Both the position numbers and the translations under genes were made by a program. Under the pieces are notes generated by a model. The model did not search any database. It saw only the letters and a list, made by a program, of their open reading frames with translations, and was not told the origin of the DNA. Of a stretch of DNA of 54,570 bases, positions 1 through 54,570 are shown piece after piece. Position 1 is the stretch's first letter; every line of letters begins with the position of its first letter. This stretch comes from a virus: the IMG/VR virus record IMGVR_UViG_3300040811_001385, positions 1 through 54,570 of that record. One strand, 5' to 3'.

Positions 1-270
1 TTCTTGTTCAGAAGTTTCTACAACCTCATCTTCTACAAATGTTTCTTGTTCAGAAGTTTCTGGAGAATCAGTAACGGCAAGTAGTTCTTGTTCAGAAGTC
101 TCTGAAACTTCATCTTCTACAAATGTTTCTTGTTCAGAAGTTTCTACAACCTCATCTTCTACAAATGTTTCTTGTTCAGAAGTTTCTGGAGAATCAGTAA
201 CGGCAAGTAGTTCTTGTTCAGAAGTTTCTACAACCTCATCTTCTACAAATGTTTCTTGTTCTGAAGTCTC
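1..270 (-). repeat. 42-bp in-frame tandem repeats encoding acidic 14-aa units
   Basis: Six full 42-bp units and one partial unit run to the window edge. Two unit types alternate: A is ETSEQETFVEDEVV and B is ETSEQELLAVTDSP. In coding order they read A B A A' B A and then a truncated unit, where A' ends in VS. The A-B-A order suggests duplication of a 126-bp three-unit block. Units are nearly identical at the DNA level, which points to recent expansion, and each keeps the frame. Confidence 0.95.
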
Positions 271-1080
271 TAAAGTTTCTTGAACCAATTCTTGCGTATA
301 ATCTTGAGATTCTTGTGTTTCTAAAACACTATCAATCTCCGCATCCTTTGCGGTAATAACCTCTGTAATCTCCGCACTCTCTTGGACTGTTGTTTCTACA
401 ATATCAGTTTCAGAAGTTAAAATTGTATCTCTAAATTCTTCAAATTCTTGAGCAAGTAAAACTTGCAAATCACCAAGAGCTTCCTGATATGCCTCTGAAA
501 AATTTTCTTGAATGAGTGTAGACAGTTCTTCTTTTACACTTTCAAAATCTACATCACCAGCATTTAATTGGTTTATAATACTTTGAAATACAGTTGTATC
601 AGAATCTGTTAATGTAGGAGATGTCGTATCAATCTTTTCAAGATCATCATTGGTCGAGGAAGTTGACCTATCTGAGTCAAAGTTCGCAACCTCTGGATCG
701 TTTAATTCGACAATATAATCTATTGTTGTGCCATCTGCAACAATACTGTATGTGTTGGATTGATTTAGGGTTGGATTTTCTAAAGATAATTGTACTACAT
801 CGTTATTAGATATTGTTGTACTTGTACCTTGACTAGTGCCATTGACAAGAATATCTCCAGCAGAAAATGACAGTGTTATAGAAGATGCAAGACCAGAAAC
901 AAATACTATGTTTGATAATACGGTAATATCCCAAGAAGTTGTTGTTGCATTATAAGTGTATGTAAGTCCATTTTGTTCAACAACTTGGCCATCAGATGGG
1001 CCATTGATTCCAACTGGAGAATCAATTCCAACCTTGACTTTTATTACATCGTTAAATAAAAATATATTTTCTACAGACAT
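1..1080 (-). CDS. Acidic tandem-repeat virion/fibre-associated protein (3' end outside window)
   Basis: An open frame of 360 codons runs from ATG at 1080 to the window edge with no stop, so the C-terminus is missing. Residues about 1-120 are Ser/Thr/Asn-rich and predicted beta-rich. Residues about 150-260 are Glu/Gln-rich and may be helical. From residue 271 there are 14-residue acidic units, each starting ETSEQE. It is the last visible gene of the leftward tail-fibre region and follows a terminator, so it probably has its own promoter (see 1124-1131). I recognise no family for the N-terminus. Its place beside fibre genes suggests a virion or fibre accessory role, which is inference. Confidence 0.8.
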   Translation of the reverse strand, partial: MSVENIFLFNDVIKVKVGIDSPVGINGPSDGQVVEQNGLTYTYNATTTSWDITVLSNIVFVSGLASSITLSFSAGDILVNGTSQGTSTTISNNDVVQLSLENPTLNQSNTYSIVADGTTIDYIVELNDPEVANFDSDRSTSSTNDDLEKIDTTSPTLTDSDTTVFQSIINQLNAGDVDFESVKEELSTLIQENFSEAYQEALGDLQVLLAQEFEEFRDTILTSETDIVETTVQESAEITEVITAKDAEIDSVLETQESQDYTQELVQETLETSEQETFVEDEVVETSEQELLAVTDSPETSEQETFVEDEVVETSEQETFVEDEVSETSEQELLAVTDSPETSEQETFVEDEVVETSEQE

Positions 1081-1093
1081 TTTTCTTTGGTAT

Positions 1094-1121
1094 AAAAAAA
1101 GGGGAGACTTTATGTCTCCCC
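1094..1121 (-). terminator. Intrinsic terminator after the 1571-aa gene
   Basis: Read on the minus strand, GGGGAGAC, a 5-nt loop and GTCTCCCC form a perfect 8-bp GC-rich stem followed by seven T. It lies just past the stop of the gene at 1155-5870 and before the start at 1080, so it separates the two transcripts. Confidence 0.9.
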
Positions 1122-1123
1122 TA

Positions 1124-1131
1124 TATTTATG
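1124..1131 (-). promoter_or_regulatory. Candidate late promoter (CATAAATA, one mismatch)
   Basis: The minus strand reads CATAAATA, one base from the T4 late box TATAAATA. It sits immediately upstream of the terminator stem and 43 nt from the ATG at 1080. A transcript starting about 6 nt downstream would lack part of the 5' stem arm and so escape the terminator. The mismatch is at the first base, so confidence is modest. Confidence 0.4.
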
Positions 1132-1154
1132 ATAATTTTATCAATCTTTAGAAA

Positions 1155-4100
1155 TTATGAACCAAAGTTTACATAATTCCCGTTCCAAGAAGAACCAACA
1201 TTCTTAGTGAATGCGAATGTTCCTGCAGCAAGCGTTCCTACAGTAGAACCACTACTTCTGACAGTAATGGAACCGGCACTAGAAGAAACCTCAGTTACTG
1301 TGAGTGTAACTGTATCACCCTCTGTTGTAGTTACCGAAGAAGTAGCACCTACTAAAATATCAGAAGAGATACTAGTGACAGTCGCACCAGAAATTGTGGA
1401 TGTACCGACATTAATTACTGCATCATCGGCAGTAACTAAATTACCTGAGCGTTCACCATCATCGAATGTATAGTCTACTCCTCCAAGAGTTTCAATAGCA
1501 CCGTTAACAGCACCTGTTGGGAAGTTATCTGAAATTCCTCTTACATCTCTTGGTGTATAGTCACTATATGATGGTCTGATTGGGCCACCTCTTGTTAAGA
1601 TGAAGATTCTCATACCATTACCAAATGGTTTAGTAGACATCATACCCACATAAGTTCTATGTGTTGAGTTTTCTGTTGTGTCAAATGCATCAGTTGTTCC
1701 ATCTGACTGTTTCACATTGTGCCAGAAATACTCTCTTCTGAAGTTGAGTGGATCAGTATTAGAAGATGTAGATGCAGTACCACCTTGTGGACTTAATGTA
1801 CTAACATGTTGTCCGTCAAGGTCATATTTAGTTGCAGATGTCTTAATGATACCACCTTGAGTAGAACTATCCGCACCAGCGATACAGATCAAGTCTGCTT
1901 CTGCGTCACTATAGATAAATCTTTGTGATGCAAGTGGTGTTGGGAAGTTAAAGATAACAGTTTTATCCTGTGTAATCGATAACTGTTCAACAGGGTTAAT
2001 ACATGCAGGACTGTCAACCTGTGGTGTAACAGCAGAGACATGATAATCCCATGGTTTAAACACATCGTTTTCACGAACAATAAATCTGTAGATACCTTTT
2101 GCAACTTTATGAATATCGTTCCAGATTGCAGGAATATCTCTGTCTTCTGGAAGTTTAATCAAGTAAGTTGATCTACCAGTATCTCTTTCTTCCACATCAT
2201 TATAGTTTTCATATGAAATCTTAACAACTGTGGCAAACTCTAGAGGTTCGTTAAATTTAACTTTGTCCGTAGTTAATGAATATGCATACATTGGTTTTTG
2301 AACACCAAAGTATTCTGTAGAACCACCAGTCGTACCAAATTCAATATTACCAGAAGAATCGAATTGATAATTCTGTCCTTGAACCGCAGCATCTGCCTCT
2401 TGTCCATCAACAAACACTTTAAGTCTGTTAACCTCAAAGAGTGGGTTAGATGCAGTACCATATCTACCAAAGAAGTTGGTATACTCATTGTTAAATCCAG
2501 CACCTTCCCATGCATATTCATAGATGAATTGGTCATTTTCTGGGAAGGAGTCGATTATAGAAAGAACTCTAAATCCAAATCCTGCAGTTTGTGCAGTTGC
2601 GGTTGTAAGTTCATCTCCAACCTTTACATCACCAGTAGAACCAGTTCCATCTAATACAATGAAGTCTTGTCCAATACCACCAGTCGCAGCCGTTTGGACA
2701 GCAGCACCAGCAGAATCAAGTGCAAGTTTGTGTCCAACTGCATTTCCACCAAATGAAGAACCAGTAACAGGAACTAATGTTAAGTCAGTAATACCACCCA
2801 ATGCACCAGCAAATTGTCCTTGAGTACCAAGAAGAGGATTCGAACCTGTCCCAGTTGTTGCACCAATATCTAAGTTGTCAACGAAAAGAATTCTGCGTCT
2901 TCTCTTTGCAACAAGATTCTTAGCAGCAACAGATGTTGGTGTAAAGATTGCAACCGTTGAACTGATTGGAAGTTCTCTTGCCTGTCCGTTTGCATCAGTC
3001 GCAGGCGCAACTTCAGTTTTACTTACAAACTGGAAGTCAGTTTCATAATCCAAGAAGGTGTCAACACCATCAGAACTTCTGTGACGAACTCTGTATGTAC
3101 GCAAACCTAACTGAGCAGGGCCTTGCATTTGTGTTCTTGCAACGGAATAGTTTTTCAAACCTTTACCATCTTGGTCATTAATTAATGTCCAAGAAGATGG
3201 GGCCCCATTAGTGTCTACGACATCATATCTCGAGCCGGAACCAGTACCATTTTCAAAACCAGTAATATAGTCACCTACTGGTACAAATGAACTACCATAT
3301 GCAGCACCAAAGTTTAATGCAAATGCATCTCTATCAAAAGGCGGCAAACTCAGATTACTTTGAATAACTGCAAGTTCTGCAGTACCCAATCCACGATCAG
3401 TCGGGCCAGCCTGGAGGTTCGCAGCAGTAATCTCTGGGAATTTATAGTAGTCGTTAACAACTGTAAATCCAGTTGCGGAATCTGTTCCTAACGCACCATG
3501 GTCGGCAAGTGGAACGTTTGCAGTAGAAGAAGTGTTCAGATATGAAAGTCCTCTACCGTATGCTTCTGGGATCAATGCAACAGGTCTTGAGTCAGTAGGA
3601 ATTGTTACATTCACTGGAAGTCCCGGCTTCAGTTTTCTACCGTTTACATCAAAGATTTCCAATTCATCCAATGACTTAGATGTGACTGTTGTTGCACCAG
3701 TAGTTGTATTCAACTCTTCACTAACCTCTGCAAAGAAACCGATATTAAAATCTGATGTTTCTTCTGGTCTAGAAGATGGAGAATACAAGCAGTGAACTGG
3801 AGACTTACCATCTTCGAATTCAATTTTACCAGAAATGTTGTTAACATGTCTTTGAATAACAAACCATGCATAATCGTCATCTTGGTCAACGGAGGCCTGA
3901 TCGAATACGAAAAGTCCAGTACCGTGGTCAGTACAAGTCAAACGGAATGCGATTGGATATGTTGGTTCTGTATCATCTGTAGTTTTACCTTGTCTGCGGA
4001 AGAATCCAGATTTCGCCTTGTTACTATCGTTTGAGAAGTTATAGTAAATTTCACTAAGTTCTCCAGGCTGTCTGTAAACTGCCTGTTTGATACCGTCACG

Positions 4101-5870
4101 ACCTTGTCCTTTTGAAAGGTCTCCGTTATCTTTAATTTGCAATGCAGTAGCAACATTTACATAAAGATATTCATCTCTAGTGTCATAGAAGAAACGCATT
4201 CTCCACTTCTGTGGTTTACGAGCATCTTTAACTGGCTGAGTCAATGAAACTGAAGTTGGAATCGCATCTGTAGCACTATTAATTTCTTTCTTGGATGAAA
4301 GTAAGTCTGTACCTTTTTCCGATTCAACAACAAACATATCACCAATTCTTTTAATTGCAGCCATTACATTTCTGTGATTTTGTTGTCCATCATTTCCAAT
4401 TGGAATTGGTGTGTTACTATCTGTATCCACAAATGGATAAATTATGTTGTAGGGTTGTGCTTCAAAATCAGATACAGGAATTGCGAGTCTCCATTTTCCT
4501 GTTGCATATGATTTATCTCCTGCAACCATACCAGTAATTGGTTCACCGTCTGTTGCATCTTCATATGAAAATGGATTACTTTCTTCATTATTCGTACTTG
4601 TCATTTCAAGAGTTGCGACATATGGATTTAATGTATGTCCATCACCTGTAACTCTAAGAATTGCAACACCCGAACCATTTACTTCGACAATTCTTTTTCC
4701 ATCGTCTGCAGCGGTAAAACCACTTTCGTCAGTAACACCGAACCGTACACCAGCATCGTCATAAAGTTCTACAGATGCGCCATCTACTGCACCGCCCTTA
4801 ATTACAATGGACGCTGATCTTTGTGGAACACTAGAAAACGCAGAACTATAGTAGTTACCATATGGGTGTAAACATAAATCTTTTGCAAGAGTTCTTAAGA
4901 AGCCATCACTTGCAGAAGGATCTTTGTCAGTATCAATAAAGTACTCTAAAAGAACTGTATCACCAACTTGGAAAGATTCACTTCTCCAAGTTACTGTTCC
5001 GTAATCGAATGCAAGTTGGGTTGATGTTGTTACTGCTTCTACAGTGATTACCAAATCACTTCCACCATCATTTCCAAGTTCGCTGTTTGGAATAGTGATT
5101 GTGTCAGCAATTACATAAGTTTCACCGAACTCCAATGGAACGACTTTTGTTACTGTGCCACCAGCATCAACATATACTTGGAATTTTGCACCACTACCAG
5201 CAACAGAATCTGTAGTTGTTGTTGCAACATAATAGACGCCTGGCCTATGTCCTGTTTGTCCACTAGTGATGTTTACGGAAGTAAGTGCGCCAATACCTTC
5301 AAAGAACGAAACATAAAACTGTCCTTCATCTGGACTTTCATCAATTTTTGCACTTAAAGTTTGTGCAGCAGCTGCATCGTAATTGTTACCAGAAGAAACA
5401 ATATCAACCGAAACAATTCTACCAGAATTATCAGAAGTTGCAGTTACAACTGCAGGAGTTAATGTTCCACTTGTTGGTTCACCACCTCTAATATTTACAT
5501 TAAAAGTTGTATTTGGTGCATAACCAAAACCACCATCAAGAACATTGATAGATTGAATTGCACCGTTTGCATCTAATTGAATTGAACCAAGAACAGAAGG
5601 AAGATTTCCGTTTCTATATGTTTGTTTTAATGGGCGTGTAACAGTTGTAACAGTACCACCAACAAATACTCTTCTCTGTGAAGAGAGTGCATATGGTGCG
5701 ATTCTGTCAAATTCGTGTTGGGCCGGTTTTGAAAGCCTTGTATATGTCTGATTGAAACTATTCAAAAATTCGAACTTCTGTGCGTATTTCTGCTGTTGCA
5801 TAGATACCATTTCGTTTCTTTGAATAGAAAATCCACCAGAAAGGAACTCTGTCGATAATGCAGTAGTCAT
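1155..5870 (-). CDS. Large virion protein, tail-fibre paralogue A (1571 aa)
   Basis: This is one of three consecutive paralogues. All share an N-terminal SIQRN-like motif, a middle block (here about residues 550-700, with RKPQKWRMRF, DQDDDYAWFVIQRHV and SPVHCLYSP) and a C-terminal block (about 1240-1571, with PEDRD, RFIVRENDVFKPWD, INPVEQLSITQD and FGNGMRIF). The N-terminal 100-300 region carries extra Gly-rich beta segments of the GGFGYAP type common in marine myovirus structural proteins. The start has a good ribosome site (AAAGGAG) and two late boxes upstream. A virion surface or tail-fibre role is inferred from size, composition and context. I cannot name a T4 counterpart. Confidence 0.8.
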   Translation of the reverse strand: MTTALSTEFLSGGFSIQRNEMVSMQQQKYAQKFEFLNSFNQTYTRLSKPAQHEFDRIAPYALSSQRRVFVGGTVTTVTRPLKQTYRNGNLPSVLGSIQLDANGAIQSINVLDGGFGYAPNTTFNVNIRGGEPTSGTLTPAVVTATSDNSGRIVSVDIVSSGNNYDAAAAQTLSAKIDESPDEGQFYVSFFEGIGALTSVNITSGQTGHRPGVYYVATTTTDSVAGSGAKFQVYVDAGGTVTKVVPLEFGETYVIADTITIPNSELGNDGGSDLVITVEAVTTSTQLAFDYGTVTWRSESFQVGDTVLLEYFIDTDKDPSASDGFLRTLAKDLCLHPYGNYYSSAFSSVPQRSASIVIKGGAVDGASVELYDDAGVRFGVTDESGFTAADDGKRIVEVNGSGVAILRVTGDGHTLNPYVATLEMTSTNNEESNPFSYEDATDGEPITGMVAGDKSYATGKWRLAIPVSDFEAQPYNIIYPFVDTDSNTPIPIGNDGQQNHRNVMAAIKRIGDMFVVESEKGTDLLSSKKEINSATDAIPTSVSLTQPVKDARKPQKWRMRFFYDTRDEYLYVNVATALQIKDNGDLSKGQGRDGIKQAVYRQPGELSEIYYNFSNDSNKAKSGFFRRQGKTTDDTEPTYPIAFRLTCTDHGTGLFVFDQASVDQDDDYAWFVIQRHVNNISGKIEFEDGKSPVHCLYSPSSRPEETSDFNIGFFAEVSEELNTTTGATTVTSKSLDELEIFDVNGRKLKPGLPVNVTIPTDSRPVALIPEAYGRGLSYLNTSSTANVPLADHGALGTDSATGFTVVNDYYKFPEITAANLQAGPTDRGLGTAELAVIQSNLSLPPFDRDAFALNFGAAYGSSFVPVGDYITGFENGTGSGSRYDVVDTNGAPSSWTLINDQDGKGLKNYSVARTQMQGPAQLGLRTYRVRHRSSDGVDTFLDYETDFQFVSKTEVAPATDANGQARELPISSTVAIFTPTSVAAKNLVAKRRRRILFVDNLDIGATTGTGSNPLLGTQGQFAGALGGITDLTLVPVTGSSFGGNAVGHKLALDSAGAAVQTAATGGIGQDFIVLDGTGSTGDVKVGDELTTATAQTAGFGFRVLSIIDSFPENDQFIYEYAWEGAGFNNEYTNFFGRYGTASNPLFEVNRLKVFVDGQEADAAVQGQNYQFDSSGNIEFGTTGGSTEYFGVQKPMYAYSLTTDKVKFNEPLEFATVVKISYENYNDVEERDTGRSTYLIKLPEDRDIPAIWNDIHKVAKGIYRFIVRENDVFKPWDYHVSAVTPQVDSPACINPVEQLSITQDKTVIFNFPTPLASQRFIYSDAEADLICIAGADSSTQGGIIKTSATKYDLDGQHVSTLSPQGGTASTSSNTDPLNFRREYFWHNVKQSDGTTDAFDTTENSTHRTYVGMMSTKPFGNGMRIFILTRGGPIRPSYSDYTPRDVRGISDNFPTGAVNGAIETLGGVDYTFDDGERSGNLVTADDAVINVGTSTISGATVTSISSDILVGATSSVTTTEGDTVTLTVTEVSSSAGSITVRSSGSTVGTLAAGTFAFTKNVGSSWNGNYVNFGS

Positions 5871-5901
5871 CTAATAATTCTCCTTTGAATGTTTTTTCTT
5901 A

Positions 5902-5909
5902 TATTTATA
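5902..5909 (-). promoter_or_regulatory. T4-type late promoter box, proximal
   Basis: Exact TATAAATA on the minus strand, 31 nt upstream of the ATG at 5870, in the 94-bp gap between two paralogue genes. It is the nearer of two boxes. Confidence 0.8.
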
Positions 5910-5927
5910 ACTTTAAAGTGTTTCAAG

Positions 5928-5935
5928 TATTTATA
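5928..5935 (-). promoter_or_regulatory. T4-type late promoter box, distal
   Basis: A second exact TATAAATA on the minus strand, 26 bp further upstream in the same gap. Tandem late boxes would give two start sites for the 1571-aa gene. Confidence 0.7.
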
Positions 5936-5964
5936 CCCAGTTTATGTAATTATTTTATTTTATT

Positions 5965-8900
5965 TTAACTTCCTAGTGTCGACCCAGGCGCAGTACCAGG
6001 CGTTACATCACTGTATCTAATACTAGAACCAGTAACTTGCATAAACACTCTCATACCATTTCCATTTGGTAATGTTGCAGACATACCTTCATACTTTCTG
6101 GCATTTTTTCTCCAAATATACTTAACCCCATCAGGGCCTTCATGTCCTGCATATCTTGTAACTTCAGCAGGAGAAGTTGAAGAAATTGAGGCAGGAACAA
6201 AAGAACCACCTCTAAACTCTTCATTTACTCCATCCGAATCATCATATTTGTTTATTTCTACATGACCCGATTGTGTCGAGAAATCTGCAGAAGAAATACA
6301 AATAATATCAAGTTCACTTTGTGGATAATAGAATCTTTGAGTTGTTATCTGAGTTGGGAACGAGAAAACAAAATTTCTATCTTGTGTAATAGAAAGTTGT
6401 TCCATCGGATTGATAACAGCATGAGAATCGATTTCGTGCATTGTTGCAGAAACATGGAAATCCCATGGTTTTAATACATCTTGTTCTCTAACAACAAATC
6501 TATTGATTGTTTTCACTTCATTCATATTTCTTTCTGGGAAATCTCTATCCTCTGGAACAGTAATAATATATGCACCCTGAGCAGGATTTGAAGTAACATA
6601 GTTAATAATAGATATTGTCAATTCTGCGCCCGCTCTTGGAGAAACCTTAAAATAGAGCGTCTGATTGAAGAAATCATACATGTATTCATTTTTCAAAGAA
6701 CTTTGGTCAGTCCACACTGGGTCTCCAGGCATTTTGTTCAAAAGATTTTCTCTTACAGATGACTGAACCGCATGATTGGCTGCCACTAATGCATAAGTTG
6801 GTTGGTTCGCAGAACTTGCGCCGGCGTGTGCGTAAAAGAAATTTCTTCCAGTAGATGGGTTTGTGTCACCAACTGTCAATGTTTTGGTTGCGACATCAAC
6901 ATTGTCCCATCTAATAGTAGTTCCATCTATAGAAGGAACTCTAAAATCTGAACCAATTGTTGTAACCCCAGCGGCGTCTAAAGACTCCACAAATCTCTGT
7001 ACTGTATTAGGATCACCATGACTAACCCATTCGTCATAAGATAAAATATATGCACTCTTATCTCTAATAATTTCTACATCGTCCAATGCAATAACCATAG
7101 ACTCAAAAATTTTGTCCATGTTTGCAACTGGAGCACTGTATAGAATATCTAGTAATGCAGAATCTGCAGATTTATAATCAACAAGTCCAACAGAAGTATC
7201 AGATGTGGGTACTCCATCACCAGAACGTGATGCGTACTTAAATGTTGACATTCTTTCTAAAAGGTTTTGTGGGAATGCAACATTTTCCGACAAACTCACT
7301 CCTGCATTAGAACCCATGACATATTGCGCCGGTACTGCAGTCGAAGAAGTGAGGATCTCTCCAGAACGATCATAATGTTCCAGTCCATCAATTGTAGTTG
7401 TTGTTGTTGGATCTGTCGCAGGCGGAACTGCAGGAGTTACTGTAAATGTTTTAATCTGTTCAACCGCCGATGGCGATGGTGATGCACCAGTTGTAAATGC
7501 AACATCCTTCCTTCTTGGAAGAGAGTTAAAACCTTGAATTTGAAGGTCAAAAACAGCATGTTGAAATTCTTCTTGGAATGTATTTCCTGTAGGCCCATCT
7601 AGTGGAATTGCAACGAAGTCACCAGTAGTTTCAGCAGTGAAATCAATCGATACATCACCCGATCCAGAAGTTCCTTCTTTTAGTACCAATGGTGATGGTG
7701 GTGCATCAGGGTCAGCGCCTTCGGCAGCTGGTGGGCGTGCGAAGGTTAGTCCAACATGTCCAGCGATAATTAATCTACCAGTTTCTTTATTAAACGCAAC
7801 GATTCTACCACCTTTTCGTGTAATATTTCCTTCTGCATCTGTAATTTCTTGTGCGATAAACTTCCCTGGCGTCAAGACTTCTACATTTCTAACTCCACTA
7901 GAAGCAAATGCAGTAGAAACTGTTATGTCTCTATCAATTTGCAACCTATGAGCAGTTAATGACCAAAGATTCTGATTTTCTGCATATCCTGTTCCAGTAA
8001 ATCCTCTCGTAAGGTCACTTCTAATATCGTTATAGTATAATTGTCCTAATGTGTTTGTGGTGGTTCCGCCTGTTGCATATCCAATTGGATTAAAGTCGAT
8101 TGCATTAACAATTCCATTAAATAACGCAAGATCTCTGTTAACAAAGATAGTCGGCGCTTCTGATCTGAAAACTTGTCCAAGTGAGTTTTGGATTGGGCCA
8201 GGTTTACTTAAATCATCCAAATCTTGAGATGCAAAATATGGAGTTAGACTTGCAACATCTACAGGACGTTTGCATGGCGAATATACACAGTGTACTGGAG
8301 ACTTTTCAGCAAACTCTGGTTGTCCAGTTGTTTGGTCAACATGTCTTTGTACTACTAACCATGCGTAATCATCGTCTTGATCCACTGATGCATGGTCAAA
8401 TAAGAAAAGTCCCAAACCATGATTTGTAACTGTAAGTCTATAAGACATTGGATATGAGGTTGAAAGCGAATCTTCTATTTGAGTTTTTCTAAACCACTGT
8501 GATTTGGCTTTACTCATTTGTAAGATTGCACCTCTACCAATCATTGGTGAACTATACACATCACACAACTCGCCGGGCTCTCTGTAAACAGGATTCTTAA
8601 TCCCGTCACGGCCTTGTGGTTGTGAAATAGTAAAATCATCTTTCAGCTGATAAGAAGTTGCAACATTTACTTTTAAATATCTTTCATCATCGTTCCACTC
8701 AAATCTCATTCTCCACTTCTGTGGTTTTCTTACGGCAGAAGGAGAAAGACTTGATGCAAAACTCAAGTTAGTGTCTGATAATAAATCGACACCTTTGTTG
8801 GACTCAACTAAGAATCCATTTGTAATTCTTCTCAATGCATCTTTAACATCTTCTTTATCGTTACTAACTGGAGTAGGATAAATCAAATCGAATGGTCTTT

Positions 8901-10248
8901 GGAAGTTATCATTTTCTTGGAATGTAAGCATCCAAGATGTGCCTTCCTCTGTGGTTGCCAACTCGTCTTTCTGTCCAGATGCAGTAATCGCAGCTGCAAT
9001 ATTTGGAGTATCAGTTGTTTGGTCGTAGAAAAATGCAACGAAACCATTTACTGCAGTACCTGTTGGTTGTCCATCTGATGTTGTTGCCTTTGAGTACGCC
9101 CAGTAATCAGTATCAACTGCATTGTTTTTTGGCCATGAATAATCATTTGCACCACCAGAAAGTGTCTCTTGCTGTGGGCCCAGTCCGCCAGGCCCCACTA
9201 ATGCACCATACGGAACATCAATTGTCTTACCCCAATGGTAAGATATAGTAAACACGCATTGACTTAGGTCTGAGACCCAAGGCATTACCTCTGTTCTTTT
9301 AAATTTAAATAGAGTTGACCTTGAAACATTATTAGAAGTCGCAATCCAATCTTCAGACGGTAAAACTCTTCCATTCAAAGAAACTCTAAATTCACCAGAA
9401 CCAAGATCAGAAATTGTAAGTGGGAAATCTCCGATGATACTTGGCCATGTATTTGAATCAGAAGGGTCAATACTTGCAAACGGTGTTGCACCACCCGAAC
9501 CTAAGTTTAATTCTGTAACTACTTTATGTTCTCTCACAACTTTCCAAAGTTTACCAGCAACTAATTGATCTGCTGGCGTACCATCTTCGGAATAATCTCT
9601 GTTATACTGAACTGGTAATACCTGTTGATACGCAGTAAGATTTCCAGTTCCTGTGTCAATTTCATTAAGGATTTCACTTGTGGTAAAATCGCTGGTAATT
9701 TCATTGCCAGGAGTACCATCTGCATCAGTATCAAAAGTTACATCTCTACTTAAATTTAAATTAAAGATTTCTGGGAATTCAAATGGATGAACTGTTAAAT
9801 CGTGTGCCAGTTGGAATAAAAGTCCACCATCACTTCCTGTGAAATGTGTAACATGTTCGATATACTTGATTTCAATTATTTCACCAGAAATAGGTCTAAC
9901 CTCTTCTGCAAAAACAATTCCACCAAACTCTCCCAACGCCGAATCGTATCTAATCGAACCTTGTCCTGCAGAAGTACTACCCTCTACATAAACTCTATCT
10001 TTATATAATTCTGCATCAGTTGCAGTTACCCCAGACACCATAGAGTTATTACCTAAACCTCTGTTAAGGTAAAAACGTGTTTCTCCAATTCTAATATCCC
10101 ATTCCCAATCCTTATCAGAAACATCAGGTCTTGATCTTAAAAAATAAATATTAGACCCACTCAGTGCATTGTGTGTTTCAACTTGACTGCGGTGAGGGAC
10201 ATCGATAATGTCATTTCTTTGTATGCTATATCCACTGGCAATAGACAT
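5965..10248 (-). CDS. Large virion protein, tail-fibre paralogue B (1427 aa)
   Basis: Paralogue of the genes on either side. It begins with YSIQRNDI. The middle block is at about residues 504-650 (RKPQKWRMRFEW, DQDDDYAWLVVQRHVD, SPVHCVYSP) and the C-terminal block at about 1231-1427 (PEDRDFP, RFVVREQDVLKPWDFHVS, INPMEQLSITQD, NGNGMRVF). The spacer between blocks is unrelated in sequence and carries a Pro-rich linker near residue 840. The ribosome site AAGGAG and a late box precede the start. Conserved ends around divergent middles suggest attachment domains flanking variable receptor-facing or spacer regions, which is inference. Confidence 0.8.
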   Translation of the reverse strand: MSIASGYSIQRNDIIDVPHRSQVETHNALSGSNIYFLRSRPDVSDKDWEWDIRIGETRFYLNRGLGNNSMVSGVTATDAELYKDRVYVEGSTSAGQGSIRYDSALGEFGGIVFAEEVRPISGEIIEIKYIEHVTHFTGSDGGLLFQLAHDLTVHPFEFPEIFNLNLSRDVTFDTDADGTPGNEITSDFTTSEILNEIDTGTGNLTAYQQVLPVQYNRDYSEDGTPADQLVAGKLWKVVREHKVVTELNLGSGGATPFASIDPSDSNTWPSIIGDFPLTISDLGSGEFRVSLNGRVLPSEDWIATSNNVSRSTLFKFKRTEVMPWVSDLSQCVFTISYHWGKTIDVPYGALVGPGGLGPQQETLSGGANDYSWPKNNAVDTDYWAYSKATTSDGQPTGTAVNGFVAFFYDQTTDTPNIAAAITASGQKDELATTEEGTSWMLTFQENDNFQRPFDLIYPTPVSNDKEDVKDALRRITNGFLVESNKGVDLLSDTNLSFASSLSPSAVRKPQKWRMRFEWNDDERYLKVNVATSYQLKDDFTISQPQGRDGIKNPVYREPGELCDVYSSPMIGRGAILQMSKAKSQWFRKTQIEDSLSTSYPMSYRLTVTNHGLGLFLFDHASVDQDDDYAWLVVQRHVDQTTGQPEFAEKSPVHCVYSPCKRPVDVASLTPYFASQDLDDLSKPGPIQNSLGQVFRSEAPTIFVNRDLALFNGIVNAIDFNPIGYATGGTTTNTLGQLYYNDIRSDLTRGFTGTGYAENQNLWSLTAHRLQIDRDITVSTAFASSGVRNVEVLTPGKFIAQEITDAEGNITRKGGRIVAFNKETGRLIIAGHVGLTFARPPAAEGADPDAPPSPLVLKEGTSGSGDVSIDFTAETTGDFVAIPLDGPTGNTFQEEFQHAVFDLQIQGFNSLPRRKDVAFTTGASPSPSAVEQIKTFTVTPAVPPATDPTTTTTIDGLEHYDRSGEILTSSTAVPAQYVMGSNAGVSLSENVAFPQNLLERMSTFKYASRSGDGVPTSDTSVGLVDYKSADSALLDILYSAPVANMDKIFESMVIALDDVEIIRDKSAYILSYDEWVSHGDPNTVQRFVESLDAAGVTTIGSDFRVPSIDGTTIRWDNVDVATKTLTVGDTNPSTGRNFFYAHAGASSANQPTYALVAANHAVQSSVRENLLNKMPGDPVWTDQSSLKNEYMYDFFNQTLYFKVSPRAGAELTISIINYVTSNPAQGAYIITVPEDRDFPERNMNEVKTINRFVVREQDVLKPWDFHVSATMHEIDSHAVINPMEQLSITQDRNFVFSFPTQITTQRFYYPQSELDIICISSADFSTQSGHVEINKYDDSDGVNEEFRGGSFVPASISSTSPAEVTRYAGHEGPDGVKYIWRKNARKYEGMSATLPNGNGMRVFMQVTGSSIRYSDVTPGTAPGSTLGS

Positions 10249-10274
10249 TCATATCTCCTTTGTATTTTTCTTTA

Positions 10275-10282
10275 TATTTATA
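10275..10282 (-). promoter_or_regulatory. T4-type late promoter box
   Basis: Exact TATAAATA on the minus strand, 26 nt upstream of the ATG at 10248, in the short gap after the 683-aa paralogue. Confidence 0.8.
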
Positions 10283-10324
10283 AAAATTTTTTTGTTGTTT
10301 TACTAAATTCTCAAACTATATTCA

Positions 10325-12376
10325 TTATGCAGGTGTTCCCACAGGGTCATATGTGTCAAGATTGATATCACTATTAAAAATATATTGTCCATTTACTAAG
10401 ACTAGTAATCTCATTCCATTTCCAAATGCCATAGTTGAACGCATTCCTTGGTATCTTCTTTGGTCTACATTAGTACCATTGTATAGGTATGTTGTCATTG
10501 GTACATTACTGGATTCTGCTACTACTTCTGCAGATGAAAAACAAATCATATCCATCTCTTCTTTAGGATACATATATCTCTGTGTTGTTAGTCCAGTTGG
10601 AAAGGTAATGATAAATCTATTTTCATCTGTAATGGCCAATTGTTCTAATGGATTAATAACTGCATTACTATCTGTCTGATGTTTTGTTGCAAATTTATGC
10701 ACATCAGTTGGTTTTAATACATCAAATTCTCTTACAATAAATCTCCAAATATTTTTTGCCTGCCATTCATCGGCAAGATAGTCTTCTCTATCGTATGGAC
10801 TTAATATATAGAATGTTTTTGAATTGTCCATATTTGATAAATTGTATATATTTCCTGCTTCATCGAATACTGTGTCTACCAAATCTTCTGCAGTCTGTAG
10901 GTTTGCTGCTTGATTGGAAAAGTAAATTCCAGCATCAGAAGAATAAAAACTTTCTCTAGAACAAGAATACATGCAATGAACAGGGAATTTTGACGCTTCG
11001 TCTGTTCTTGGAAGTCCCGACTCATTGCTTGATGTTCTTTGTATACAGAACCATGAATAATCGTCTGCCTGATCTGCAGCAGCATCATCATACATGTAAA
11101 GAACAATACCCTTTTCTGTCATAGTAATCCTATATGAGAACGGATAGGTTCCTTGCAATTGTGCATTCATTTTTGGAAATCTTTTAAACCAACCATAACC
11201 TTTTCTTTTATTTCTAAATCTAATCGACCTGTTATTAACATATTTCTTATAATCCGTTCCAGAAGGTGCGCCTGCCTGATTAAATGAAGAACCTGTATCT
11301 GGAATGTAGAAGGTTGCAAGTGGATACTCTGTAAAAGTATGAACTGTAGAAGAACCTGTTCCACCAGCGTCAATATCTGCCTGATCTGCTGCAGCCTTAT
11401 CTAAGTATACTGGATAATAATATCCTTGATTAATACCATAGTTACCAGTATCTGTGTTTTGTCCAAAGACAAAATATGGCCCTGTATTTGCAACATCTGC
11501 AGTAATAGTTACATCATCAAAATGCAAGTCTACCATTTCACCTGGCATTCTTAGAATAGAAGTATCAACAGTTGAACCATTTTCTAATGTAATCAATCCA
11601 TCAGTCGTAAGTTGTGGACTTGAAATAGTACCATCTGTCCTAATTTGATTAGACGTTCCTACATTTACCTTAAACCATCCATACATAGGATTTGGAATAC
11701 CGACTGTAGTTTCCCAACCACTATTTAAAATCCCATTATAACTGTAGCCAACATGTTCCGCCGTTGGCTTATACTCTTCCTCTAGTACAGTATTTCCTTC
11801 TTGATATTTTGGCCTTCCCTGCGATGCCATTCTAAGATTTAGTTGATACAATTCACTATTAAATTCTTTATCACCACTCGAAACACCACCGGCGCCAAAC
11901 AAACGTGGTCTAAGGTCGAATTCAAATCTTATTCTATAATTTTGATCAATACCTCTCGCAACTGCACCAGACTTAGGCAGAATTTGATTTGTGGTCTGAA
12001 AAATCATAACATGTTGCTCTGGATTGGTTCCATCACCAACCTCACTGAAGTTTGCAACCCCAGCATATACACCACTACCCCCACCATTTGCAGAAGTTGG
12101 GCGGTTTAGTGATATCTGACTAAAGAACTGTTTTGTTATTTGAGTTGTAACTAGAGTTTGAGTCTCATCAATTAATTCATTTCCAGCGATTGGTTCACCA
12201 GCAAATAATGGCCATTCTCTTGCCAAATCTTCAGCAAGAACGCCCATAAATCCGCCACTGATACTACCATCATTACTGTTTACGCCACCATTACCAATTA
12301 CAGAAGTAAATGAATTTCTTTGACGAGATATTCCAAAATTAGGAAAGTAGTTTGGGTCTATATTTCTCTGTGCCAT
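10325..12376 (-). CDS. Virion protein, tail-fibre paralogue C (683 aa, minimal form)
   Basis: The shortest of the three paralogues. It begins with NFGISRQRNSF. It has the middle block (about residues 225-465: YGWFKVNVGTSNQI, DQADDYSWFCIQR, FPVHCMYS) and the C-terminal block (about 542-683: WRFIVREFDVLKP, INPLEQLAITDEN, FGNGMRLL), with almost nothing between them. It therefore shows the core fold without the long insertion of the other two. It lies 28 bp after the 1894-aa adhesin gene and may be co-transcribed with it. A weak late-like box overlaps that boundary. Virion or fibre function is inferred. Confidence 0.8.
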   Translation of the reverse strand: MAQRNIDPNYFPNFGISRQRNSFTSVIGNGGVNSNDGSISGGFMGVLAEDLAREWPLFAGEPIAGNELIDETQTLVTTQITKQFFSQISLNRPTSANGGGSGVYAGVANFSEVGDGTNPEQHVMIFQTTNQILPKSGAVARGIDQNYRIRFEFDLRPRLFGAGGVSSGDKEFNSELYQLNLRMASQGRPKYQEGNTVLEEEYKPTAEHVGYSYNGILNSGWETTVGIPNPMYGWFKVNVGTSNQIRTDGTISSPQLTTDGLITLENGSTVDTSILRMPGEMVDLHFDDVTITADVANTGPYFVFGQNTDTGNYGINQGYYYPVYLDKAAADQADIDAGGTGSSTVHTFTEYPLATFYIPDTGSSFNQAGAPSGTDYKKYVNNRSIRFRNKRKGYGWFKRFPKMNAQLQGTYPFSYRITMTEKGIVLYMYDDAAADQADDYSWFCIQRTSSNESGLPRTDEASKFPVHCMYSCSRESFYSSDAGIYFSNQAANLQTAEDLVDTVFDEAGNIYNLSNMDNSKTFYILSPYDREDYLADEWQAKNIWRFIVREFDVLKPTDVHKFATKHQTDSNAVINPLEQLAITDENRFIITFPTGLTTQRYMYPKEEMDMICFSSAEVVAESSNVPMTTYLYNGTNVDQRRYQGMRSTMAFGNGMRLLVLVNGQYIFNSDINLDTYDPVGTPA

Positions 12377-12404
12377 TAATTTTTTTCTCTCATTACTTTA
12401 TCAA

Positions 12405-15400
12405 CTATTTATCTTTAAATATTGAAAGAATTTTTCCAGTTACAAAAGTAATTGGATGCCACACAGTACACCAAATTCTTCCCACAATATCGTCTTTCTC
12501 TTTTTTACCAATACCTAAGTGTCCTGCATAACCATCTCTACTTAAAATATACTTTAAGTGTTGCGTTCTTCTTTGTGCCAACCATCCACCAGACTTAGTT
12601 AAGGTATCACTCTTTCTCATTCCTTTAACCCAAGGCATGAATAAGAAATGATACCCTCTTTGGTGATACTGAGTCAAATGAGTCTTTGTGTGCAATCCCC
12701 AAATCTTCATTGCAGTTTTCCAATCATCTAGTTGTGTCTGTCTATACATCTCCGTACAAACAATCTTATCAGACTGTCCAGAAGTACCACTACCACCAGA
12801 ATCACTAATGTTGTCATCTCTAGTTGGGCCAATCATTGCCCCTGGCGCTCCAGTTCCAGTAGAGAATACACCATCTGGTTGATCCGCCCTTAGGGATTGA
12901 ATTTCATTATGTGTCATAGGACTATCAAAATATGTTACAGTTCCAGTTGATGGTTCATAGTGAGACATAAATGTTGGTTCATTATGATTATCATCATTAC
13001 CACCGCCACCAGAAGTTACTGGATCCCCATTGCTATCAACAACTGGATCCCCATCCCCATCTGTAACTACTGTTACAGGTGCAGTGCTTGGTCCAGAAGG
13101 GCCGCCACTATTATCATTGTTACCGCCCGTGTCTGCAGGCGGTGGGCGTGTCCAAGTTGTTCCAGTTCCAGTTCCATCACCCAAGAAGAAACAATTAAAG
13201 TGAGTTAATCCACCCTCTACATAAAAGTTACCCATTGGCGAAGGTGTAACTCTTAAGTCAGTGAAGTCATTATCAACACCGTCATCCATTTCAAGTGTAG
13301 TCCAACTGTTATTGTTGTTTTCAGTTGTCGATTCTCCGCCCGGCAGTTCTTTTCTGAATATTCCCCATATTTGATATGTTATTGTATTACCCCCAGCAGT
13401 CTTAGTACAAGCGGCAATGAGATTGCTTGGATCCCTATGATAGCGCCATCCATTATAATCTATACTTTCTGTATTTGAACTGTCGTTGTCAAAAGACCAC
13501 GATCCTTCCCAATTTATATCCCATGAATAGTTACTGTAGGGGTTATTTTCGACAGCGGGTACAAATCCATATGAAGAAAGAGTATTATCAGCTTTGGCAA
13601 CAGTTCCAAAACTAACACCATCACCTTTAATCACATCTGTTCCCCATTTAATATAATACATAGTGGGTTGACCTTCCTGTTTTAGCACGGCAAAAACAGA
13701 TGTACCACCTGTAGGGGTTTCATCACAGTTACCAGAATGTAAATAATCTGGAAATTGTTTATTTCTAAGAACACCTGTCGGCCGTCCGTCAGAAGTTGAA
13801 CCACCAGTTGTGTTTTGGTGTGACCTTCCATCATCGATGATTCTTGTTGTCATTGATGATGCTCTGTTACTTTGCAATCCAGAGGAACGTAAAACATAGA
13901 CATCATCTTCACTCAATGTAAATGTCTGTGTACTAGCATTAGGGCCAAATACGATTGATGACGGGCCAATACCACCACTACCAATATTAGTAAATGTCAT
14001 TGTGTTTTCATAACTAGCTTGTCGAGTAGTTTCAAATGTAACCGTACATTTTCTAATCGGCCATGGGTCTGGACTTTGAATATCATTATCAATGTCACTT
14101 CTCTTTGCACCAGTGACAACATATTCATCTGGCGCCTGTACTGGATCTGTAGTTATTTGTACGGATGGAAGATATCCAGCTGGTGGACTGGGACTAAAGA
14201 ATGGGCCAGGCGCAGTGCCACTTCTTTCTACTTTTGCGTAATGTTCTCCATTTTGACATAAATATACACGGTATTTTTGTGTTCCGTTTTTCTGCAATTG
14301 GAAAGTATGCACCAAGTAATACTGTTTTCCTTGTCCGAATAAAAGTATTTCTTTTGAAGAAATTGAACCAGTTAACTCTTGATTTCCTTCACAAAATACA
14401 TTCGCAACAGAGTACATAACAACTTGTCCTCTATCGTCAATCAATGCAATGCCAGGCTTTGATATTTTTGTATAATCGTTTCCTTTAGAACCAAATACGA
14501 CAACTACACCATCTCCACCATCTCCTGAGTTAGATTCATATGTACTTTCTTGAGTTTGACTGCCAGGCACCAAATCTAAGTATGAGGTCTGATTTGATTG
14601 TCCGCCTCTACCGACTTTAATATCAACAATATCGCCGGGCGATACCATAAAGTCACCAAAGAATCCACTTGCAGCTGCCTGTCCACCAATAGTAGCACTT
14701 TTCGATGTACTACTATAATATCTCATACCATGTTGGCCAGCTGCACCACCAGATCCATATACTGGATTTGGTTCTGATGGACTTCCATTTGTTGGAAACT
14801 CAGGTGCAACTCTTGTACCAGAACCATGCCACGAAGAACCGCCGTCTCCACCATCATTATTAAAGAAATGCAATTCTCCTAATCCTGATGATTCGAACCA
14901 GTAAGTATTAATTGGGAATTTTTCAACCAATGCACTTACAATATTTGCACCACTTGATGGAAGGTCTGCATAATACGACAATGGAGTACTTTGTAAATTA
15001 TCTCTTGTGTATTTCAAAGAGTTTATTGGTAAAGTAGATAGTGCGTAAGTTCTATTTGTCGCAACCCCACCAGTAACACTAATCAGTTGACTCTTTGTGG
15101 GTATAGTTCCCTGGCCAGGTATTACGACAGGTGGTTCCGTAACTGTAGATCCAAATTGTGCGGCGTATTCGGCAGTACCAACAACATAATTGATTCCTTG
15201 GAATACTGTATAATTTTGTTGACGGAAAAGGTCTCTGTCAATTACATTAGAGTTTCTTCCAACATATTTTTGATAAATTTTATCGATTGTATCTGTGTCC
15301 AGTGAAGTTTCTAGTGTGAAACTATTCATTGAAACACCACCAACTCCAGCTGGTTGTGATGTAGTGCCACCATCCGTAACACACCAGTACCACTGTTCAT

Positions 15401-18089
15401 CATCTGAAGATGACCAATGGGACAATTCAACCTTACCCTCAGAGTCAAAAACAAGATGTCTTGGAGCAGGACTAGTAGAAGTAGGCGTTAAGCGTCCGTT
15501 TATACCCCAGAAGTTTTTAGACCAAACTATAACTTCCATTCCTGCATAAGTGGCATCAAGTTCTAATGTATAAGTTCCAGATTCAGCTGGGGTTGTAAAA
15601 TTCGCACCTCTTTTACCAATCGCATAGTACCATTGTTCTCTGTCACTTGACGATGGATGTATGAAAGAAAAGTAACCATCATTATCAACACTAAAGGTAT
15701 ATGATCTAAAATAGTTTTTACCCCAAACATATACTGATTTTCCAGCGTTGTGAACTCCAACAAATATTCGTTCTGTACCATAAGATGCTGGAGTATAAAA
15801 TTGCCCTGCATCTTCTTCTGTTGTCATAAAGAACCAATATTCGGGGTCTGAAGAAGATTGGTGAACAACACTGACATTTCCATTCACATCGGTGTATAAT
15901 TTCTGAGATGCAAAAAAATTATGACCCCAAATAAAGATACCCTTACCAGCGGGTTGGCCAGTTGCACCAAGTGGTAAATCGTGCGTTCCACTTCGTGCAA
16001 TAGTACTAAACCCACCACCATCAATTTCTGGTAGAATTGCAGATGTAGTCACCGTTTTTAAATCAGTAACAACTTTAACTGTAGAGTCTGGATTTGTAAT
16101 ATTCAATCTACCAGAAGCAAGTCTAATTTCTCCTTGATTTCCTGTTAGAGTGGGAGCACTTGATCCAGTATAATTAACTTGACGAACACCGTTCACATAA
16201 ATTTCTAATTCTGGGCGAACACTCTGCGTAGTATTTTGTAAGTATGCATTATATTCATAATAAAAATTACCACTACTTGAAACAACAAACTCAGAATTTG
16301 TTGCGGCAGAATTTGCTGCAATAGGAGTATTTGCGGTAGTAGATGTTACTTCAGTGGTTTGTGTAGATGCAGTCCAAGCAGAATACGTTATCTCGGCAAA
16401 ACCTGATTGGCCCTCGGTGAAGTCTTCGTCAAAACCAACCCTTGTGGTATCGATGAAGCCATCACTTACACCAATTATTTCGCCTCTGTAGTAATTCTGG
16501 CCATCGATATCTGTAAATACATATTCTCCCAGTGCAGGAAATCCATTAGAGATTGTGCCTCGGACATTTCTAATTGGGAAAAGAAAATTCGCATTGTATG
16601 CAAAAGTGGTATCGCCAAGATGTTCAAAAGTCAAAAGTAAATTATCTGCCACATTTGATATAGTTGTAGTTGTTGTTTGATTATTATTGGCAGTTGTACC
16701 ATTTTCTGCATAAACTTTGTGTTGATAGAGATTACCACTGGTATTAATAGTACCAGTATCGGTGCCAGAATAATTTGGAATATTCGTTGTTGTACTTGTA
16801 GACAAACTACTTGCTTGAGCAAGTAAATATTTAAATCCATCTGTAGTTGAAAATGTGTTGGGCCCAAAGTCTGGGTTTGCAGCGATAACATCAACAAATC
16901 CAGTTCTTCCCTGTATATAACGAATGACATCCACCACAGTATCTGAGTTTACATGTCTAGATTTCTCTGTTGCATTAGCGTTTCTTTCCAACATACTATT
17001 GTATATTCTATCCGTAACTTCTGCAGAGACTTCTAAACTTTTAACTCTAGATACCTTATACCACTTTAATGTACCTTGAGGATCTTCATCAATAACTTCA
17101 GAAGTTGAAGTATACAACCAACCAGAACTATCTCTAACATCTTCTGAAATATCATTTGATGTTGCAAGAAGTTGGTTTTGCCAATAAAATTGGTAGTTTG
17201 AGTCATTAGTTTCTAAAATATATGAACCATTGTACTTACCTTCGGCATAATCAGTTTCTGAAAAACCACTTGCAAGTGTTACTGTTCCAGTCTCTGTTTG
17301 AAGTGTATCAGTAGTCTCGCCACGAATTGTTGTAGACTCTCCTGTTGCATTTGAAAGTTTACCACCAATACCACCAAAAATTTTAATCTTCTGATTATTT
17401 GGCATTGTAATAGTTGTGTCTTCGCCAGCAAATCCTTGGTCTTCCGTACCTACCAATCCTTCACGAACATAATCTTCTACAGTAGGTTGGCCAGGAATAT
17501 ATTGTGAAGAACCAGAACCACCGGCACCAGTTGCTAAAATTCTAAGTCTTCTGTATCCTTTTGGAATTCTAATTTTCCAATCACCAGCCTCAAAGACTTG
17601 TTGATTGTCTACTTTGTTAGACCAGTGTTGTTCATACCCAACTTGCTCAAATCCTTCTTCAGTTCCCATCTTGAAACTCATTGCAGGAATAGTTAACTTA
17701 ACATATTCCCAATCTTGTGGAGTATCAATTCTTACAGAACCAAGTTCTTCATTTCTTGTGAAATAGACGGTATTATTATCATTAATCTGATCCCACCTAG
17801 TCATAAATGTTCCATCTCTAAGGCGCATATATTTCCATGCGTCTTCAACACATATGGTAGGAATTAAAATATTATAAGGAAGTGTTGCATCAGATGTTCC
17901 ACGGAAATCAGAATATTTTATTGTACGCCCTCTGGGCCCAACAGGAATATTTCTATTATTAAATCTATCTGGAACATTACCACCACCTCTATAATATTCA
18001 GACAGAGAATGGGGTGCGGAGTTATTTACTGGTTTAAACTCCGCAACAATGTGCGTCATTTTCAGTCTGCCGTCTGCTGGTATTGCCAT
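12405..18089 (-). CDS. Giant modular tail adhesin (1894 aa)
   Basis: A very large Ser/Gly/Thr-rich protein, probably a receptor-binding or tail-fibre adhesin. Visible parts are: an N-terminal region (1-100) with SLSEYYRGGG and KYSDFRG; two short alpha-helical segments resembling DUF4214-type modules (near 360, YNSMLERNANATE, and near 933, IYQKYVGRNSN); three tandem beta modules at about 700-905, each ending in an SSSD-x-E-x-WY(F) signature; a long Gly/Asn-rich beta region; and a compact C-terminal domain (about 1773-1894) that is Trp/His/Lys-rich with CTEMYRQTQLDDW and AQRRTQHLKYIL. That tail resembles C-terminal domains I recall from other marine phage structural proteins. It lies 28 bp after the 399-aa gene and has the ribosome site AGAGAA. 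The receptor is unknown. Confidence 0.75.
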   Translation of the reverse strand: MAIPADGRLKMTHIVAEFKPVNNSAPHSLSEYYRGGGNVPDRFNNRNIPVGPRGRTIKYSDFRGTSDATLPYNILIPTICVEDAWKYMRLRDGTFMTRWDQINDNNTVYFTRNEELGSVRIDTPQDWEYVKLTIPAMSFKMGTEEGFEQVGYEQHWSNKVDNQQVFEAGDWKIRIPKGYRRLRILATGAGGSGSSQYIPGQPTVEDYVREGLVGTEDQGFAGEDTTITMPNNQKIKIFGGIGGKLSNATGESTTIRGETTDTLQTETGTVTLASGFSETDYAEGKYNGSYILETNDSNYQFYWQNQLLATSNDISEDVRDSSGWLYTSTSEVIDEDPQGTLKWYKVSRVKSLEVSAEVTDRIYNSMLERNANATEKSRHVNSDTVVDVIRYIQGRTGFVDVIAANPDFGPNTFSTTDGFKYLLAQASSLSTSTTTNIPNYSGTDTGTINTSGNLYQHKVYAENGTTANNNQTTTTTISNVADNLLLTFEHLGDTTFAYNANFLFPIRNVRGTISNGFPALGEYVFTDIDGQNYYRGEIIGVSDGFIDTTRVGFDEDFTEGQSGFAEITYSAWTASTQTTEVTSTTANTPIAANSAATNSEFVVSSSGNFYYEYNAYLQNTTQSVRPELEIYVNGVRQVNYTGSSAPTLTGNQGEIRLASGRLNITNPDSTVKVVTDLKTVTTSAILPEIDGGGFSTIARSGTHDLPLGATGQPAGKGIFIWGHNFFASQKLYTDVNGNVSVVHQSSSDPEYWFFMTTEEDAGQFYTPASYGTERIFVGVHNAGKSVYVWGKNYFRSYTFSVDNDGYFSFIHPSSSDREQWYYAIGKRGANFTTPAESGTYTLELDATYAGMEVIVWSKNFWGINGRLTPTSTSPAPRHLVFDSEGKVELSHWSSSDDEQWYWCVTDGGTTSQPAGVGGVSMNSFTLETSLDTDTIDKIYQKYVGRNSNVIDRDLFRQQNYTVFQGINYVVGTAEYAAQFGSTVTEPPVVIPGQGTIPTKSQLISVTGGVATNRTYALSTLPINSLKYTRDNLQSTPLSYYADLPSSGANIVSALVEKFPINTYWFESSGLGELHFFNNDGGDGGSSWHGSGTRVAPEFPTNGSPSEPNPVYGSGGAAGQHGMRYYSSTSKSATIGGQAAASGFFGDFMVSPGDIVDIKVGRGGQSNQTSYLDLVPGSQTQESTYESNSGDGGDGVVVVFGSKGNDYTKISKPGIALIDDRGQVVMYSVANVFCEGNQELTGSISSKEILLFGQGKQYYLVHTFQLQKNGTQKYRVYLCQNGEHYAKVERSGTAPGPFFSPSPPAGYLPSVQITTDPVQAPDEYVVTGAKRSDIDNDIQSPDPWPIRKCTVTFETTRQASYENTMTFTNIGSGGIGPSSIVFGPNASTQTFTLSEDDVYVLRSSGLQSNRASSMTTRIIDDGRSHQNTTGGSTSDGRPTGVLRNKQFPDYLHSGNCDETPTGGTSVFAVLKQEGQPTMYYIKWGTDVIKGDGVSFGTVAKADNTLSSYGFVPAVENNPYSNYSWDINWEGSWSFDNDSSNTESIDYNGWRYHRDPSNLIAACTKTAGGNTITYQIWGIFRKELPGGESTTENNNNSWTTLEMDDGVDNDFTDLRVTPSPMGNFYVEGGLTHFNCFFLGDGTGTGTTWTRPPPADTGGNNDNSGGPSGPSTAPVTVVTDGDGDPVVDSNGDPVTSGGGGNDDNHNEPTFMSHYEPSTGTVTYFDSPMTHNEIQSLRADQPDGVFSTGTGAPGAMIGPTRDDNISDSGGSGTSGQSDKIVCTEMYRQTQLDDWKTAMKIWGLHTKTHLTQYHQRGYHFLFMPWVKGMRKSDTLTKSGGWLAQRRTQHLKYILSRDGYAGHLGIGKKEKDDIVGRIWCTVWHPITFVTGKILSIFKDK
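12406..12413 (-). promoter_or_regulatory. Weak late-promoter-like box (GATAAATA)
   Basis: The minus strand reads GATAAATA, one mismatch to TATAAATA, 29 nt upstream of the ATG at 12376 and overlapping the stop of the preceding gene. The position matches the other late boxes, but the first base is wrong. Confidence 0.3.
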
Positions 18090-18117
18090 GTTAGAATTCT
18101 CTTCTCTTACTAATTAA

Positions 18118-19317
18118 TTAAACTTGGAATGCAATAATATCACCACTACATTCAATTTTCAGCGACTGATTTCCAGTAACTTTGAGATCTGCACCTTCGA
18201 TTGTTAGTGTTCCAGACATTGTATCGCCAGTTTTCTTAACATATCCACCAGCGTTGTGGTCGGTAATTAATGGAAGAACCTGTTGATATAGTGCATTAAT
18301 GGCATTAACAATTGAAGTAGTATCGCCGACACCACTATTCAAGTTACCAAGTGGGTCTGCATCAGTAGCGCCAGGCCCTCTTACAATTAACTTATCTTCT
18401 TTGGTTTCTAAATCAGTTACAATATTGTCAACTCTATCTTTAAGACTTCCAAAAACTTCATCATTAACCAATTTCAATGTGGAATCAAGAGTGTTTATGT
18501 TTTCTTTTACAGTACCGTAGTTTGCATAATTATTTGATAATACTGCATCGTATACACCATCATTGTTTGTACCCACTGAGTTTTTCAAGAAGTTTTGTAC
18601 ATTTTCCAATCTAGTTGTTTTAGATTCTAATGAAGTGATATCGTCCTCATTAACTTTTACTGCAGTATCCAATTCAACAAGATTTGTCTTTACTACTGCA
18701 TTATTATCACTGTCTGTAGAAAGATAATTAACACCCAAACCATCATAATCAAACTGTCCAGTAAGAGCACCACCACCAACTGTAATATTTAATCTATCTA
18801 ACAAATCAGATTTAGTTTTCAAAGTGGTATCTAAAAGACTAATTCCCTGTCTAAGACTAGTCGCAGCAGGAACATATGTTGCCGTAGAAATTAATGAATA
18901 TGTTCCGTCAGCGTTTAATCCGGCAGCATTCTGAGTTACATCTAATTCTGCCTGTAGGGCATTGTCTGCTGCAATTCGTGCATTTCTTTCTTTTTCTACC
19001 TCATCGTCTGTGTATTCTACAGACCATTGATTTTCTGCATTAATTGTGTCTACAAGATTATCTCTTCTCCACCCACGATTTTCTGGGTCAAGAGTAGACA
19101 TGTTACCAATATTTCTAGTATTGATATCTGTATGAGTGTTTACTTCGTTGATTGCGTCAACGATTGTAGACTGTGCATCAGTTTCTAAGAATGCGAGATT
19201 ACCAATATTTGCGGCCGCTGCCTCGGCATAAGCTTTCAAATTATTAGTTTTGACTCTCCACTCTTCAAAGGTGTCTGTTGTCAACACATCTACAAGGGAT
19301 GGATATTCTACGGCCAT
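18118..19317 (-). CDS. Fibre-like trimeric structural protein (399 aa)
   Basis: The sequence is dominated by regularly spaced repeats containing IVDAINEVN, LRQGISLLDTTLK, LVELDTAVKVNEDDI and NINTLDSTLKLVNDEV, the heptad-like pattern of an elongated trimeric fibre shaft. The C-terminus carries GGYVKKTGDTMSGTLTI, a motif recurrent in phage tail-fibre and collar proteins. It starts next to the stop of the small gene upstream with a GGAGAAA ribosome site, so it belongs to the DUF4815 operon. It may correspond functionally to a T4 gp9/gp12-type connector or short fibre, but sequence alone does not settle which. Confidence 0.65.
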   Translation of the reverse strand: MAVEYPSLVDVLTTDTFEEWRVKTNNLKAYAEAAAANIGNLAFLETDAQSTIVDAINEVNTHTDINTRNIGNMSTLDPENRGWRRDNLVDTINAENQWSVEYTDDEVEKERNARIAADNALQAELDVTQNAAGLNADGTYSLISTATYVPAATSLRQGISLLDTTLKTKSDLLDRLNITVGGGALTGQFDYDGLGVNYLSTDSDNNAVVKTNLVELDTAVKVNEDDITSLESKTTRLENVQNFLKNSVGTNNDGVYDAVLSNNYANYGTVKENINTLDSTLKLVNDEVFGSLKDRVDNIVTDLETKEDKLIVRGPGATDADPLGNLNSGVGDTTSIVNAINALYQQVLPLITDHNAGGYVKKTGDTMSGTLTIEGADLKVTGNQSLKIECSGDIIAFQV

Positions 19318-19518
19318 TTAAAGTTTCTCCAATATTAAGTTTAGTGTGTTTTTTATTTCATTCATTTCTTGTTGTAAATCTTTTATTTCATCGTCACGCC
19401 TTCTAAGTGCATTAGACCTTCTGATAAAATTATTATAACCATTGTTATCAGTATTTATTATCGCTTGTGAGTTCGTATCTCTGACAAGATCTTTATTACC
19501 CTTAACTTTTAGTCTCAT
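19318..19518 (-). CDS. Small coiled-coil protein (66 aa) of the fibre operon
   Basis: The frame could open at a TTG at 19530, but the GGAG ribosome site lies inside that extension and is correctly spaced for the ATG at 19518, so I choose the latter. The product starts MRLKVKGNKD and ends in an amphipathic helix with heptads (EIKDLQQEMNEIKNTLNLILEKL region), likely a dimeric or trimeric coiled coil. It sits between the DUF4815 gene and the fibre-like gene, within a few bases of each. A tail-assembly or fibre-chaperone role is possible but unproven. Confidence 0.7.
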   Translation of the reverse strand: MRLKVKGNKDLVRDTNSQAIINTDNNGYNNFIRRSNALRRRDDEIKDLQQEMNEIKNTLNLILEKL

Positions 19519-19530
19519 TATATTCTCCAA

Positions 19531-22500
19531 TTAAGTTGCCAATGCAATAACTCTAAAGTCTCTGACTTTTGGTACAACACTAGAGTTTTTACTCTTAAGA
19601 ACAATTTTGATTGCTACAGAATTAAATTCTGGTAAATTTCTTACTTCGTAATCAAATTCTTTATAATCTGAAACATCTCTAGATGCCTTATCATAAACGG
19701 CAGGACGGTCAAGTAATACATAATTAAGTTTTTCAAAATTCTGATCTGGTGATGTTTTAATCTTATAGTAAAAATCTACATCTGTTACATCTGGGCGATA
19801 AACCGAACCCATAATTTTTAGTGATGTTGATGACTGATCTAATTTAATTTCTCTTGTCATATACTTAGTTGCAGCTGAACCACCGTGTGGACTCGTTTCA
19901 TCAACAAATCCAGTATTGACATGTCCTCTAACTCCACTAGGAACATTTTCAGCACTATTTGTTACATTAGATACCAATACGGCAGCAATTCTTTCTAAGT
20001 CGATAATAGGACTCAGATTGTCCTTATTAGAAACTAAGTCTACCTTCCAGATCAATGACTTTTTGTCAAGGGAATTCGTAGATGTATCAAAAACAGTCTC
20101 ATTATAATTGTCTGCAACCATCATTGGTCTATTAAATGTATAGTTTTGATTTGGTGTAATTCCTCTGAAACTTAAGTCTTTAACCCCAGGCGCCTCTGTC
20201 GAATCCTGCGATGTACCTGTCAATGCTTTAAATTTCATCGAAATACCAGTACCAGCTAGTTCAACAGATGTAATGTTAGGTTTCATTAAATCATATTTAA
20301 TATTAGTACACCAACTAGCTGGTTTCTTTTGTCTAAACTGCGAAAATGTATTTGATGCAGGAGTAAATATAGAGTCAACTGATGGAATGGTTCCACCATG
20401 GGCAATTCTTGCTGACTGCACTCCTTCTGGATAGAAAAAACCTCTCATATCGATAGTAAACGAATTATGAGTTGTTGCAACAACCAAATGCGAACCATTT
20501 AAATCTGCAGCGCTATATTGGTCGTAAGTCCCATGGAAATTTTTAAGAGTAACATAATTATATCCGTTTGGTTGCCAGAAACTTGTTGGGACACATCCAG
20601 AACTATCATTTACAGTAAATGTAATAAGAGAACTATCTTTATGAACAAACATTGCGTTATCATCAAATATTCTCTCCATAACATTAATATCGGACATTCC
20701 AACATCTATTTCGGAATTTGTGAAATATAGACTACTATCTTTATTAATATCAAATTTTGCTCTAGAAAGTGTGAATTTTAAATCTTCTTTTTGTTCTGCA
20801 GTCCATGTAGAAGCATTTTGAGATTTAAAGAAAACACCAGCATAAGGTTGTTCAGAAATAATTCCAGATCCATCAAGTGCCTCTTGTCCTAATGTTGCAA
20901 CATGAACTCTATATCCTTGCGTATTTGCAATTAATACAAGGCAGTATTCTGTTGCCTCTTCCAAATATACTGGTTCATCAAAGGTAAATATTGTTTCTAA
21001 AGAACCATCATCCGAAAGTTGAATTAAATCTTGTCTTGGATCTAACATCTTTTCACCAAGTATATATTGGCCAGGATATCCATTAACCATATTTCTTATT
21101 TGCAGAGTCACTGGAACAACTTCATCTTTTGCAGAGAAGAAAATCTCCGCACTTGTAATGAAGGCGCCGCCCTCTACATCAACCAAAAATGATTGTGCAA
21201 GTGGGTCACCCCATCCACGAACTTGTCTCCATTGACCAAAACTAGAATTACTACTTGAACGTAATTCTGAAACAACATCTTCTGTCGAACTGGTTACTGT
21301 ATCAACAATTTCAACTGTTCTTGTATTTACGGTTGTTTTTTGTCTAGTTTCAATGATTCCTCTTGCAGTATATGTTGCATTCGTATCCGTATCGGAATCA
21401 TCTAGATTTCCGTTTGGTTGATCGCATAACTTAAACACCCTTTCTCCAGTTCTGAATTTCAAATCATCATCATTTGGAGTTTGGTTGTTATTTGGAATTG
21501 AAAAGTTACCGTAAACAGTACCAGCTGAGTCTGATCTTAAAGCAGAACCACCAACAATACCTTCATTTGGGAAGCTTCCCATGTTATGAGATTTCCCATC
21601 TCGTTCAACTAAGAATAGAACCTCTCCTAAACTGAAAGAACTATTACTTTTGCCAGGCACATTATCCAATACATAAAGTTTTAGAGAAGTTGCATCCAAA
21701 TAATCAATATCTGCAACAAAGATTTCATGTGCAGTAGATTGTCCACGCAATTTCAATTCACCATATTGATCTGCAAATATATTTCTATTGTTTTTAATAT
21801 ATTGCGCTGTTGCCGGCGGAACATTTGTAATATTTAATGTTTTTATCGGAGTAACATAATCACTAACTGGTGTATTGTCAAAGAATGCAAACAACTTTGT
21901 ATTTGGTTTCATCCCAGTGGCCTTAAAATATACATCTCTAGTACGAATAAATGGAATTTGTTCAGTACTGACCAGTTTATCTGTAGTAACTGGAGTCCAA
22001 CTTTCGTTAAGTGATGTTGTAACACCTGTTCTTGTTCTTGTTCCTGTATCATTCCAAGTATTAGTTGTAGTTGTTACTGTGCGGTCATTGTTTCCACTAG
22101 ATTCGGTACGAGAACTTGTACTTGTTGCCTGATTAGTTGCACCAGTCCATGTCGTTTCCCAAGAGCCCCAAACGGTTCCAAGAATTCCTGACCTCTGTGC
22201 AAGTTCTTCAAAATTATCTGTGTTTCCTCGTTCATTAATTGTAATTGTATCCAAATACTTTGGATCGTCATGCCAGTTGTCCGTAGAAGGTACAAGTACC
22301 ATAGAACCCTTAAAACTAAAAATTGCAAATGGGTTTACATTTACAGTTTTTGAAGATTTTCTTTGTTCGATTAATAACTGACTCGTATATGGAAGTGACG
22401 CCCATCTACCCGAAACTTCAAATCCCTCAGAGTTTACAACATCTAAATGCATTGGAATGTTTGAGGTAGTAAAAAATGGACGCAACTCACCCTTTCCTGT

Positions 22501-25500
22501 ATCCATAGAAGCGTTAAAATCAGAATCATAAACGTTTGCAGTTCCAAAACCAGTAAAGTTTTCAACTACAAATCCATTCTTAAATCTATCAAGTCCATTT
22601 TCGTCCGTAACCAACAAGTCTTTAGTTTCTTTTTCTAAAAGATTTAAAGAAGTATAATATTCTAAATTAGTAATTCTCTTATCAAGTTTACCAATGTCTC
22701 TCATGGTATATCTTCTATTGTCAATCATTTTCGCACTAACATCTTTAGGAACACCAGTATATGGTAGTGTTTCTAATGTGTATAATACCATTCCATCTTC
22801 TGGATCTGTTGGAAAAACAGGAGTTTCAGAAGGAGCACCATACTTCACATTAATGTTTCCAAACTTATCCATGTAAAGTTTATCCGCTCTACCAAAATAG
22901 ATACGCATATCTGCACTGATTGCACTCGCATCGATTGGATAATCGGAAATTCCAGAAACAACACCCTTACCATATGGATACCCAGACAGTTGTTGATAAG
23001 TTGCAGCAGGTCTAAAGTCTAATGTACTGTGTAATCTAACACCCTCAAAACTTGGGATTTTATGATATGGGATATTAACATATGAGTCTACGGATGCATA
23101 ATCGCCTGTGCCATGTTCAAAATAAGAGTAAATAATAATGGGGCGGCCGCCACATGGTAATGTACCAGCCTTTAGTTCTAATTCGCCCAATTGAATGATA
23201 GAATGTCTTTGTCCAGAAAATAAAGTATATCTATCAGTAATATCATTAATTTTAACAGGAACTTCTGCAGGAGTTTCGATACCAACATTACTCAACCATA
23301 ATTCTTCGATTTCTTCCTTAAATGGATTTACTGTACCATCAACAGTCAGTTGCGGTTGAATACTAACAAGAGTTGGATATACAGTATGATCTAAATCAAC
23401 AGAAAATGGAGAGGCGCCAGTCGTTTCATAAAAAGTATAGGCTTTCAGTGCAAATTCAAAATCTGCCTCTGTCATTTCATGTAGGAATTTTCTGTCATTT
23501 GATTCAATTGAAATTCTATAAGAAGTATTATTTACATTACAAGTGTCATATATTTTTTTGATTTCATATACATCTGAATGTGGTAATTGAAAATTAGACA
23601 CACTAAGAATAAGATCATTATTTGCGCCAGTAGGAATTGAAGAATTCACAACTCCTGTTGCAACACTAGAATTTGATCCTAATAAATCTACATCATAACT
23701 TAGAGATGTATCGTTATTTGCATCGTTTACATTATCATAGTCAGTTTGTCCAATTGTTTGTCCAATTGCATCCACTAAGGTGTAAGGCAAATGTAACTGA
23801 TTTTCTCTCAAAGTTTTAATTTTTTCTCTGGAAGAAGTCTTTTTGATTGGTGCGTATACAGTGACCCCAGTTGTTCCTGCGGGCAAATTTGTGACATTAA
23901 GAGTGGCAGTTCTTCTATCAGAAGAAAATGAAATACTTGTAATTCTACCAATTTCACCTACAGAAGAATTCAAATCTGCCCTATCAAATGCCAAATATAA
24001 ACTTTGAGTTGAAATAAAGAATGAGTTATCATCTGTTGTGGTTAAAACAAGCTGTCCATTGGCTGTAACTGTTTGATCTTCAAATACTTTCAGTACATCG
24101 TATTGAGTATCTACTGTTTCTCTTCCACTTTCATCATCAACAAATCTAACAGTTTGCAAAAATCTTTTACCAGTATCAACAATACTTGCACCACCATCTG
24201 ACAAAAGTGCAAATTTACCAGTAATCCTTGCCTGAGTTCCTGTCATATCAGCAGATGTATTACCATCAAAAGATGTAGTATCTGTCCCAGCAGAACCACT
24301 GGCAATCGCCTCGTTAATAAGTTCATTTGTAACAAAGGTTGCACTAGGCAATACTCCCGATTCTGTAGACAATCCATTTCCAGAATTAAGATTTTTTACC
24401 AATAGGAACTGATCTGCAGAGTTATAATAATAGTTAATTGCTCTTACATCTCTATCATATCTATCATAGATGAGAGATTTTAGTGTAAACTGTCCCTGCA
24501 CATCCGACAATGACATCAGTGTTAATACGTTAGCGCCAAATCTATAAATTGAACCACCTAATGTTGTTGGAACAACTTCTTCATTTGAAACAATAGACCT
24601 TGCATCCAACATAGTATAAGGAACATTTGTTCTTGGATTAATTTCATATTCGATGTCATATAGAAAAACTTTCCATATTCCAGTTTCAACGGATGTATTT
24701 GAAGGCCTAAAAGTAGAAGTTCCGTAGTTGTCATCAATTGAATCATCATCGGAATCTGTAAAATATTCTACCGCCTTAACTTTTGCATTTGCAATTACAT
24801 CAATACCATATGCATTTGCGCCCAAGTTAGTGCCGCCACCATTAAAAAATGTCAAATCTTCGTCATATATTACTGGTTGGAAATATGCAGTATCAGCATC
24901 ATCTAAATTCGATGTTACAATTGTGTAATCTTCATTAATTACTGGAGAAATGTTCATATTAACAAGTTTAACTTCTTCATCTATCAGTGGAAGTCCTTTT
25001 GCATCTGTAATGTAGATGTATGGGCCCAGATCGACAGGAATATATTGATTGTTTACTTGATAATTTTCTCTCGACCTTTTATAAGGAATGTATGTAGTGG
25101 CCGTTTTGGTAATTTCATAACCTCTAACATAGGCCTTTCCACTCTCAACTCCAAGTGCAAGATAATTTCTTACTGCATCAACTAAAAATTGATGACTTGA
25201 GCCTGGGTAATATTTTAATCCAGTCGAATCCAAATTTTGATCAGAAAATTTTATAAGTTCTAATGCACTTACTGTATGAGCAAGTCCGTTTCCATTTTGA
25301 TCGACCATTCCATCTTCATCTACAAAATTCTTTAGTGCGAAATCTTTTGCTGCCACTTCGGTATCAAATTCAAAATTTTTCATGGTGTATACACCACCAT
25401 TTCCATTTTCTTTGAAATACTCTCTAATGTCTAAATTGAATGGGCGAACCGTATAATCACCAGACTCATCATAAGTTCTTCTTGCAAGTACATCGGTAAT

Positions 25501-26466
25501 TACTGAATATTCTGTATTTCTAACATGTGTTTTAATAATACCGTCTTGAACGGTAATAATTTCTATAAAGTTATCTGTTGTTGGAGTATCTAATGTTCTT
25601 TTACTCCATACGAGATTGATTCGATATCTATCGGCGCCAGGGGCGTTGTAATTTGTTGTTCCCTGTGCGTTATCAAAAAGAGATGGATCTTCGTTTGCAC
25701 TTACAACCGTTTCTTGTATTTCAAATCCAATTTTATAACTAGGAGTGTCATCATATTTGTCTAGAATTACACTTTGTGATTGGTTTTTGACCATAAACCC
25801 CTGAGTGTAATAAATTCCTTCTTCAACAAATGCAAGAGAACCCTTACCTAAAGGATCTGCATGGTCGGAACTAAGTGCAACTGTTGCGATTAAATTTAAA
25901 CCATCATCATTTGATGCAGTTAGAACCTCTCCCTCTACGAAGGATGAAGTATCACCCTCTTTTAAATTTACAGTATTTCCATTAACAACAAAATCGATTC
26001 CATTTTCATCATCAATTTCAAGTGTAACACCATCTACTACTCTTTGGCCTCCAGCAACACCATCAAGATATTTTACAAACAGTGTTGTTGGTTCATCATT
26101 ATCATCAATCTGTGCATCTTGATTTAAATCAACAGCATCAGCATAAGAAATGACAATCGCCCTGATCCCTGTCTTATTACCTTGAATTACTTTGCCGACA
26201 AATTCTGCAGCAGTGGTAAGTCCTTCAGCAAGAGTCACTTTGATATAAGGAACAGCAACATCTACAGCAGAACTGCCAGGGATAACCATAGAACCTTCTT
26301 TAAAGAAGTGATCTCCCATGTTTGCAATTTGTTGTTGTAAGATTGTTTGTTGTTGCGTTAATTCTCTTGCCTGTACAGAATTTCCAGGCTTATACAATAC
26401 CCTCAAGTACCCTTTATCAATATCATAGTCATCGTGATAGGGAGTGACGTTTAAATTTATTGCCAT
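19531..26466 (-). CDS. DUF4815-type giant baseplate/tail virion protein (2311 aa)
   Basis: The N-terminus (NLNVTPYHDDYD, LYKPGNSVQARELTQQQTIL, FFKEGSMVIPGS) is the signature of the DUF4815 family of marine T4-type structural proteins. The middle contains a long stretch with SYFEHGTGDYASV and RRYTMRDIGKLDKRI. The C-terminal third has the GDPLAQSF motif followed by a jelly-roll-like segment (VTLQIRNMVNGYPGQ). It lies directly after gp8, where T4 carries gp9/gp10, so it probably links the baseplate wedge to the fibres; that is inferred from position. At 2311 aa it is far larger than T4 gp10 (about 600 aa). GAGAGAAG is the ribosome site. Confidence 0.8.
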   Translation of the reverse strand: MAINLNVTPYHDDYDIDKGYLRVLYKPGNSVQARELTQQQTILQQQIANMGDHFFKEGSMVIPGSSAVDVAVPYIKVTLAEGLTTAAEFVGKVIQGNKTGIRAIVISYADAVDLNQDAQIDDNDEPTTLFVKYLDGVAGGQRVVDGVTLEIDDENGIDFVVNGNTVNLKEGDTSSFVEGEVLTASNDDGLNLIATVALSSDHADPLGKGSLAFVEEGIYYTQGFMVKNQSQSVILDKYDDTPSYKIGFEIQETVVSANEDPSLFDNAQGTTNYNAPGADRYRINLVWSKRTLDTPTTDNFIEIITVQDGIIKTHVRNTEYSVITDVLARRTYDESGDYTVRPFNLDIREYFKENGNGGVYTMKNFEFDTEVAAKDFALKNFVDEDGMVDQNGNGLAHTVSALELIKFSDQNLDSTGLKYYPGSSHQFLVDAVRNYLALGVESGKAYVRGYEITKTATTYIPYKRSRENYQVNNQYIPVDLGPYIYITDAKGLPLIDEEVKLVNMNISPVINEDYTIVTSNLDDADTAYFQPVIYDEDLTFFNGGGTNLGANAYGIDVIANAKVKAVEYFTDSDDDSIDDNYGTSTFRPSNTSVETGIWKVFLYDIEYEINPRTNVPYTMLDARSIVSNEEVVPTTLGGSIYRFGANVLTLMSLSDVQGQFTLKSLIYDRYDRDVRAINYYYNSADQFLLVKNLNSGNGLSTESGVLPSATFVTNELINEAIASGSAGTDTTSFDGNTSADMTGTQARITGKFALLSDGGASIVDTGKRFLQTVRFVDDESGRETVDTQYDVLKVFEDQTVTANGQLVLTTTDDNSFFISTQSLYLAFDRADLNSSVGEIGRITSISFSSDRRTATLNVTNLPAGTTGVTVYAPIKKTSSREKIKTLRENQLHLPYTLVDAIGQTIGQTDYDNVNDANNDTSLSYDVDLLGSNSSVATGVVNSSIPTGANNDLILSVSNFQLPHSDVYEIKKIYDTCNVNNTSYRISIESNDRKFLHEMTEADFEFALKAYTFYETTGASPFSVDLDHTVYPTLVSIQPQLTVDGTVNPFKEEIEELWLSNVGIETPAEVPVKINDITDRYTLFSGQRHSIIQLGELELKAGTLPCGGRPIIIYSYFEHGTGDYASVDSYVNIPYHKIPSFEGVRLHSTLDFRPAATYQQLSGYPYGKGVVSGISDYPIDASAISADMRIYFGRADKLYMDKFGNINVKYGAPSETPVFPTDPEDGMVLYTLETLPYTGVPKDVSAKMIDNRRYTMRDIGKLDKRITNLEYYTSLNLLEKETKDLLVTDENGLDRFKNGFVVENFTGFGTANVYDSDFNASMDTGKGELRPFFTTSNIPMHLDVVNSEGFEVSGRWASLPYTSQLLIEQRKSSKTVNVNPFAIFSFKGSMVLVPSTDNWHDDPKYLDTITINERGNTDNFEELAQRSGILGTVWGSWETTWTGATNQATSTSSRTESSGNNDRTVTTTTNTWNDTGTRTRTGVTTSLNESWTPVTTDKLVSTEQIPFIRTRDVYFKATGMKPNTKLFAFFDNTPVSDYVTPIKTLNITNVPPATAQYIKNNRNIFADQYGELKLRGQSTAHEIFVADIDYLDATSLKLYVLDNVPGKSNSSFSLGEVLFLVERDGKSHNMGSFPNEGIVGGSALRSDSAGTVYGNFSIPNNNQTPNDDDLKFRTGERVFKLCDQPNGNLDDSDTDTNATYTARGIIETRQKTTVNTRTVEIVDTVTSSTEDVVSELRSSSNSSFGQWRQVRGWGDPLAQSFLVDVEGGAFITSAEIFFSAKDEVVPVTLQIRNMVNGYPGQYILGEKMLDPRQDLIQLSDDGSLETIFTFDEPVYLEEATEYCLVLIANTQGYRVHVATLGQEALDGSGIISEQPYAGVFFKSQNASTWTAEQKEDLKFTLSRAKFDINKDSSLYFTNSEIDVGMSDINVMERIFDDNAMFVHKDSSLITFTVNDSSGCVPTSFWQPNGYNYVTLKNFHGTYDQYSAADLNGSHLVVATTHNSFTIDMRGFFYPEGVQSARIAHGGTIPSVDSIFTPASNTFSQFRQKKPASWCTNIKYDLMKPNITSVELAGTGISMKFKALTGTSQDSTEAPGVKDLSFRGITPNQNYTFNRPMMVADNYNETVFDTSTNSLDKKSLIWKVDLVSNKDNLSPIIDLERIAAVLVSNVTNSAENVPSGVRGHVNTGFVDETSPHGGSAATKYMTREIKLDQSSTSLKIMGSVYRPDVTDVDFYYKIKTSPDQNFEKLNYVLLDRPAVYDKASRDVSDYKEFDYEVRNLPEFNSVAIKIVLKSKNSSVVPKVRDFRVIALAT

Positions 26467-26500
26467 GTGTCTTCTTCTCTCAACTGGTTTTTTATTTTAA

Positions 26501-28195
26501 TTAGAATTCAAATACTACTTTAATATCTTCAATTTGATCAATGGCTCTAGAAACGGGCTGTCGGTTTTCAATGTAGAGAACTTTACCTGTACCAGTTACG
26601 ATATCAAATGTTTCTTCATCTGCAGAACCAAAATCTGGGTGCTGTGGGCCTCTATATGACTCTTCGTTTGCAGGAGTCGACCCACCCTGAGTCTGTGCAT
26701 CGGGATCAGCGACAATAGCAATCTGTCTAAACTGTGCTTCAGAATTTTCGACAGGAAACATAATCTTAGTTTCCAAATTCCCCAAAGAATTTTCTCTTGT
26801 AGACTGTTCGTCATATTCAAGTTTTATTGCAGTCATTACATAATAACCACCCAATTCTTCTACAGGATTAAATCCATGTCCATTTTCTGGGGAAACAATT
26901 GGTTTTACTTTACATGCATTTACATTCAATGTTCCATCGAAATTGTATGCTGGAACATTATTAACATCAACGGTTGCGTTGTCTACAGCAGACCAATTTG
27001 CACCAGTACTGGTGATAACAATTTTTTCAATTCTTTGGTCTACGACAAGTCCATATGCACTGAAAGAAGAACCATTACCAGAAATATTAACGCCGGGCGC
27101 AATAAGAATATCTCTACCAGCACCACCAGTAAAAGAACCGTTTACAGTTGCAGTTGCAGTTGTACCAGAAAGACTCCAGTTTGTAATTCTAAACTGTTCC
27201 TGATTTCCAAGGTCTACTAAATCATAACCAGTATAATCTGTCGCACCGTCAACACCAGAGATTGTAACCACATTACCAGTTAGTGTAACAGAGGCTGTTT
27301 GTTGAATGTTTGGGTGATAACCCAATCCTCCACCAATCGCACCACCCTCTTCGTTTGGCATAATTTTTACATGTTCAATTTGGCCAGGATTTGGTTGAGA
27401 TGCGGCTTGTTTGATGTCCCACTGTACCTGAGCGGCGGTGCCAGGTGCAACTGGATCTTCTAGAAGATTTTTAACTGGAATATAATCTTTTGTCAAGAAT
27501 TTAAGAGAATCTTGAAGATCGATTGCATACATAAACTTCCACTTATAACCATCTACAGTCTCTTCAATTTCTGTTCCAGTAGTTGATGGTTGGACTGTTG
27601 AAGCAACTGTAGTCACTGTTTGGGCAGCAGCATCATATTTTTGGTTATTAATACACTTATAAACATTAAATTGATTTCCAGATGCAACAATCACATATCC
27701 ATTTGGAATAATTTCTTCTGGGTTATCATGTTCGTACATAGTATATACTCTACCAGAAGTCCAGTTGATTCTTGGAATTGCAAGAGTCATATCACTGTAA
27801 TTGACTTTCTTAAGTGCAATTGTATCGTACTTAAATCTATATGAGTAACCAATTGAATCTTCTGGTGTCGGTGGGTTTGAATCATTTAACCAAGGAGTTT
27901 GTTTACCAATTGCCATATAAAGCATATTGTAAACCGACTGTCCTTGATGGGCCCACTGTACAGTACCATCTTGGAGAGTATCTGGTGCTGGGCCATCCCC
28001 ATCACCAGCAGAAACACCACTTGTGGAAGAGCCACTAATATTTCCTAGTGCAATAAATGAGTTCTGGTTGTTGACCACAACATCACCTTCTGCATAGGTA
28101 TAGTTAGGTTTCCAATTAGGTGCGGATCTGTTAATTGATTGTAAGAATTCCATTGCATTGAAAATTCTTAATTTGTTTGTAATAATCGCTGCCAT
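26501..28195 (-). CDS. 8: Baseplate wedge protein gp8-like (564 aa)
   Basis: The N-terminus NKLRIFNAMEFLQS matches the start of T4-type gp8, and the motifs YMAIGKQTPWLND and PPTPEDS fit the family. The position after gp6 and the gp7-like gene matches T4 order 6-7-8. It is longer than T4 gp8 (334 aa). Extra material includes a module at residues about 25-85 with YAEGDVVVNNQNSFIAL and a distal Trp that resembles CBM5/12-like modules. An exact late box and a short gap precede the gene, so it probably starts its own late transcript with the DUF4815 gene. Confidence 0.8.
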   Translation of the reverse strand: MAAIITNKLRIFNAMEFLQSINRSAPNWKPNYTYAEGDVVVNNQNSFIALGNISGSSTSGVSAGDGDGPAPDTLQDGTVQWAHQGQSVYNMLYMAIGKQTPWLNDSNPPTPEDSIGYSYRFKYDTIALKKVNYSDMTLAIPRINWTSGRVYTMYEHDNPEEIIPNGYVIVASGNQFNVYKCINNQKYDAAAQTVTTVASTVQPSTTGTEIEETVDGYKWKFMYAIDLQDSLKFLTKDYIPVKNLLEDPVAPGTAAQVQWDIKQAASQPNPGQIEHVKIMPNEEGGAIGGGLGYHPNIQQTASVTLTGNVVTISGVDGATDYTGYDLVDLGNQEQFRITNWSLSGTTATATVNGSFTGGAGRDILIAPGVNISGNGSSFSAYGLVVDQRIEKIVITSTGANWSAVDNATVDVNNVPAYNFDGTLNVNACKVKPIVSPENGHGFNPVEELGGYYVMTAIKLEYDEQSTRENSLGNLETKIMFPVENSEAQFRQIAIVADPDAQTQGGSTPANEESYRGPQHPDFGSADEETFDIVTGTGKVLYIENRQPVSRAIDQIEDIKVVFEF

Positions 28196-28229
28196 TTTTT
28201 TACCTTTTTAGTGTCATGAATTTTAATAC

Positions 28230-28237
28230 TATTTATA
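28230..28237 (-). promoter_or_regulatory. T4-type late promoter box for gp8
   Basis: Exact TATAAATA on the minus strand, 34 nt upstream of the ATG at 28195, in the only sizeable gap of the baseplate operon. Confidence 0.8.
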
Positions 28238-28246
28238 ATTTATTTT

Positions 28247-31200
28247 TTAGTCTTTCAGAACAATCTGTTGATTTAATTCTTCAATTGTTGTTGGATTCGT
28301 ATTATACAGTACAATAGATGATTCTGGTGCGACATTTGACTTATCATGAATGTGTTCTGCTTGATACTTTATAAAAGTATTCAAGTCTAATAAATTTTCG
28401 TCATAGTCAACTCTATCTACATTATAATCAAGTCCTGATTGTAATCTATCATTAAATTTTATTCTCTCAATTGTTAAATTTGTAGGCCCCAGTCTTTTTC
28501 TAGTCGGGACATCTGGTTCTTCCTCACTCATTATCAAGAATACAGGTGTAATATTAATAAACGAATCTAAAACCGCACGATATTTGTTATCTGCAAGTTT
28601 TACAACATCTTCAATTACAGTATTTCTCCAATTATGATCTGTTCCGTCTGTATTTGCAATCCAATCATTATCTGTTGCATCCACTGGTAAGTGATACCAA
28701 ATCCCAAGGCCTTCTGCCTTTGCGGGAATATGAGTCAATCCATTTCCATTTACAATTGGTCGTTTTATCAGATATGGAGAATTATCCATTTCTCTCTGAG
28801 GACTAAACAGTAATGGTCTCAACCTTTCCCAAGGGAATCTGGAAGTAAAGTAAAACTTAAACCTTTCTAGTGACCTGTATGTGGTGTGTAATGTCGGCAG
28901 GTCACCAGTATAGTTTTTGTAGAACATATACTTACCTGTTATATTTATCACCATTTTTTCATCTCTTGGATTTGCACCATCTGCAATAGCACCAACCCAA
29001 TAGTTTGGTTGTCTGTTTACATTTCCACGCCAAATATTGTCCCATCTAAACTCAACTCTATTCTGAGGAGCGGTAGAAGGAAGTTCTCTATAAGACTGAA
29101 TAATCTTCACATCAAAAACTGCAATTCTGTCAAGATAATCAGGATCTAGTTCTACACTCTCTACAACATACTTTGCCCAAGGCCTTACATTTATCCATTC
29201 ATCATTAGTCATACTCTCATCAGATGTATCATATATTGTAAATGTATTACCAAGTATTTTAGACGACCAATAGTGTCCATAATCTTTTCCATATGCATCT
29301 TTGTAGTTAATTGCGATTTTCTTTACATCTTCCCAGCGCAAAGCATTATTTCCATTTTCATCTAATAATGCATATCTACCAGACCCACTATCTACCGTTG
29401 CTGCACCAACTGTATCATCAGATATTTCTCCAGTTCCTACACCTTGATAAAGGCCATCAATTTCACTGTCAATACTAAGTTGACGATTATCATACACAAA
29501 ATAATAACCATGAGAATTCAAATCGTTGATATCAGTTTGTTGGGCAGTAGCATATGTCCAACTTCCACTACCATCCATATTACGCATTCTCAAATTAACA
29601 TTTTTAATAATTTCGAACATGAGTTCACGATATGCAACCCCAAGTCCTTTTCTTACAGAGGCCTTAGTTAGAGTAGTAAATTCTCCAAACATCATCAAAC
29701 CAGCGGGGTGAATAATCTTCTTAACGATTCTTCTCCACTCATCAATATATCTGTTTACTTTTACAACATAAGAATAATCCTGCCACAGATAACCATCATG
29801 AATACGATTATCATCTGAAATAAATCCTTGTTGGTTGACATAAACACCATCACGAACACATAGAGGCCCAGTTAGTACTTTAATAGATGCCTGTCCATTA
29901 CCATAATTACTCAAGTCAATTTCTGGTGGAGTATCATATCCAACTCCAAATCCGTCAAAATCTTCTCTAAATGGATTTGCGTATATTTCTAGTCTATTAA
30001 TTTTACCAATATCTTTTCCAAGTCCTCGCAAAACTCCACTTCTACCAGTAGAAGTATACGACAATGTTTCCCTCGCAACATTTCCATATGGATATCTAAT
30101 GTAACCCTCACCACCTGTAATAAGTCTAGTAGTCTCAATACCAGACTTTGGAATTTCTTCCCATCCAACAGTCAGTGTATGGGCATCAGGCAATTGATAT
30201 TGCGCCATAGTGTCATCAAGAGTTTGAGGATTATCTACCCACCTTCTCAATCTGATTTTGTTTGGTTCTACTAAAGATTCACTATTGAATATCACATATT
30301 CAAGCTTGTCCGACAAAGCACCATAATATCTAATCATTATAATATCACCAGCAACTAACGGATTAGTAAAGGTTATCGCAGTACCTGTTGTTGCATTATA
30401 CTCTGATGGGTCAAGTTCAACATAGTTTTTCCATGCACCATCAATCCAGATATAATAATTATCCGCCCATTCCCATACCAACCGTTCTATAGGATTTGTT
30501 GGGAATGCATCTGGAATGTTTTCTGGAGTGATAATACTATCTGTAACTTTGAATATTCTCACTGCAGAATTACTGTCATAGAATAATTCAATAACTGTTT
30601 CGCCTCCAACGGCGTCAACTCTTTCTAGATATCTTGATGACTGTCTAATATCTTGTTTAAAGGGAATAGGATTGACATGTTCTGGACTTATTCCATTACC
30701 AGAAACAGGGTTCTGGGTTCCCTTATCTTCTACTAAAACACCAGTAGAAGAACCCGATGCATCTAACAATGAGAAGTTCGCAGCATCTTGACTGTGTGCG
30801 CCAAAACCCCACTGAATTGCACCTTCAAATTTATTTAAGACTGGGTTTGTACTCAAATCAACATAAAGTGTAGTTGAAGAATCTAAAGAAGTTGACCCAT
30901 TCTGGGAAGTAGTTGCATATACACTGGCACCATTTTTTATTACTTTTACTTTTGTAGCACCATTTGCACTCCATCCACCAGAAATAAACGGTACATTAGA
31001 TGTTTGAAGAACAATCTGATCATCTTGTAGATAATTATATACTATTCCCCAACCAACATTAGGAGTAGTTCCGCCCATATTTCTGACCGCACTTAAAGTA
31101 TATTCTTTATATCCAGCGTCTGTAGGTTGTAATCCATTAGTCACAAATCCAACTATAAGCGCAAGTGTATCATCATCTGATGAAGTACTTGACATGACGG

Positions 31201-34200
31201 ATTCAAATTCTAAGTTTGTTGCAGGAGTTGAGCCAATAAAACCAGTAAAACTACCTGTGTTTGCGGTACATTCAATACTATTTGTACTAGAGTTATAAAT
31301 CCATGCAGACAAGTCGCTGGGGATTGCTTGGTATGATGATGCACCAGAATGTGAAAATCTATACCAATCATCAAATGCCGCCTCGACTGCTGCAGGATCT
31401 CCTTCTAAAGTAATATTAGATTCATAATTAGCAACATATCTTTGTCCTTTAGTCATTCTGAATGCACCAAAGAAACCAAGAGTATAATCATTCATAATTA
31501 CTAAAGAATTTCCATCTACAATCTGTCTTGCACCAATATAGAAATTTGAGTTTGTACTATAATTTAACATATTGACGCCAGGAATTGTATTTTCTAATAG
31601 TCCATTCAAATAGATAGAAGTTCCATCGTTAGAAAAATAAACCGCTATATGATTCCACTCTCCAAACGGAACTGATCTTGCACCAAGTACATTTCCAGAA
31701 GAATCAATTAAATCAATTGTACCATCATAATTTTGCCAAAGGGTTAAATGTTGAGTACCACCATCTTCACTGTTGATTGCAAAAATAACGCCGCCGGGCG
31801 AATCTATATCTGTAATAGAAATAGATTTTCTAAAATACCAAAAGTCGATTGTTAGTTCTTTGTTGGTTAACTCGACATCAAATTTTAGATCGATGTTATC
31901 ACTTCTCAACCATCCATAATCTGTGTATAATGCATGTTCTCCAACCTTTGCAAGTCCTGCTTTAAATCCTTCTTTTAAGTATTGGTGTGCTAACTTATAA
32001 CCTTTAATCTTAAAATTTTGTCCTACAAGATAATTGGCGCCTGGTTGATTTGGCGTAACAGTATATACTCCGTTATTAATATTAACATCAAAAGTTGCAC
32101 CATAACCATTAGACATAACACTAACTAAATTATCATTCTTGTTTAGATTTTCTGGCGATGAATTAATAGCAGTTCCACTAATATTTCCAATCTGCAATAT
32201 ACCACCATTGTCGTCAATCTTAATTACATCAAAAACTAGATCGTTAATTCCATCAACACCCCCCAATTCACTACCAATTATTGTAATTGAATCGCCAACG
32301 GAATAGTTAATTCCATTAAATCTTGACGCAGGATTTGTTACATAATATGTTGTCCCATCTCTTCTAATGAAATTAAATATTGCACCTGTTCCAGAAGTTC
32401 CGCCATTTTGAGTAGAAGCGGTATATTGTGGTGCGTAGTAATATGAATATCCATCTGGCATCGGAGTTGTTGGATTTAAAACTTCAAATGTTGATATATG
32501 TCCACCTATTGGATTAGCAAAAACTTCAAAATCTTCAATTCGTCCTTCATCGTTGACTTGTGTAACGGCAATTGTTATGTCATTCTCTCCGTCAGTACCA
32601 CCTACAACAGAACCCAAAATTGTAAATTTATCACCGACAATATAATTCGTGGTTGGTGATAAAATTCCTTGAGCGTTTGCATCACTCAAAAGAACAGAAA
32701 GATTTTGCGGATAAGTTGGTTCGTCTGTATCAATATCCCAAACGGCACCAGAACCAATTCTAGAGGTTGTAGTGTATGAAGATGCGTCTAGATTTAAGTA
32801 GGCTGCGCCACCTGTGACTGTTAATACTTTTATAAAGATATCGTGAACACCAGATACACCATTATAAAATTGTTCACCGTCAATTTTAATAAAATCGCCA
32901 GGAACATAATGTTTAGAATTATCTTGACTTCCTAAAGTGACAGAAGTTATTACATTATCAAGATATGTAACATCAAATAACGCACCAACACCCCTTCCCT
33001 GATGGTAAGTTGCGATTTGATTTCTCACATCTGCGACTTGTGGGAAAACATTGGTTGGACTTGCTAAGTTATTTGTAATTGAAACTCCAGTAATACCACC
33101 AAATTCATTTACAGATGTAACTTGAAACTCCAAGTCTGTTCTTAATCTATATTCTGTGGGATCACCTTCATTTAAATTTGTAATTATAAATGATGGTTCT
33201 TCGACTGGAGTTATAGAACTTCTATAAGTAGAACTTAACTCCCCAGTCTTATAATCTTTGACGGCGGCAAAAAACGTTTGGGCCTGATGTGTAATTTTTC
33301 TATTATAGATGTCTTCATAATCGTATAGATAAAAAACATCATCATAGAGATAATCTATGTTTTCAATCGTAACTGATGGATTTTGTGCTCTAGGGCCAAA
33401 ATCAAATCCCGAAAGTCCAATATCAAATGACATGACTGGATATTCTAAACTTTCTGGGTTTTGAAAAAATGAAACACTAAAATTATTTTTAACGGATTGA
33501 ATAGAACTAATTTGACCAATAGCATATGAACCCAATGTGTTGCCATTTTGAAACTCAATTGTTTCGCCAGTAATATACTGATCTCCATTATTAACAATTT
33601 TGATATTTTCAACTGGGCCGAAAGAAGTGTGTGCGATTTTTGCAGCAAAACCATAACCACTACCATTTGAAGATAAATTATTTTGCAGTGTCAAATTTCG
33701 TGGCATATCTTCGCCAGGATTTTCTATTTCAAATCCTACGACACATTCATATAAACTTTCTTCATAAATGGATGAATCTATTTGTTTTATTTTTACAGTT
33801 TCTTTACTAGAAAACTCACCATTGATAGAACTAATTACATATTCACGAACTTTATAATCACCTAAAGTATAATCATTGAAATATTCAATATTTGCTGAGG
33901 CACCACTAGACGTACCTTCAATGAACAGTGGTTGATTGATCTTAATTGGGCCTTCATACGGAACAGTCCTAAGACTTGTTAGTGTTTGCCAAGTATTAGA
34001 ACTTGGTTTTAACAAGTTTTCTTTTGGGTAATATATTTCTATATCTTCATTAAACAGTGCCCTAAACAAAAATTTATAGGAACTTTCACTGCCCTTTTGT
34101 TTATAGAACTTATTAATTAACTTTAAAAAGTTTCTTTCATTAGTATATCTGGTTTTTTCTTTTCCACTTTCTTCTACTAATTTTTGGATTGCAGATTCAG

Positions 34201-34912
34201 TATCTGCGTCTGCAATAGGACTTATAAAAGTTCTCAAATAAAATCTTATTTTTATAATATCACGATTATCATGAACAATCGGATCGTTATTTTCATCTTG
34301 AAAAATAATAGAGTTTTCTAAAAGTCTATAATCAACTCCCTCAATTAATTCAACCCAATCACCAGTGCTTCCTGCTGGGTCATCATTTGGGGGTGTTAAA
34401 TTATCTACAACATCACTTAAAGATTCCCCAACTCTTCCAGCAAAATTGACATCATTTATAAAGACTCGTATCTTAGTAACTTTTGTGTCTACATTTTGAT
34501 CTGAGAAATAATAAAAGGGATTAAAATAATCCATTACATATTTTGCAGAAACACCGTCAGTAAAAAATTCTTGGTCAGCAGTAGTATCTATAGATGTTTC
34601 TGCATCATCGCCATTGTTTGCTTCTTGCAAAATTTCAGTTGCAATTTGAGTATTTGTCTTAATCTTGGTAATGGTTGGCCATGCGCCAGCAAGTTCAGAC
34701 TTAAACTCTTGAACAAAAACATCAAAAGTTTCGTCTAAGTCTGTAAGTGAAGTAATTTTTCCAGTGACATTACTAACATTGTCATCTAGTGCCAACCATT
34801 CATAATACAGTTCTAAAAAACGAACAAAGTTATCATATTCACTACTGTTTAAATAAGTAGGAAGTTGTTCTCTTATCCTAGATGCAATATTTTGTAAATT
34901 AGTTCTATCCAT
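28247..34912 (-). CDS. 7: Giant baseplate wedge protein, gp7-like by position (2221 aa)
   Basis: It sits between gp6 and gp8, the place of gene 7 in T4. The N-terminus (IREQLPTYLNSSEYDNFVRFLELYYEWL) and the early FYKQKGSESSYKFLFRALF motif are typical of large T4-type wedge proteins. Residues about 665-990 hold four spaced modules of Y-x-x-G-[DQ]-x-x-x-I-x-G type. Residues about 990-1155 form a LamG/concanavalin-like domain (LTIDFWYFRKS, GEWNHIAVYFSNDGTSIYLNG), followed by a second lectin-like segment to about 1390. The last 700 residues look like a conserved wedge core. T4 gp7 is 1032 aa, so this one has about 1200 extra residues, probably inserted sugar-binding and spacer domains. The gp7 name rests mainly on synteny. 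Confidence 0.7.
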   Translation of the reverse strand: MDRTNLQNIASRIREQLPTYLNSSEYDNFVRFLELYYEWLALDDNVSNVTGKITSLTDLDETFDVFVQEFKSELAGAWPTITKIKTNTQIATEILQEANNGDDAETSIDTTADQEFFTDGVSAKYVMDYFNPFYYFSDQNVDTKVTKIRVFINDVNFAGRVGESLSDVVDNLTPPNDDPAGSTGDWVELIEGVDYRLLENSIIFQDENNDPIVHDNRDIIKIRFYLRTFISPIADADTESAIQKLVEESGKEKTRYTNERNFLKLINKFYKQKGSESSYKFLFRALFNEDIEIYYPKENLLKPSSNTWQTLTSLRTVPYEGPIKINQPLFIEGTSSGASANIEYFNDYTLGDYKVREYVISSINGEFSSKETVKIKQIDSSIYEESLYECVVGFEIENPGEDMPRNLTLQNNLSSNGSGYGFAAKIAHTSFGPVENIKIVNNGDQYITGETIEFQNGNTLGSYAIGQISSIQSVKNNFSVSFFQNPESLEYPVMSFDIGLSGFDFGPRAQNPSVTIENIDYLYDDVFYLYDYEDIYNRKITHQAQTFFAAVKDYKTGELSSTYRSSITPVEEPSFIITNLNEGDPTEYRLRTDLEFQVTSVNEFGGITGVSITNNLASPTNVFPQVADVRNQIATYHQGRGVGALFDVTYLDNVITSVTLGSQDNSKHYVPGDFIKIDGEQFYNGVSGVHDIFIKVLTVTGGAAYLNLDASSYTTTSRIGSGAVWDIDTDEPTYPQNLSVLLSDANAQGILSPTTNYIVGDKFTILGSVVGGTDGENDITIAVTQVNDEGRIEDFEVFANPIGGHISTFEVLNPTTPMPDGYSYYYAPQYTASTQNGGTSGTGAIFNFIRRDGTTYYVTNPASRFNGINYSVGDSITIIGSELGGVDGINDLVFDVIKIDDNGGILQIGNISGTAINSSPENLNKNDNLVSVMSNGYGATFDVNINNGVYTVTPNQPGANYLVGQNFKIKGYKLAHQYLKEGFKAGLAKVGEHALYTDYGWLRSDNIDLKFDVELTNKELTIDFWYFRKSISITDIDSPGGVIFAINSEDGGTQHLTLWQNYDGTIDLIDSSGNVLGARSVPFGEWNHIAVYFSNDGTSIYLNGLLENTIPGVNMLNYSTNSNFYIGARQIVDGNSLVIMNDYTLGFFGAFRMTKGQRYVANYESNITLEGDPAAVEAAFDDWYRFSHSGASSYQAIPSDLSAWIYNSSTNSIECTANTGSFTGFIGSTPATNLEFESVMSSTSSDDDTLALIVGFVTNGLQPTDAGYKEYTLSAVRNMGGTTPNVGWGIVYNYLQDDQIVLQTSNVPFISGGWSANGATKVKVIKNGASVYATTSQNGSTSLDSSTTLYVDLSTNPVLNKFEGAIQWGFGAHSQDAANFSLLDASGSSTGVLVEDKGTQNPVSGNGISPEHVNPIPFKQDIRQSSRYLERVDAVGGETVIELFYDSNSAVRIFKVTDSIITPENIPDAFPTNPIERLVWEWADNYYIWIDGAWKNYVELDPSEYNATTGTAITFTNPLVAGDIIMIRYYGALSDKLEYVIFNSESLVEPNKIRLRRWVDNPQTLDDTMAQYQLPDAHTLTVGWEEIPKSGIETTRLITGGEGYIRYPYGNVARETLSYTSTGRSGVLRGLGKDIGKINRLEIYANPFREDFDGFGVGYDTPPEIDLSNYGNGQASIKVLTGPLCVRDGVYVNQQGFISDDNRIHDGYLWQDYSYVVKVNRYIDEWRRIVKKIIHPAGLMMFGEFTTLTKASVRKGLGVAYRELMFEIIKNVNLRMRNMDGSGSWTYATAQQTDINDLNSHGYYFVYDNRQLSIDSEIDGLYQGVGTGEISDDTVGAATVDSGSGRYALLDENGNNALRWEDVKKIAINYKDAYGKDYGHYWSSKILGNTFTIYDTSDESMTNDEWINVRPWAKYVVESVELDPDYLDRIAVFDVKIIQSYRELPSTAPQNRVEFRWDNIWRGNVNRQPNYWVGAIADGANPRDEKMVINITGKYMFYKNYTGDLPTLHTTYRSLERFKFYFTSRFPWERLRPLLFSPQREMDNSPYLIKRPIVNGNGLTHIPAKAEGLGIWYHLPVDATDNDWIANTDGTDHNWRNTVIEDVVKLADNKYRAVLDSFINITPVFLIMSEEEPDVPTRKRLGPTNLTIERIKFNDRLQSGLDYNVDRVDYDENLLDLNTFIKYQAEHIHDKSNVAPESSIVLYNTNPTTIEELNQQIVLKD

Positions 34913-34931
34913 TTAATTTAACTTCTGCTTG

Positions 34932-36875
34932 TTATGTTGTAGTATCAGATATTACATTTGTAATACTTGCCTGTGATGTATTATATGTTGTTCTAAGTGA
35001 TCTAGTGACAACAACTCTCTGTGAAGAGATATCGTAGTTCTCATTAAATTCATCTGTATCAGGCATCATTACAATATCAAGTTCGTCATAATCAATAAAG
35101 ATAATTTGATTACGAACAGGAAATATATCATTAGATTCTGGTTCTGCAACCAAACCTAAAACGGTTGAGCCAACAATGCCTGTAATCTGAATATCATTCA
35201 AAACAACTTTACCAGTTCCATAGTTAATAGTTCCACCCAAAACATTATTATATTTTCTAGCGAATAATGGAGTTAATGTGTATATTCTCAATCCACCCAA
35301 TCCGTCATCTTCAATATAATGAGGGTCACTTAATCCAGCAATAGTAAATGCATTAGAATACAAACTATTAGGACGTATTGCATTATTAAAATTGAATGTA
35401 TATGATGCAACACCATTATATACTGGTGTTTTTTCATTAATCATCAAAACTTCTGTTATGTTATTTGTAACAGAATCATCAGTTTTATCAATGGTAGACA
35501 AGAACTGCGAATATCTAAAATAACTATTAAATTCGTTTAGAAACTCATTATTATAAGAAATGATATTTTGCCTTACAGATTCTTTTAGTGCCGATTCGTC
35601 CAATAAGGTTGACTCATCATTATACTTTACATTTGTAGTTATCTTCAATTTTAAATAGTCGGGGTCGATAATTTGAGGCGAAAGAGTAAGAACTGAATAA
35701 TTACTTTTCAACTGATTCAAAATATATTGTTTTTCTTGAGTGGAAAGAATCAATCCAGTATTTGGTTTAATAGACATAAACACAGAACCATATGCAGGAG
35801 GGTCATTATCTTCTCCACCCCAAACATTCATCGTGTCTACCTCTGGATAAATTTGTGGAACAATCGCTTTATAGTCTCTGGCAGTAACTGCTCTATTTTG
35901 ACTTTCGAATGTTCTTGGTGCAAAAAATTTAATAGACTCAATATCTTCTCTGTCGGCACCACCATAACTCTCACCAATAATCTGAACATTTTCGGTGTCA
36001 ACAATTACACCTTTAGGCAGTGCAACTGCAGTAAGTCTTCCAGTAATACCATTTCCATTAGCACCCTTTGTCGTAATATAACGAACTGTAATTATATTAC
36101 CATTTTCTACTTCGTCCCCAAGAACACCATCTCCAAAAAATATTTCATACTTCATATCTCTCGATTCTTGAAGAAAATATGTTTTAGAAATATCCGAAAG
36201 TTGTGTAGTATCAGTTGCTAAATTAAATTCAGAAACAACATCATCGTCTGCACTTGCCTGTACTAGAACTTGAATAGTGCCAGTATCTACATTTTCGTTA
36301 GATAAAATAAATTTTTGGTTTGGATTGTTAATATCAACAACAAACTTTTCTTCCACTTGTTGTCCTTGAAACAATTCTAAATCGTTTATAGTATAGTAAT
36401 GAGCCCTTGAACCATCTGGTTCTGCTGCAGAGCGTGACCTTGTAATTGACCTAGAAACCTTCGGAACAAAAATATAAGATTCGTTATCAATAGAAGTAGA
36501 AAATGCAAGTTGTCTATCGATTCTTAATGTGTTATATTGATAATCTCTTTCTTGTCTATTCTTTCTAATAATCTTAAATGTTACTGCAACCAATGCAGTC
36601 GCAGACTTATTAGAACGTGGAGTATAACCCAATAACTTTGCCTTGGATACAACATTCTCACGAATTCTTGCAGTATCTAAAAAACTTTCGTTTGCGATCA
36701 TGTTCATATAATATGAATTGTAATAAGTATTATATGTTAGTATGTCGAGAATACTAGACAATGCAGAGCCTTCAAAGTTATAATCTTTGAAAACTTTATC
36801 ATTCTCCATGTATTTTTTGATATTGTCTTTTATTCCATCAAAACTTAAATCTGATATGTTTATATTTTTGGCCAT
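34932..36875 (-). CDS. 6: Baseplate wedge protein gp6
   Basis: The 647-aa length is close to T4 gp6 (660 aa). The N-terminus with DNFEGS-like DYNFEGSALSSILDILTYNT, then NMIANESFLDTARIRENVVSKAKLLGY, is the hallmark of gp6/J-type wedge proteins. The ATG follows the gp25 stop directly, so the two are translationally coupled. gp6 dimers form the iris ring that links wedges around the hub and rearranges on sheath contraction in T4. Confidence 0.93.
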   Translation of the reverse strand: MAKNINISDLSFDGIKDNIKKYMENDKVFKDYNFEGSALSSILDILTYNTYYNSYYMNMIANESFLDTARIRENVVSKAKLLGYTPRSNKSATALVAVTFKIIRKNRQERDYQYNTLRIDRQLAFSTSIDNESYIFVPKVSRSITRSRSAAEPDGSRAHYYTINDLELFQGQQVEEKFVVDINNPNQKFILSNENVDTGTIQVLVQASADDDVVSEFNLATDTTQLSDISKTYFLQESRDMKYEIFFGDGVLGDEVENGNIITVRYITTKGANGNGITGRLTAVALPKGVIVDTENVQIIGESYGGADREDIESIKFFAPRTFESQNRAVTARDYKAIVPQIYPEVDTMNVWGGEDNDPPAYGSVFMSIKPNTGLILSTQEKQYILNQLKSNYSVLTLSPQIIDPDYLKLKITTNVKYNDESTLLDESALKESVRQNIISYNNEFLNEFNSYFRYSQFLSTIDKTDDSVTNNITEVLMINEKTPVYNGVASYTFNFNNAIRPNSLYSNAFTIAGLSDPHYIEDDGLGGLRIYTLTPLFARKYNNVLGGTINYGTGKVVLNDIQITGIVGSTVLGLVAEPESNDIFPVRNQIIFIDYDELDIVMMPDTDEFNENYDISSQRVVVTRSLRTTYNTSQASITNVISDTTT

Positions 36876-37391
36876 TTATCGTACTCTTTTTATACTAAAT
36901 TGAAATGTTATATCTTCTTCGGATGCAGGGACATTGTATACTATACTAACTTCTAAGGTATTATTATCTACTAACTGTGCCTGTCTCATTCTTTCGTCTT
37001 CTGTCTTTATTCCTTTCAACGATGACATAACTCTTTCTCTAGAGAAAAAATTAACATCAGAAACTACTATCCTTGGTTCATGTATTTTTAACGCAAGTTT
37101 TATCTCTTCTTGCATATTTATGTCATGCGGCGAACCCTTATAATCCCAATTCGTCATTAAATCAAATAAAGTGTTGTAAATATTTCCACCGAACCTTGGT
37201 TTAAATGGTTTTTCGAGTTTATTAGTCAATAAAATATTTTTAATACTTTGATTTATTGAACCAATATCTTTTTTGATTAAAACATCTCCACTGACTGGAT
37301 TTCGTCTAAACGTTAGATCAAAATCAATATATTGATCTCTCTTAGATGGTAATATCCCAAGTCTTTCTTCTGCACTACTTAAATTTGACAT
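36876..37391 (-). CDS. 25: Baseplate wedge protein gp25
   Basis: 171 aa with KKDIGSINQSIKNILLTNKLEKPF and GGNIYNTLFDLM, the conserved core of the gp25/GpW family that nucleates sheath attachment. T4 gp25 is 132 aa; the additional residues are mostly N- and C-terminal. It lies between gp5 and gp6, with GAGGAAG as ribosome site. Confidence 0.93.
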   Translation of the reverse strand: MSNLSSAEERLGILPSKRDQYIDFDLTFRRNPVSGDVLIKKDIGSINQSIKNILLTNKLEKPFKPRFGGNIYNTLFDLMTNWDYKGSPHDINMQEEIKLALKIHEPRIVVSDVNFFSRERVMSSLKGIKTEDERMRQAQLVDNNTLEVSIVYNVPASEEDITFQFSIKRVR

Positions 37392-37400
37392 GACTTCCTC

Positions 37401-39701
37401 TTATGGATTTAAATGAATGTTTGGTGCTTTTATTGTGGTATTCCCACCAGATTCGGTATCAATTGTTCCACCGACTTTCGCATCGACATTGCCACCCACT
37501 CTAATATTTACATCTGCATCTACAACAACGTTAATCGTTCCCTTAACGTAAATATTATTATTACCAAAGATAATTTCATAATTATCCTTAACAACTTTTG
37601 TGACCACAGAACCATCTGGATGTATTTCTTCAAATGTTCCAGACCTATGATATGTATGTATTCTTTCTGCGCCGGGCGTGTCATCAAACTCTTGATGGTG
37701 TCCAGACTCAGTAGATAACACTTTGTTGTGTGGATACTCTGCAGCGTATGGAGTTGGTGGTTCATCAAATAGTTCTGTACTTTCAGTACTTTCCTTTTTC
37801 ATTTCGACAATAGAACGTGGATTATATGTGTCCTGTCCATATGAAGAGTTGCCAGAGTTTGCATTAAATGTTGATGGAGACTGATCCACATCTACCACAC
37901 TACCTTCTTCCACTGCATCATCAATCACTGGTAATGGATCTTCATATACTTCCCAAAGAATGTCACCATCTTTTAAACTTGATGAAGTTGGGCCATCACC
38001 TTCTGCATCAGAAGTTCCAGAATTTTTAGCAATAAATGTTTTTTGTTGGACAAATGTACTGTCATTAGAACCCGCTAGAAGACGCTTGGCGTTTCTTTCA
38101 TGTCCTTCCATCTGATTGTTTACTTTGTCTCTTACAGTCCCTGCTGCCCCGCCAGCTGCGGTATCTGAGCGACTATAATACTTTTCTCCGATACCACCAG
38201 CATTGATTGCAGAATAAACTTCTAGTCTACCCATGCCAGGCCTGACACCCTTATCTCGTAAATACTTAACCACAGCACCGCTTGGGCCAAGTTGAGTGTC
38301 TATTGCTGTTTGTGGAGTACTGAAGTCTACACCGTATTGCTTTGCCTGCGGCTCTCCGAATTGAATAAGTCCTCTGTGTTGACCCCATTTAGTGGTAGGC
38401 CCTCTTTTCTGAGGATCGAGTGTGCCGCCAGTTTCGTATGACATCACTGTTGCAAGATCAATCGCACTGATTCCAAGTGCTTCGGCGGCCGCCAAAGTTC
38501 CAGAACGCATTGTGTATGGAGGCCCGCCAGACTCTTCTCCCTCTTCTAGTGGCGGCGATTTCACCAAATCACCTTCATTATAAGATTTTCCAGCAGACCA
38601 TTGTGTTGCACTTGCAGATGGTGCCTGACTTTGTTGTTGCGCCGCTGTATCTGCAGACCTACTAGAAGTTGCACCCGATTCACTGGTTGTTACGGTATCA
38701 CATTCTTGACTCTCTCCTGGCTTATCAGTACCACCACCAGAAGAACTTTCGGTTTGACTGCCTGATGATGGGTCAGGAACAATACCGTTTCGTTTTAAAG
38801 GAGTAGAACCTCTTTCTCCAGATGCAGCACTAAAATGCATTGCGTCCTTAACACTATTCCAATCGCCGCCCCAACCTAAACCATATTTCTTTGCAATAGA
38901 AGATACGCCGTCTGGCATATCTGTTATCAAAGTATTCCCATTAGGATTCTCGGCGGGATTAATATCAATTGCGGCACCACTAGCATGATAACTAAATCTA
39001 CTTGGATTGTTTACATTTTTTCGATATGCATATCCACCAATACTTTTAATAACATACCCTGTACTCTCAAGTTCATTCACAAATCCTTGGAACTGATCTT
39101 TAAATACTGTAGCAACCCAAGCACTCTTTCCAGACTTTGTAGTAATCTTACTAAGTCTTTTTCTATTTTCTTTATCACTTGAAACACCATCTTGGTTAAC
39201 TTCTTTTCCACATTCAGTCGCATTTCCAGAAGAAGATGTATTTTCATCTCCACCATTTGTATTAGATGTACTATCACTTACACCCCTTGCAAGTCTATTA
39301 ACATCAGATTCATTTTTAGTAGAACCACCGAATACTGACCCACTTTCTGAAGGATATGTTCCATCTGCATTTGTTTCGGAACCCTCTGTTGGGCGTCCAT
39401 AAACTGTTCCAAAAATTATAGGATCTTGACCTTGTTCTCCATCTCTAAAAAATCCCATAACCCAAGCACCCGGCATTGCGCCCGTTGGAGATTGTCCGAT
39501 ACCACCAGTAGATGAACTGGTAATAGGCATGATTGGAGATGCCCATGGAAGTTTTTCTGTAGGAAGAAGTGCCTTGTCTGCAGTATGCCATCCAATAATT
39601 CTAACTTTTACTCGGCCAAGAGCTTCTGGGTCTTTTACGTCTTCGATAACACCCTGCCACCAAACCATTCCCTCTCTACCCGAAAACATATTCATATCCA
39701 T
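37401..39701 (-). CDS. 5: Baseplate hub/spike protein gp5 with M15-peptidase-like and transglycosylase-like domains
   Basis: 766 aa. Residues 1-105 form the gp5 OB-fold (WWQGVIEDVKDPEALGRVKVRI, FFRDGEQGQDPIIFG). Residues about 185-295 resemble an M15 peptidase, with H239, D246 and a D286-x-x-H289 motif in the layout of T5-type endopeptidase. Residues about 395-545 resemble a soluble lytic transglycosylase with E423 in MSYETGG. A low-complexity linker separates them. Residues about 675-766 form the needle-like beta-helix (NNNIYVKGTINVVV, VGGTIDTESGG). T4 gp5 has one lysozyme domain in this place; here two different hydrolase types are present. Membrane puncture with local wall digestion during DNA entry is the expected role. 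The start overlaps the gp27-like stop by one base. Confidence 0.88.
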   Translation of the reverse strand: MDMNMFSGREGMVWWQGVIEDVKDPEALGRVKVRIIGWHTADKALLPTEKLPWASPIMPITSSSTGGIGQSPTGAMPGAWVMGFFRDGEQGQDPIIFGTVYGRPTEGSETNADGTYPSESGSVFGGSTKNESDVNRLARGVSDSTSNTNGGDENTSSSGNATECGKEVNQDGVSSDKENRKRLSKITTKSGKSAWVATVFKDQFQGFVNELESTGYVIKSIGGYAYRKNVNNPSRFSYHASGAAIDINPAENPNGNTLITDMPDGVSSIAKKYGLGWGGDWNSVKDAMHFSAASGERGSTPLKRNGIVPDPSSGSQTESSSGGGTDKPGESQECDTVTTSESGATSSRSADTAAQQQSQAPSASATQWSAGKSYNEGDLVKSPPLEEGEESGGPPYTMRSGTLAAAEALGISAIDLATVMSYETGGTLDPQKRGPTTKWGQHRGLIQFGEPQAKQYGVDFSTPQTAIDTQLGPSGAVVKYLRDKGVRPGMGRLEVYSAINAGGIGEKYYSRSDTAAGGAAGTVRDKVNNQMEGHERNAKRLLAGSNDSTFVQQKTFIAKNSGTSDAEGDGPTSSSLKDGDILWEVYEDPLPVIDDAVEEGSVVDVDQSPSTFNANSGNSSYGQDTYNPRSIVEMKKESTESTELFDEPPTPYAAEYPHNKVLSTESGHHQEFDDTPGAERIHTYHRSGTFEEIHPDGSVVTKVVKDNYEIIFGNNNIYVKGTINVVVDADVNIRVGGNVDAKVGGTIDTESGGNTTIKAPNIHLNP

Positions 39702-40981
39702 TATTGTATACTCCCACCTGATGGAGGCGTTGGCTGTTCCGCTGGTAACGGAAGTCCGATACTATCTCTAACCAACTCAATGTCAGTTTGATATCTTCCA
39801 CCCTCAATTCTATGTCTAATTGCAAACACTAAATACTTTCCACTATAATATTTGTTTGTTCCTGTGTTATCTCTTTGATATATTGGCATTTCAAGTTCTA
39901 AGATATCTCCAGCACAAACATCAGTATCTCCAAAAACAGTAATAGTTACTTTTATGTTTTTCATCAACTGCATATAAAACAATCTTGGAAGAAAGAGTTT
40001 TTCCTGATTGAATGTAGGATTCCCACCCTGCAAGTCTCTTTCTGGAACAACATATAAGTTTTTTGGTTTATATTGCATTCCTTGTCCAGTAGTATCTTGA
40101 AAAGTATTACTGTCCAAGTACTTGTAGTCTCCATAATTTTCCCAATATGAGTGTGTATAATTATTAACCTGTCGTGTTAGTAAATCCACAGCATAAACTT
40201 CTGAATTATAAAACCCCTTTGTAATATTTCCAAGCACATCGAAGTTTGAATCAAAATTAAAACTAATTACTTTCTTATTTTCAACATTTGTTGAAATATC
40301 ATCAAGTTCTTTTGCCCCAGCACTTTTGTATGCACCAACGATGAATTTATTCTTTGGTTCTGCCTGTGTTAGCATTTCTAACGGTTTCATAACATATTCT
40401 TTTGTTGTTTCAAAAAACATATACGAAGAACTTTTATATGTCTCACTGAATGCTTTATTACATAAAAATGAAATACTTTTCATTGGAGTATAATTTGGAA
40501 TTACCAATCCATTATCACCACTGTACTGGTCACTACTTGATTCTACAGAAAGACTCTTTGAACTACCAAGTCTTGAAAAAATGGTTTGTGCAATATCTGT
40601 AGAACTTCCTTGAAAATATTCCGACACTTTTTCTTCAAAATTTTTTGCAAAATCTTTTGAAATTAATTCTAAATTATAAGTCTGAGTTCCCTCATCATCT
40701 GTTAGTTCAGATATTTTATGAACAAGGAAATCCAACTTAATATTTTTCCACTCTGGAACTTCAAAATCTAAAGAAACTTCTTCTTGCCCAACAATTGGCA
40801 TAAAAGTTAACATATCTTCTACATCCATAAAACTAACTGTCGCCGTAATACTAGACGATAGTATATCTTCAAAAATGCGAATTGATGTAAAATATCTTTT
40901 AAGGTCTAATTCAAATCCGTTATGTGAACGAATAGTGAATTTACGAATATTGTAATCACCTAACTTAAATGTATCTGACAT
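39701..40981 (-). CDS. 27: Baseplate hub protein, gp27-like (426 aa)
   Basis: The N-terminal half (LDLKRYFTSIRIFEDILSSSITATVSF, then VSLDFEVPEW) has the alternating beta pattern of gp27/gpD hub proteins, and the length is near T4 gp27 (391 aa). The gene overlaps gp5 by one base, which fits the known gp5-gp27 complex in which a gp27 trimer forms the hub torus holding the spike. The C-terminus has GDILELEMPIYQ and GKYLVFAIRHRI, as in hub proteins. It starts with a one-base TAATG overlap to gp53. Identity rests on pattern and neighbours. Confidence 0.75.
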   Translation of the reverse strand: MSDTFKLGDYNIRKFTIRSHNGFELDLKRYFTSIRIFEDILSSSITATVSFMDVEDMLTFMPIVGQEEVSLDFEVPEWKNIKLDFLVHKISELTDDEGTQTYNLELISKDFAKNFEEKVSEYFQGSSTDIAQTIFSRLGSSKSLSVESSSDQYSGDNGLVIPNYTPMKSISFLCNKAFSETYKSSSYMFFETTKEYVMKPLEMLTQAEPKNKFIVGAYKSAGAKELDDISTNVENKKVISFNFDSNFDVLGNITKGFYNSEVYAVDLLTRQVNNYTHSYWENYGDYKYLDSNTFQDTTGQGMQYKPKNLYVVPERDLQGGNPTFNQEKLFLPRLFYMQLMKNIKVTITVFGDTDVCAGDILELEMPIYQRDNTGTNKYYSGKYLVFAIRHRIEGGRYQTDIELVRDSIGLPLPAEQPTPPSGGSIQ

Positions 40982-41649
40982 TAAAGAACCTCTTCAAATC
41001 TCAAAAGAAAATCATTTAATAAATTTGCTCTCATTAATTTAATCACTCTATTCTTTTCATTCTTATCATGTTCATAATCGTATGCACTATAGATTGTATA
41101 TTTTTTCTTATCCTGTGGAGTAAGAAGATTATATGTGTCTGGAGATATTTTATGTCCCAATACATCATGAGTATAATGAATAGGAATATTCCTTGAAATA
41201 GACAATCCATTTAAATTGCTTGCAGAATAATCATTGAGTACAATTTCCCATCTGTCATTTCTTCTGACAAAAACTTTTTGTTCTAATGTGTCATAAATAT
41301 AATCACCAGTTTTAAATATTCTTGGATAAAAATTTGACCCTGCATAAGCGGGAGCCCCATAAACAGTTTCGATATGAGTTTGTAGTGTTCTACTTGTCAT
41401 TGGCCAATCATCGTAAACATTTGAAATATCGTTCATCCACAAAATAACCCAACCATAAGTATGACTTCCATAGTATAAATGTGCAATTGTTTCTGGCGTG
41501 TCTTCATCCCTGACAGTATACTCATAATGCGAAAGAGGATCTTCTCTATATTTTTCTAGGATATATGCATTTTGAAAAATATTAGTTACATTTTTTGGTT
41601 TTCCATTCAACATCAAATCATATTTCTTTTTTTCTAGATAACTAAACAT
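40981..41649 (-). CDS. 53: Baseplate wedge protein gp53
   Basis: 222 aa, close to T4 gp53 (196 aa). It contains YTVRDEDTPETIAHLYYGSHTYGWVILWMNDI, the LysM-like core of gp53 proteins (short helix, then a W-N-D motif). It overlaps both neighbours by one base in TAATG junctions, implying coupled translation at matched levels. In T4, gp53 clamps wedges together around gp25 and gp6. Confidence 0.9.
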   Translation of the reverse strand: MFSYLEKKKYDLMLNGKPKNVTNIFQNAYILEKYREDPLSHYEYTVRDEDTPETIAHLYYGSHTYGWVILWMNDISNVYDDWPMTSRTLQTHIETVYGAPAYAGSNFYPRIFKTGDYIYDTLEQKVFVRRNDRWEIVLNDYSASNLNGLSISRNIPIHYTHDVLGHKISPDTYNLLTPQDKKKYTIYSAYDYEHDKNEKNRVIKLMRANLLNDFLLRFEEVL

Positions 41650-42494
41650 TAGTAACCCTCCGCTGCGTCTGAAGAAGTAACCAACTGAATCTCTTGGAAA
41701 GTCAGAGATAGCTCAATAACTGCAGGAGCATCTGTTTCATTGAAAGTTGCAAACGCACCGTTGCCACCATATTTAACAGTACAGTCAGTTAATACACATG
41801 GTTTGATTTTGTGAAGAAACTCGGCAGGTCTACCACCCAAGTAGTATTCAACAGTAAATGTATTGGGAACTTGGAAAAAATTTAGGCCTGTCATTTCTGG
41901 AAGCATATTCTTTCTTAAAAATTTTATCATGTTATTAATTTCAATAGATTCTTTTGCTGACCTTGGAAGAATACTATATTGATAATTGAATGCCCTAAAA
42001 TCAATTCCTCTGAATAACATATGTTTATTCGCACCAGAAACTCTACCACCAATAACTTGAGACTGCAAATTACCATCTCCACCAAATGCAAGGCCTCCTG
42101 CAAATTGCGTTGCCGATAATGAAAGTTCCCCACCAAGATTGAGTACTTTGTCTAAGAATCCATTATCTTCACCTGCTACTGCACCAGTTTTACCCATCAA
42201 CCCCAAGGCGCCACTGTCTGCACCTTCAAATTGGGATTTTGTTGAATTTTCAATATTTTCTGGAAGATGAAGAGTAACACTCCCTATTTTCTCAAGATCA
42301 ACTGCAGTTCCTCTTGTCTGCATGGTTGTGTAGCCAGGCTGCTCGCCTTTATATGCAGTAAATCTAACAAAATCTTTCATCTCCACAACTTCTTCATGTT
42401 CATGCAATGACATTGGATATATATAAGTTTCCCCGCCTGCTGCAACCTGTTGTCTCTGTTGCGTCAAAGTGGATGGTGAGTCTGATGCGGCCAT
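41649..42494 (-). CDS. 48: Baseplate tail-tube cap/initiator, gp48/gp54-like (281 aa)
   Basis: First gene of the leftward baseplate operon. The C-terminal half (FNYQYSILPRSAKESIEINNMIKFL, FFQVPNTFTVEYYLGG, CVLTDCTVKYGGNGAFATF) is the tail-tube-like fold shared by gp19, gp48 and gp54. The N-terminal part carries a Gly/Ala-rich segment (about 90-165) that may be a flexible loop. T4 gp48 and gp54 are 364 and 320 aa. I favour gp48 by memory of marine T4-type annotations; gp54 is not excluded. A late box lies 30 nt upstream. Confidence 0.7.
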   Translation of the reverse strand: MAASDSPSTLTQQRQQVAAGGETYIYPMSLHEHEEVVEMKDFVRFTAYKGEQPGYTTMQTRGTAVDLEKIGSVTLHLPENIENSTKSQFEGADSGALGLMGKTGAVAGEDNGFLDKVLNLGGELSLSATQFAGGLAFGGDGNLQSQVIGGRVSGANKHMLFRGIDFRAFNYQYSILPRSAKESIEINNMIKFLRKNMLPEMTGLNFFQVPNTFTVEYYLGGRPAEFLHKIKPCVLTDCTVKYGGNGAFATFNETDAPAVIELSLTFQEIQLVTSSDAAEGY

Positions 42495-42523
42495 TAAATA
42501 CTTGCTCCTAAATATTTTAGTAC

Positions 42524-42531
42524 TATTTATA
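42524..42531 (-). promoter_or_regulatory. T4-type late promoter box of the baseplate operon
   Basis: Exact TATAAATA on the minus strand, in the 51-bp divergent gap. It would drive the gp48-53-27-5-25-6-7 run, which shows no other box until 28237. Confidence 0.85.
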
Positions 42532-42545
42532 AAGGTTTTTATGAA

Positions 42546-42989
42546 GTGAGAAAAAGATTTACTTATAGAGGAAAATACAAACCAGTAAATCCAGAAAAAT
42601 ATGCAGGAAATGTGAATAACATTATATATCGTTCTTCATGGGAAAGAAGGTTTATGGTGTATTGCGACAACAACGAAGCAATCACTTTCTGGTCGAGCGA
42701 AGAATTAGTAATACCTTACATTTCACCAGTGGACAGAAAACAACACAAATATTATCCAGATTTTGTAATAAGAATCCAAGAAGAAAATAAATCAAGAACC
42801 ATTGTTATCGAAGTAAAACCAAAAAAAGAAACCAAACCCCCAAGAAAGCGAACCAAGATTACACCAAGATATTTGAGTGAAATGAAAACATGGAGTATTA
42901 ACGAGGCCAAGTGGAAATATGCGAAAGAATTTTGCGAAGATAGGAAGTGGGAATTTAAAATTTTAACAGAAGATCAACTCGCTCAATAA
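42546..42989 (+). CDS. 4: Head completion protein gp4, PD-(D/E)xK fold
   Basis: 147 aa, almost the length of T4 gp4 (150 aa). It has SWERRF at 31-36, then YYPDF with D72 and IVIEVK with E89 and K91, the PD-(D/E)xK/TnsA-like nuclease layout known for this family. The start is GTG, with AAAGG about 10 nt upstream; an ATG five bases earlier opens a frame that stops at once. It is the first plus-strand gene in a 51-bp divergent gap. I see no exact late box for it on the plus strand. Confidence 0.85.
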   Translation: MRKRFTYRGKYKPVNPEKYAGNVNNIIYRSSWERRFMVYCDNNEAITFWSSEELVIPYISPVDRKQHKYYPDFVIRIQEENKSRTIVIEVKPKKETKPPRKRTKITPRYLSEMKTWSINEAKWKYAKEFCEDRKWEFKILTEDQLAQ

Positions 42990-42994
42990 AACGA

Positions 42995-43002
42995 TATAAA
43001 TA
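42995..43002 (+). promoter_or_regulatory. T4-type late promoter box, plus strand
   Basis: Exact TATAAATA followed by G, 20 nt upstream of the ATG at 43023, in the 33-bp gap after gp4. It is the only exact late box I found for the rightward hub operon. Confidence 0.8.
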
Positions 43003-43022
43003 GTAAAAAACGGCATAAACGA

Positions 43023-43598
43023 ATGACAGACTTTACACCACTATTAAATAGACTCGCTGCTCGAAACATTAGACCAAATACCGATAAAGCAAGGGAGTGG
43101 TTTAGAAAAAAGGCAAGAGAAACGAGAATCACAAGGGCATCCCTATTGGGCGATGGGGATCGTTCTGCAGCAACACCTAATATTGGTAGTATGTATTGTT
43201 ATCAATATGACCCTAAGTATGCAAAGAAGTTGCCATATTACGATGAATTTCCACTTATCTTTATGGTAGAAAGAATATCTGGGGGGTTTGTTGGAATTAA
43301 CTTGCACTATGTTTCGCCAAGAAATAGAATCGTTGTAATGAATGCATTATCTGAAATTGCATCGAACAAAAGATATGATTCAACAACAAGACTCAGATTA
43401 TCTTATAATGTTCTAAAAGGTCTGTCTAAATATAATGTCATAAAACCTTGTCTCAAAAAATACTTGTTTACTCATGTTAGATCAAAGTTTGTAAAAATTG
43501 AGGCAAATGAATGGGACATCGCATTGTTTTTACCAGTACAAAAATTCAAAAAGGCCGCTGCTTCGAAAGTTTGGTCAGATTCTGCTAGGAGATCATAA
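43023..43598 (+). CDS. Conserved T4-type protein of unknown role (191 aa)
   Basis: A basic N-terminus (AREWFRKKARETRITRASLL) is followed by YCYQYDPKYAKKLPYYDEFPLIFMVE and GGFVGINLHYVSPRNRIVVMNAL, a pattern I have seen in proteins beside head-completion genes of marine T4-type phages. A DNA-end protector role (gp2) is conceivable from synteny, because T4 gene 2 neighbours gene 4, but I do not recognise gp2 motifs. No membrane segment is visible. A late box precedes it, and its stop touches the next start. Confidence 0.6.
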   Translation: MTDFTPLLNRLAARNIRPNTDKAREWFRKKARETRITRASLLGDGDRSAATPNIGSMYCYQYDPKYAKKLPYYDEFPLIFMVERISGGFVGINLHYVSPRNRIVVMNALSEIASNKRYDSTTRLRLSYNVLKGLSKYNVIKPCLKKYLFTHVRSKFVKIEANEWDIALFLPVQKFKKAAASKVWSDSARRS

Positions 43599-44189
43599 AT
43601 GGCATCAATAGAAGATTTTATTGCAAACATTTCAAAATCTGGCCTTACTCAGGCAAATCGTTATGAACTTAGAATTAAACCACCGCCGAAGTCGTTTCTA
43701 ACAAATCCAGACAATTTATTAAAATTTCGTGTTCCATCAATTTCTTTGCCAGGGAAAACCATTTCAACAACGGAAACAAAAATTTATGGCCCTATAAGAA
43801 TGGCACCATACACAACTACATACGATCAATTGACATTTAGTATATATTTGAGCGATAACTTAAAAGAAAGAGATTGGTTTGAAGATTGGTTTCACCAAGT
43901 TATAGATTTTACTACACATAAAATTTCATATTATAACGACTATGTGGCACCACAGGCAGAGCTCATTACATATAATAAAAACGATGAGAGAACACACACT
44001 GTAACATTTGAGAATCTATATCCATTATCTATAGGCCCAGTTGAATATGCATATGCAAACGAAGAACCGGCGCAATGTCAGATTACGATGTTCTACAGAA
44101 AATATCGTTCTGAATATAGTAAAGAGGAGGCGAATAAACGTGTACAGCTTACTGTAACCGGCCCAGAGCTTACTGTAACCGGCCCATAA
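43599..44189 (+). CDS. Tail-tube-fold protein (gp19/gp54-like, 196 aa)
   Basis: The opening SGLTQANRYELRIKPP, the central FRVPSISLPGKTISTTETKIYGP, and later FTTHKISYYNDY and HTVTFENLYPLSIGPVEYAYANEEPAQCQITMFYRKY make up the tail-tube beta-barrel pattern. The length is near T4 gp19 (163 aa). Its location in the hub operon, not beside a sheath gene, makes a tube-initiator (gp54-like) role as likely as the major tube. Ribosome site AGGAGA overlaps the upstream end. The extreme C-terminus has a duplicated LTVTGP peptide from a 21-bp tandem repeat. Confidence 0.65.
   Translation: MASIEDFIANISKSGLTQANRYELRIKPPPKSFLTNPDNLLKFRVPSISLPGKTISTTETKIYGPIRMAPYTTTYDQLTFSIYLSDNLKERDWFEDWFHQVIDFTTHKISYYNDYVAPQAELITYNKNDERTHTVTFENLYPLSIGPVEYAYANEEPAQCQITMFYRKYRSEYSKEEANKRVQLTVTGPELTVTGP
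44146..44186 (+). repeat. 21-bp tandem duplication at the 3' end of the tube-like gene
   Basis: A 20-nt sequence is repeated exactly with a 21-bp period (44146-44165 and 44167-44186), encoding LTVTGPE then LTVTGP before the stop. The copies are identical, so the duplication is probably recent. Confidence 0.9.
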
Positions 44190-44219
44190 TAATTAAATTA
44201 TACTTGAAGAGGATAAAAT

Positions 44220-44942
44220 ATGTTACCTACAATTAATGCACCAACATATGATTTGACTATACCATCAACAAATGAAAGTGTAAAGTTTCGTCCATTTTTA
44301 GTCAAAGAAGAAAAAATTCTTCTGATGGCACAAGAAGGAGAAGAACTACAAGAAAAAATTGATGCGATAAAACAAATTATTGGAAACTGTTTAGTATCAG
44401 ATGTAGATGTTGATAAACTTTCTACATTTGATATTGAACACATTTTCATCAAACTTAGAAGTAAGTCTATCGGAAACGTAATTGGTTTGAGTTACAATCG
44501 GGAAGATTGTACAGAAGAAGGAGCGGGGCAGGGGGGCTGTCAAATTCCTTTCACATTAGACTTAGAAAAGGCGGAGATTGAAAATCAAGAAGGACACACC
44601 AATGAATTGAATCTAACGTCAGATATTAAAATTATTATGAAGTATCCAGATTTTAATATCTTAAATTCTGTATTAACTGCAGATAGTGTAGATGATGTAA
44701 TTGATGTTGTAGCTACTTGTATTGACATGATCGTTGATGGAAGTGAAGTATATAATGCGTCTGATTATTCAGAAAGTGAATTAAAAACTTTTGTTGAGAA
44801 TTTAACACAACAACAGTTTGAATCTATTAACAATTTTTTCAATACAATGCCAGAAACGGCGTGTGATGTAAATATTGTTTGTAGAAAATGTGGATGGAAA
44901 AAATCGATGAAAGTAAAAGGAATTACCGATTTTTTTTCCTAA
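44220..44942 (+). CDS. 26: Baseplate hub assembly protein gp26 (tail-chaperone-like)
   Basis: 240 aa, near T4 gp26 (208 aa). It begins LPTINAPTYDLTIPSTNESVKFRPFLVKEEKILLMA, the conserved T4_baseplate/gp26 opening, and ends with a zinc-ribbon-like CDVNIVCRKCGWKKSMKVKGITDFFS. GAAGAGG is the ribosome site. The last codons run through eight T (44930-44937) immediately before the stop, and gp51 lies in the -1 frame. Together with its place just before the tape measure, this suggests a lambda G/GT-like arrangement. Confidence 0.85.
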   Translation: MLPTINAPTYDLTIPSTNESVKFRPFLVKEEKILLMAQEGEELQEKIDAIKQIIGNCLVSDVDVDKLSTFDIEHIFIKLRSKSIGNVIGLSYNREDCTEEGAGQGGCQIPFTLDLEKAEIENQEGHTNELNLTSDIKIIMKYPDFNILNSVLTADSVDDVIDVVATCIDMIVDGSEVYNASDYSESELKTFVENLTQQQFESINNFFNTMPETACDVNIVCRKCGWKKSMKVKGITDFFS

Positions 44943-45124
44943 GTTTAAATCATGAGTCCCTTGCATCGATGTATCGAAATAATTTTGCGTTGATGCAGCA
45001 CCATAAATATAGTTTGAGTGAATTAGAAGATATGATACCGTGGGAAAGAGAGATATATTTAAATCTTTTGATAAACTATATTAAAGAAGAAGAAAAGCGT
45101 AGAAAAGACGCAATGAGGAGTTAA
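44888..45124 (+). CDS. 51: Baseplate hub assembly protein gp51, possibly made as a gp26-gp51 fusion
   Basis: The conserved part is FFLSLNHESLASMYRNNFALMQHHKYSLSELEDMIPWEREIYLNLLINYIKEEE, as in short gp51 proteins of marine T4-type phages. The frame overlaps gp26 by 55 bases. The first ATGs (44888, 44894) lie inside gp26 coding sequence with no ribosome site, and the next ATG in frame (about 44970) would delete conserved residues. Homology begins exactly where a -1 slip at 44930-44936 would enter this frame. I therefore give the open frame as listed, but translation by frameshift is at least as likely as independent initiation. Confidence 0.75.
   Translation: MWMEKIDESKRNYRFFFLSLNHESLASMYRNNFALMQHHKYSLSELEDMIPWEREIYLNLLINYIKEEEKRRKDAMRS
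44930..44936 (+). other. Candidate -1 ribosomal frameshift site (T TTT TTT)
   Basis: In the gp26 frame the codons are GAT TTT TTT TCC TAA, giving a U UUU UUU heptamer two codons before the stop. A -1 slip yields ITDFF-F-LSLNHES and continues in gp51. A possible 10-bp stem (44962-44971 with 44988-44997, two G-U pairs) lies 25 nt downstream, which is further than usual for a stimulator. Confidence 0.55.
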
Positions 45125-45125
45125 T

Positions 45126-45455
45126 ATGGAAGAAGAAATTAAAGCATCTGGACATCACCCTGCCGATACTAATGGAGATGGAAAGGTTTCAAAAGAAGAA
45201 GAAAAGATGTATCTTGAGTTTAAAAGAAAAGAACTAGAAGATGCTGATGCTCGCAGAGATGCAATGCGTCAAATGGCCTGGTTCTCTTTATTCGGTATGT
45301 TACTCTATCCATTCGCAGTAGTGATTGCAGTAGTTGCAGGATTGGATCAAGCATCAAAGATTCTGGGTGACATGGCGGCAACATACTTCGTTTCTGTCGC
45401 TGCAATTGTGGCCGCATTCTTTGCGGGCAACGCATATTCAGATAAGAAGAAGTAA
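45126..45455 (+). CDS. EF-hand protein with two membrane segments (109 aa)
   Basis: Residues 14-25 (DTNGDGKVSKEE) form a canonical EF-hand loop with Asp/Asn/Asp at positions 1, 3 and 5 and Glu at 12. A charged helix follows, then two hydrophobic segments at about 48-72 and 80-103, and a short Lys tail. It lies between gp51 and the tape-measure candidate with a one-base gap and a GAGGAG ribosome site, so it is co-translated with tail-core proteins. Options include an ejected membrane protein that works with the tape measure, or a holin-like protein. Only the motif and topology are visible; the role is unknown. Confidence 0.75.
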   Translation: MEEEIKASGHHPADTNGDGKVSKEEEKMYLEFKRKELEDADARRDAMRQMAWFSLFGMLLYPFAVVIAVVAGLDQASKILGDMAATYFVSVAAIVAAFFAGNAYSDKKK

Positions 45456-45458
45456 TAA

Positions 45459-47969
45459 ATGGCAAGTCCTGATCTAAAAGCGGTAACAGAAAAACTTATC
45501 AGACAAAACCAAGAGGAATTGTCTGCTTCATTTAGCGCTGCAACCGACCAGTTGCAGTCAGCCGCAGCTAGACAGGCCCTTGTAGAAGTTGCTGATATTC
45601 TTGGACAACAAGAAGGTATATCTGTAAAAGAATTTAAAGAAACCAAAAAGAAGATAGACCTTCTTGATGCCGATTTGGCACAACTAGAGGGTGCTACTGA
45701 CCAAGAAAAGAAAGCACTTCAAGAGATATTAAGAGCATCTCAAGAAAGTATCAAACAAAACACTACATTTAAAAAATCTATTGGTGATCTTGCAACAAAG
45801 ACAGTAGAAGGTTCAATTAGTGGAATTGGTGGAGTTATTACAGGTGCATTGAGTGGCAGTCCACTATTAGCATTTGGTGCATCATTTGTTGGTGACAGAA
45901 TTAAACAATTCAGAGAAACAAGTAAGGCAAATAAAGCAGAGGAAGAAGAGAGACAAAGAAGAATTGTAGAACAGAAAAAAATTGAAGAAGAAGAATTTTC
46001 TGTTTTAAGAACACAAATATCAAATGAAGAAGCAATCTCAAGAGCAAATATAACATCAGAAGAAGTAGCAGCACAAGCACTTGCAAGAGGTATTACTGAA
46101 CAAGAAGTTATTGACGAACAGAAAAATGCTATCATTCGTCAGGCAAAAGCAGCAAAAGAAGCAGAAGACGCAAACAAGGCAAGAGAAGATGAAATTGAGT
46201 CCATTAGAAAAAGTTATGGACTTGATATGTCAGAATCTCCAGTATCTGTTCCACAACCAGAAACCTCAGTATCAGACGATAGAGAAAATATTACAGTACC
46301 ATCTCCGTCCGAAAATACTCAAAGTTTATCTACCGATGAAACATCTACTCCAAGTGAAGTTTCTCAAATCACAGCAACTAAGTTGGATGAAGTAAAAGAG
46401 CAACTTGGCGAAAACAGTCCATATCTAGAAGAAGTAGTAAATCTTCTAAAATTCTTGCAGGACACTTCTGACAATCCATCTCCATTAGATTTGGAAAATC
46501 AAAGAGAAAATAATAGAGAAAGAAAACTTGAACAAGAGTTAGAGAAAACGCAAATCAAACTTCTTGAACAGATTGTAGAGAACACTGGAAACTTAGATGA
46601 AATCTCAGGTGAAGGTGGCGGACTTTTAGATGGTTTATTGGGTGGACTTGGTGGACTTGGTGGCGGACTATTAGGTGGCGGTGGTAGAGGTGGAATTAGA
46701 GGCGCAATCTCAAGAGCTGGTGGAACAGTAAGAGGTGGTCTAGGAAGAGTTGGTTCAGTAGCAAATAGAGCAAGCGGTGGTAGATTTGGTAGACTTGGTA
46801 ATCTAATAAGGAATGCAGGATCTGGAATTACAGGAAGAGCAAGAAGTCTAGTCGGTGGTGGACTGAATGTCGCAAGAGGTGCATTGGGGGGAATTAAAAA
46901 CATTGGATTGAATGCACTGAAACTTGGCGGCGGGGCAGTAGCAGGACTTGCTGCAACTGGAGCGGTGAAAACAGCAAGCGCTGCAAGTAATGTTGCGAGT
47001 AATGTAAAAAATACAATGACTTCGATGCCTGATAGAATAAAAGGTGTTGGTAGTGCAATACCCGACAAACTTCCAAAAACGCCAAGTATTTCAGTGCCCC
47101 CAAAAATGCCATCAGTAATGGATAAAATAACAGCACCAGCAAAAGGAGTTGGTGCGAAAATAAGTGGACTTGCATCTAAAGTAACTGGAAAGGGCGCCGC
47201 AAGTGTCGCCACAAAGGGCGCCGCAACAGCTGGTAAGGGACTTGGGAAATCTTTATTGAAAAAAATCCCTGGCGTTGGTTTAATTGCAGGATTGGGATTT
47301 GGTGCTCAAAGAGCATTTGGTGGAGACTTCTCTGGTGCAGGCCTAGAGGTACTTTCTGGACTTACTAGTATAATACCAGGCCTTGGTACTGCTGCGTCAA
47401 CAGCGATTGATGCTGGACTCATGGCGAAGGATATGGGTGCATTTGATGGTGAAGAAGGTGCAATCGCACCAGAGATTTCTCCAGAAGATCAAAAAGCAGA
47501 ACTTCAGTCAAAAATTGCAGAGGCAAAAGACAGAATTACCAGAAGTGAAGGTGGTGAAAATGTTTATTGGGGTAGAGATTCTAAAGGTAGAGAAGAAGAT
47601 ACAGCAGAAATAGAAAAACTACAAGCTGAATTGGACAAATTGAATATCACTCCAAAAGAAGAAAATGCATTTGCGAATCCATCTGCACAAGAAATGATGG
47701 ATTTTGATTCTGGTGTTTCTGCACAACAATCATTCTCAAGTGATGTTCCTAACAAAAAATTAGAAGCGTCTAATATGATGGACAATGCTGCTATGGATAA
47801 ATCTACAGCAGATGCGAAACAGGCCGCAAATATTATTAATGCACCACAACAAAACACTGTGAATAATGTAACTAATAATTCGACAATTATGCCTAAACAA
47901 AAACCAGAAGTAAGACATACTGATGGTGCTGTAAGAGATGCTAGATTATCACTAGTAGGTGCATGGTAG
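45459..47969 (+). CDS. 29: Probable tape measure/hub protein, gp29-like (836 aa)
   Basis: The layout fits a tape measure: N-terminal helical region (1-110); a hydrophobic Gly-rich stretch (SGIGGVITGALSGSPLLAFGAS, about 115-140); a highly charged coiled coil (about 150-250); Ser/Thr linker; a Gly-rich low-complexity segment (about 385-480); Ala/Gly-rich hydrophobic helices (about 500-660); and a compact C-terminus (NNVTNNSTIMPKQKPE). It follows gp26 and gp51, as gp29 does in the T4 hub cluster. T4 gp29 is 590 aa; if length sets tail length, this tail would be longer. No peptidase motif is obvious. Confidence 0.65.
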   Translation: MASPDLKAVTEKLIRQNQEELSASFSAATDQLQSAAARQALVEVADILGQQEGISVKEFKETKKKIDLLDADLAQLEGATDQEKKALQEILRASQESIKQNTTFKKSIGDLATKTVEGSISGIGGVITGALSGSPLLAFGASFVGDRIKQFRETSKANKAEEEERQRRIVEQKKIEEEEFSVLRTQISNEEAISRANITSEEVAAQALARGITEQEVIDEQKNAIIRQAKAAKEAEDANKAREDEIESIRKSYGLDMSESPVSVPQPETSVSDDRENITVPSPSENTQSLSTDETSTPSEVSQITATKLDEVKEQLGENSPYLEEVVNLLKFLQDTSDNPSPLDLENQRENNRERKLEQELEKTQIKLLEQIVENTGNLDEISGEGGGLLDGLLGGLGGLGGGLLGGGGRGGIRGAISRAGGTVRGGLGRVGSVANRASGGRFGRLGNLIRNAGSGITGRARSLVGGGLNVARGALGGIKNIGLNALKLGGGAVAGLAATGAVKTASAASNVASNVKNTMTSMPDRIKGVGSAIPDKLPKTPSISVPPKMPSVMDKITAPAKGVGAKISGLASKVTGKGAASVATKGAATAGKGLGKSLLKKIPGVGLIAGLGFGAQRAFGGDFSGAGLEVLSGLTSIIPGLGTAASTAIDAGLMAKDMGAFDGEEGAIAPEISPEDQKAELQSKIAEAKDRITRSEGGENVYWGRDSKGREEDTAEIEKLQAELDKLNITPKEENAFANPSAQEMMDFDSGVSAQQSFSSDVPNKKLEASNMMDNAAMDKSTADAKQAANIINAPQQNTVNNVTNNSTIMPKQKPEVRHTDGAVRDARLSLVGAW

Positions 47970-47976
47970 GAACCTT

Positions 47977-48090
47977 TCAGTCCCTACACATAACTCTTTT
48001 TGCTTCTTCGTATAAACCCTGCTGTACAAGAACGTGTGCGGCTCTTGCTCTTCCAATACGTTCAAAAGTTTCTAAAATTCTTTTAAACAT
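47977..48090 (-). CDS. Arg-rich micro-protein overlapping the DUF1127 gene (37 aa)
   Basis: ATG at 48090 opens a 37-codon frame ending at a TGA at 47977-47979. It overlaps the DUF1127 gene by 8 bases, which suggests translational coupling. The product is basic and helical (MFKRILETFERIGRARAAHV, later GLYEEAKRVM). Small proteins of this style accompany DUF1127 genes in alphaproteobacteria in my recollection. The ribosome site is weak (GGA). The gene converges on the tape-measure gene, 7 bp away. Confidence 0.6.
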   Translation of the reverse strand: MFKRILETFERIGRARAAHVLVQQGLYEEAKRVMCRD

Positions 48091-48298
48091 CTTTTAAATC
48101 CAATTCCATTGCAATAGATTTTATCTGTGATCTTGCAATACCAATATCACTTAAATCTTTATCGGATAGTGAACTTAATTCTTTTATAGTTTCTTTTTGA
48201 AGTTTTCTCAATTTCATTCTTTTTTGTAAATCACGAATAAAATCTACAAATGGGGTAATGTTTAACCATTCTGATGCTGTTAATACTAATTGTGTCAT
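48083..48298 (-). CDS. DUF1127-domain small protein (71 aa)
   Basis: Residues about 33-63 (RKLQKETIKELSSLSDKDLSDIGIARSQI) match the DUF1127 signature, an Arg/Lys-rich helix then L-S-D-x-x-L-x-D-I-G-[IV]-x-R. The first 30 residues form an additional helix with WLNITPFVDFIRDLQKRM. In Rhodobacter and Agrobacterium, DUF1127 proteins act in RNA binding, sRNA maturation and phosphate/carbon metabolism. In a phage it could modify host RNA turnover; that is inference. GGAGAA is a good ribosome site. It lies between two micro-protein genes in one leftward operon. Confidence 0.8.
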   Translation of the reverse strand: MTQLVLTASEWLNITPFVDFIRDLQKRMKLRKLQKETIKELSSLSDKDLSDIGIARSQIKSIAMELDLKDV

Positions 48299-48309
48299 CT
48301 AATTCTCCG

Positions 48310-48411
48310 TTAATTAACATACGGCAAGATAGACATAAACATAACTGCAGCCACAATAGTAAGTGATACTGTAAGAACACTCAAACTCTTAATAATTTCT
48401 TCGACACTCAT
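48310..48411 (-). CDS. Single-TM micro-protein (33 aa)
   Basis: ATG at 48411 follows a strong AGGAGA ribosome site; TAA ends at 48310. The product is a short amphipathic N-terminus (MSVEEIIKSLS) and one hydrophobic helix (VLTVSLTIVAAVMFMSILPYV). It is the first gene of the micro-protein operon, upstream of DUF1127 by 11 bp. No homologue is recognised. Confidence 0.6.
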   Translation of the reverse strand: MSVEEIIKSLSVLTVSLTIVAAVMFMSILPYVN

Positions 48412-48439
48412 TTTATTCTCCTGTGTATGATATGTGTGA

Positions 48440-48460
48440 AATGTCAGTGATTCTGACATT
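48440..48460 (-). promoter_or_regulatory. 8-bp inverted repeat in the leader of the micro-protein operon
   Basis: AATGTCAG and CTGACATT flank a 5-nt loop, a perfect stem 29 nt before the 33-aa gene. There is no T-run, so it is not a terminator. It could be an mRNA hairpin or an operator. A late-like AATAAATA (48463-48470, minus strand) lies just upstream. Confidence 0.5.
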
Positions 48461-48468
48461 AATATTTA

Positions 48469-48506
48469 TTTCGCAAGTGCAGAAAATTGTCATATAATTT
48501 TCGCAA
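48469..48506 (-). promoter_or_regulatory. Two direct repeats TTGCGAAA, 30 bp apart
   Basis: The minus strand carries TTGCGAAA at 48469-48476 and again at 48499-48506, about three helical turns apart, in the gap upstream of the micro-protein operon. Between them is an inverted repeat GAAAATT/AATTTTC. The spacing suggests paired protein-binding sites on one DNA face. Confidence 0.4.
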
Positions 48507-48537
48507 TTTCGATATGCAATGTGAACATACCTAAGAC

Positions 48538-48566
48538 AAAAAAAGGGCAAGGATTTCTCCCTGCCC
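48538..48566 (-). terminator. Intrinsic terminator after gp32
   Basis: Minus-strand GGGCAGGGA, a GAAA tetraloop and TCCTTGCCC form a 9-bp GC-rich stem containing one G-T pair, followed by seven T. It ends the gp32 transcript 122 nt after the stop. Confidence 0.92.
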
Positions 48567-48688
48567 TTTCCCCACACTCAGTTCTTTCTATGCGATAATA
48601 GATGGCGGTCGAGTGTGTTGTATACCTTCTATTACCTGTATGGACTTTGTGTCGTGTCTTACACTAACACTTCAGTGCCACCAACTGT
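48567..48688 (-). other. Structured 3' untranslated region of gp32
   Basis: This 122-bp gene-free stretch lies between the gp32 stop and its terminator. It holds nested inverted repeats: CACACTC (48573-48579) with GAGTGTG (48611-48617), enclosing TCTAT (48587-48591) with ATAGA (48598-48602). I find no credible ORF. It may be a stable RNA 3' end or a small RNA. Confidence 0.45.
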
Positions 48689-49597
48689 CTAACTTTCATC
48701 CGCAAGACGTTCAAAGTAAGAGATTGAATCATCTTCCTCATCTTCATTATAAGACACAGACTTTGGTTCTGGCGCAGGCGCAGATTTAGTCTGAGTAGGT
48801 TCAGTGTAGTATGAAGAATTATCAGAAACAAAATCTGTTTCTACTGAAACAGCAGACTGTTGAAGTCCAAGAACACGATCAAGGCGTTCCTTGAGTTGTT
48901 CGTAAGACTTGAACTTCTCTTCACTTACAAACTCTTGCAATGAATATAGTTGGTTATAGATTGTTTCCAATTCCGAATCATCATCTGCAAGCGCTGCCTG
49001 TGAATCGAATTCAGACTTGTCATAGTTACCATAACCGTCAACAGTACGATACTTCAGTTTGAAGTTTGCACCATCCCAAAAATCAAATGGGTTGTAACGA
49101 GCTTCATCTTCGAAATGAGGATTCATTGCCTCGTTCAACTTGTCAAAGATTTTCTTACCGTATGAGTAAAGAAAAACTTTTCCTTCATTATCTGGGTTTG
49201 CAGGATCTTTTACAACATAAATGTTCGAAAGGAACTTAAGTTTACGTTTACGATCACGGGCAAGGTTTTGATTGTCTTGTGAACCAGTATTCCATAGTTC
49301 AGTATTAGACTCACAAACAGGACACTGTTTGTTGATTGTAGTAAGACAGTTATCAATCAACCAACCGCCTGGGCCTTTAAAACCATGATTAAATACACGA
49401 ACCCAAGGAATATCTTCACCATCTACAGGGGGAAGGAAACGAATTACAGCATAACTGTTACCATCCTTACCAATAGTTGGTTTCCAAAATCGATCATCGA
49501 TATTTGATGTGGTTTGTTGTGGGGATTGGGTTTTTTCTAACTCTTCCGCAAGGCGAGTAAAGTTAGAGCGACCTTTTTTAAGGTTTGCAAAAGACAT
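48689..49597 (-). CDS. 32: Single-stranded DNA-binding protein gp32
   Basis: 302 aa, like T4 gp32 (301 aa). The basic N-terminus (ANLKKGRSNF) serves cooperative binding. The zinc site is present as H71, C84, C92 and C95 (NHGF, DNC, CPVC). The core motif RKRKLKFLSNIYVVKDPANPDNEGKVFLYSYGKKIFDK is diagnostic. The acidic C-terminal tail (NEDEEDDSISYF) recruits replication partners. It has its own sigma70-like promoter and a terminator, fitting its high demand in replication and recombination. AAGGAG is the ribosome site. Confidence 0.97.
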   Translation of the reverse strand: MSFANLKKGRSNFTRLAEELEKTQSPQQTTSNIDDRFWKPTIGKDGNSYAVIRFLPPVDGEDIPWVRVFNHGFKGPGGWLIDNCLTTINKQCPVCESNTELWNTGSQDNQNLARDRKRKLKFLSNIYVVKDPANPDNEGKVFLYSYGKKIFDKLNEAMNPHFEDEARYNPFDFWDGANFKLKYRTVDGYGNYDKSEFDSQAALADDDSELETIYNQLYSLQEFVSEEKFKSYEQLKERLDRVLGLQQSAVSVETDFVSDNSSYYTEPTQTKSAPAPEPKSVSYNEDEEDDSISYFERLADES

Positions 49598-49640
49598 AAT
49601 TTTTCTCCTTTATACGTTATATGCGTTTTGTATTTTTACT

Positions 49641-49669
49641 AATATACTATATTATCCAAAGGTTGTCAA
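49641..49669 (-). promoter_or_regulatory. sigma70-type promoter for gp32
   Basis: Minus strand: TTGACA (49664-49669), 17-bp spacer, TATATT (49641-49646). The -35 overlaps the last codons of gp59, so gp32 is transcribed independently of the genes upstream. Confidence 0.8.
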
Positions 49670-50361
49670 CTAGTTTTTTTAATTAATTGACCATAATCTT
49701 CATAATAATCATCAATCAATATGTCCCTAAGAACATTAACATAATAATTAACATCTATGTCTAAGAAAGACATATAGTCTTTTACTTTCTTAGTGTATAT
49801 AGGCCAATAAGTTGTATCGTTTATTTTGACCTTATCTATGAAAGCAAAAATCTTTTCAAAGATAATTAACGTTTCTAATGAAAGTTCTCCACGTTTTTCT
49901 AAGAATACAATAAATGGGTAGTCATTGTCAATAGATTTAAATATGGAATTAAACTCTATATTTTCCTCAGACGCCCTTGTAAACAATACATGACAATCAT
50001 TAGTAAAAGTATACTTTATACTTTGAATTCTTTTCTTCCAATTTTTATATGTATCGTAAGATTCTTTATCTAAAAGATTTCCTGTCCACATAAACTCATT
50101 GCGAGAAATTGCAAGATTACCATTTTCTGTCACATTCAAGAATAATGCGAGCAAAAACTCTTCTAAACTTTTTTTATCAAACCTTCTTGAAAGTTCTTCA
50201 AAAGTTCTTCTATCTCTCCTACCATAATATGTCTCTTTCTTCGGAGAAACTTTTCCTTTATACTTTATAAAATCATACTCACTATTAAAATGACTTTTCA
50301 TTGCAAGGTAAATTTTAAACGCCTCAAAGTCATCTATCTTCTTACCAGACATAGTAATCAT
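49666..50361 (-). CDS. 59: Helicase loader gp59
   Basis: 231 aa, near T4 gp59 (217 aa). It contains DDFEAFKIYLAMKSHFNSEYDFIKYKGK and YGRRDRRTFEELSRR, the conserved opening of gp59. In T4 it loads the gp41 helicase on gp32-coated forks. The order 33-59-32 is that of T4. The start ATG overlaps the gp33 stop in an ATGA junction; a second ATG three codons later is possible. Confidence 0.9.
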   Translation of the reverse strand: MITMSGKKIDDFEAFKIYLAMKSHFNSEYDFIKYKGKVSPKKETYYGRRDRRTFEELSRRFDKKSLEEFLLALFLNVTENGNLAISRNEFMWTGNLLDKESYDTYKNWKKRIQSIKYTFTNDCHVLFTRASEENIEFNSIFKSIDNDYPFIVFLEKRGELSLETLIIFEKIFAFIDKVKINDTTYWPIYTKKVKDYMSFLDIDVNYYVNVLRDILIDDYYEDYGQLIKKTS

Positions 50362-50582
50362 AGAGGCAATTTTTCCGTAGACTTCTGAACCATGTTCAGT
50401 CCTTCAGCCTCGTACTTGATTTTTTCTTTTATGAAAGGACTCAAAAGAGAAACTACATTTTCTATTTCTAAATTATTCTTCTCGCAATAGTATGTGATTG
50501 TATCAATATATGAACTGTTTAATTTAGAAACTTGTTTTTCTATCTCATCACTAAATTCTTTTGAACTCTTAAGTTTCAACAT
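50358..50582 (-). CDS. 33: Late transcription co-activator gp33
   Basis: 74 aa, shorter than T4 gp33 (112 aa) but like marine T4-type versions. SSYIDTITYYCEKNNLEIENVVSLLSPFIKEKIKYEAEGLN is the conserved RNA-polymerase flap-binding core; the short C-terminal KLPL may contact the sliding clamp. It explains the TATAAATA late boxes elsewhere in the window. AAGGAG is the ribosome site. The promoter carries a long dyad. Confidence 0.88.
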   Translation of the reverse strand: MLKLKSSKEFSDEIEKQVSKLNSSYIDTITYYCEKNNLEIENVVSLLSPFIKEKIKYEAEGLNMVQKSTEKLPL

Positions 50583-50604
50583 TATAATAAATTCTCCTTA
50601 GATA

Positions 50605-50637
50605 TGTGTTACAGCGTGTATAATACGCTATAACACA
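50605..50637. promoter_or_regulatory. 33-bp dyad (candidate operator) over the gp33-gp59 promoter
   Basis: Arms TGTGTTACAGCGT (50605-50617) and ACGCTATAACACA (50625-50637) are inverted repeats matching at 12 of 13 positions around a 7-bp centre that contains the -10 region. A bound dimer would block RNA polymerase. Confidence 0.65.
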
Positions 50638-50648
50638 CGTTTTGTCAA
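50620..50648 (-). promoter_or_regulatory. sigma70-type promoter for gp33-gp59
   Basis: Minus strand: TTGACA (50643-50648), 17-bp spacer, TATTAT (50620-50625). It lies 38 nt upstream of the gp33 ATG and just after the stop of the two-TM mini-protein. Confidence 0.82.
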
Positions 50649-50652
50649 TAGT

Positions 50653-50814
50653 TTATTCTGATTTCCAGATAGTCCAAAGACCATAAACAATCGCCGCATA
50701 TGCAGCCCATGTAATTAAACCATCAAAGAGTAGTGCAACAACACCCATCGCAATAAGTGCGCCACCATCCCATGATGTTCTTTCTGTTAATCTATCTTTG
50801 ATCCAATTTACCAT
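50653..50814 (-). CDS. Two-TM mini-protein (53 aa)
   Basis: ATG at 50814 to TAA at 50653. MVNWIKDRLTERTSWDGG is followed by two hydrophobic segments, about 19-34 and 35-49, ending WTIWKSE. It is a small inner-membrane-type protein; similar mini-proteins occur in marine T4-type phages in my recollection. It starts one base past the stop of the gene upstream, so the two are coupled. Function unknown. Confidence 0.7.
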   Translation of the reverse strand: MVNWIKDRLTERTSWDGGALIAMGVVALLFDGLITWAAYAAIVYGLWTIWKSE

Positions 50815-50815
50815 A

Positions 50816-51607
50816 TTACATTCTCCCTATAATACTTGTGATTTCAACTTGTGCCACTGGGTCTAAATTCATAGCACTTACATCTTCCGTTTCGAAAGTA
50901 ATATCCGCCCTGCAGTCTACCTTAGACCCCTGCTTTGAAAAATAATTGGGCAGAACTTTAAAATAACTGTTTTGTGAATTTATAAAGTCTCTGAAAATAA
51001 ACTCATTCTCACCAAGTTCCTTACCCACAGACAAAGAAAATCCTACGGTTGGAATCTTATCTATATCCCATCTTAAAATTCTTTGCCATCCAAGTGGAGC
51101 GCCTGGGCATAAATCTCCTTTAGTATAAAGTTCCGTACTACGAACAGGAGTATTATCAGAGATTACTTCTGTAATTCTGAATCTCAACTTAGAATCTACT
51201 GATGCTTTATAATTAGAATATATTTTTATAGATTGTTCTTGTGCTGTATTGTTTTGATAAATGTGGGTAGAATTGTTTGCGTTACTAATACTTTCACCAA
51301 TCTCTGGTTCATCAAGTGGAATGATACCACATTGAACTCGATCTAAAGTATTTGTTTTTTCATATTCAAATTTGATAGTAGTAGCGGGGTTTACTCGAAA
51401 GATTTTTTCTCTGTAATTGTTAGTAGCAGGCAAAAGAATGTTTCCATCAAATAGTACAATATCACTAGATCGAATGCCAGGCTTTCTTTTAAAACCGCCG
51501 ACAAACAAATGTCCCGCCCTTGTTCTTGTGTTGTAATCATACATCACTCCCAAATAGTCTGGGACTCCTACATATCTTCTTGCACTACTTTTTAGATATT
51601 GAACCAT
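50816..51607 (-). CDS. Unknown protein (263 aa)
   Basis: I do not recognise this protein. It is predicted to be beta-rich, without signal peptide or membrane segment; notable stretches are VGVPDYLGVMYDYNTRTRAGHLFVGGF, GAPLGWQRILRWDIDKIP and CRADITFETEDVSAMNLDPVAQVEI. It lies 12 bp after the RecB-like nuclease gene and overlaps the expression unit of the mini-protein. The composition is like virion proteins, yet the neighbours are early genes. Confidence 0.75.
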   Translation of the reverse strand: MVQYLKSSARRYVGVPDYLGVMYDYNTRTRAGHLFVGGFKRKPGIRSSDIVLFDGNILLPATNNYREKIFRVNPATTIKFEYEKTNTLDRVQCGIIPLDEPEIGESISNANNSTHIYQNNTAQEQSIKIYSNYKASVDSKLRFRITEVISDNTPVRSTELYTKGDLCPGAPLGWQRILRWDIDKIPTVGFSLSVGKELGENEFIFRDFINSQNSYFKVLPNYFSKQGSKVDCRADITFETEDVSAMNLDPVAQVEITSIIGRM

Positions 51608-51619
51608 GTTTTTTATTTC

Positions 51620-52288
51620 CTACAATTGTGCTTTATATTCTGTTATCATTTCTATCAATCCATTGATATGACTATCACGTTTAGAAGTATAAACTTCCGC
51701 ATCTTTTTGGTCATCAATGGCCGCAATGATTACTAGATTATTTATAGGAATTTTTGTCCTCTCTTCAAACATAACAGCATAACCAGATGCTTGTCTGAAG
51801 TAGTTCTCCAGTTTATTTGGATGCATTGACTTTCTTGATGTTTTAAAATCAATAATAGAAAGTTTACCATCAAAATATGCAATACAATCACATTTTCCTG
51901 CAATTCCTAGATGTCCAGAATACATTGGCCACTCTTGAACATATACATCATCTAATCTAGTATCAAGAGTTTCTTTCAATGTTAGAAACATCTCTGTATC
52001 ATTCGGCATGAGTTTACTATAATCTATTTCTATGTTATTTATATAGTCTTCACACAACTGATGCACAGAAGTTCCTCTTCTTGCGGCCTGAGTAGTGATT
52101 CTATTAGCTTCTTTTTCGCCTACACGGTTTCTCCACTCCATTATGGACTTCTTAGAAAAATGTGATATGACAGTTGTTATCGAAGGATATTTGTTGCCAT
52201 CTTCGTCATAGTAATATCTAGTACCAGACTTAAGGGTTTCACTTCTCAGTGAAAATTCAGGCAAATCCAATTGAACATGATTAAACAT
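51620..52288 (-). CDS. RecB/Cas4-like PD-(D/E)xK nuclease
   Basis: 222 aa. Motifs in order: RGTSVHQLCE (H76), E119, GKCDCIAYF (D134), IIDFKTS (D147, K149) and RQASGYA (Q166, Y170). This is the H...E...D...D-x-K...Q-x-x-x-Y signature of the RecB/AddB/Cas4 nuclease group. C133 to C135 are not a Cas4-like iron-sulfur set, so a Cas4 name is not warranted. In marine T4-type phages such genes are annotated as exonucleases, presumably for DNA processing or host degradation. It has a consensus sigma70 promoter and GGAG ribosome site. Confidence 0.85.
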   Translation of the reverse strand: MFNHVQLDLPEFSLRSETLKSGTRYYYDEDGNKYPSITTVISHFSKKSIMEWRNRVGEKEANRITTQAARRGTSVHQLCEDYINNIEIDYSKLMPNDTEMFLTLKETLDTRLDDVYVQEWPMYSGHLGIAGKCDCIAYFDGKLSIIDFKTSRKSMHPNKLENYFRQASGYAVMFEERTKIPINNLVIIAAIDDQKDAEVYTSKRDSHINGLIEMITEYKAQL

Positions 52289-52310
52289 AAATTACTCCAA
52301 AGTTGACTAC

Positions 52311-52339
52311 ATTATATCAAATATCCTTCGACATGTCAA
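52311..52339 (-). promoter_or_regulatory. Perfect-consensus sigma70 promoter for the nuclease operon
   Basis: Minus strand: TTGACA (52334-52339), exactly 17 bp, TATAAT (52311-52316). All 12 hexamer bases match the bacterial consensus, which suggests strong early expression of the nuclease and the two genes after it. Confidence 0.9.
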
Positions 52340-52346
52340 GCAGTTT

Positions 52347-52688
52347 TTACGATATTTCTTCTTGTCTTGTTTTAAGTTCTTCTATCGCTTCGTCAATATT
52401 CTGTATTAGAGCATTTTCAATTCCATAATGTCTGTCCATAATGGCTTGCAATACAATTCCCATAAAACTCAAATCATCAACAAGGGCCTTATTACTTAAG
52501 TCAAAACCATACTCCTCTGTCATAATGTAAACAAATTCATCAAGGAGTTCATTTGTAGTCCCAATAGATACATCATAATCTTCATCCATACCACCTAAAT
52601 TAATAAATGACTTTATATCCTCTAAGTTGTTACTTTTAGATTTTACTTTAGCAGAAAAAATATCTTTAGCTTCGATTATGTTTTCCAT
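52347..52688 (-). CDS. Small acidic protein of unknown function (113 aa)
   Basis: A longer frame opens at 52709, but a strong AAGGAGG (52695-52701) is spaced correctly for the ATG at 52688, so I place the start there. The product (MENIIEAKDIFSAKVKSKS) is acidic with two helical regions (NELLDEFVYIMTEEYGFDL and IENALIQNIDEAIEELK). Proteins of this style accompany PhoH in marine T4-type phages in my recollection. The ribosome site lies at the end of PhoH, so translation is probably coupled. Confidence 0.75.
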   Translation of the reverse strand: MENIIEAKDIFSAKVKSKSNNLEDIKSFINLGGMDEDYDVSIGTTNELLDEFVYIMTEEYGFDLSNKALVDDLSFMGIVLQAIMDRHYGIENALIQNIDEAIEELKTRQEEIS

Positions 52689-52701
52689 TTGAGGCCTCCT
52701 T

Positions 52702-53418
52702 TTAGGCAAAACCCAATTCTAATTTATTAATTATATAGGACTTTACCAAAGGACTTCTGACAATATCTTGTTGCATAAACTCAATGAAAGAAAAACGATC
52801 CATACTTTTTATGATTTTCATAAAGTCAAGTATTCCATCTTTTTCATCTTTCCATTTAAAGTCTGACTGTCTAAAGTCTCCACAGAAAATTATTTTACAG
52901 TTGTCTCCTATTCTAGTTATGACAGAATCCAGTTCATGAAAATTCATGTTCTGGCATTCATCTACAATAATAATACTATCATAAAAGGTCATGCCTCTTA
53001 TATAAGATGTCGAGTTAAAATTTATGAGGGAAGTTTTTCGTAAACTTTCGTATGCACTGCCATATTCAAATAATTCGTTTACTATGGTTCTATATGGGGT
53101 TTCGTATGATTGAAGTTTTTGTTTTTCCGAGCCGGGCAGAAACCCCATATCCCTTGTCGGAACAACACTTCTGATAATTTGTATATCTCTATAACTAGAA
53201 GATTTATTCATTAATTCATCTAGTGCAAGGTACAAAGAGATGTATGTCTTTCCTGTCCCTGCAACTCCATGAAGAAACAAATGGTCTTCATAAAAGGCAT
53301 CAAACACTTCTTCTTGTGCTGGCGTTATTGGTGTAATTTTTTTAAGATGTGTTCGTGTATCTATCCCTATTAATCTACTATTACTGTTTGATTTTGTCTT
53401 TCTAGCTTTTCTACTCAC
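52702..53418 (-). CDS. phoH: PhoH-family ATPase
   Basis: 238 aa. Walker A GVAGTGKT at 51-58, Walker B IIIVDECQN at 149-157, and IIRSVVPTRDMGFLPGS and FCGDFRQSD as in PhoH. The start is GTG with GGAG eight bases upstream. PhoH is one of the most widespread accessory genes in marine phages; its biochemical role in infection is not settled (RNA or phosphate-stress links have been proposed). No phosphate-responsive element is visible nearby. Confidence 0.93.
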   Translation of the reverse strand: MSRKARKTKSNSNSRLIGIDTRTHLKKITPITPAQEEVFDAFYEDHLFLHGVAGTGKTYISLYLALDELMNKSSSYRDIQIIRSVVPTRDMGFLPGSEKQKLQSYETPYRTIVNELFEYGSAYESLRKTSLINFNSTSYIRGMTFYDSIIIVDECQNMNFHELDSVITRIGDNCKIIFCGDFRQSDFKWKDEKDGILDFMKIIKSMDRFSFIEFMQQDIVRSPLVKSYIINKLELGFA

Positions 53419-53458
53419 TAATGAGACTCCTTTGAAAGTTGGAATCCACGGTGAAAAA

Positions 53459-53728
53459 TTACATATTAAATTTAGACTCTGTTTTTACTGCACCAGGCAC
53501 TTTGGCCACTCTATCTAAAACATTCTCCTTAAATGATTGTGGAACTTTTTGTCTGCCCATGCGAACAGGATCTCCAATATTTGGAGCACCAGTAAGAAAT
53601 TGTTGGATTTTTCCTGTGATTTGACAGCTTGGACAAGAGCCATTTAAATGTTCTTCTCTTTCAGCAATACGACACCAAACTTCAAATTCATGATCACAAT
53701 CTGTACATTTAAAATCATATCTCGGCAT
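53459..53728 (-). CDS. FmdB-type zinc-ribbon protein (89 aa)
   Basis: MPRYDFKCTDCDHEFEV with C8, C11, C32 and C35 is the FmdB/CxxC_CxxC_SSSS zinc ribbon. The C-terminal half (GAPNIGDPVRMGRQKVPQSF onwards) is basic. Such proteins are annotated as putative regulators, but their target in phages is unknown. It lies between PhoH and a small unknown in the same leftward run; a GGAGAAG lies 13 nt upstream of the start. Confidence 0.85.
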   Translation of the reverse strand: MPRYDFKCTDCDHEFEVWCRIAEREEHLNGSCPSCQITGKIQQFLTGAPNIGDPVRMGRQKVPQSFKENVLDRVAKVPGAVKTESKFNM

Positions 53729-53735
53729 AATATTA

Positions 53736-53951
53736 TTACTTCTCCATAATGTGTTCTTGCGTGAATTTATTTTTCACAATAGTATTCCATTGGTTAAGTT
53801 TAATTTTACATTTTCTAATCAATAAAGGATCATTTGTGTTATTTCTGACATAAACCCATTTTCGTCCTACTTTAACCACAACAGTCCTTCTTCCAGAACC
53901 AATTCGAGGCATTTCATCCTGTAAGTGAACTGAATAAATCTGTTCTTTCAC
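53736..53951 (-). CDS. Small basic protein of unknown function (71 aa)
   Basis: GTG start at 53951 with GAGG 9 nt upstream. The product (MKEQIYSVHLQDEMPRIGSG, then RRTVVVKVGRKWVYVRN) is beta-rich and basic, with an SH3-like look. Similar small proteins occur in marine cyanophages and pelagiphages in my memory. The function is unknown. It is the first gene of the run to PhoH. Confidence 0.7.
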   Translation of the reverse strand: MKEQIYSVHLQDEMPRIGSGRRTVVVKVGRKWVYVRNNTNDPLLIRKCKIKLNQWNTIVKNKFTQEHIMEK

Positions 53952-53968
53952 TATAAATTACCTCTATC

Positions 53969-53974
53969 ATTATA
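53969..53974 (-). promoter_or_regulatory. Possible -10 box for the FmdB-PhoH run
   Basis: TATAAT on the minus strand, 17 nt upstream of the GTG at 53951 and downstream of a terminator. No good -35 is visible at 16-18 bp. Confidence 0.35.
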
Positions 53975-54011
53975 TATCTCTAACCATCTCTACAATATTG
54001 CGTTTCACGCA

Positions 54012-54043
54012 TTTTTAAAAATAGGGGGCGTTGCACCCCCTAT
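54012..54043 (-). terminator. Intrinsic terminator after the 54049 gene
   Basis: Minus strand: ATAGGGGG, 7-nt loop, CCCCCTAT, then a run of T. A strong 8-bp stem that separates the upstream unit from the FmdB-PhoH run. Confidence 0.92.
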
Positions 54044-54048
54044 CAATT

Positions 54049-54297
54049 TTACTCTTTAGTTGAAATAAAAGTATACAACTCTTGAGCCTTTTTCATAATG
54101 TCTTGAGGGGCAGGCATTTCTGGTTTCAAGTGTTGTGTATGTTGAACCAATTCCTCAACACTTTTATTCCATGTCTCTGCAGTCGCATTCAAAGTTTGCC
54201 AATATGTATCCATTGCCATATGGTAACTTTGTTCAGACATATCTTTTGCCATTTTTAAAACTTCTAGTCTAATTTCAAATGGATTTTTATTACTCAT
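54049..54297 (-). CDS. Small helical protein of unknown function (82 aa)
   Basis: The frame opens at 54336, but the GGAGAAAT site points to the double ATG at 54300/54297; the second has the better spacing and gives MSNKNPFEIRLEVLKMAKDM. The product is helical throughout (EQSYHMAMDTYWQTLN, ending DIMKKAQELYTFI). Similar proteins are frequent in marine T4-type phages in my recollection, with no known role. It has its own strong promoter and terminator, so it is expressed alone and perhaps abundantly. Confidence 0.75.
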   Translation of the reverse strand: MSNKNPFEIRLEVLKMAKDMSEQSYHMAMDTYWQTLNATAETWNKSVEELVQHTQHLKPEMPAPQDIMKKAQELYTFISTKE

Positions 54298-54332
54298 CAT
54301 ATTTCTCCTTTTCTGTGTGATGTGTGTAATTA

Positions 54333-54352
54333 GCAACTTTATAGGAAGTTGC
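54333..54352 (-). promoter_or_regulatory. 5'-terminal mRNA hairpin
   Basis: GCAACTT and AAGTTGC pair around a 6-nt loop, perfect over 7 bp. It begins about where the transcript from the promoter at 54360-54388 should start, so it may protect the mRNA 5' end. No T-run follows on either strand strong enough for a terminator. Confidence 0.45.
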
Positions 54353-54359
54353 CACCTTT

Positions 54360-54388
54360 ATTATATAGTATGAAAATCAGAATGTAAA
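54360..54388 (-). promoter_or_regulatory. sigma70-type promoter for the 54049 gene
   Basis: Minus strand: TTTACA (54383-54388), 17-bp spacer, TATAAT (54360-54365). The -35 lies within the end of the upstream barrel-like gene. Confidence 0.8.
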
Positions 54389-54570
54389 GCGAACTCCAAC
54401 TGATGTATCTTCATATTCAAAATCATGATCTGCACTAATATCACTGTAAAGAGAAAGTGCGGGAGATACTACATATGAAACTCCTAAATTAACACCGTCA
54501 AAATTAATTGTATCAGATGCTAAGTTACGATCATATGAAAAATCTGCCCATGGGCGTAGCACCAATCCTT
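54377..54570 (-). CDS. Outer-membrane beta-barrel-like protein, C-terminal fragment
   Basis: The frame is open to the window edge, so only the last 63-64 residues are seen. Alternating strands (WADFSYDRN, NLGVSYVVSPALSLYSDIS, DTSVGVRFTF) end in a terminal Phe, as in outer-membrane barrels recognised by BamA. A TTG at 54565 is not a credible start because the frame continues upstream. A phage-borne barrel could act in surface remodelling or superinfection exclusion, which is inference. The N-terminus and signal peptide lie outside the window. Confidence 0.65.
   Translation of the reverse strand, partial: GLVLRPWADFSYDRNLASDTINFDGVNLGVSYVVSPALSLYSDISADHDFEYEDTSVGVRFTF

Follow-up and report, generated by a model that had tools for sequence, protein, structure and literature searches.

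A conserved poly-T slip site probably joins gp26 and gp51 into a two-length tail assembly chaperone in an uncultured marine T4-type phage

Introduction

In phage lambda, ribosomes slip by −1 shortly before the short gene of the G/GT pair ends, 5' of the tape measure gene. This provides a well-known parallel to the locus described here, and excerpts of PMC5009743 describe chaperone roles for G/GT that involve the tape measure and the tube subunits. Poly-T slippery sequences are known −1 signals in the genes for the short tail assembly chaperone (TAC-N) of T4-like phages, according to excerpts of PMC12846349, which cites Vladimirov, Gautam and Davidson (2022), and some T4-like phages instead have a short gene alongside a fused one, according to excerpts of PMC10885494, which cites the same work. 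As relayed by these citing papers, that work (Virology 566:9–15) deals with the same kind of gene and makes the same proposal, a TAC-N and a TAC-NC product arising through poly-T −1 frameshifting. The signal of Escherichia coli dnaX, as excerpted in PMC3711429, is alike in its composition, in that a slippery heptamer is combined with an upstream Shine-Dalgarno (SD)-like element and, as predicted for some of the phage lineages below, a downstream hairpin; it is unrelated, with another heptamer and in another gene. In cyanophages, gp51 was reported to have about 20% of the usual gp51 length, for which the excerpted text of that paper offers no explanation (Sullivan et al., 2010; PMC3037559).

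The locus studied here lies in a stretch of 54,570 bases, referred to in its entirety as the window, from an uncultured marine virus of bacteria, a T4-type phage. Its gp26/gp51 gene is larger than lambda G/GT and differs from it in using U UUU UUY as the slip site. Vladimirov and colleagues reportedly found frameshifting to be conserved in several T4-like groups, with T4 itself said to use genes 26 and 51; the phage considered here differs from theirs in being uncultured. The original prediction for this locus held that gp26 and gp51 may be joined by a −1 ribosomal frameshift, and guessed that such a frameshift was probably new. The guess of novelty fails, as frameshifted chaperones of T4-like phages had already been proposed (Vladimirov et al., 2022, as relayed by citing papers). 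The frameshift is supported by a conserved slip site, a conserved frame offset and a conserved lack of a start, together with a colinear gp51, and we put the probability at roughly 0.93 that gp26 and gp51 constitute a single tail assembly chaperone gene expressed in two lengths through a −1 ribosomal slip.

Results

The slip site in the window

The elements of the locus between 44220 and 47969 are all on the plus strand. The gp26 gene (44220–44942, 240 aa), annotated elsewhere as a baseplate hub subunit, matches Pfam T4_baseplate (1.8e-58) and PHROG 150 (3.9e-64, covering profile positions 7–232). Its 3' end reads GAT TTT TTT TCC TAA, as had been claimed, and this places U UUU UUU in the gp26 phase at 44930–44936, inside a run of eight Ts (44930–44937) and 3 nt ahead of the zero-frame stop TAA (44940–44942). 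The gp51-like frame, which contains an ATG at 44888 and ends with a stop at 45122–45124, is offset by −1 relative to gp26, again in agreement with the claim. A ribosome slipping on the heptamer would enter the −1 frame extension (TAC-C, gp51; 44936–45124), and the predicted frameshift product, built from the sequence as join(44220..44936,44936..45124), has 301 aa. The T8 run is the sole run of T or A of at least eight in the 54,570-base window. TTTTTTY occurs in frame eight times among the 17,859 codons of the ORFs of at least 100 aa in the window (both strands, overlaps counted), and no copy other than the one at the slip site comes as close as 100 nt to the stop of the ORF that holds it. A second in-frame TTTTTTC within gp26 (44834–44840) is located at a conserved FFxTMP motif and is probably coincidental. 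Since this motif of the same gp26 genes carries the heptamer in just 9 of 48 relatives, a pair of Phe residues alone does not explain the heptamer at the slip site.

Conservation of the heptamer and of the −1 frame

Relatives were gathered by eight IMG/VR scans and by 30 retrievals of public phage records, 20 of which have adjacent gp26/gp51 outside the Ackermannviridae type; these 20 were hand-picked among the matches listed (60 each of 1192, 903 and 572 matching records). Two of the eight scans, run with distant gp26 queries, retrieved none. The contig and record sets overlap, HTVC008M and CC2 being in both, and the contig sets contain near-identical members. Outside the Ackermannviridae type, 231 of 232 intact contigs had U UUU UUN near the gp26 end, with C or U as the last base in 230. 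It stood in the gp26 phase in 167 of 168 intact IMG/VR loci, the window included (122 UUC, 44 UUU and one UUA): 79/79 in group A, to which the window belongs, 9/10 in group B and 79/79 in group C, the sole miss being a group B locus (L090) whose gp26 has an early stop. A later IMG/VR scan yielded the heptamer in 60/60 intact loci, all with UUC, and four further contigs yielded it in 4/4. The fetched records outside the Ackermannviridae type had it in 20/20, 19 of them with UUC or UUU, and the slip site of Sinorhizobium phiM9 is UUUUUUG; the hosts of heptamer-bearing records include Pelagibacter, Methylophilales, Caulobacter, Sinorhizobium, Vibrio, Aeromonas and a sulfate reducer. The gp51 stretch is in the −1 frame in all 20 of these records, and also in every one of the 194 loci (out of 199) in which it was located.

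None of 21 Ackermannviridae-type and similar relatives has the heptamer, though gp51 is also in the −1 frame there (for L203 the last 33 nt were examined). In the Ackermannviridae type (L085, L087, L197, L199, L203 and L179–L193) no X XXY YYZ heptamer is found at the gp26 end, and the slip place carries sequences like ATTTTC or CTTTTTC; a TAATG stop-start overlap was seen in L087 and L199.

For comparisons among divergent junctions, 71 representatives that are <80% identical over the junction were drawn from the 172 of 199 loci that have TTTTTT at the site and enough flank. A second sample of 29 junctions came from the 60 intact loci among 61, with the same requirement for TTTTTT and flank and with <80% identity to the first set. 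As the representatives were chosen for TTTTTT, heptamer frequencies are taken solely from the unselected counts above, and the second sample, which came from a cyanophage query, tests the cyanophage side and not the clade of the window. A comparison of junctions across relatives had been proposed beforehand as a check on the frameshift; in the relatives gathered here the slip site and the −1 offset are conserved, and so, for the most part, is the missing upstream start.

Does gp51 have a start of its own?

It had been claimed that gp51 has neither a ribosome site nor a suitable start codon. The first part stands, as no ribosome site is visible in the sequence before the ATGs that the −1 frame of the window contains at 44888 and 44894; the second part needs qualification, since these two ATGs exist, but they are not conserved, and 65 of the 71 divergent representatives have no ATG, GTG or TTG 5' of the heptamer in the −1 frame. 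An in-frame ATG is also absent from the first 60 nt in 33 of the 71. In a rival explanation, gp51 is a separate short protein, made either from its own start, for example at one of these ATGs, or by ribosomes that re-initiate once gp26 has ended. It could draw on the two ATGs and on public annotation: 14 of 18 annotated heptamer records give gp51 its own CDS, 4 annotate no gp51 and none has a join. It could also draw on a −1-frame ATG that overlaps the gp26 stop (TAATG or TGATG) in 6 of 20 records (F86, YB07, phiM7, Cr30, phiM9 and ValKK3), 4 of 71 divergent junctions and 3 of 168 contigs. This overlap is absent from the window, from the 60 later contigs and from most relatives, the annotated gp51 starts are placed at differing sites from record to record, and the fused form is known as a single protein in T4-type phages; together with the lack of a visible ribosome site before 44888 and of an upstream start in the 65 of 71 relatives, these observations make a separate gp51 highly improbable. 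Conservation leads us to reject it for the window, and it survives for the 6 of 20 records with the overlap, in which re-initiation could yield free gp51 instead of or beside frameshifting. A stop-start overlap and a frameshift could coexist in some phages; L194, L195, L273, L275, L276 and L278 carry the heptamer plus an overlapping TAATG or TGATG and may make both fused and free gp51. In the records of ACG-2014d (L269), ACG-2014j (L270), S-CAM1 (L271) and CC2 (L196), the gp51 stretch is left without an annotated gene.

The fused product compared with full-length gp51

The −1 piece matches PHROG 634 (hub assembly catalyst; 1.1e-26) from its residue 2 onward, which bears out the claim that gp51 homology begins exactly at the slip site. 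It also matches PHROG 150 at positions 231–277 (4.2e-7), directly past the part covered by gp26. Of the aligned gp51 pieces, 33 of 34 match PHROG 150; fused members or joined translations may accordingly be part of this profile, which is that of the gp26 family.

In RB51, a phage of the T4 type, gene 51 is a 250-aa gene that is divergent from gene 26. A profile of the 71 frameshift products aligned with RB51 gp51 over columns 24–290 and residues 12–244 (E 5.8e-12), and the alignment is gapless at the slip point. The two halves were also matched individually: the gp26 part alone to the N-terminal part of RB51 gp51 (5.7e-7) and the extension alone to its C-terminus (2.6e-5), the extension having no match to RB51 gp26 (0.23), which is itself homologous to gp26 of the window. 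The same profile also spanned full-length gp51 of phage 31 (4.9e-17) and of KP27 (6.3e-10). It aligned likewise with gp51 as annotated in ZZ1, whose 191 aa lack the N-terminal part (1.6e-9). When the four gp51 proteins were pooled as a profile the value was 5.8e-21, and the best among 20 control shuffles of RB51 gp51 was 0.005. Sequence homology to T4-type gp26 and gp51 is established for the window pair, and on these alignments its predicted frameshift product runs colinear with full-length gp51 of the T4-type phages that encode the latter as a separate gene. RB51, phage 31, KP27 and ZZ1 thus have long proteins homologous to the product predicted here, but differ in that the long form is a gene of its own; in RB51, phage 31 and ZZ1, where gp51 is separate, the last 17 codons of gp26 contain no heptamer. 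The long gene 51 of Klebsiella phage KP27 (L281) lies directly 5' of gene 26 on the same strand, whereas the genes are divergent in RB51, phage 31 and ZZ1. Cyanophage gp51 would have its stub-like length because the rest of the protein is gp26.

A frameshift that is real but mainly regulatory or incidental, with a fused protein that is no chaperone, might be read from the model of the 64-aa extension, which by itself had no significant structural match in BFVD. Such a reading is at odds with the strong amino-acid conservation of the extension and with the homology that links the extension to the C-terminal end of gp51, the annotated hub assembly catalyst, and we hold it to be very unlikely.

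Chaperone identity of gp26

The AlphaFold model of gp26 has a pLDDT of 90.7. The best PDB match of its residues ~1–84 was the HK97 tail assembly chaperone 2ob9, with Z 7.9 and an rmsd of 3.7 over 83 residues in VIA-align, a second look at the PDB list of Foldseek in which Z <8 can reflect a common arrangement. The next matches of this N-domain were 3fgx (Z 7.6), YqbN 3klu (6.9) and 5ir0 (4.8), with rank 5 at Z 3.0. The Foldseek E-values against the PDB are not significant (E 0.66 for the best TAC row), so the structural match is supportive, short of proof; a sequence search of the PDB gave nothing significant. A chaperone-like fold of the gp26 N-terminus is supported by these models. The entry 5ir0 is ORF19 of a Vibrio cholerae PICI-like element, a possible link of a satellite protein to tail chaperones.

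Downstream of the pair, a 109-aa ORF (45126–45455) is followed by a putative tape measure gene (45459–47969, 836 aa), which is the expected client of the chaperone. The latter was assigned by its position and length and by HTVC008M, where the gene at this place is annotated as putative tail tape measure; it has no Pfam match. An ORF similar in size to the 109-aa one occurs at that place in HTVC008M, and the ORF in the window has a weak EF-hand-like match under the Pfam cut-off. The tail-tube-like ORF terminates in a short tandem repeat, LTVTGPELTVTGP (44148–44186). The window has the order chaperone, small ORF and putative tape measure, in which two overlapping frames offset by −1, the short one first, lie 5' of the putative tape measure gene. 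Given this order and the chaperone-like fold, the pair is best read as a chaperone of two lengths, like lambda G/GT, and the analogy drawn in the original prediction is upheld. The conserved slip site, the colinearity with gp51 and the fold match to the HK97 chaperone lead us to view gp26 as TAC-N and gp26-gp51 as TAC-NC.

An upstream Shine-Dalgarno-like element

An SD-like element is located ~8–10 nt 5' of the heptamer, mostly as GAGGG in the relatives and as AAGGA (44917–44921, 8 nt 5' of the heptamer) in the window. Codon choice points to its selection: among the 71 representatives, 37 of the 48 Glu codons that stand 12–14 nt 5' of the heptamer are GAG, compared with 65 of the 233 in other Glu-Gly pairs (p 2e-12) and with a GAG share of 25% of the Glu codons elsewhere in gp26; in the second sample it is GAG in 19 of 29, against 26% (p 1e-5). 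Predicted pairing with the 16S anti-SD sequence peaks at the element, with a mean best value of −6.82 kcal/mol over the 71 representatives. Synonymous shuffles give −5.17 ± 0.18 kcal/mol (the lowest of 200 means being −5.62), and other gp26 stretches give −2.0. On these values, conserved amino acids account for much of the pairing, and codon choice for what exceeds the shuffles. AAGGA in the window, at −5.6 against a null of −4.8 kcal/mol, is moderate and not exceptional. The AAGGA/GAGGG element is a possible upstream stimulator of frameshifting. Excerpts of the open-licence PMC literature discuss SD stimulation generally, and an SD-like element at the slip site of these phages was not found in them.

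An element of this kind and a heptamer in codon phase are features of ribosomal slipping, and speak against the alternative that RNA polymerase slips on the T8 run, by which part of the mRNAs would shift frame and encode the fused protein. Transcriptional slippage gains from T8 being the only T or A run of such length in the window. Six Ts are, nonetheless, too short for efficient polymerase slippage, and 57 of the 71 divergent relatives have TTTTTTC, with six Ts only; we disfavor it as a general mechanism and consider it quite improbable. The last alternative supposes that sequencing or assembly introduced an indel into the T-run, with gp26-gp51 continuous in the real phage; it appeals to the error-proneness of homopolymers and is refuted by the conserved pattern, the −1 phase being the same in all 194 gp51-positive loci and also in isolate genomes with just six Ts, so that its probability is negligible.

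Downstream hairpins

The downstream stem, reported in the original prediction as 10 bp at a distance of 25 nt, proved to be strong, but it has 13 bp (44961–44973 paired with 44986–44998) and begins 24 nt past the heptamer. The 69-nt fold at this stem-loop (44961–44998) has −16.7 kcal/mol and a z of −3.56, and 0.8% of synonymous shuffles fold equally well. Among 20 distinct junctions of the clade of the window, the full set of 18 pairs is present in L002 and L007, which are near-identical, and the remaining 18 junctions retain 8–13 pairs. As a conserved stimulator the stem was thus rejected, being intact just in near-identical relatives; it may be a local stimulator. The conserved element lies upstream of the slip site, where the original prediction had placed none.

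In the cyanophage-like clade, the stretch from +9 to +54 folds with a mean z of −2.4 ± 0.2 against synonymous shuffles (26 representatives), compared with 0.0 ± 0.2 (+60 to +120) and −0.8 ± 0.2 (+90 to +150) in control stretches, and the later sample gave −1.6 ± 0.3 vs −0.5 ± 0.2 in the control stretch. A 5-bp hairpin in 27 sequences shows changes on both sides in all five pairs, with 83.7% of cells paired, and 0 of 500 shuffles reached its covariation score, although relatedness can inflate this measure; having been picked after the same group of sequences was viewed, this hairpin does not count as an independent test. Two ideal hairpin shapes account for 24 of the 56 cyanophage-like sequences. 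The mixed group of 31 has a mean z of −0.9 ± 0.3, other lineages having different hairpins or none, and the clade of the window (mean z −0.4 ± 0.5, 10 representatives) has no conserved downstream hairpin. RNAalifold returned no structure across whole clades, and Rfam gave nothing above the gathering score. Judged by these predicted folds, the hairpins differ from lineage to lineage. Clade-specific hairpins of these phages were not found in excerpts of the open-licence PMC literature.

Discussion

The slip site, its phase, its conservation and the homology of the fused product are read directly from the genomes compared here, and from them we infer the slipping itself and its rate. The majority of ribosomes would end at 44940 after gp26 and thereby release TAC-N. 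A minority would slip back by one base on U UUU UUU, where two tRNA-Phe would re-pair. Pairing of AAGGA/GAGGG with the 16S rRNA may aid this step, as may a downstream hairpin in some lineages. These ribosomes would then read onward in the −1 frame and produce a TAC-NC of 301 aa. If lambda gpG/gpGT is a guide, TAC-N would bind the product of the tape measure gene, the second gene downstream, and TAC-C would recruit the tail tube subunits. Several observations are counterpoints to a frameshift: the upstream element of the window is ordinary, the hairpin is not conserved in its clade and the Ackermannviridae type is without the heptamer. In E. coli, furthermore, slipping is weaker on U UUU UUU than on A AAA AAG, according to excerpts of PMC5009743.

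The mechanism is very likely, and most of its novelty is gone. New, as far as checked, are a survey of this breadth, the element 5' of the slip site, the hairpins specific to lineages and the finding that gp26 matches a known chaperone in structure; no paper on frameshifting in cyanophages or Kyanoviridae was found by title in the open-licence PMC literature. We lean slightly toward a broader proposal, namely that marine and other T4-type phages share a cassette composed of U UUU UUY, an SD-like sequence kept by codon choice 8–10 nt upstream and hairpins rebuilt from lineage to lineage.

The gp26/gp51 pair is probably misannotated in public records, with a join in 0 of the 18 annotated records examined, and the labels baseplate hub subunit and hub assembly catalyst would conceal a tail assembly chaperone. 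The upstream element offers a simple, testable handle on the balance of the two chaperone lengths. If the proposal of a shared cassette is true, the cassette would be an SD-tuned switch for the TAC-N:TAC-NC ratio, from which the T4 group would have escaped by means of a separate gene for the long form.
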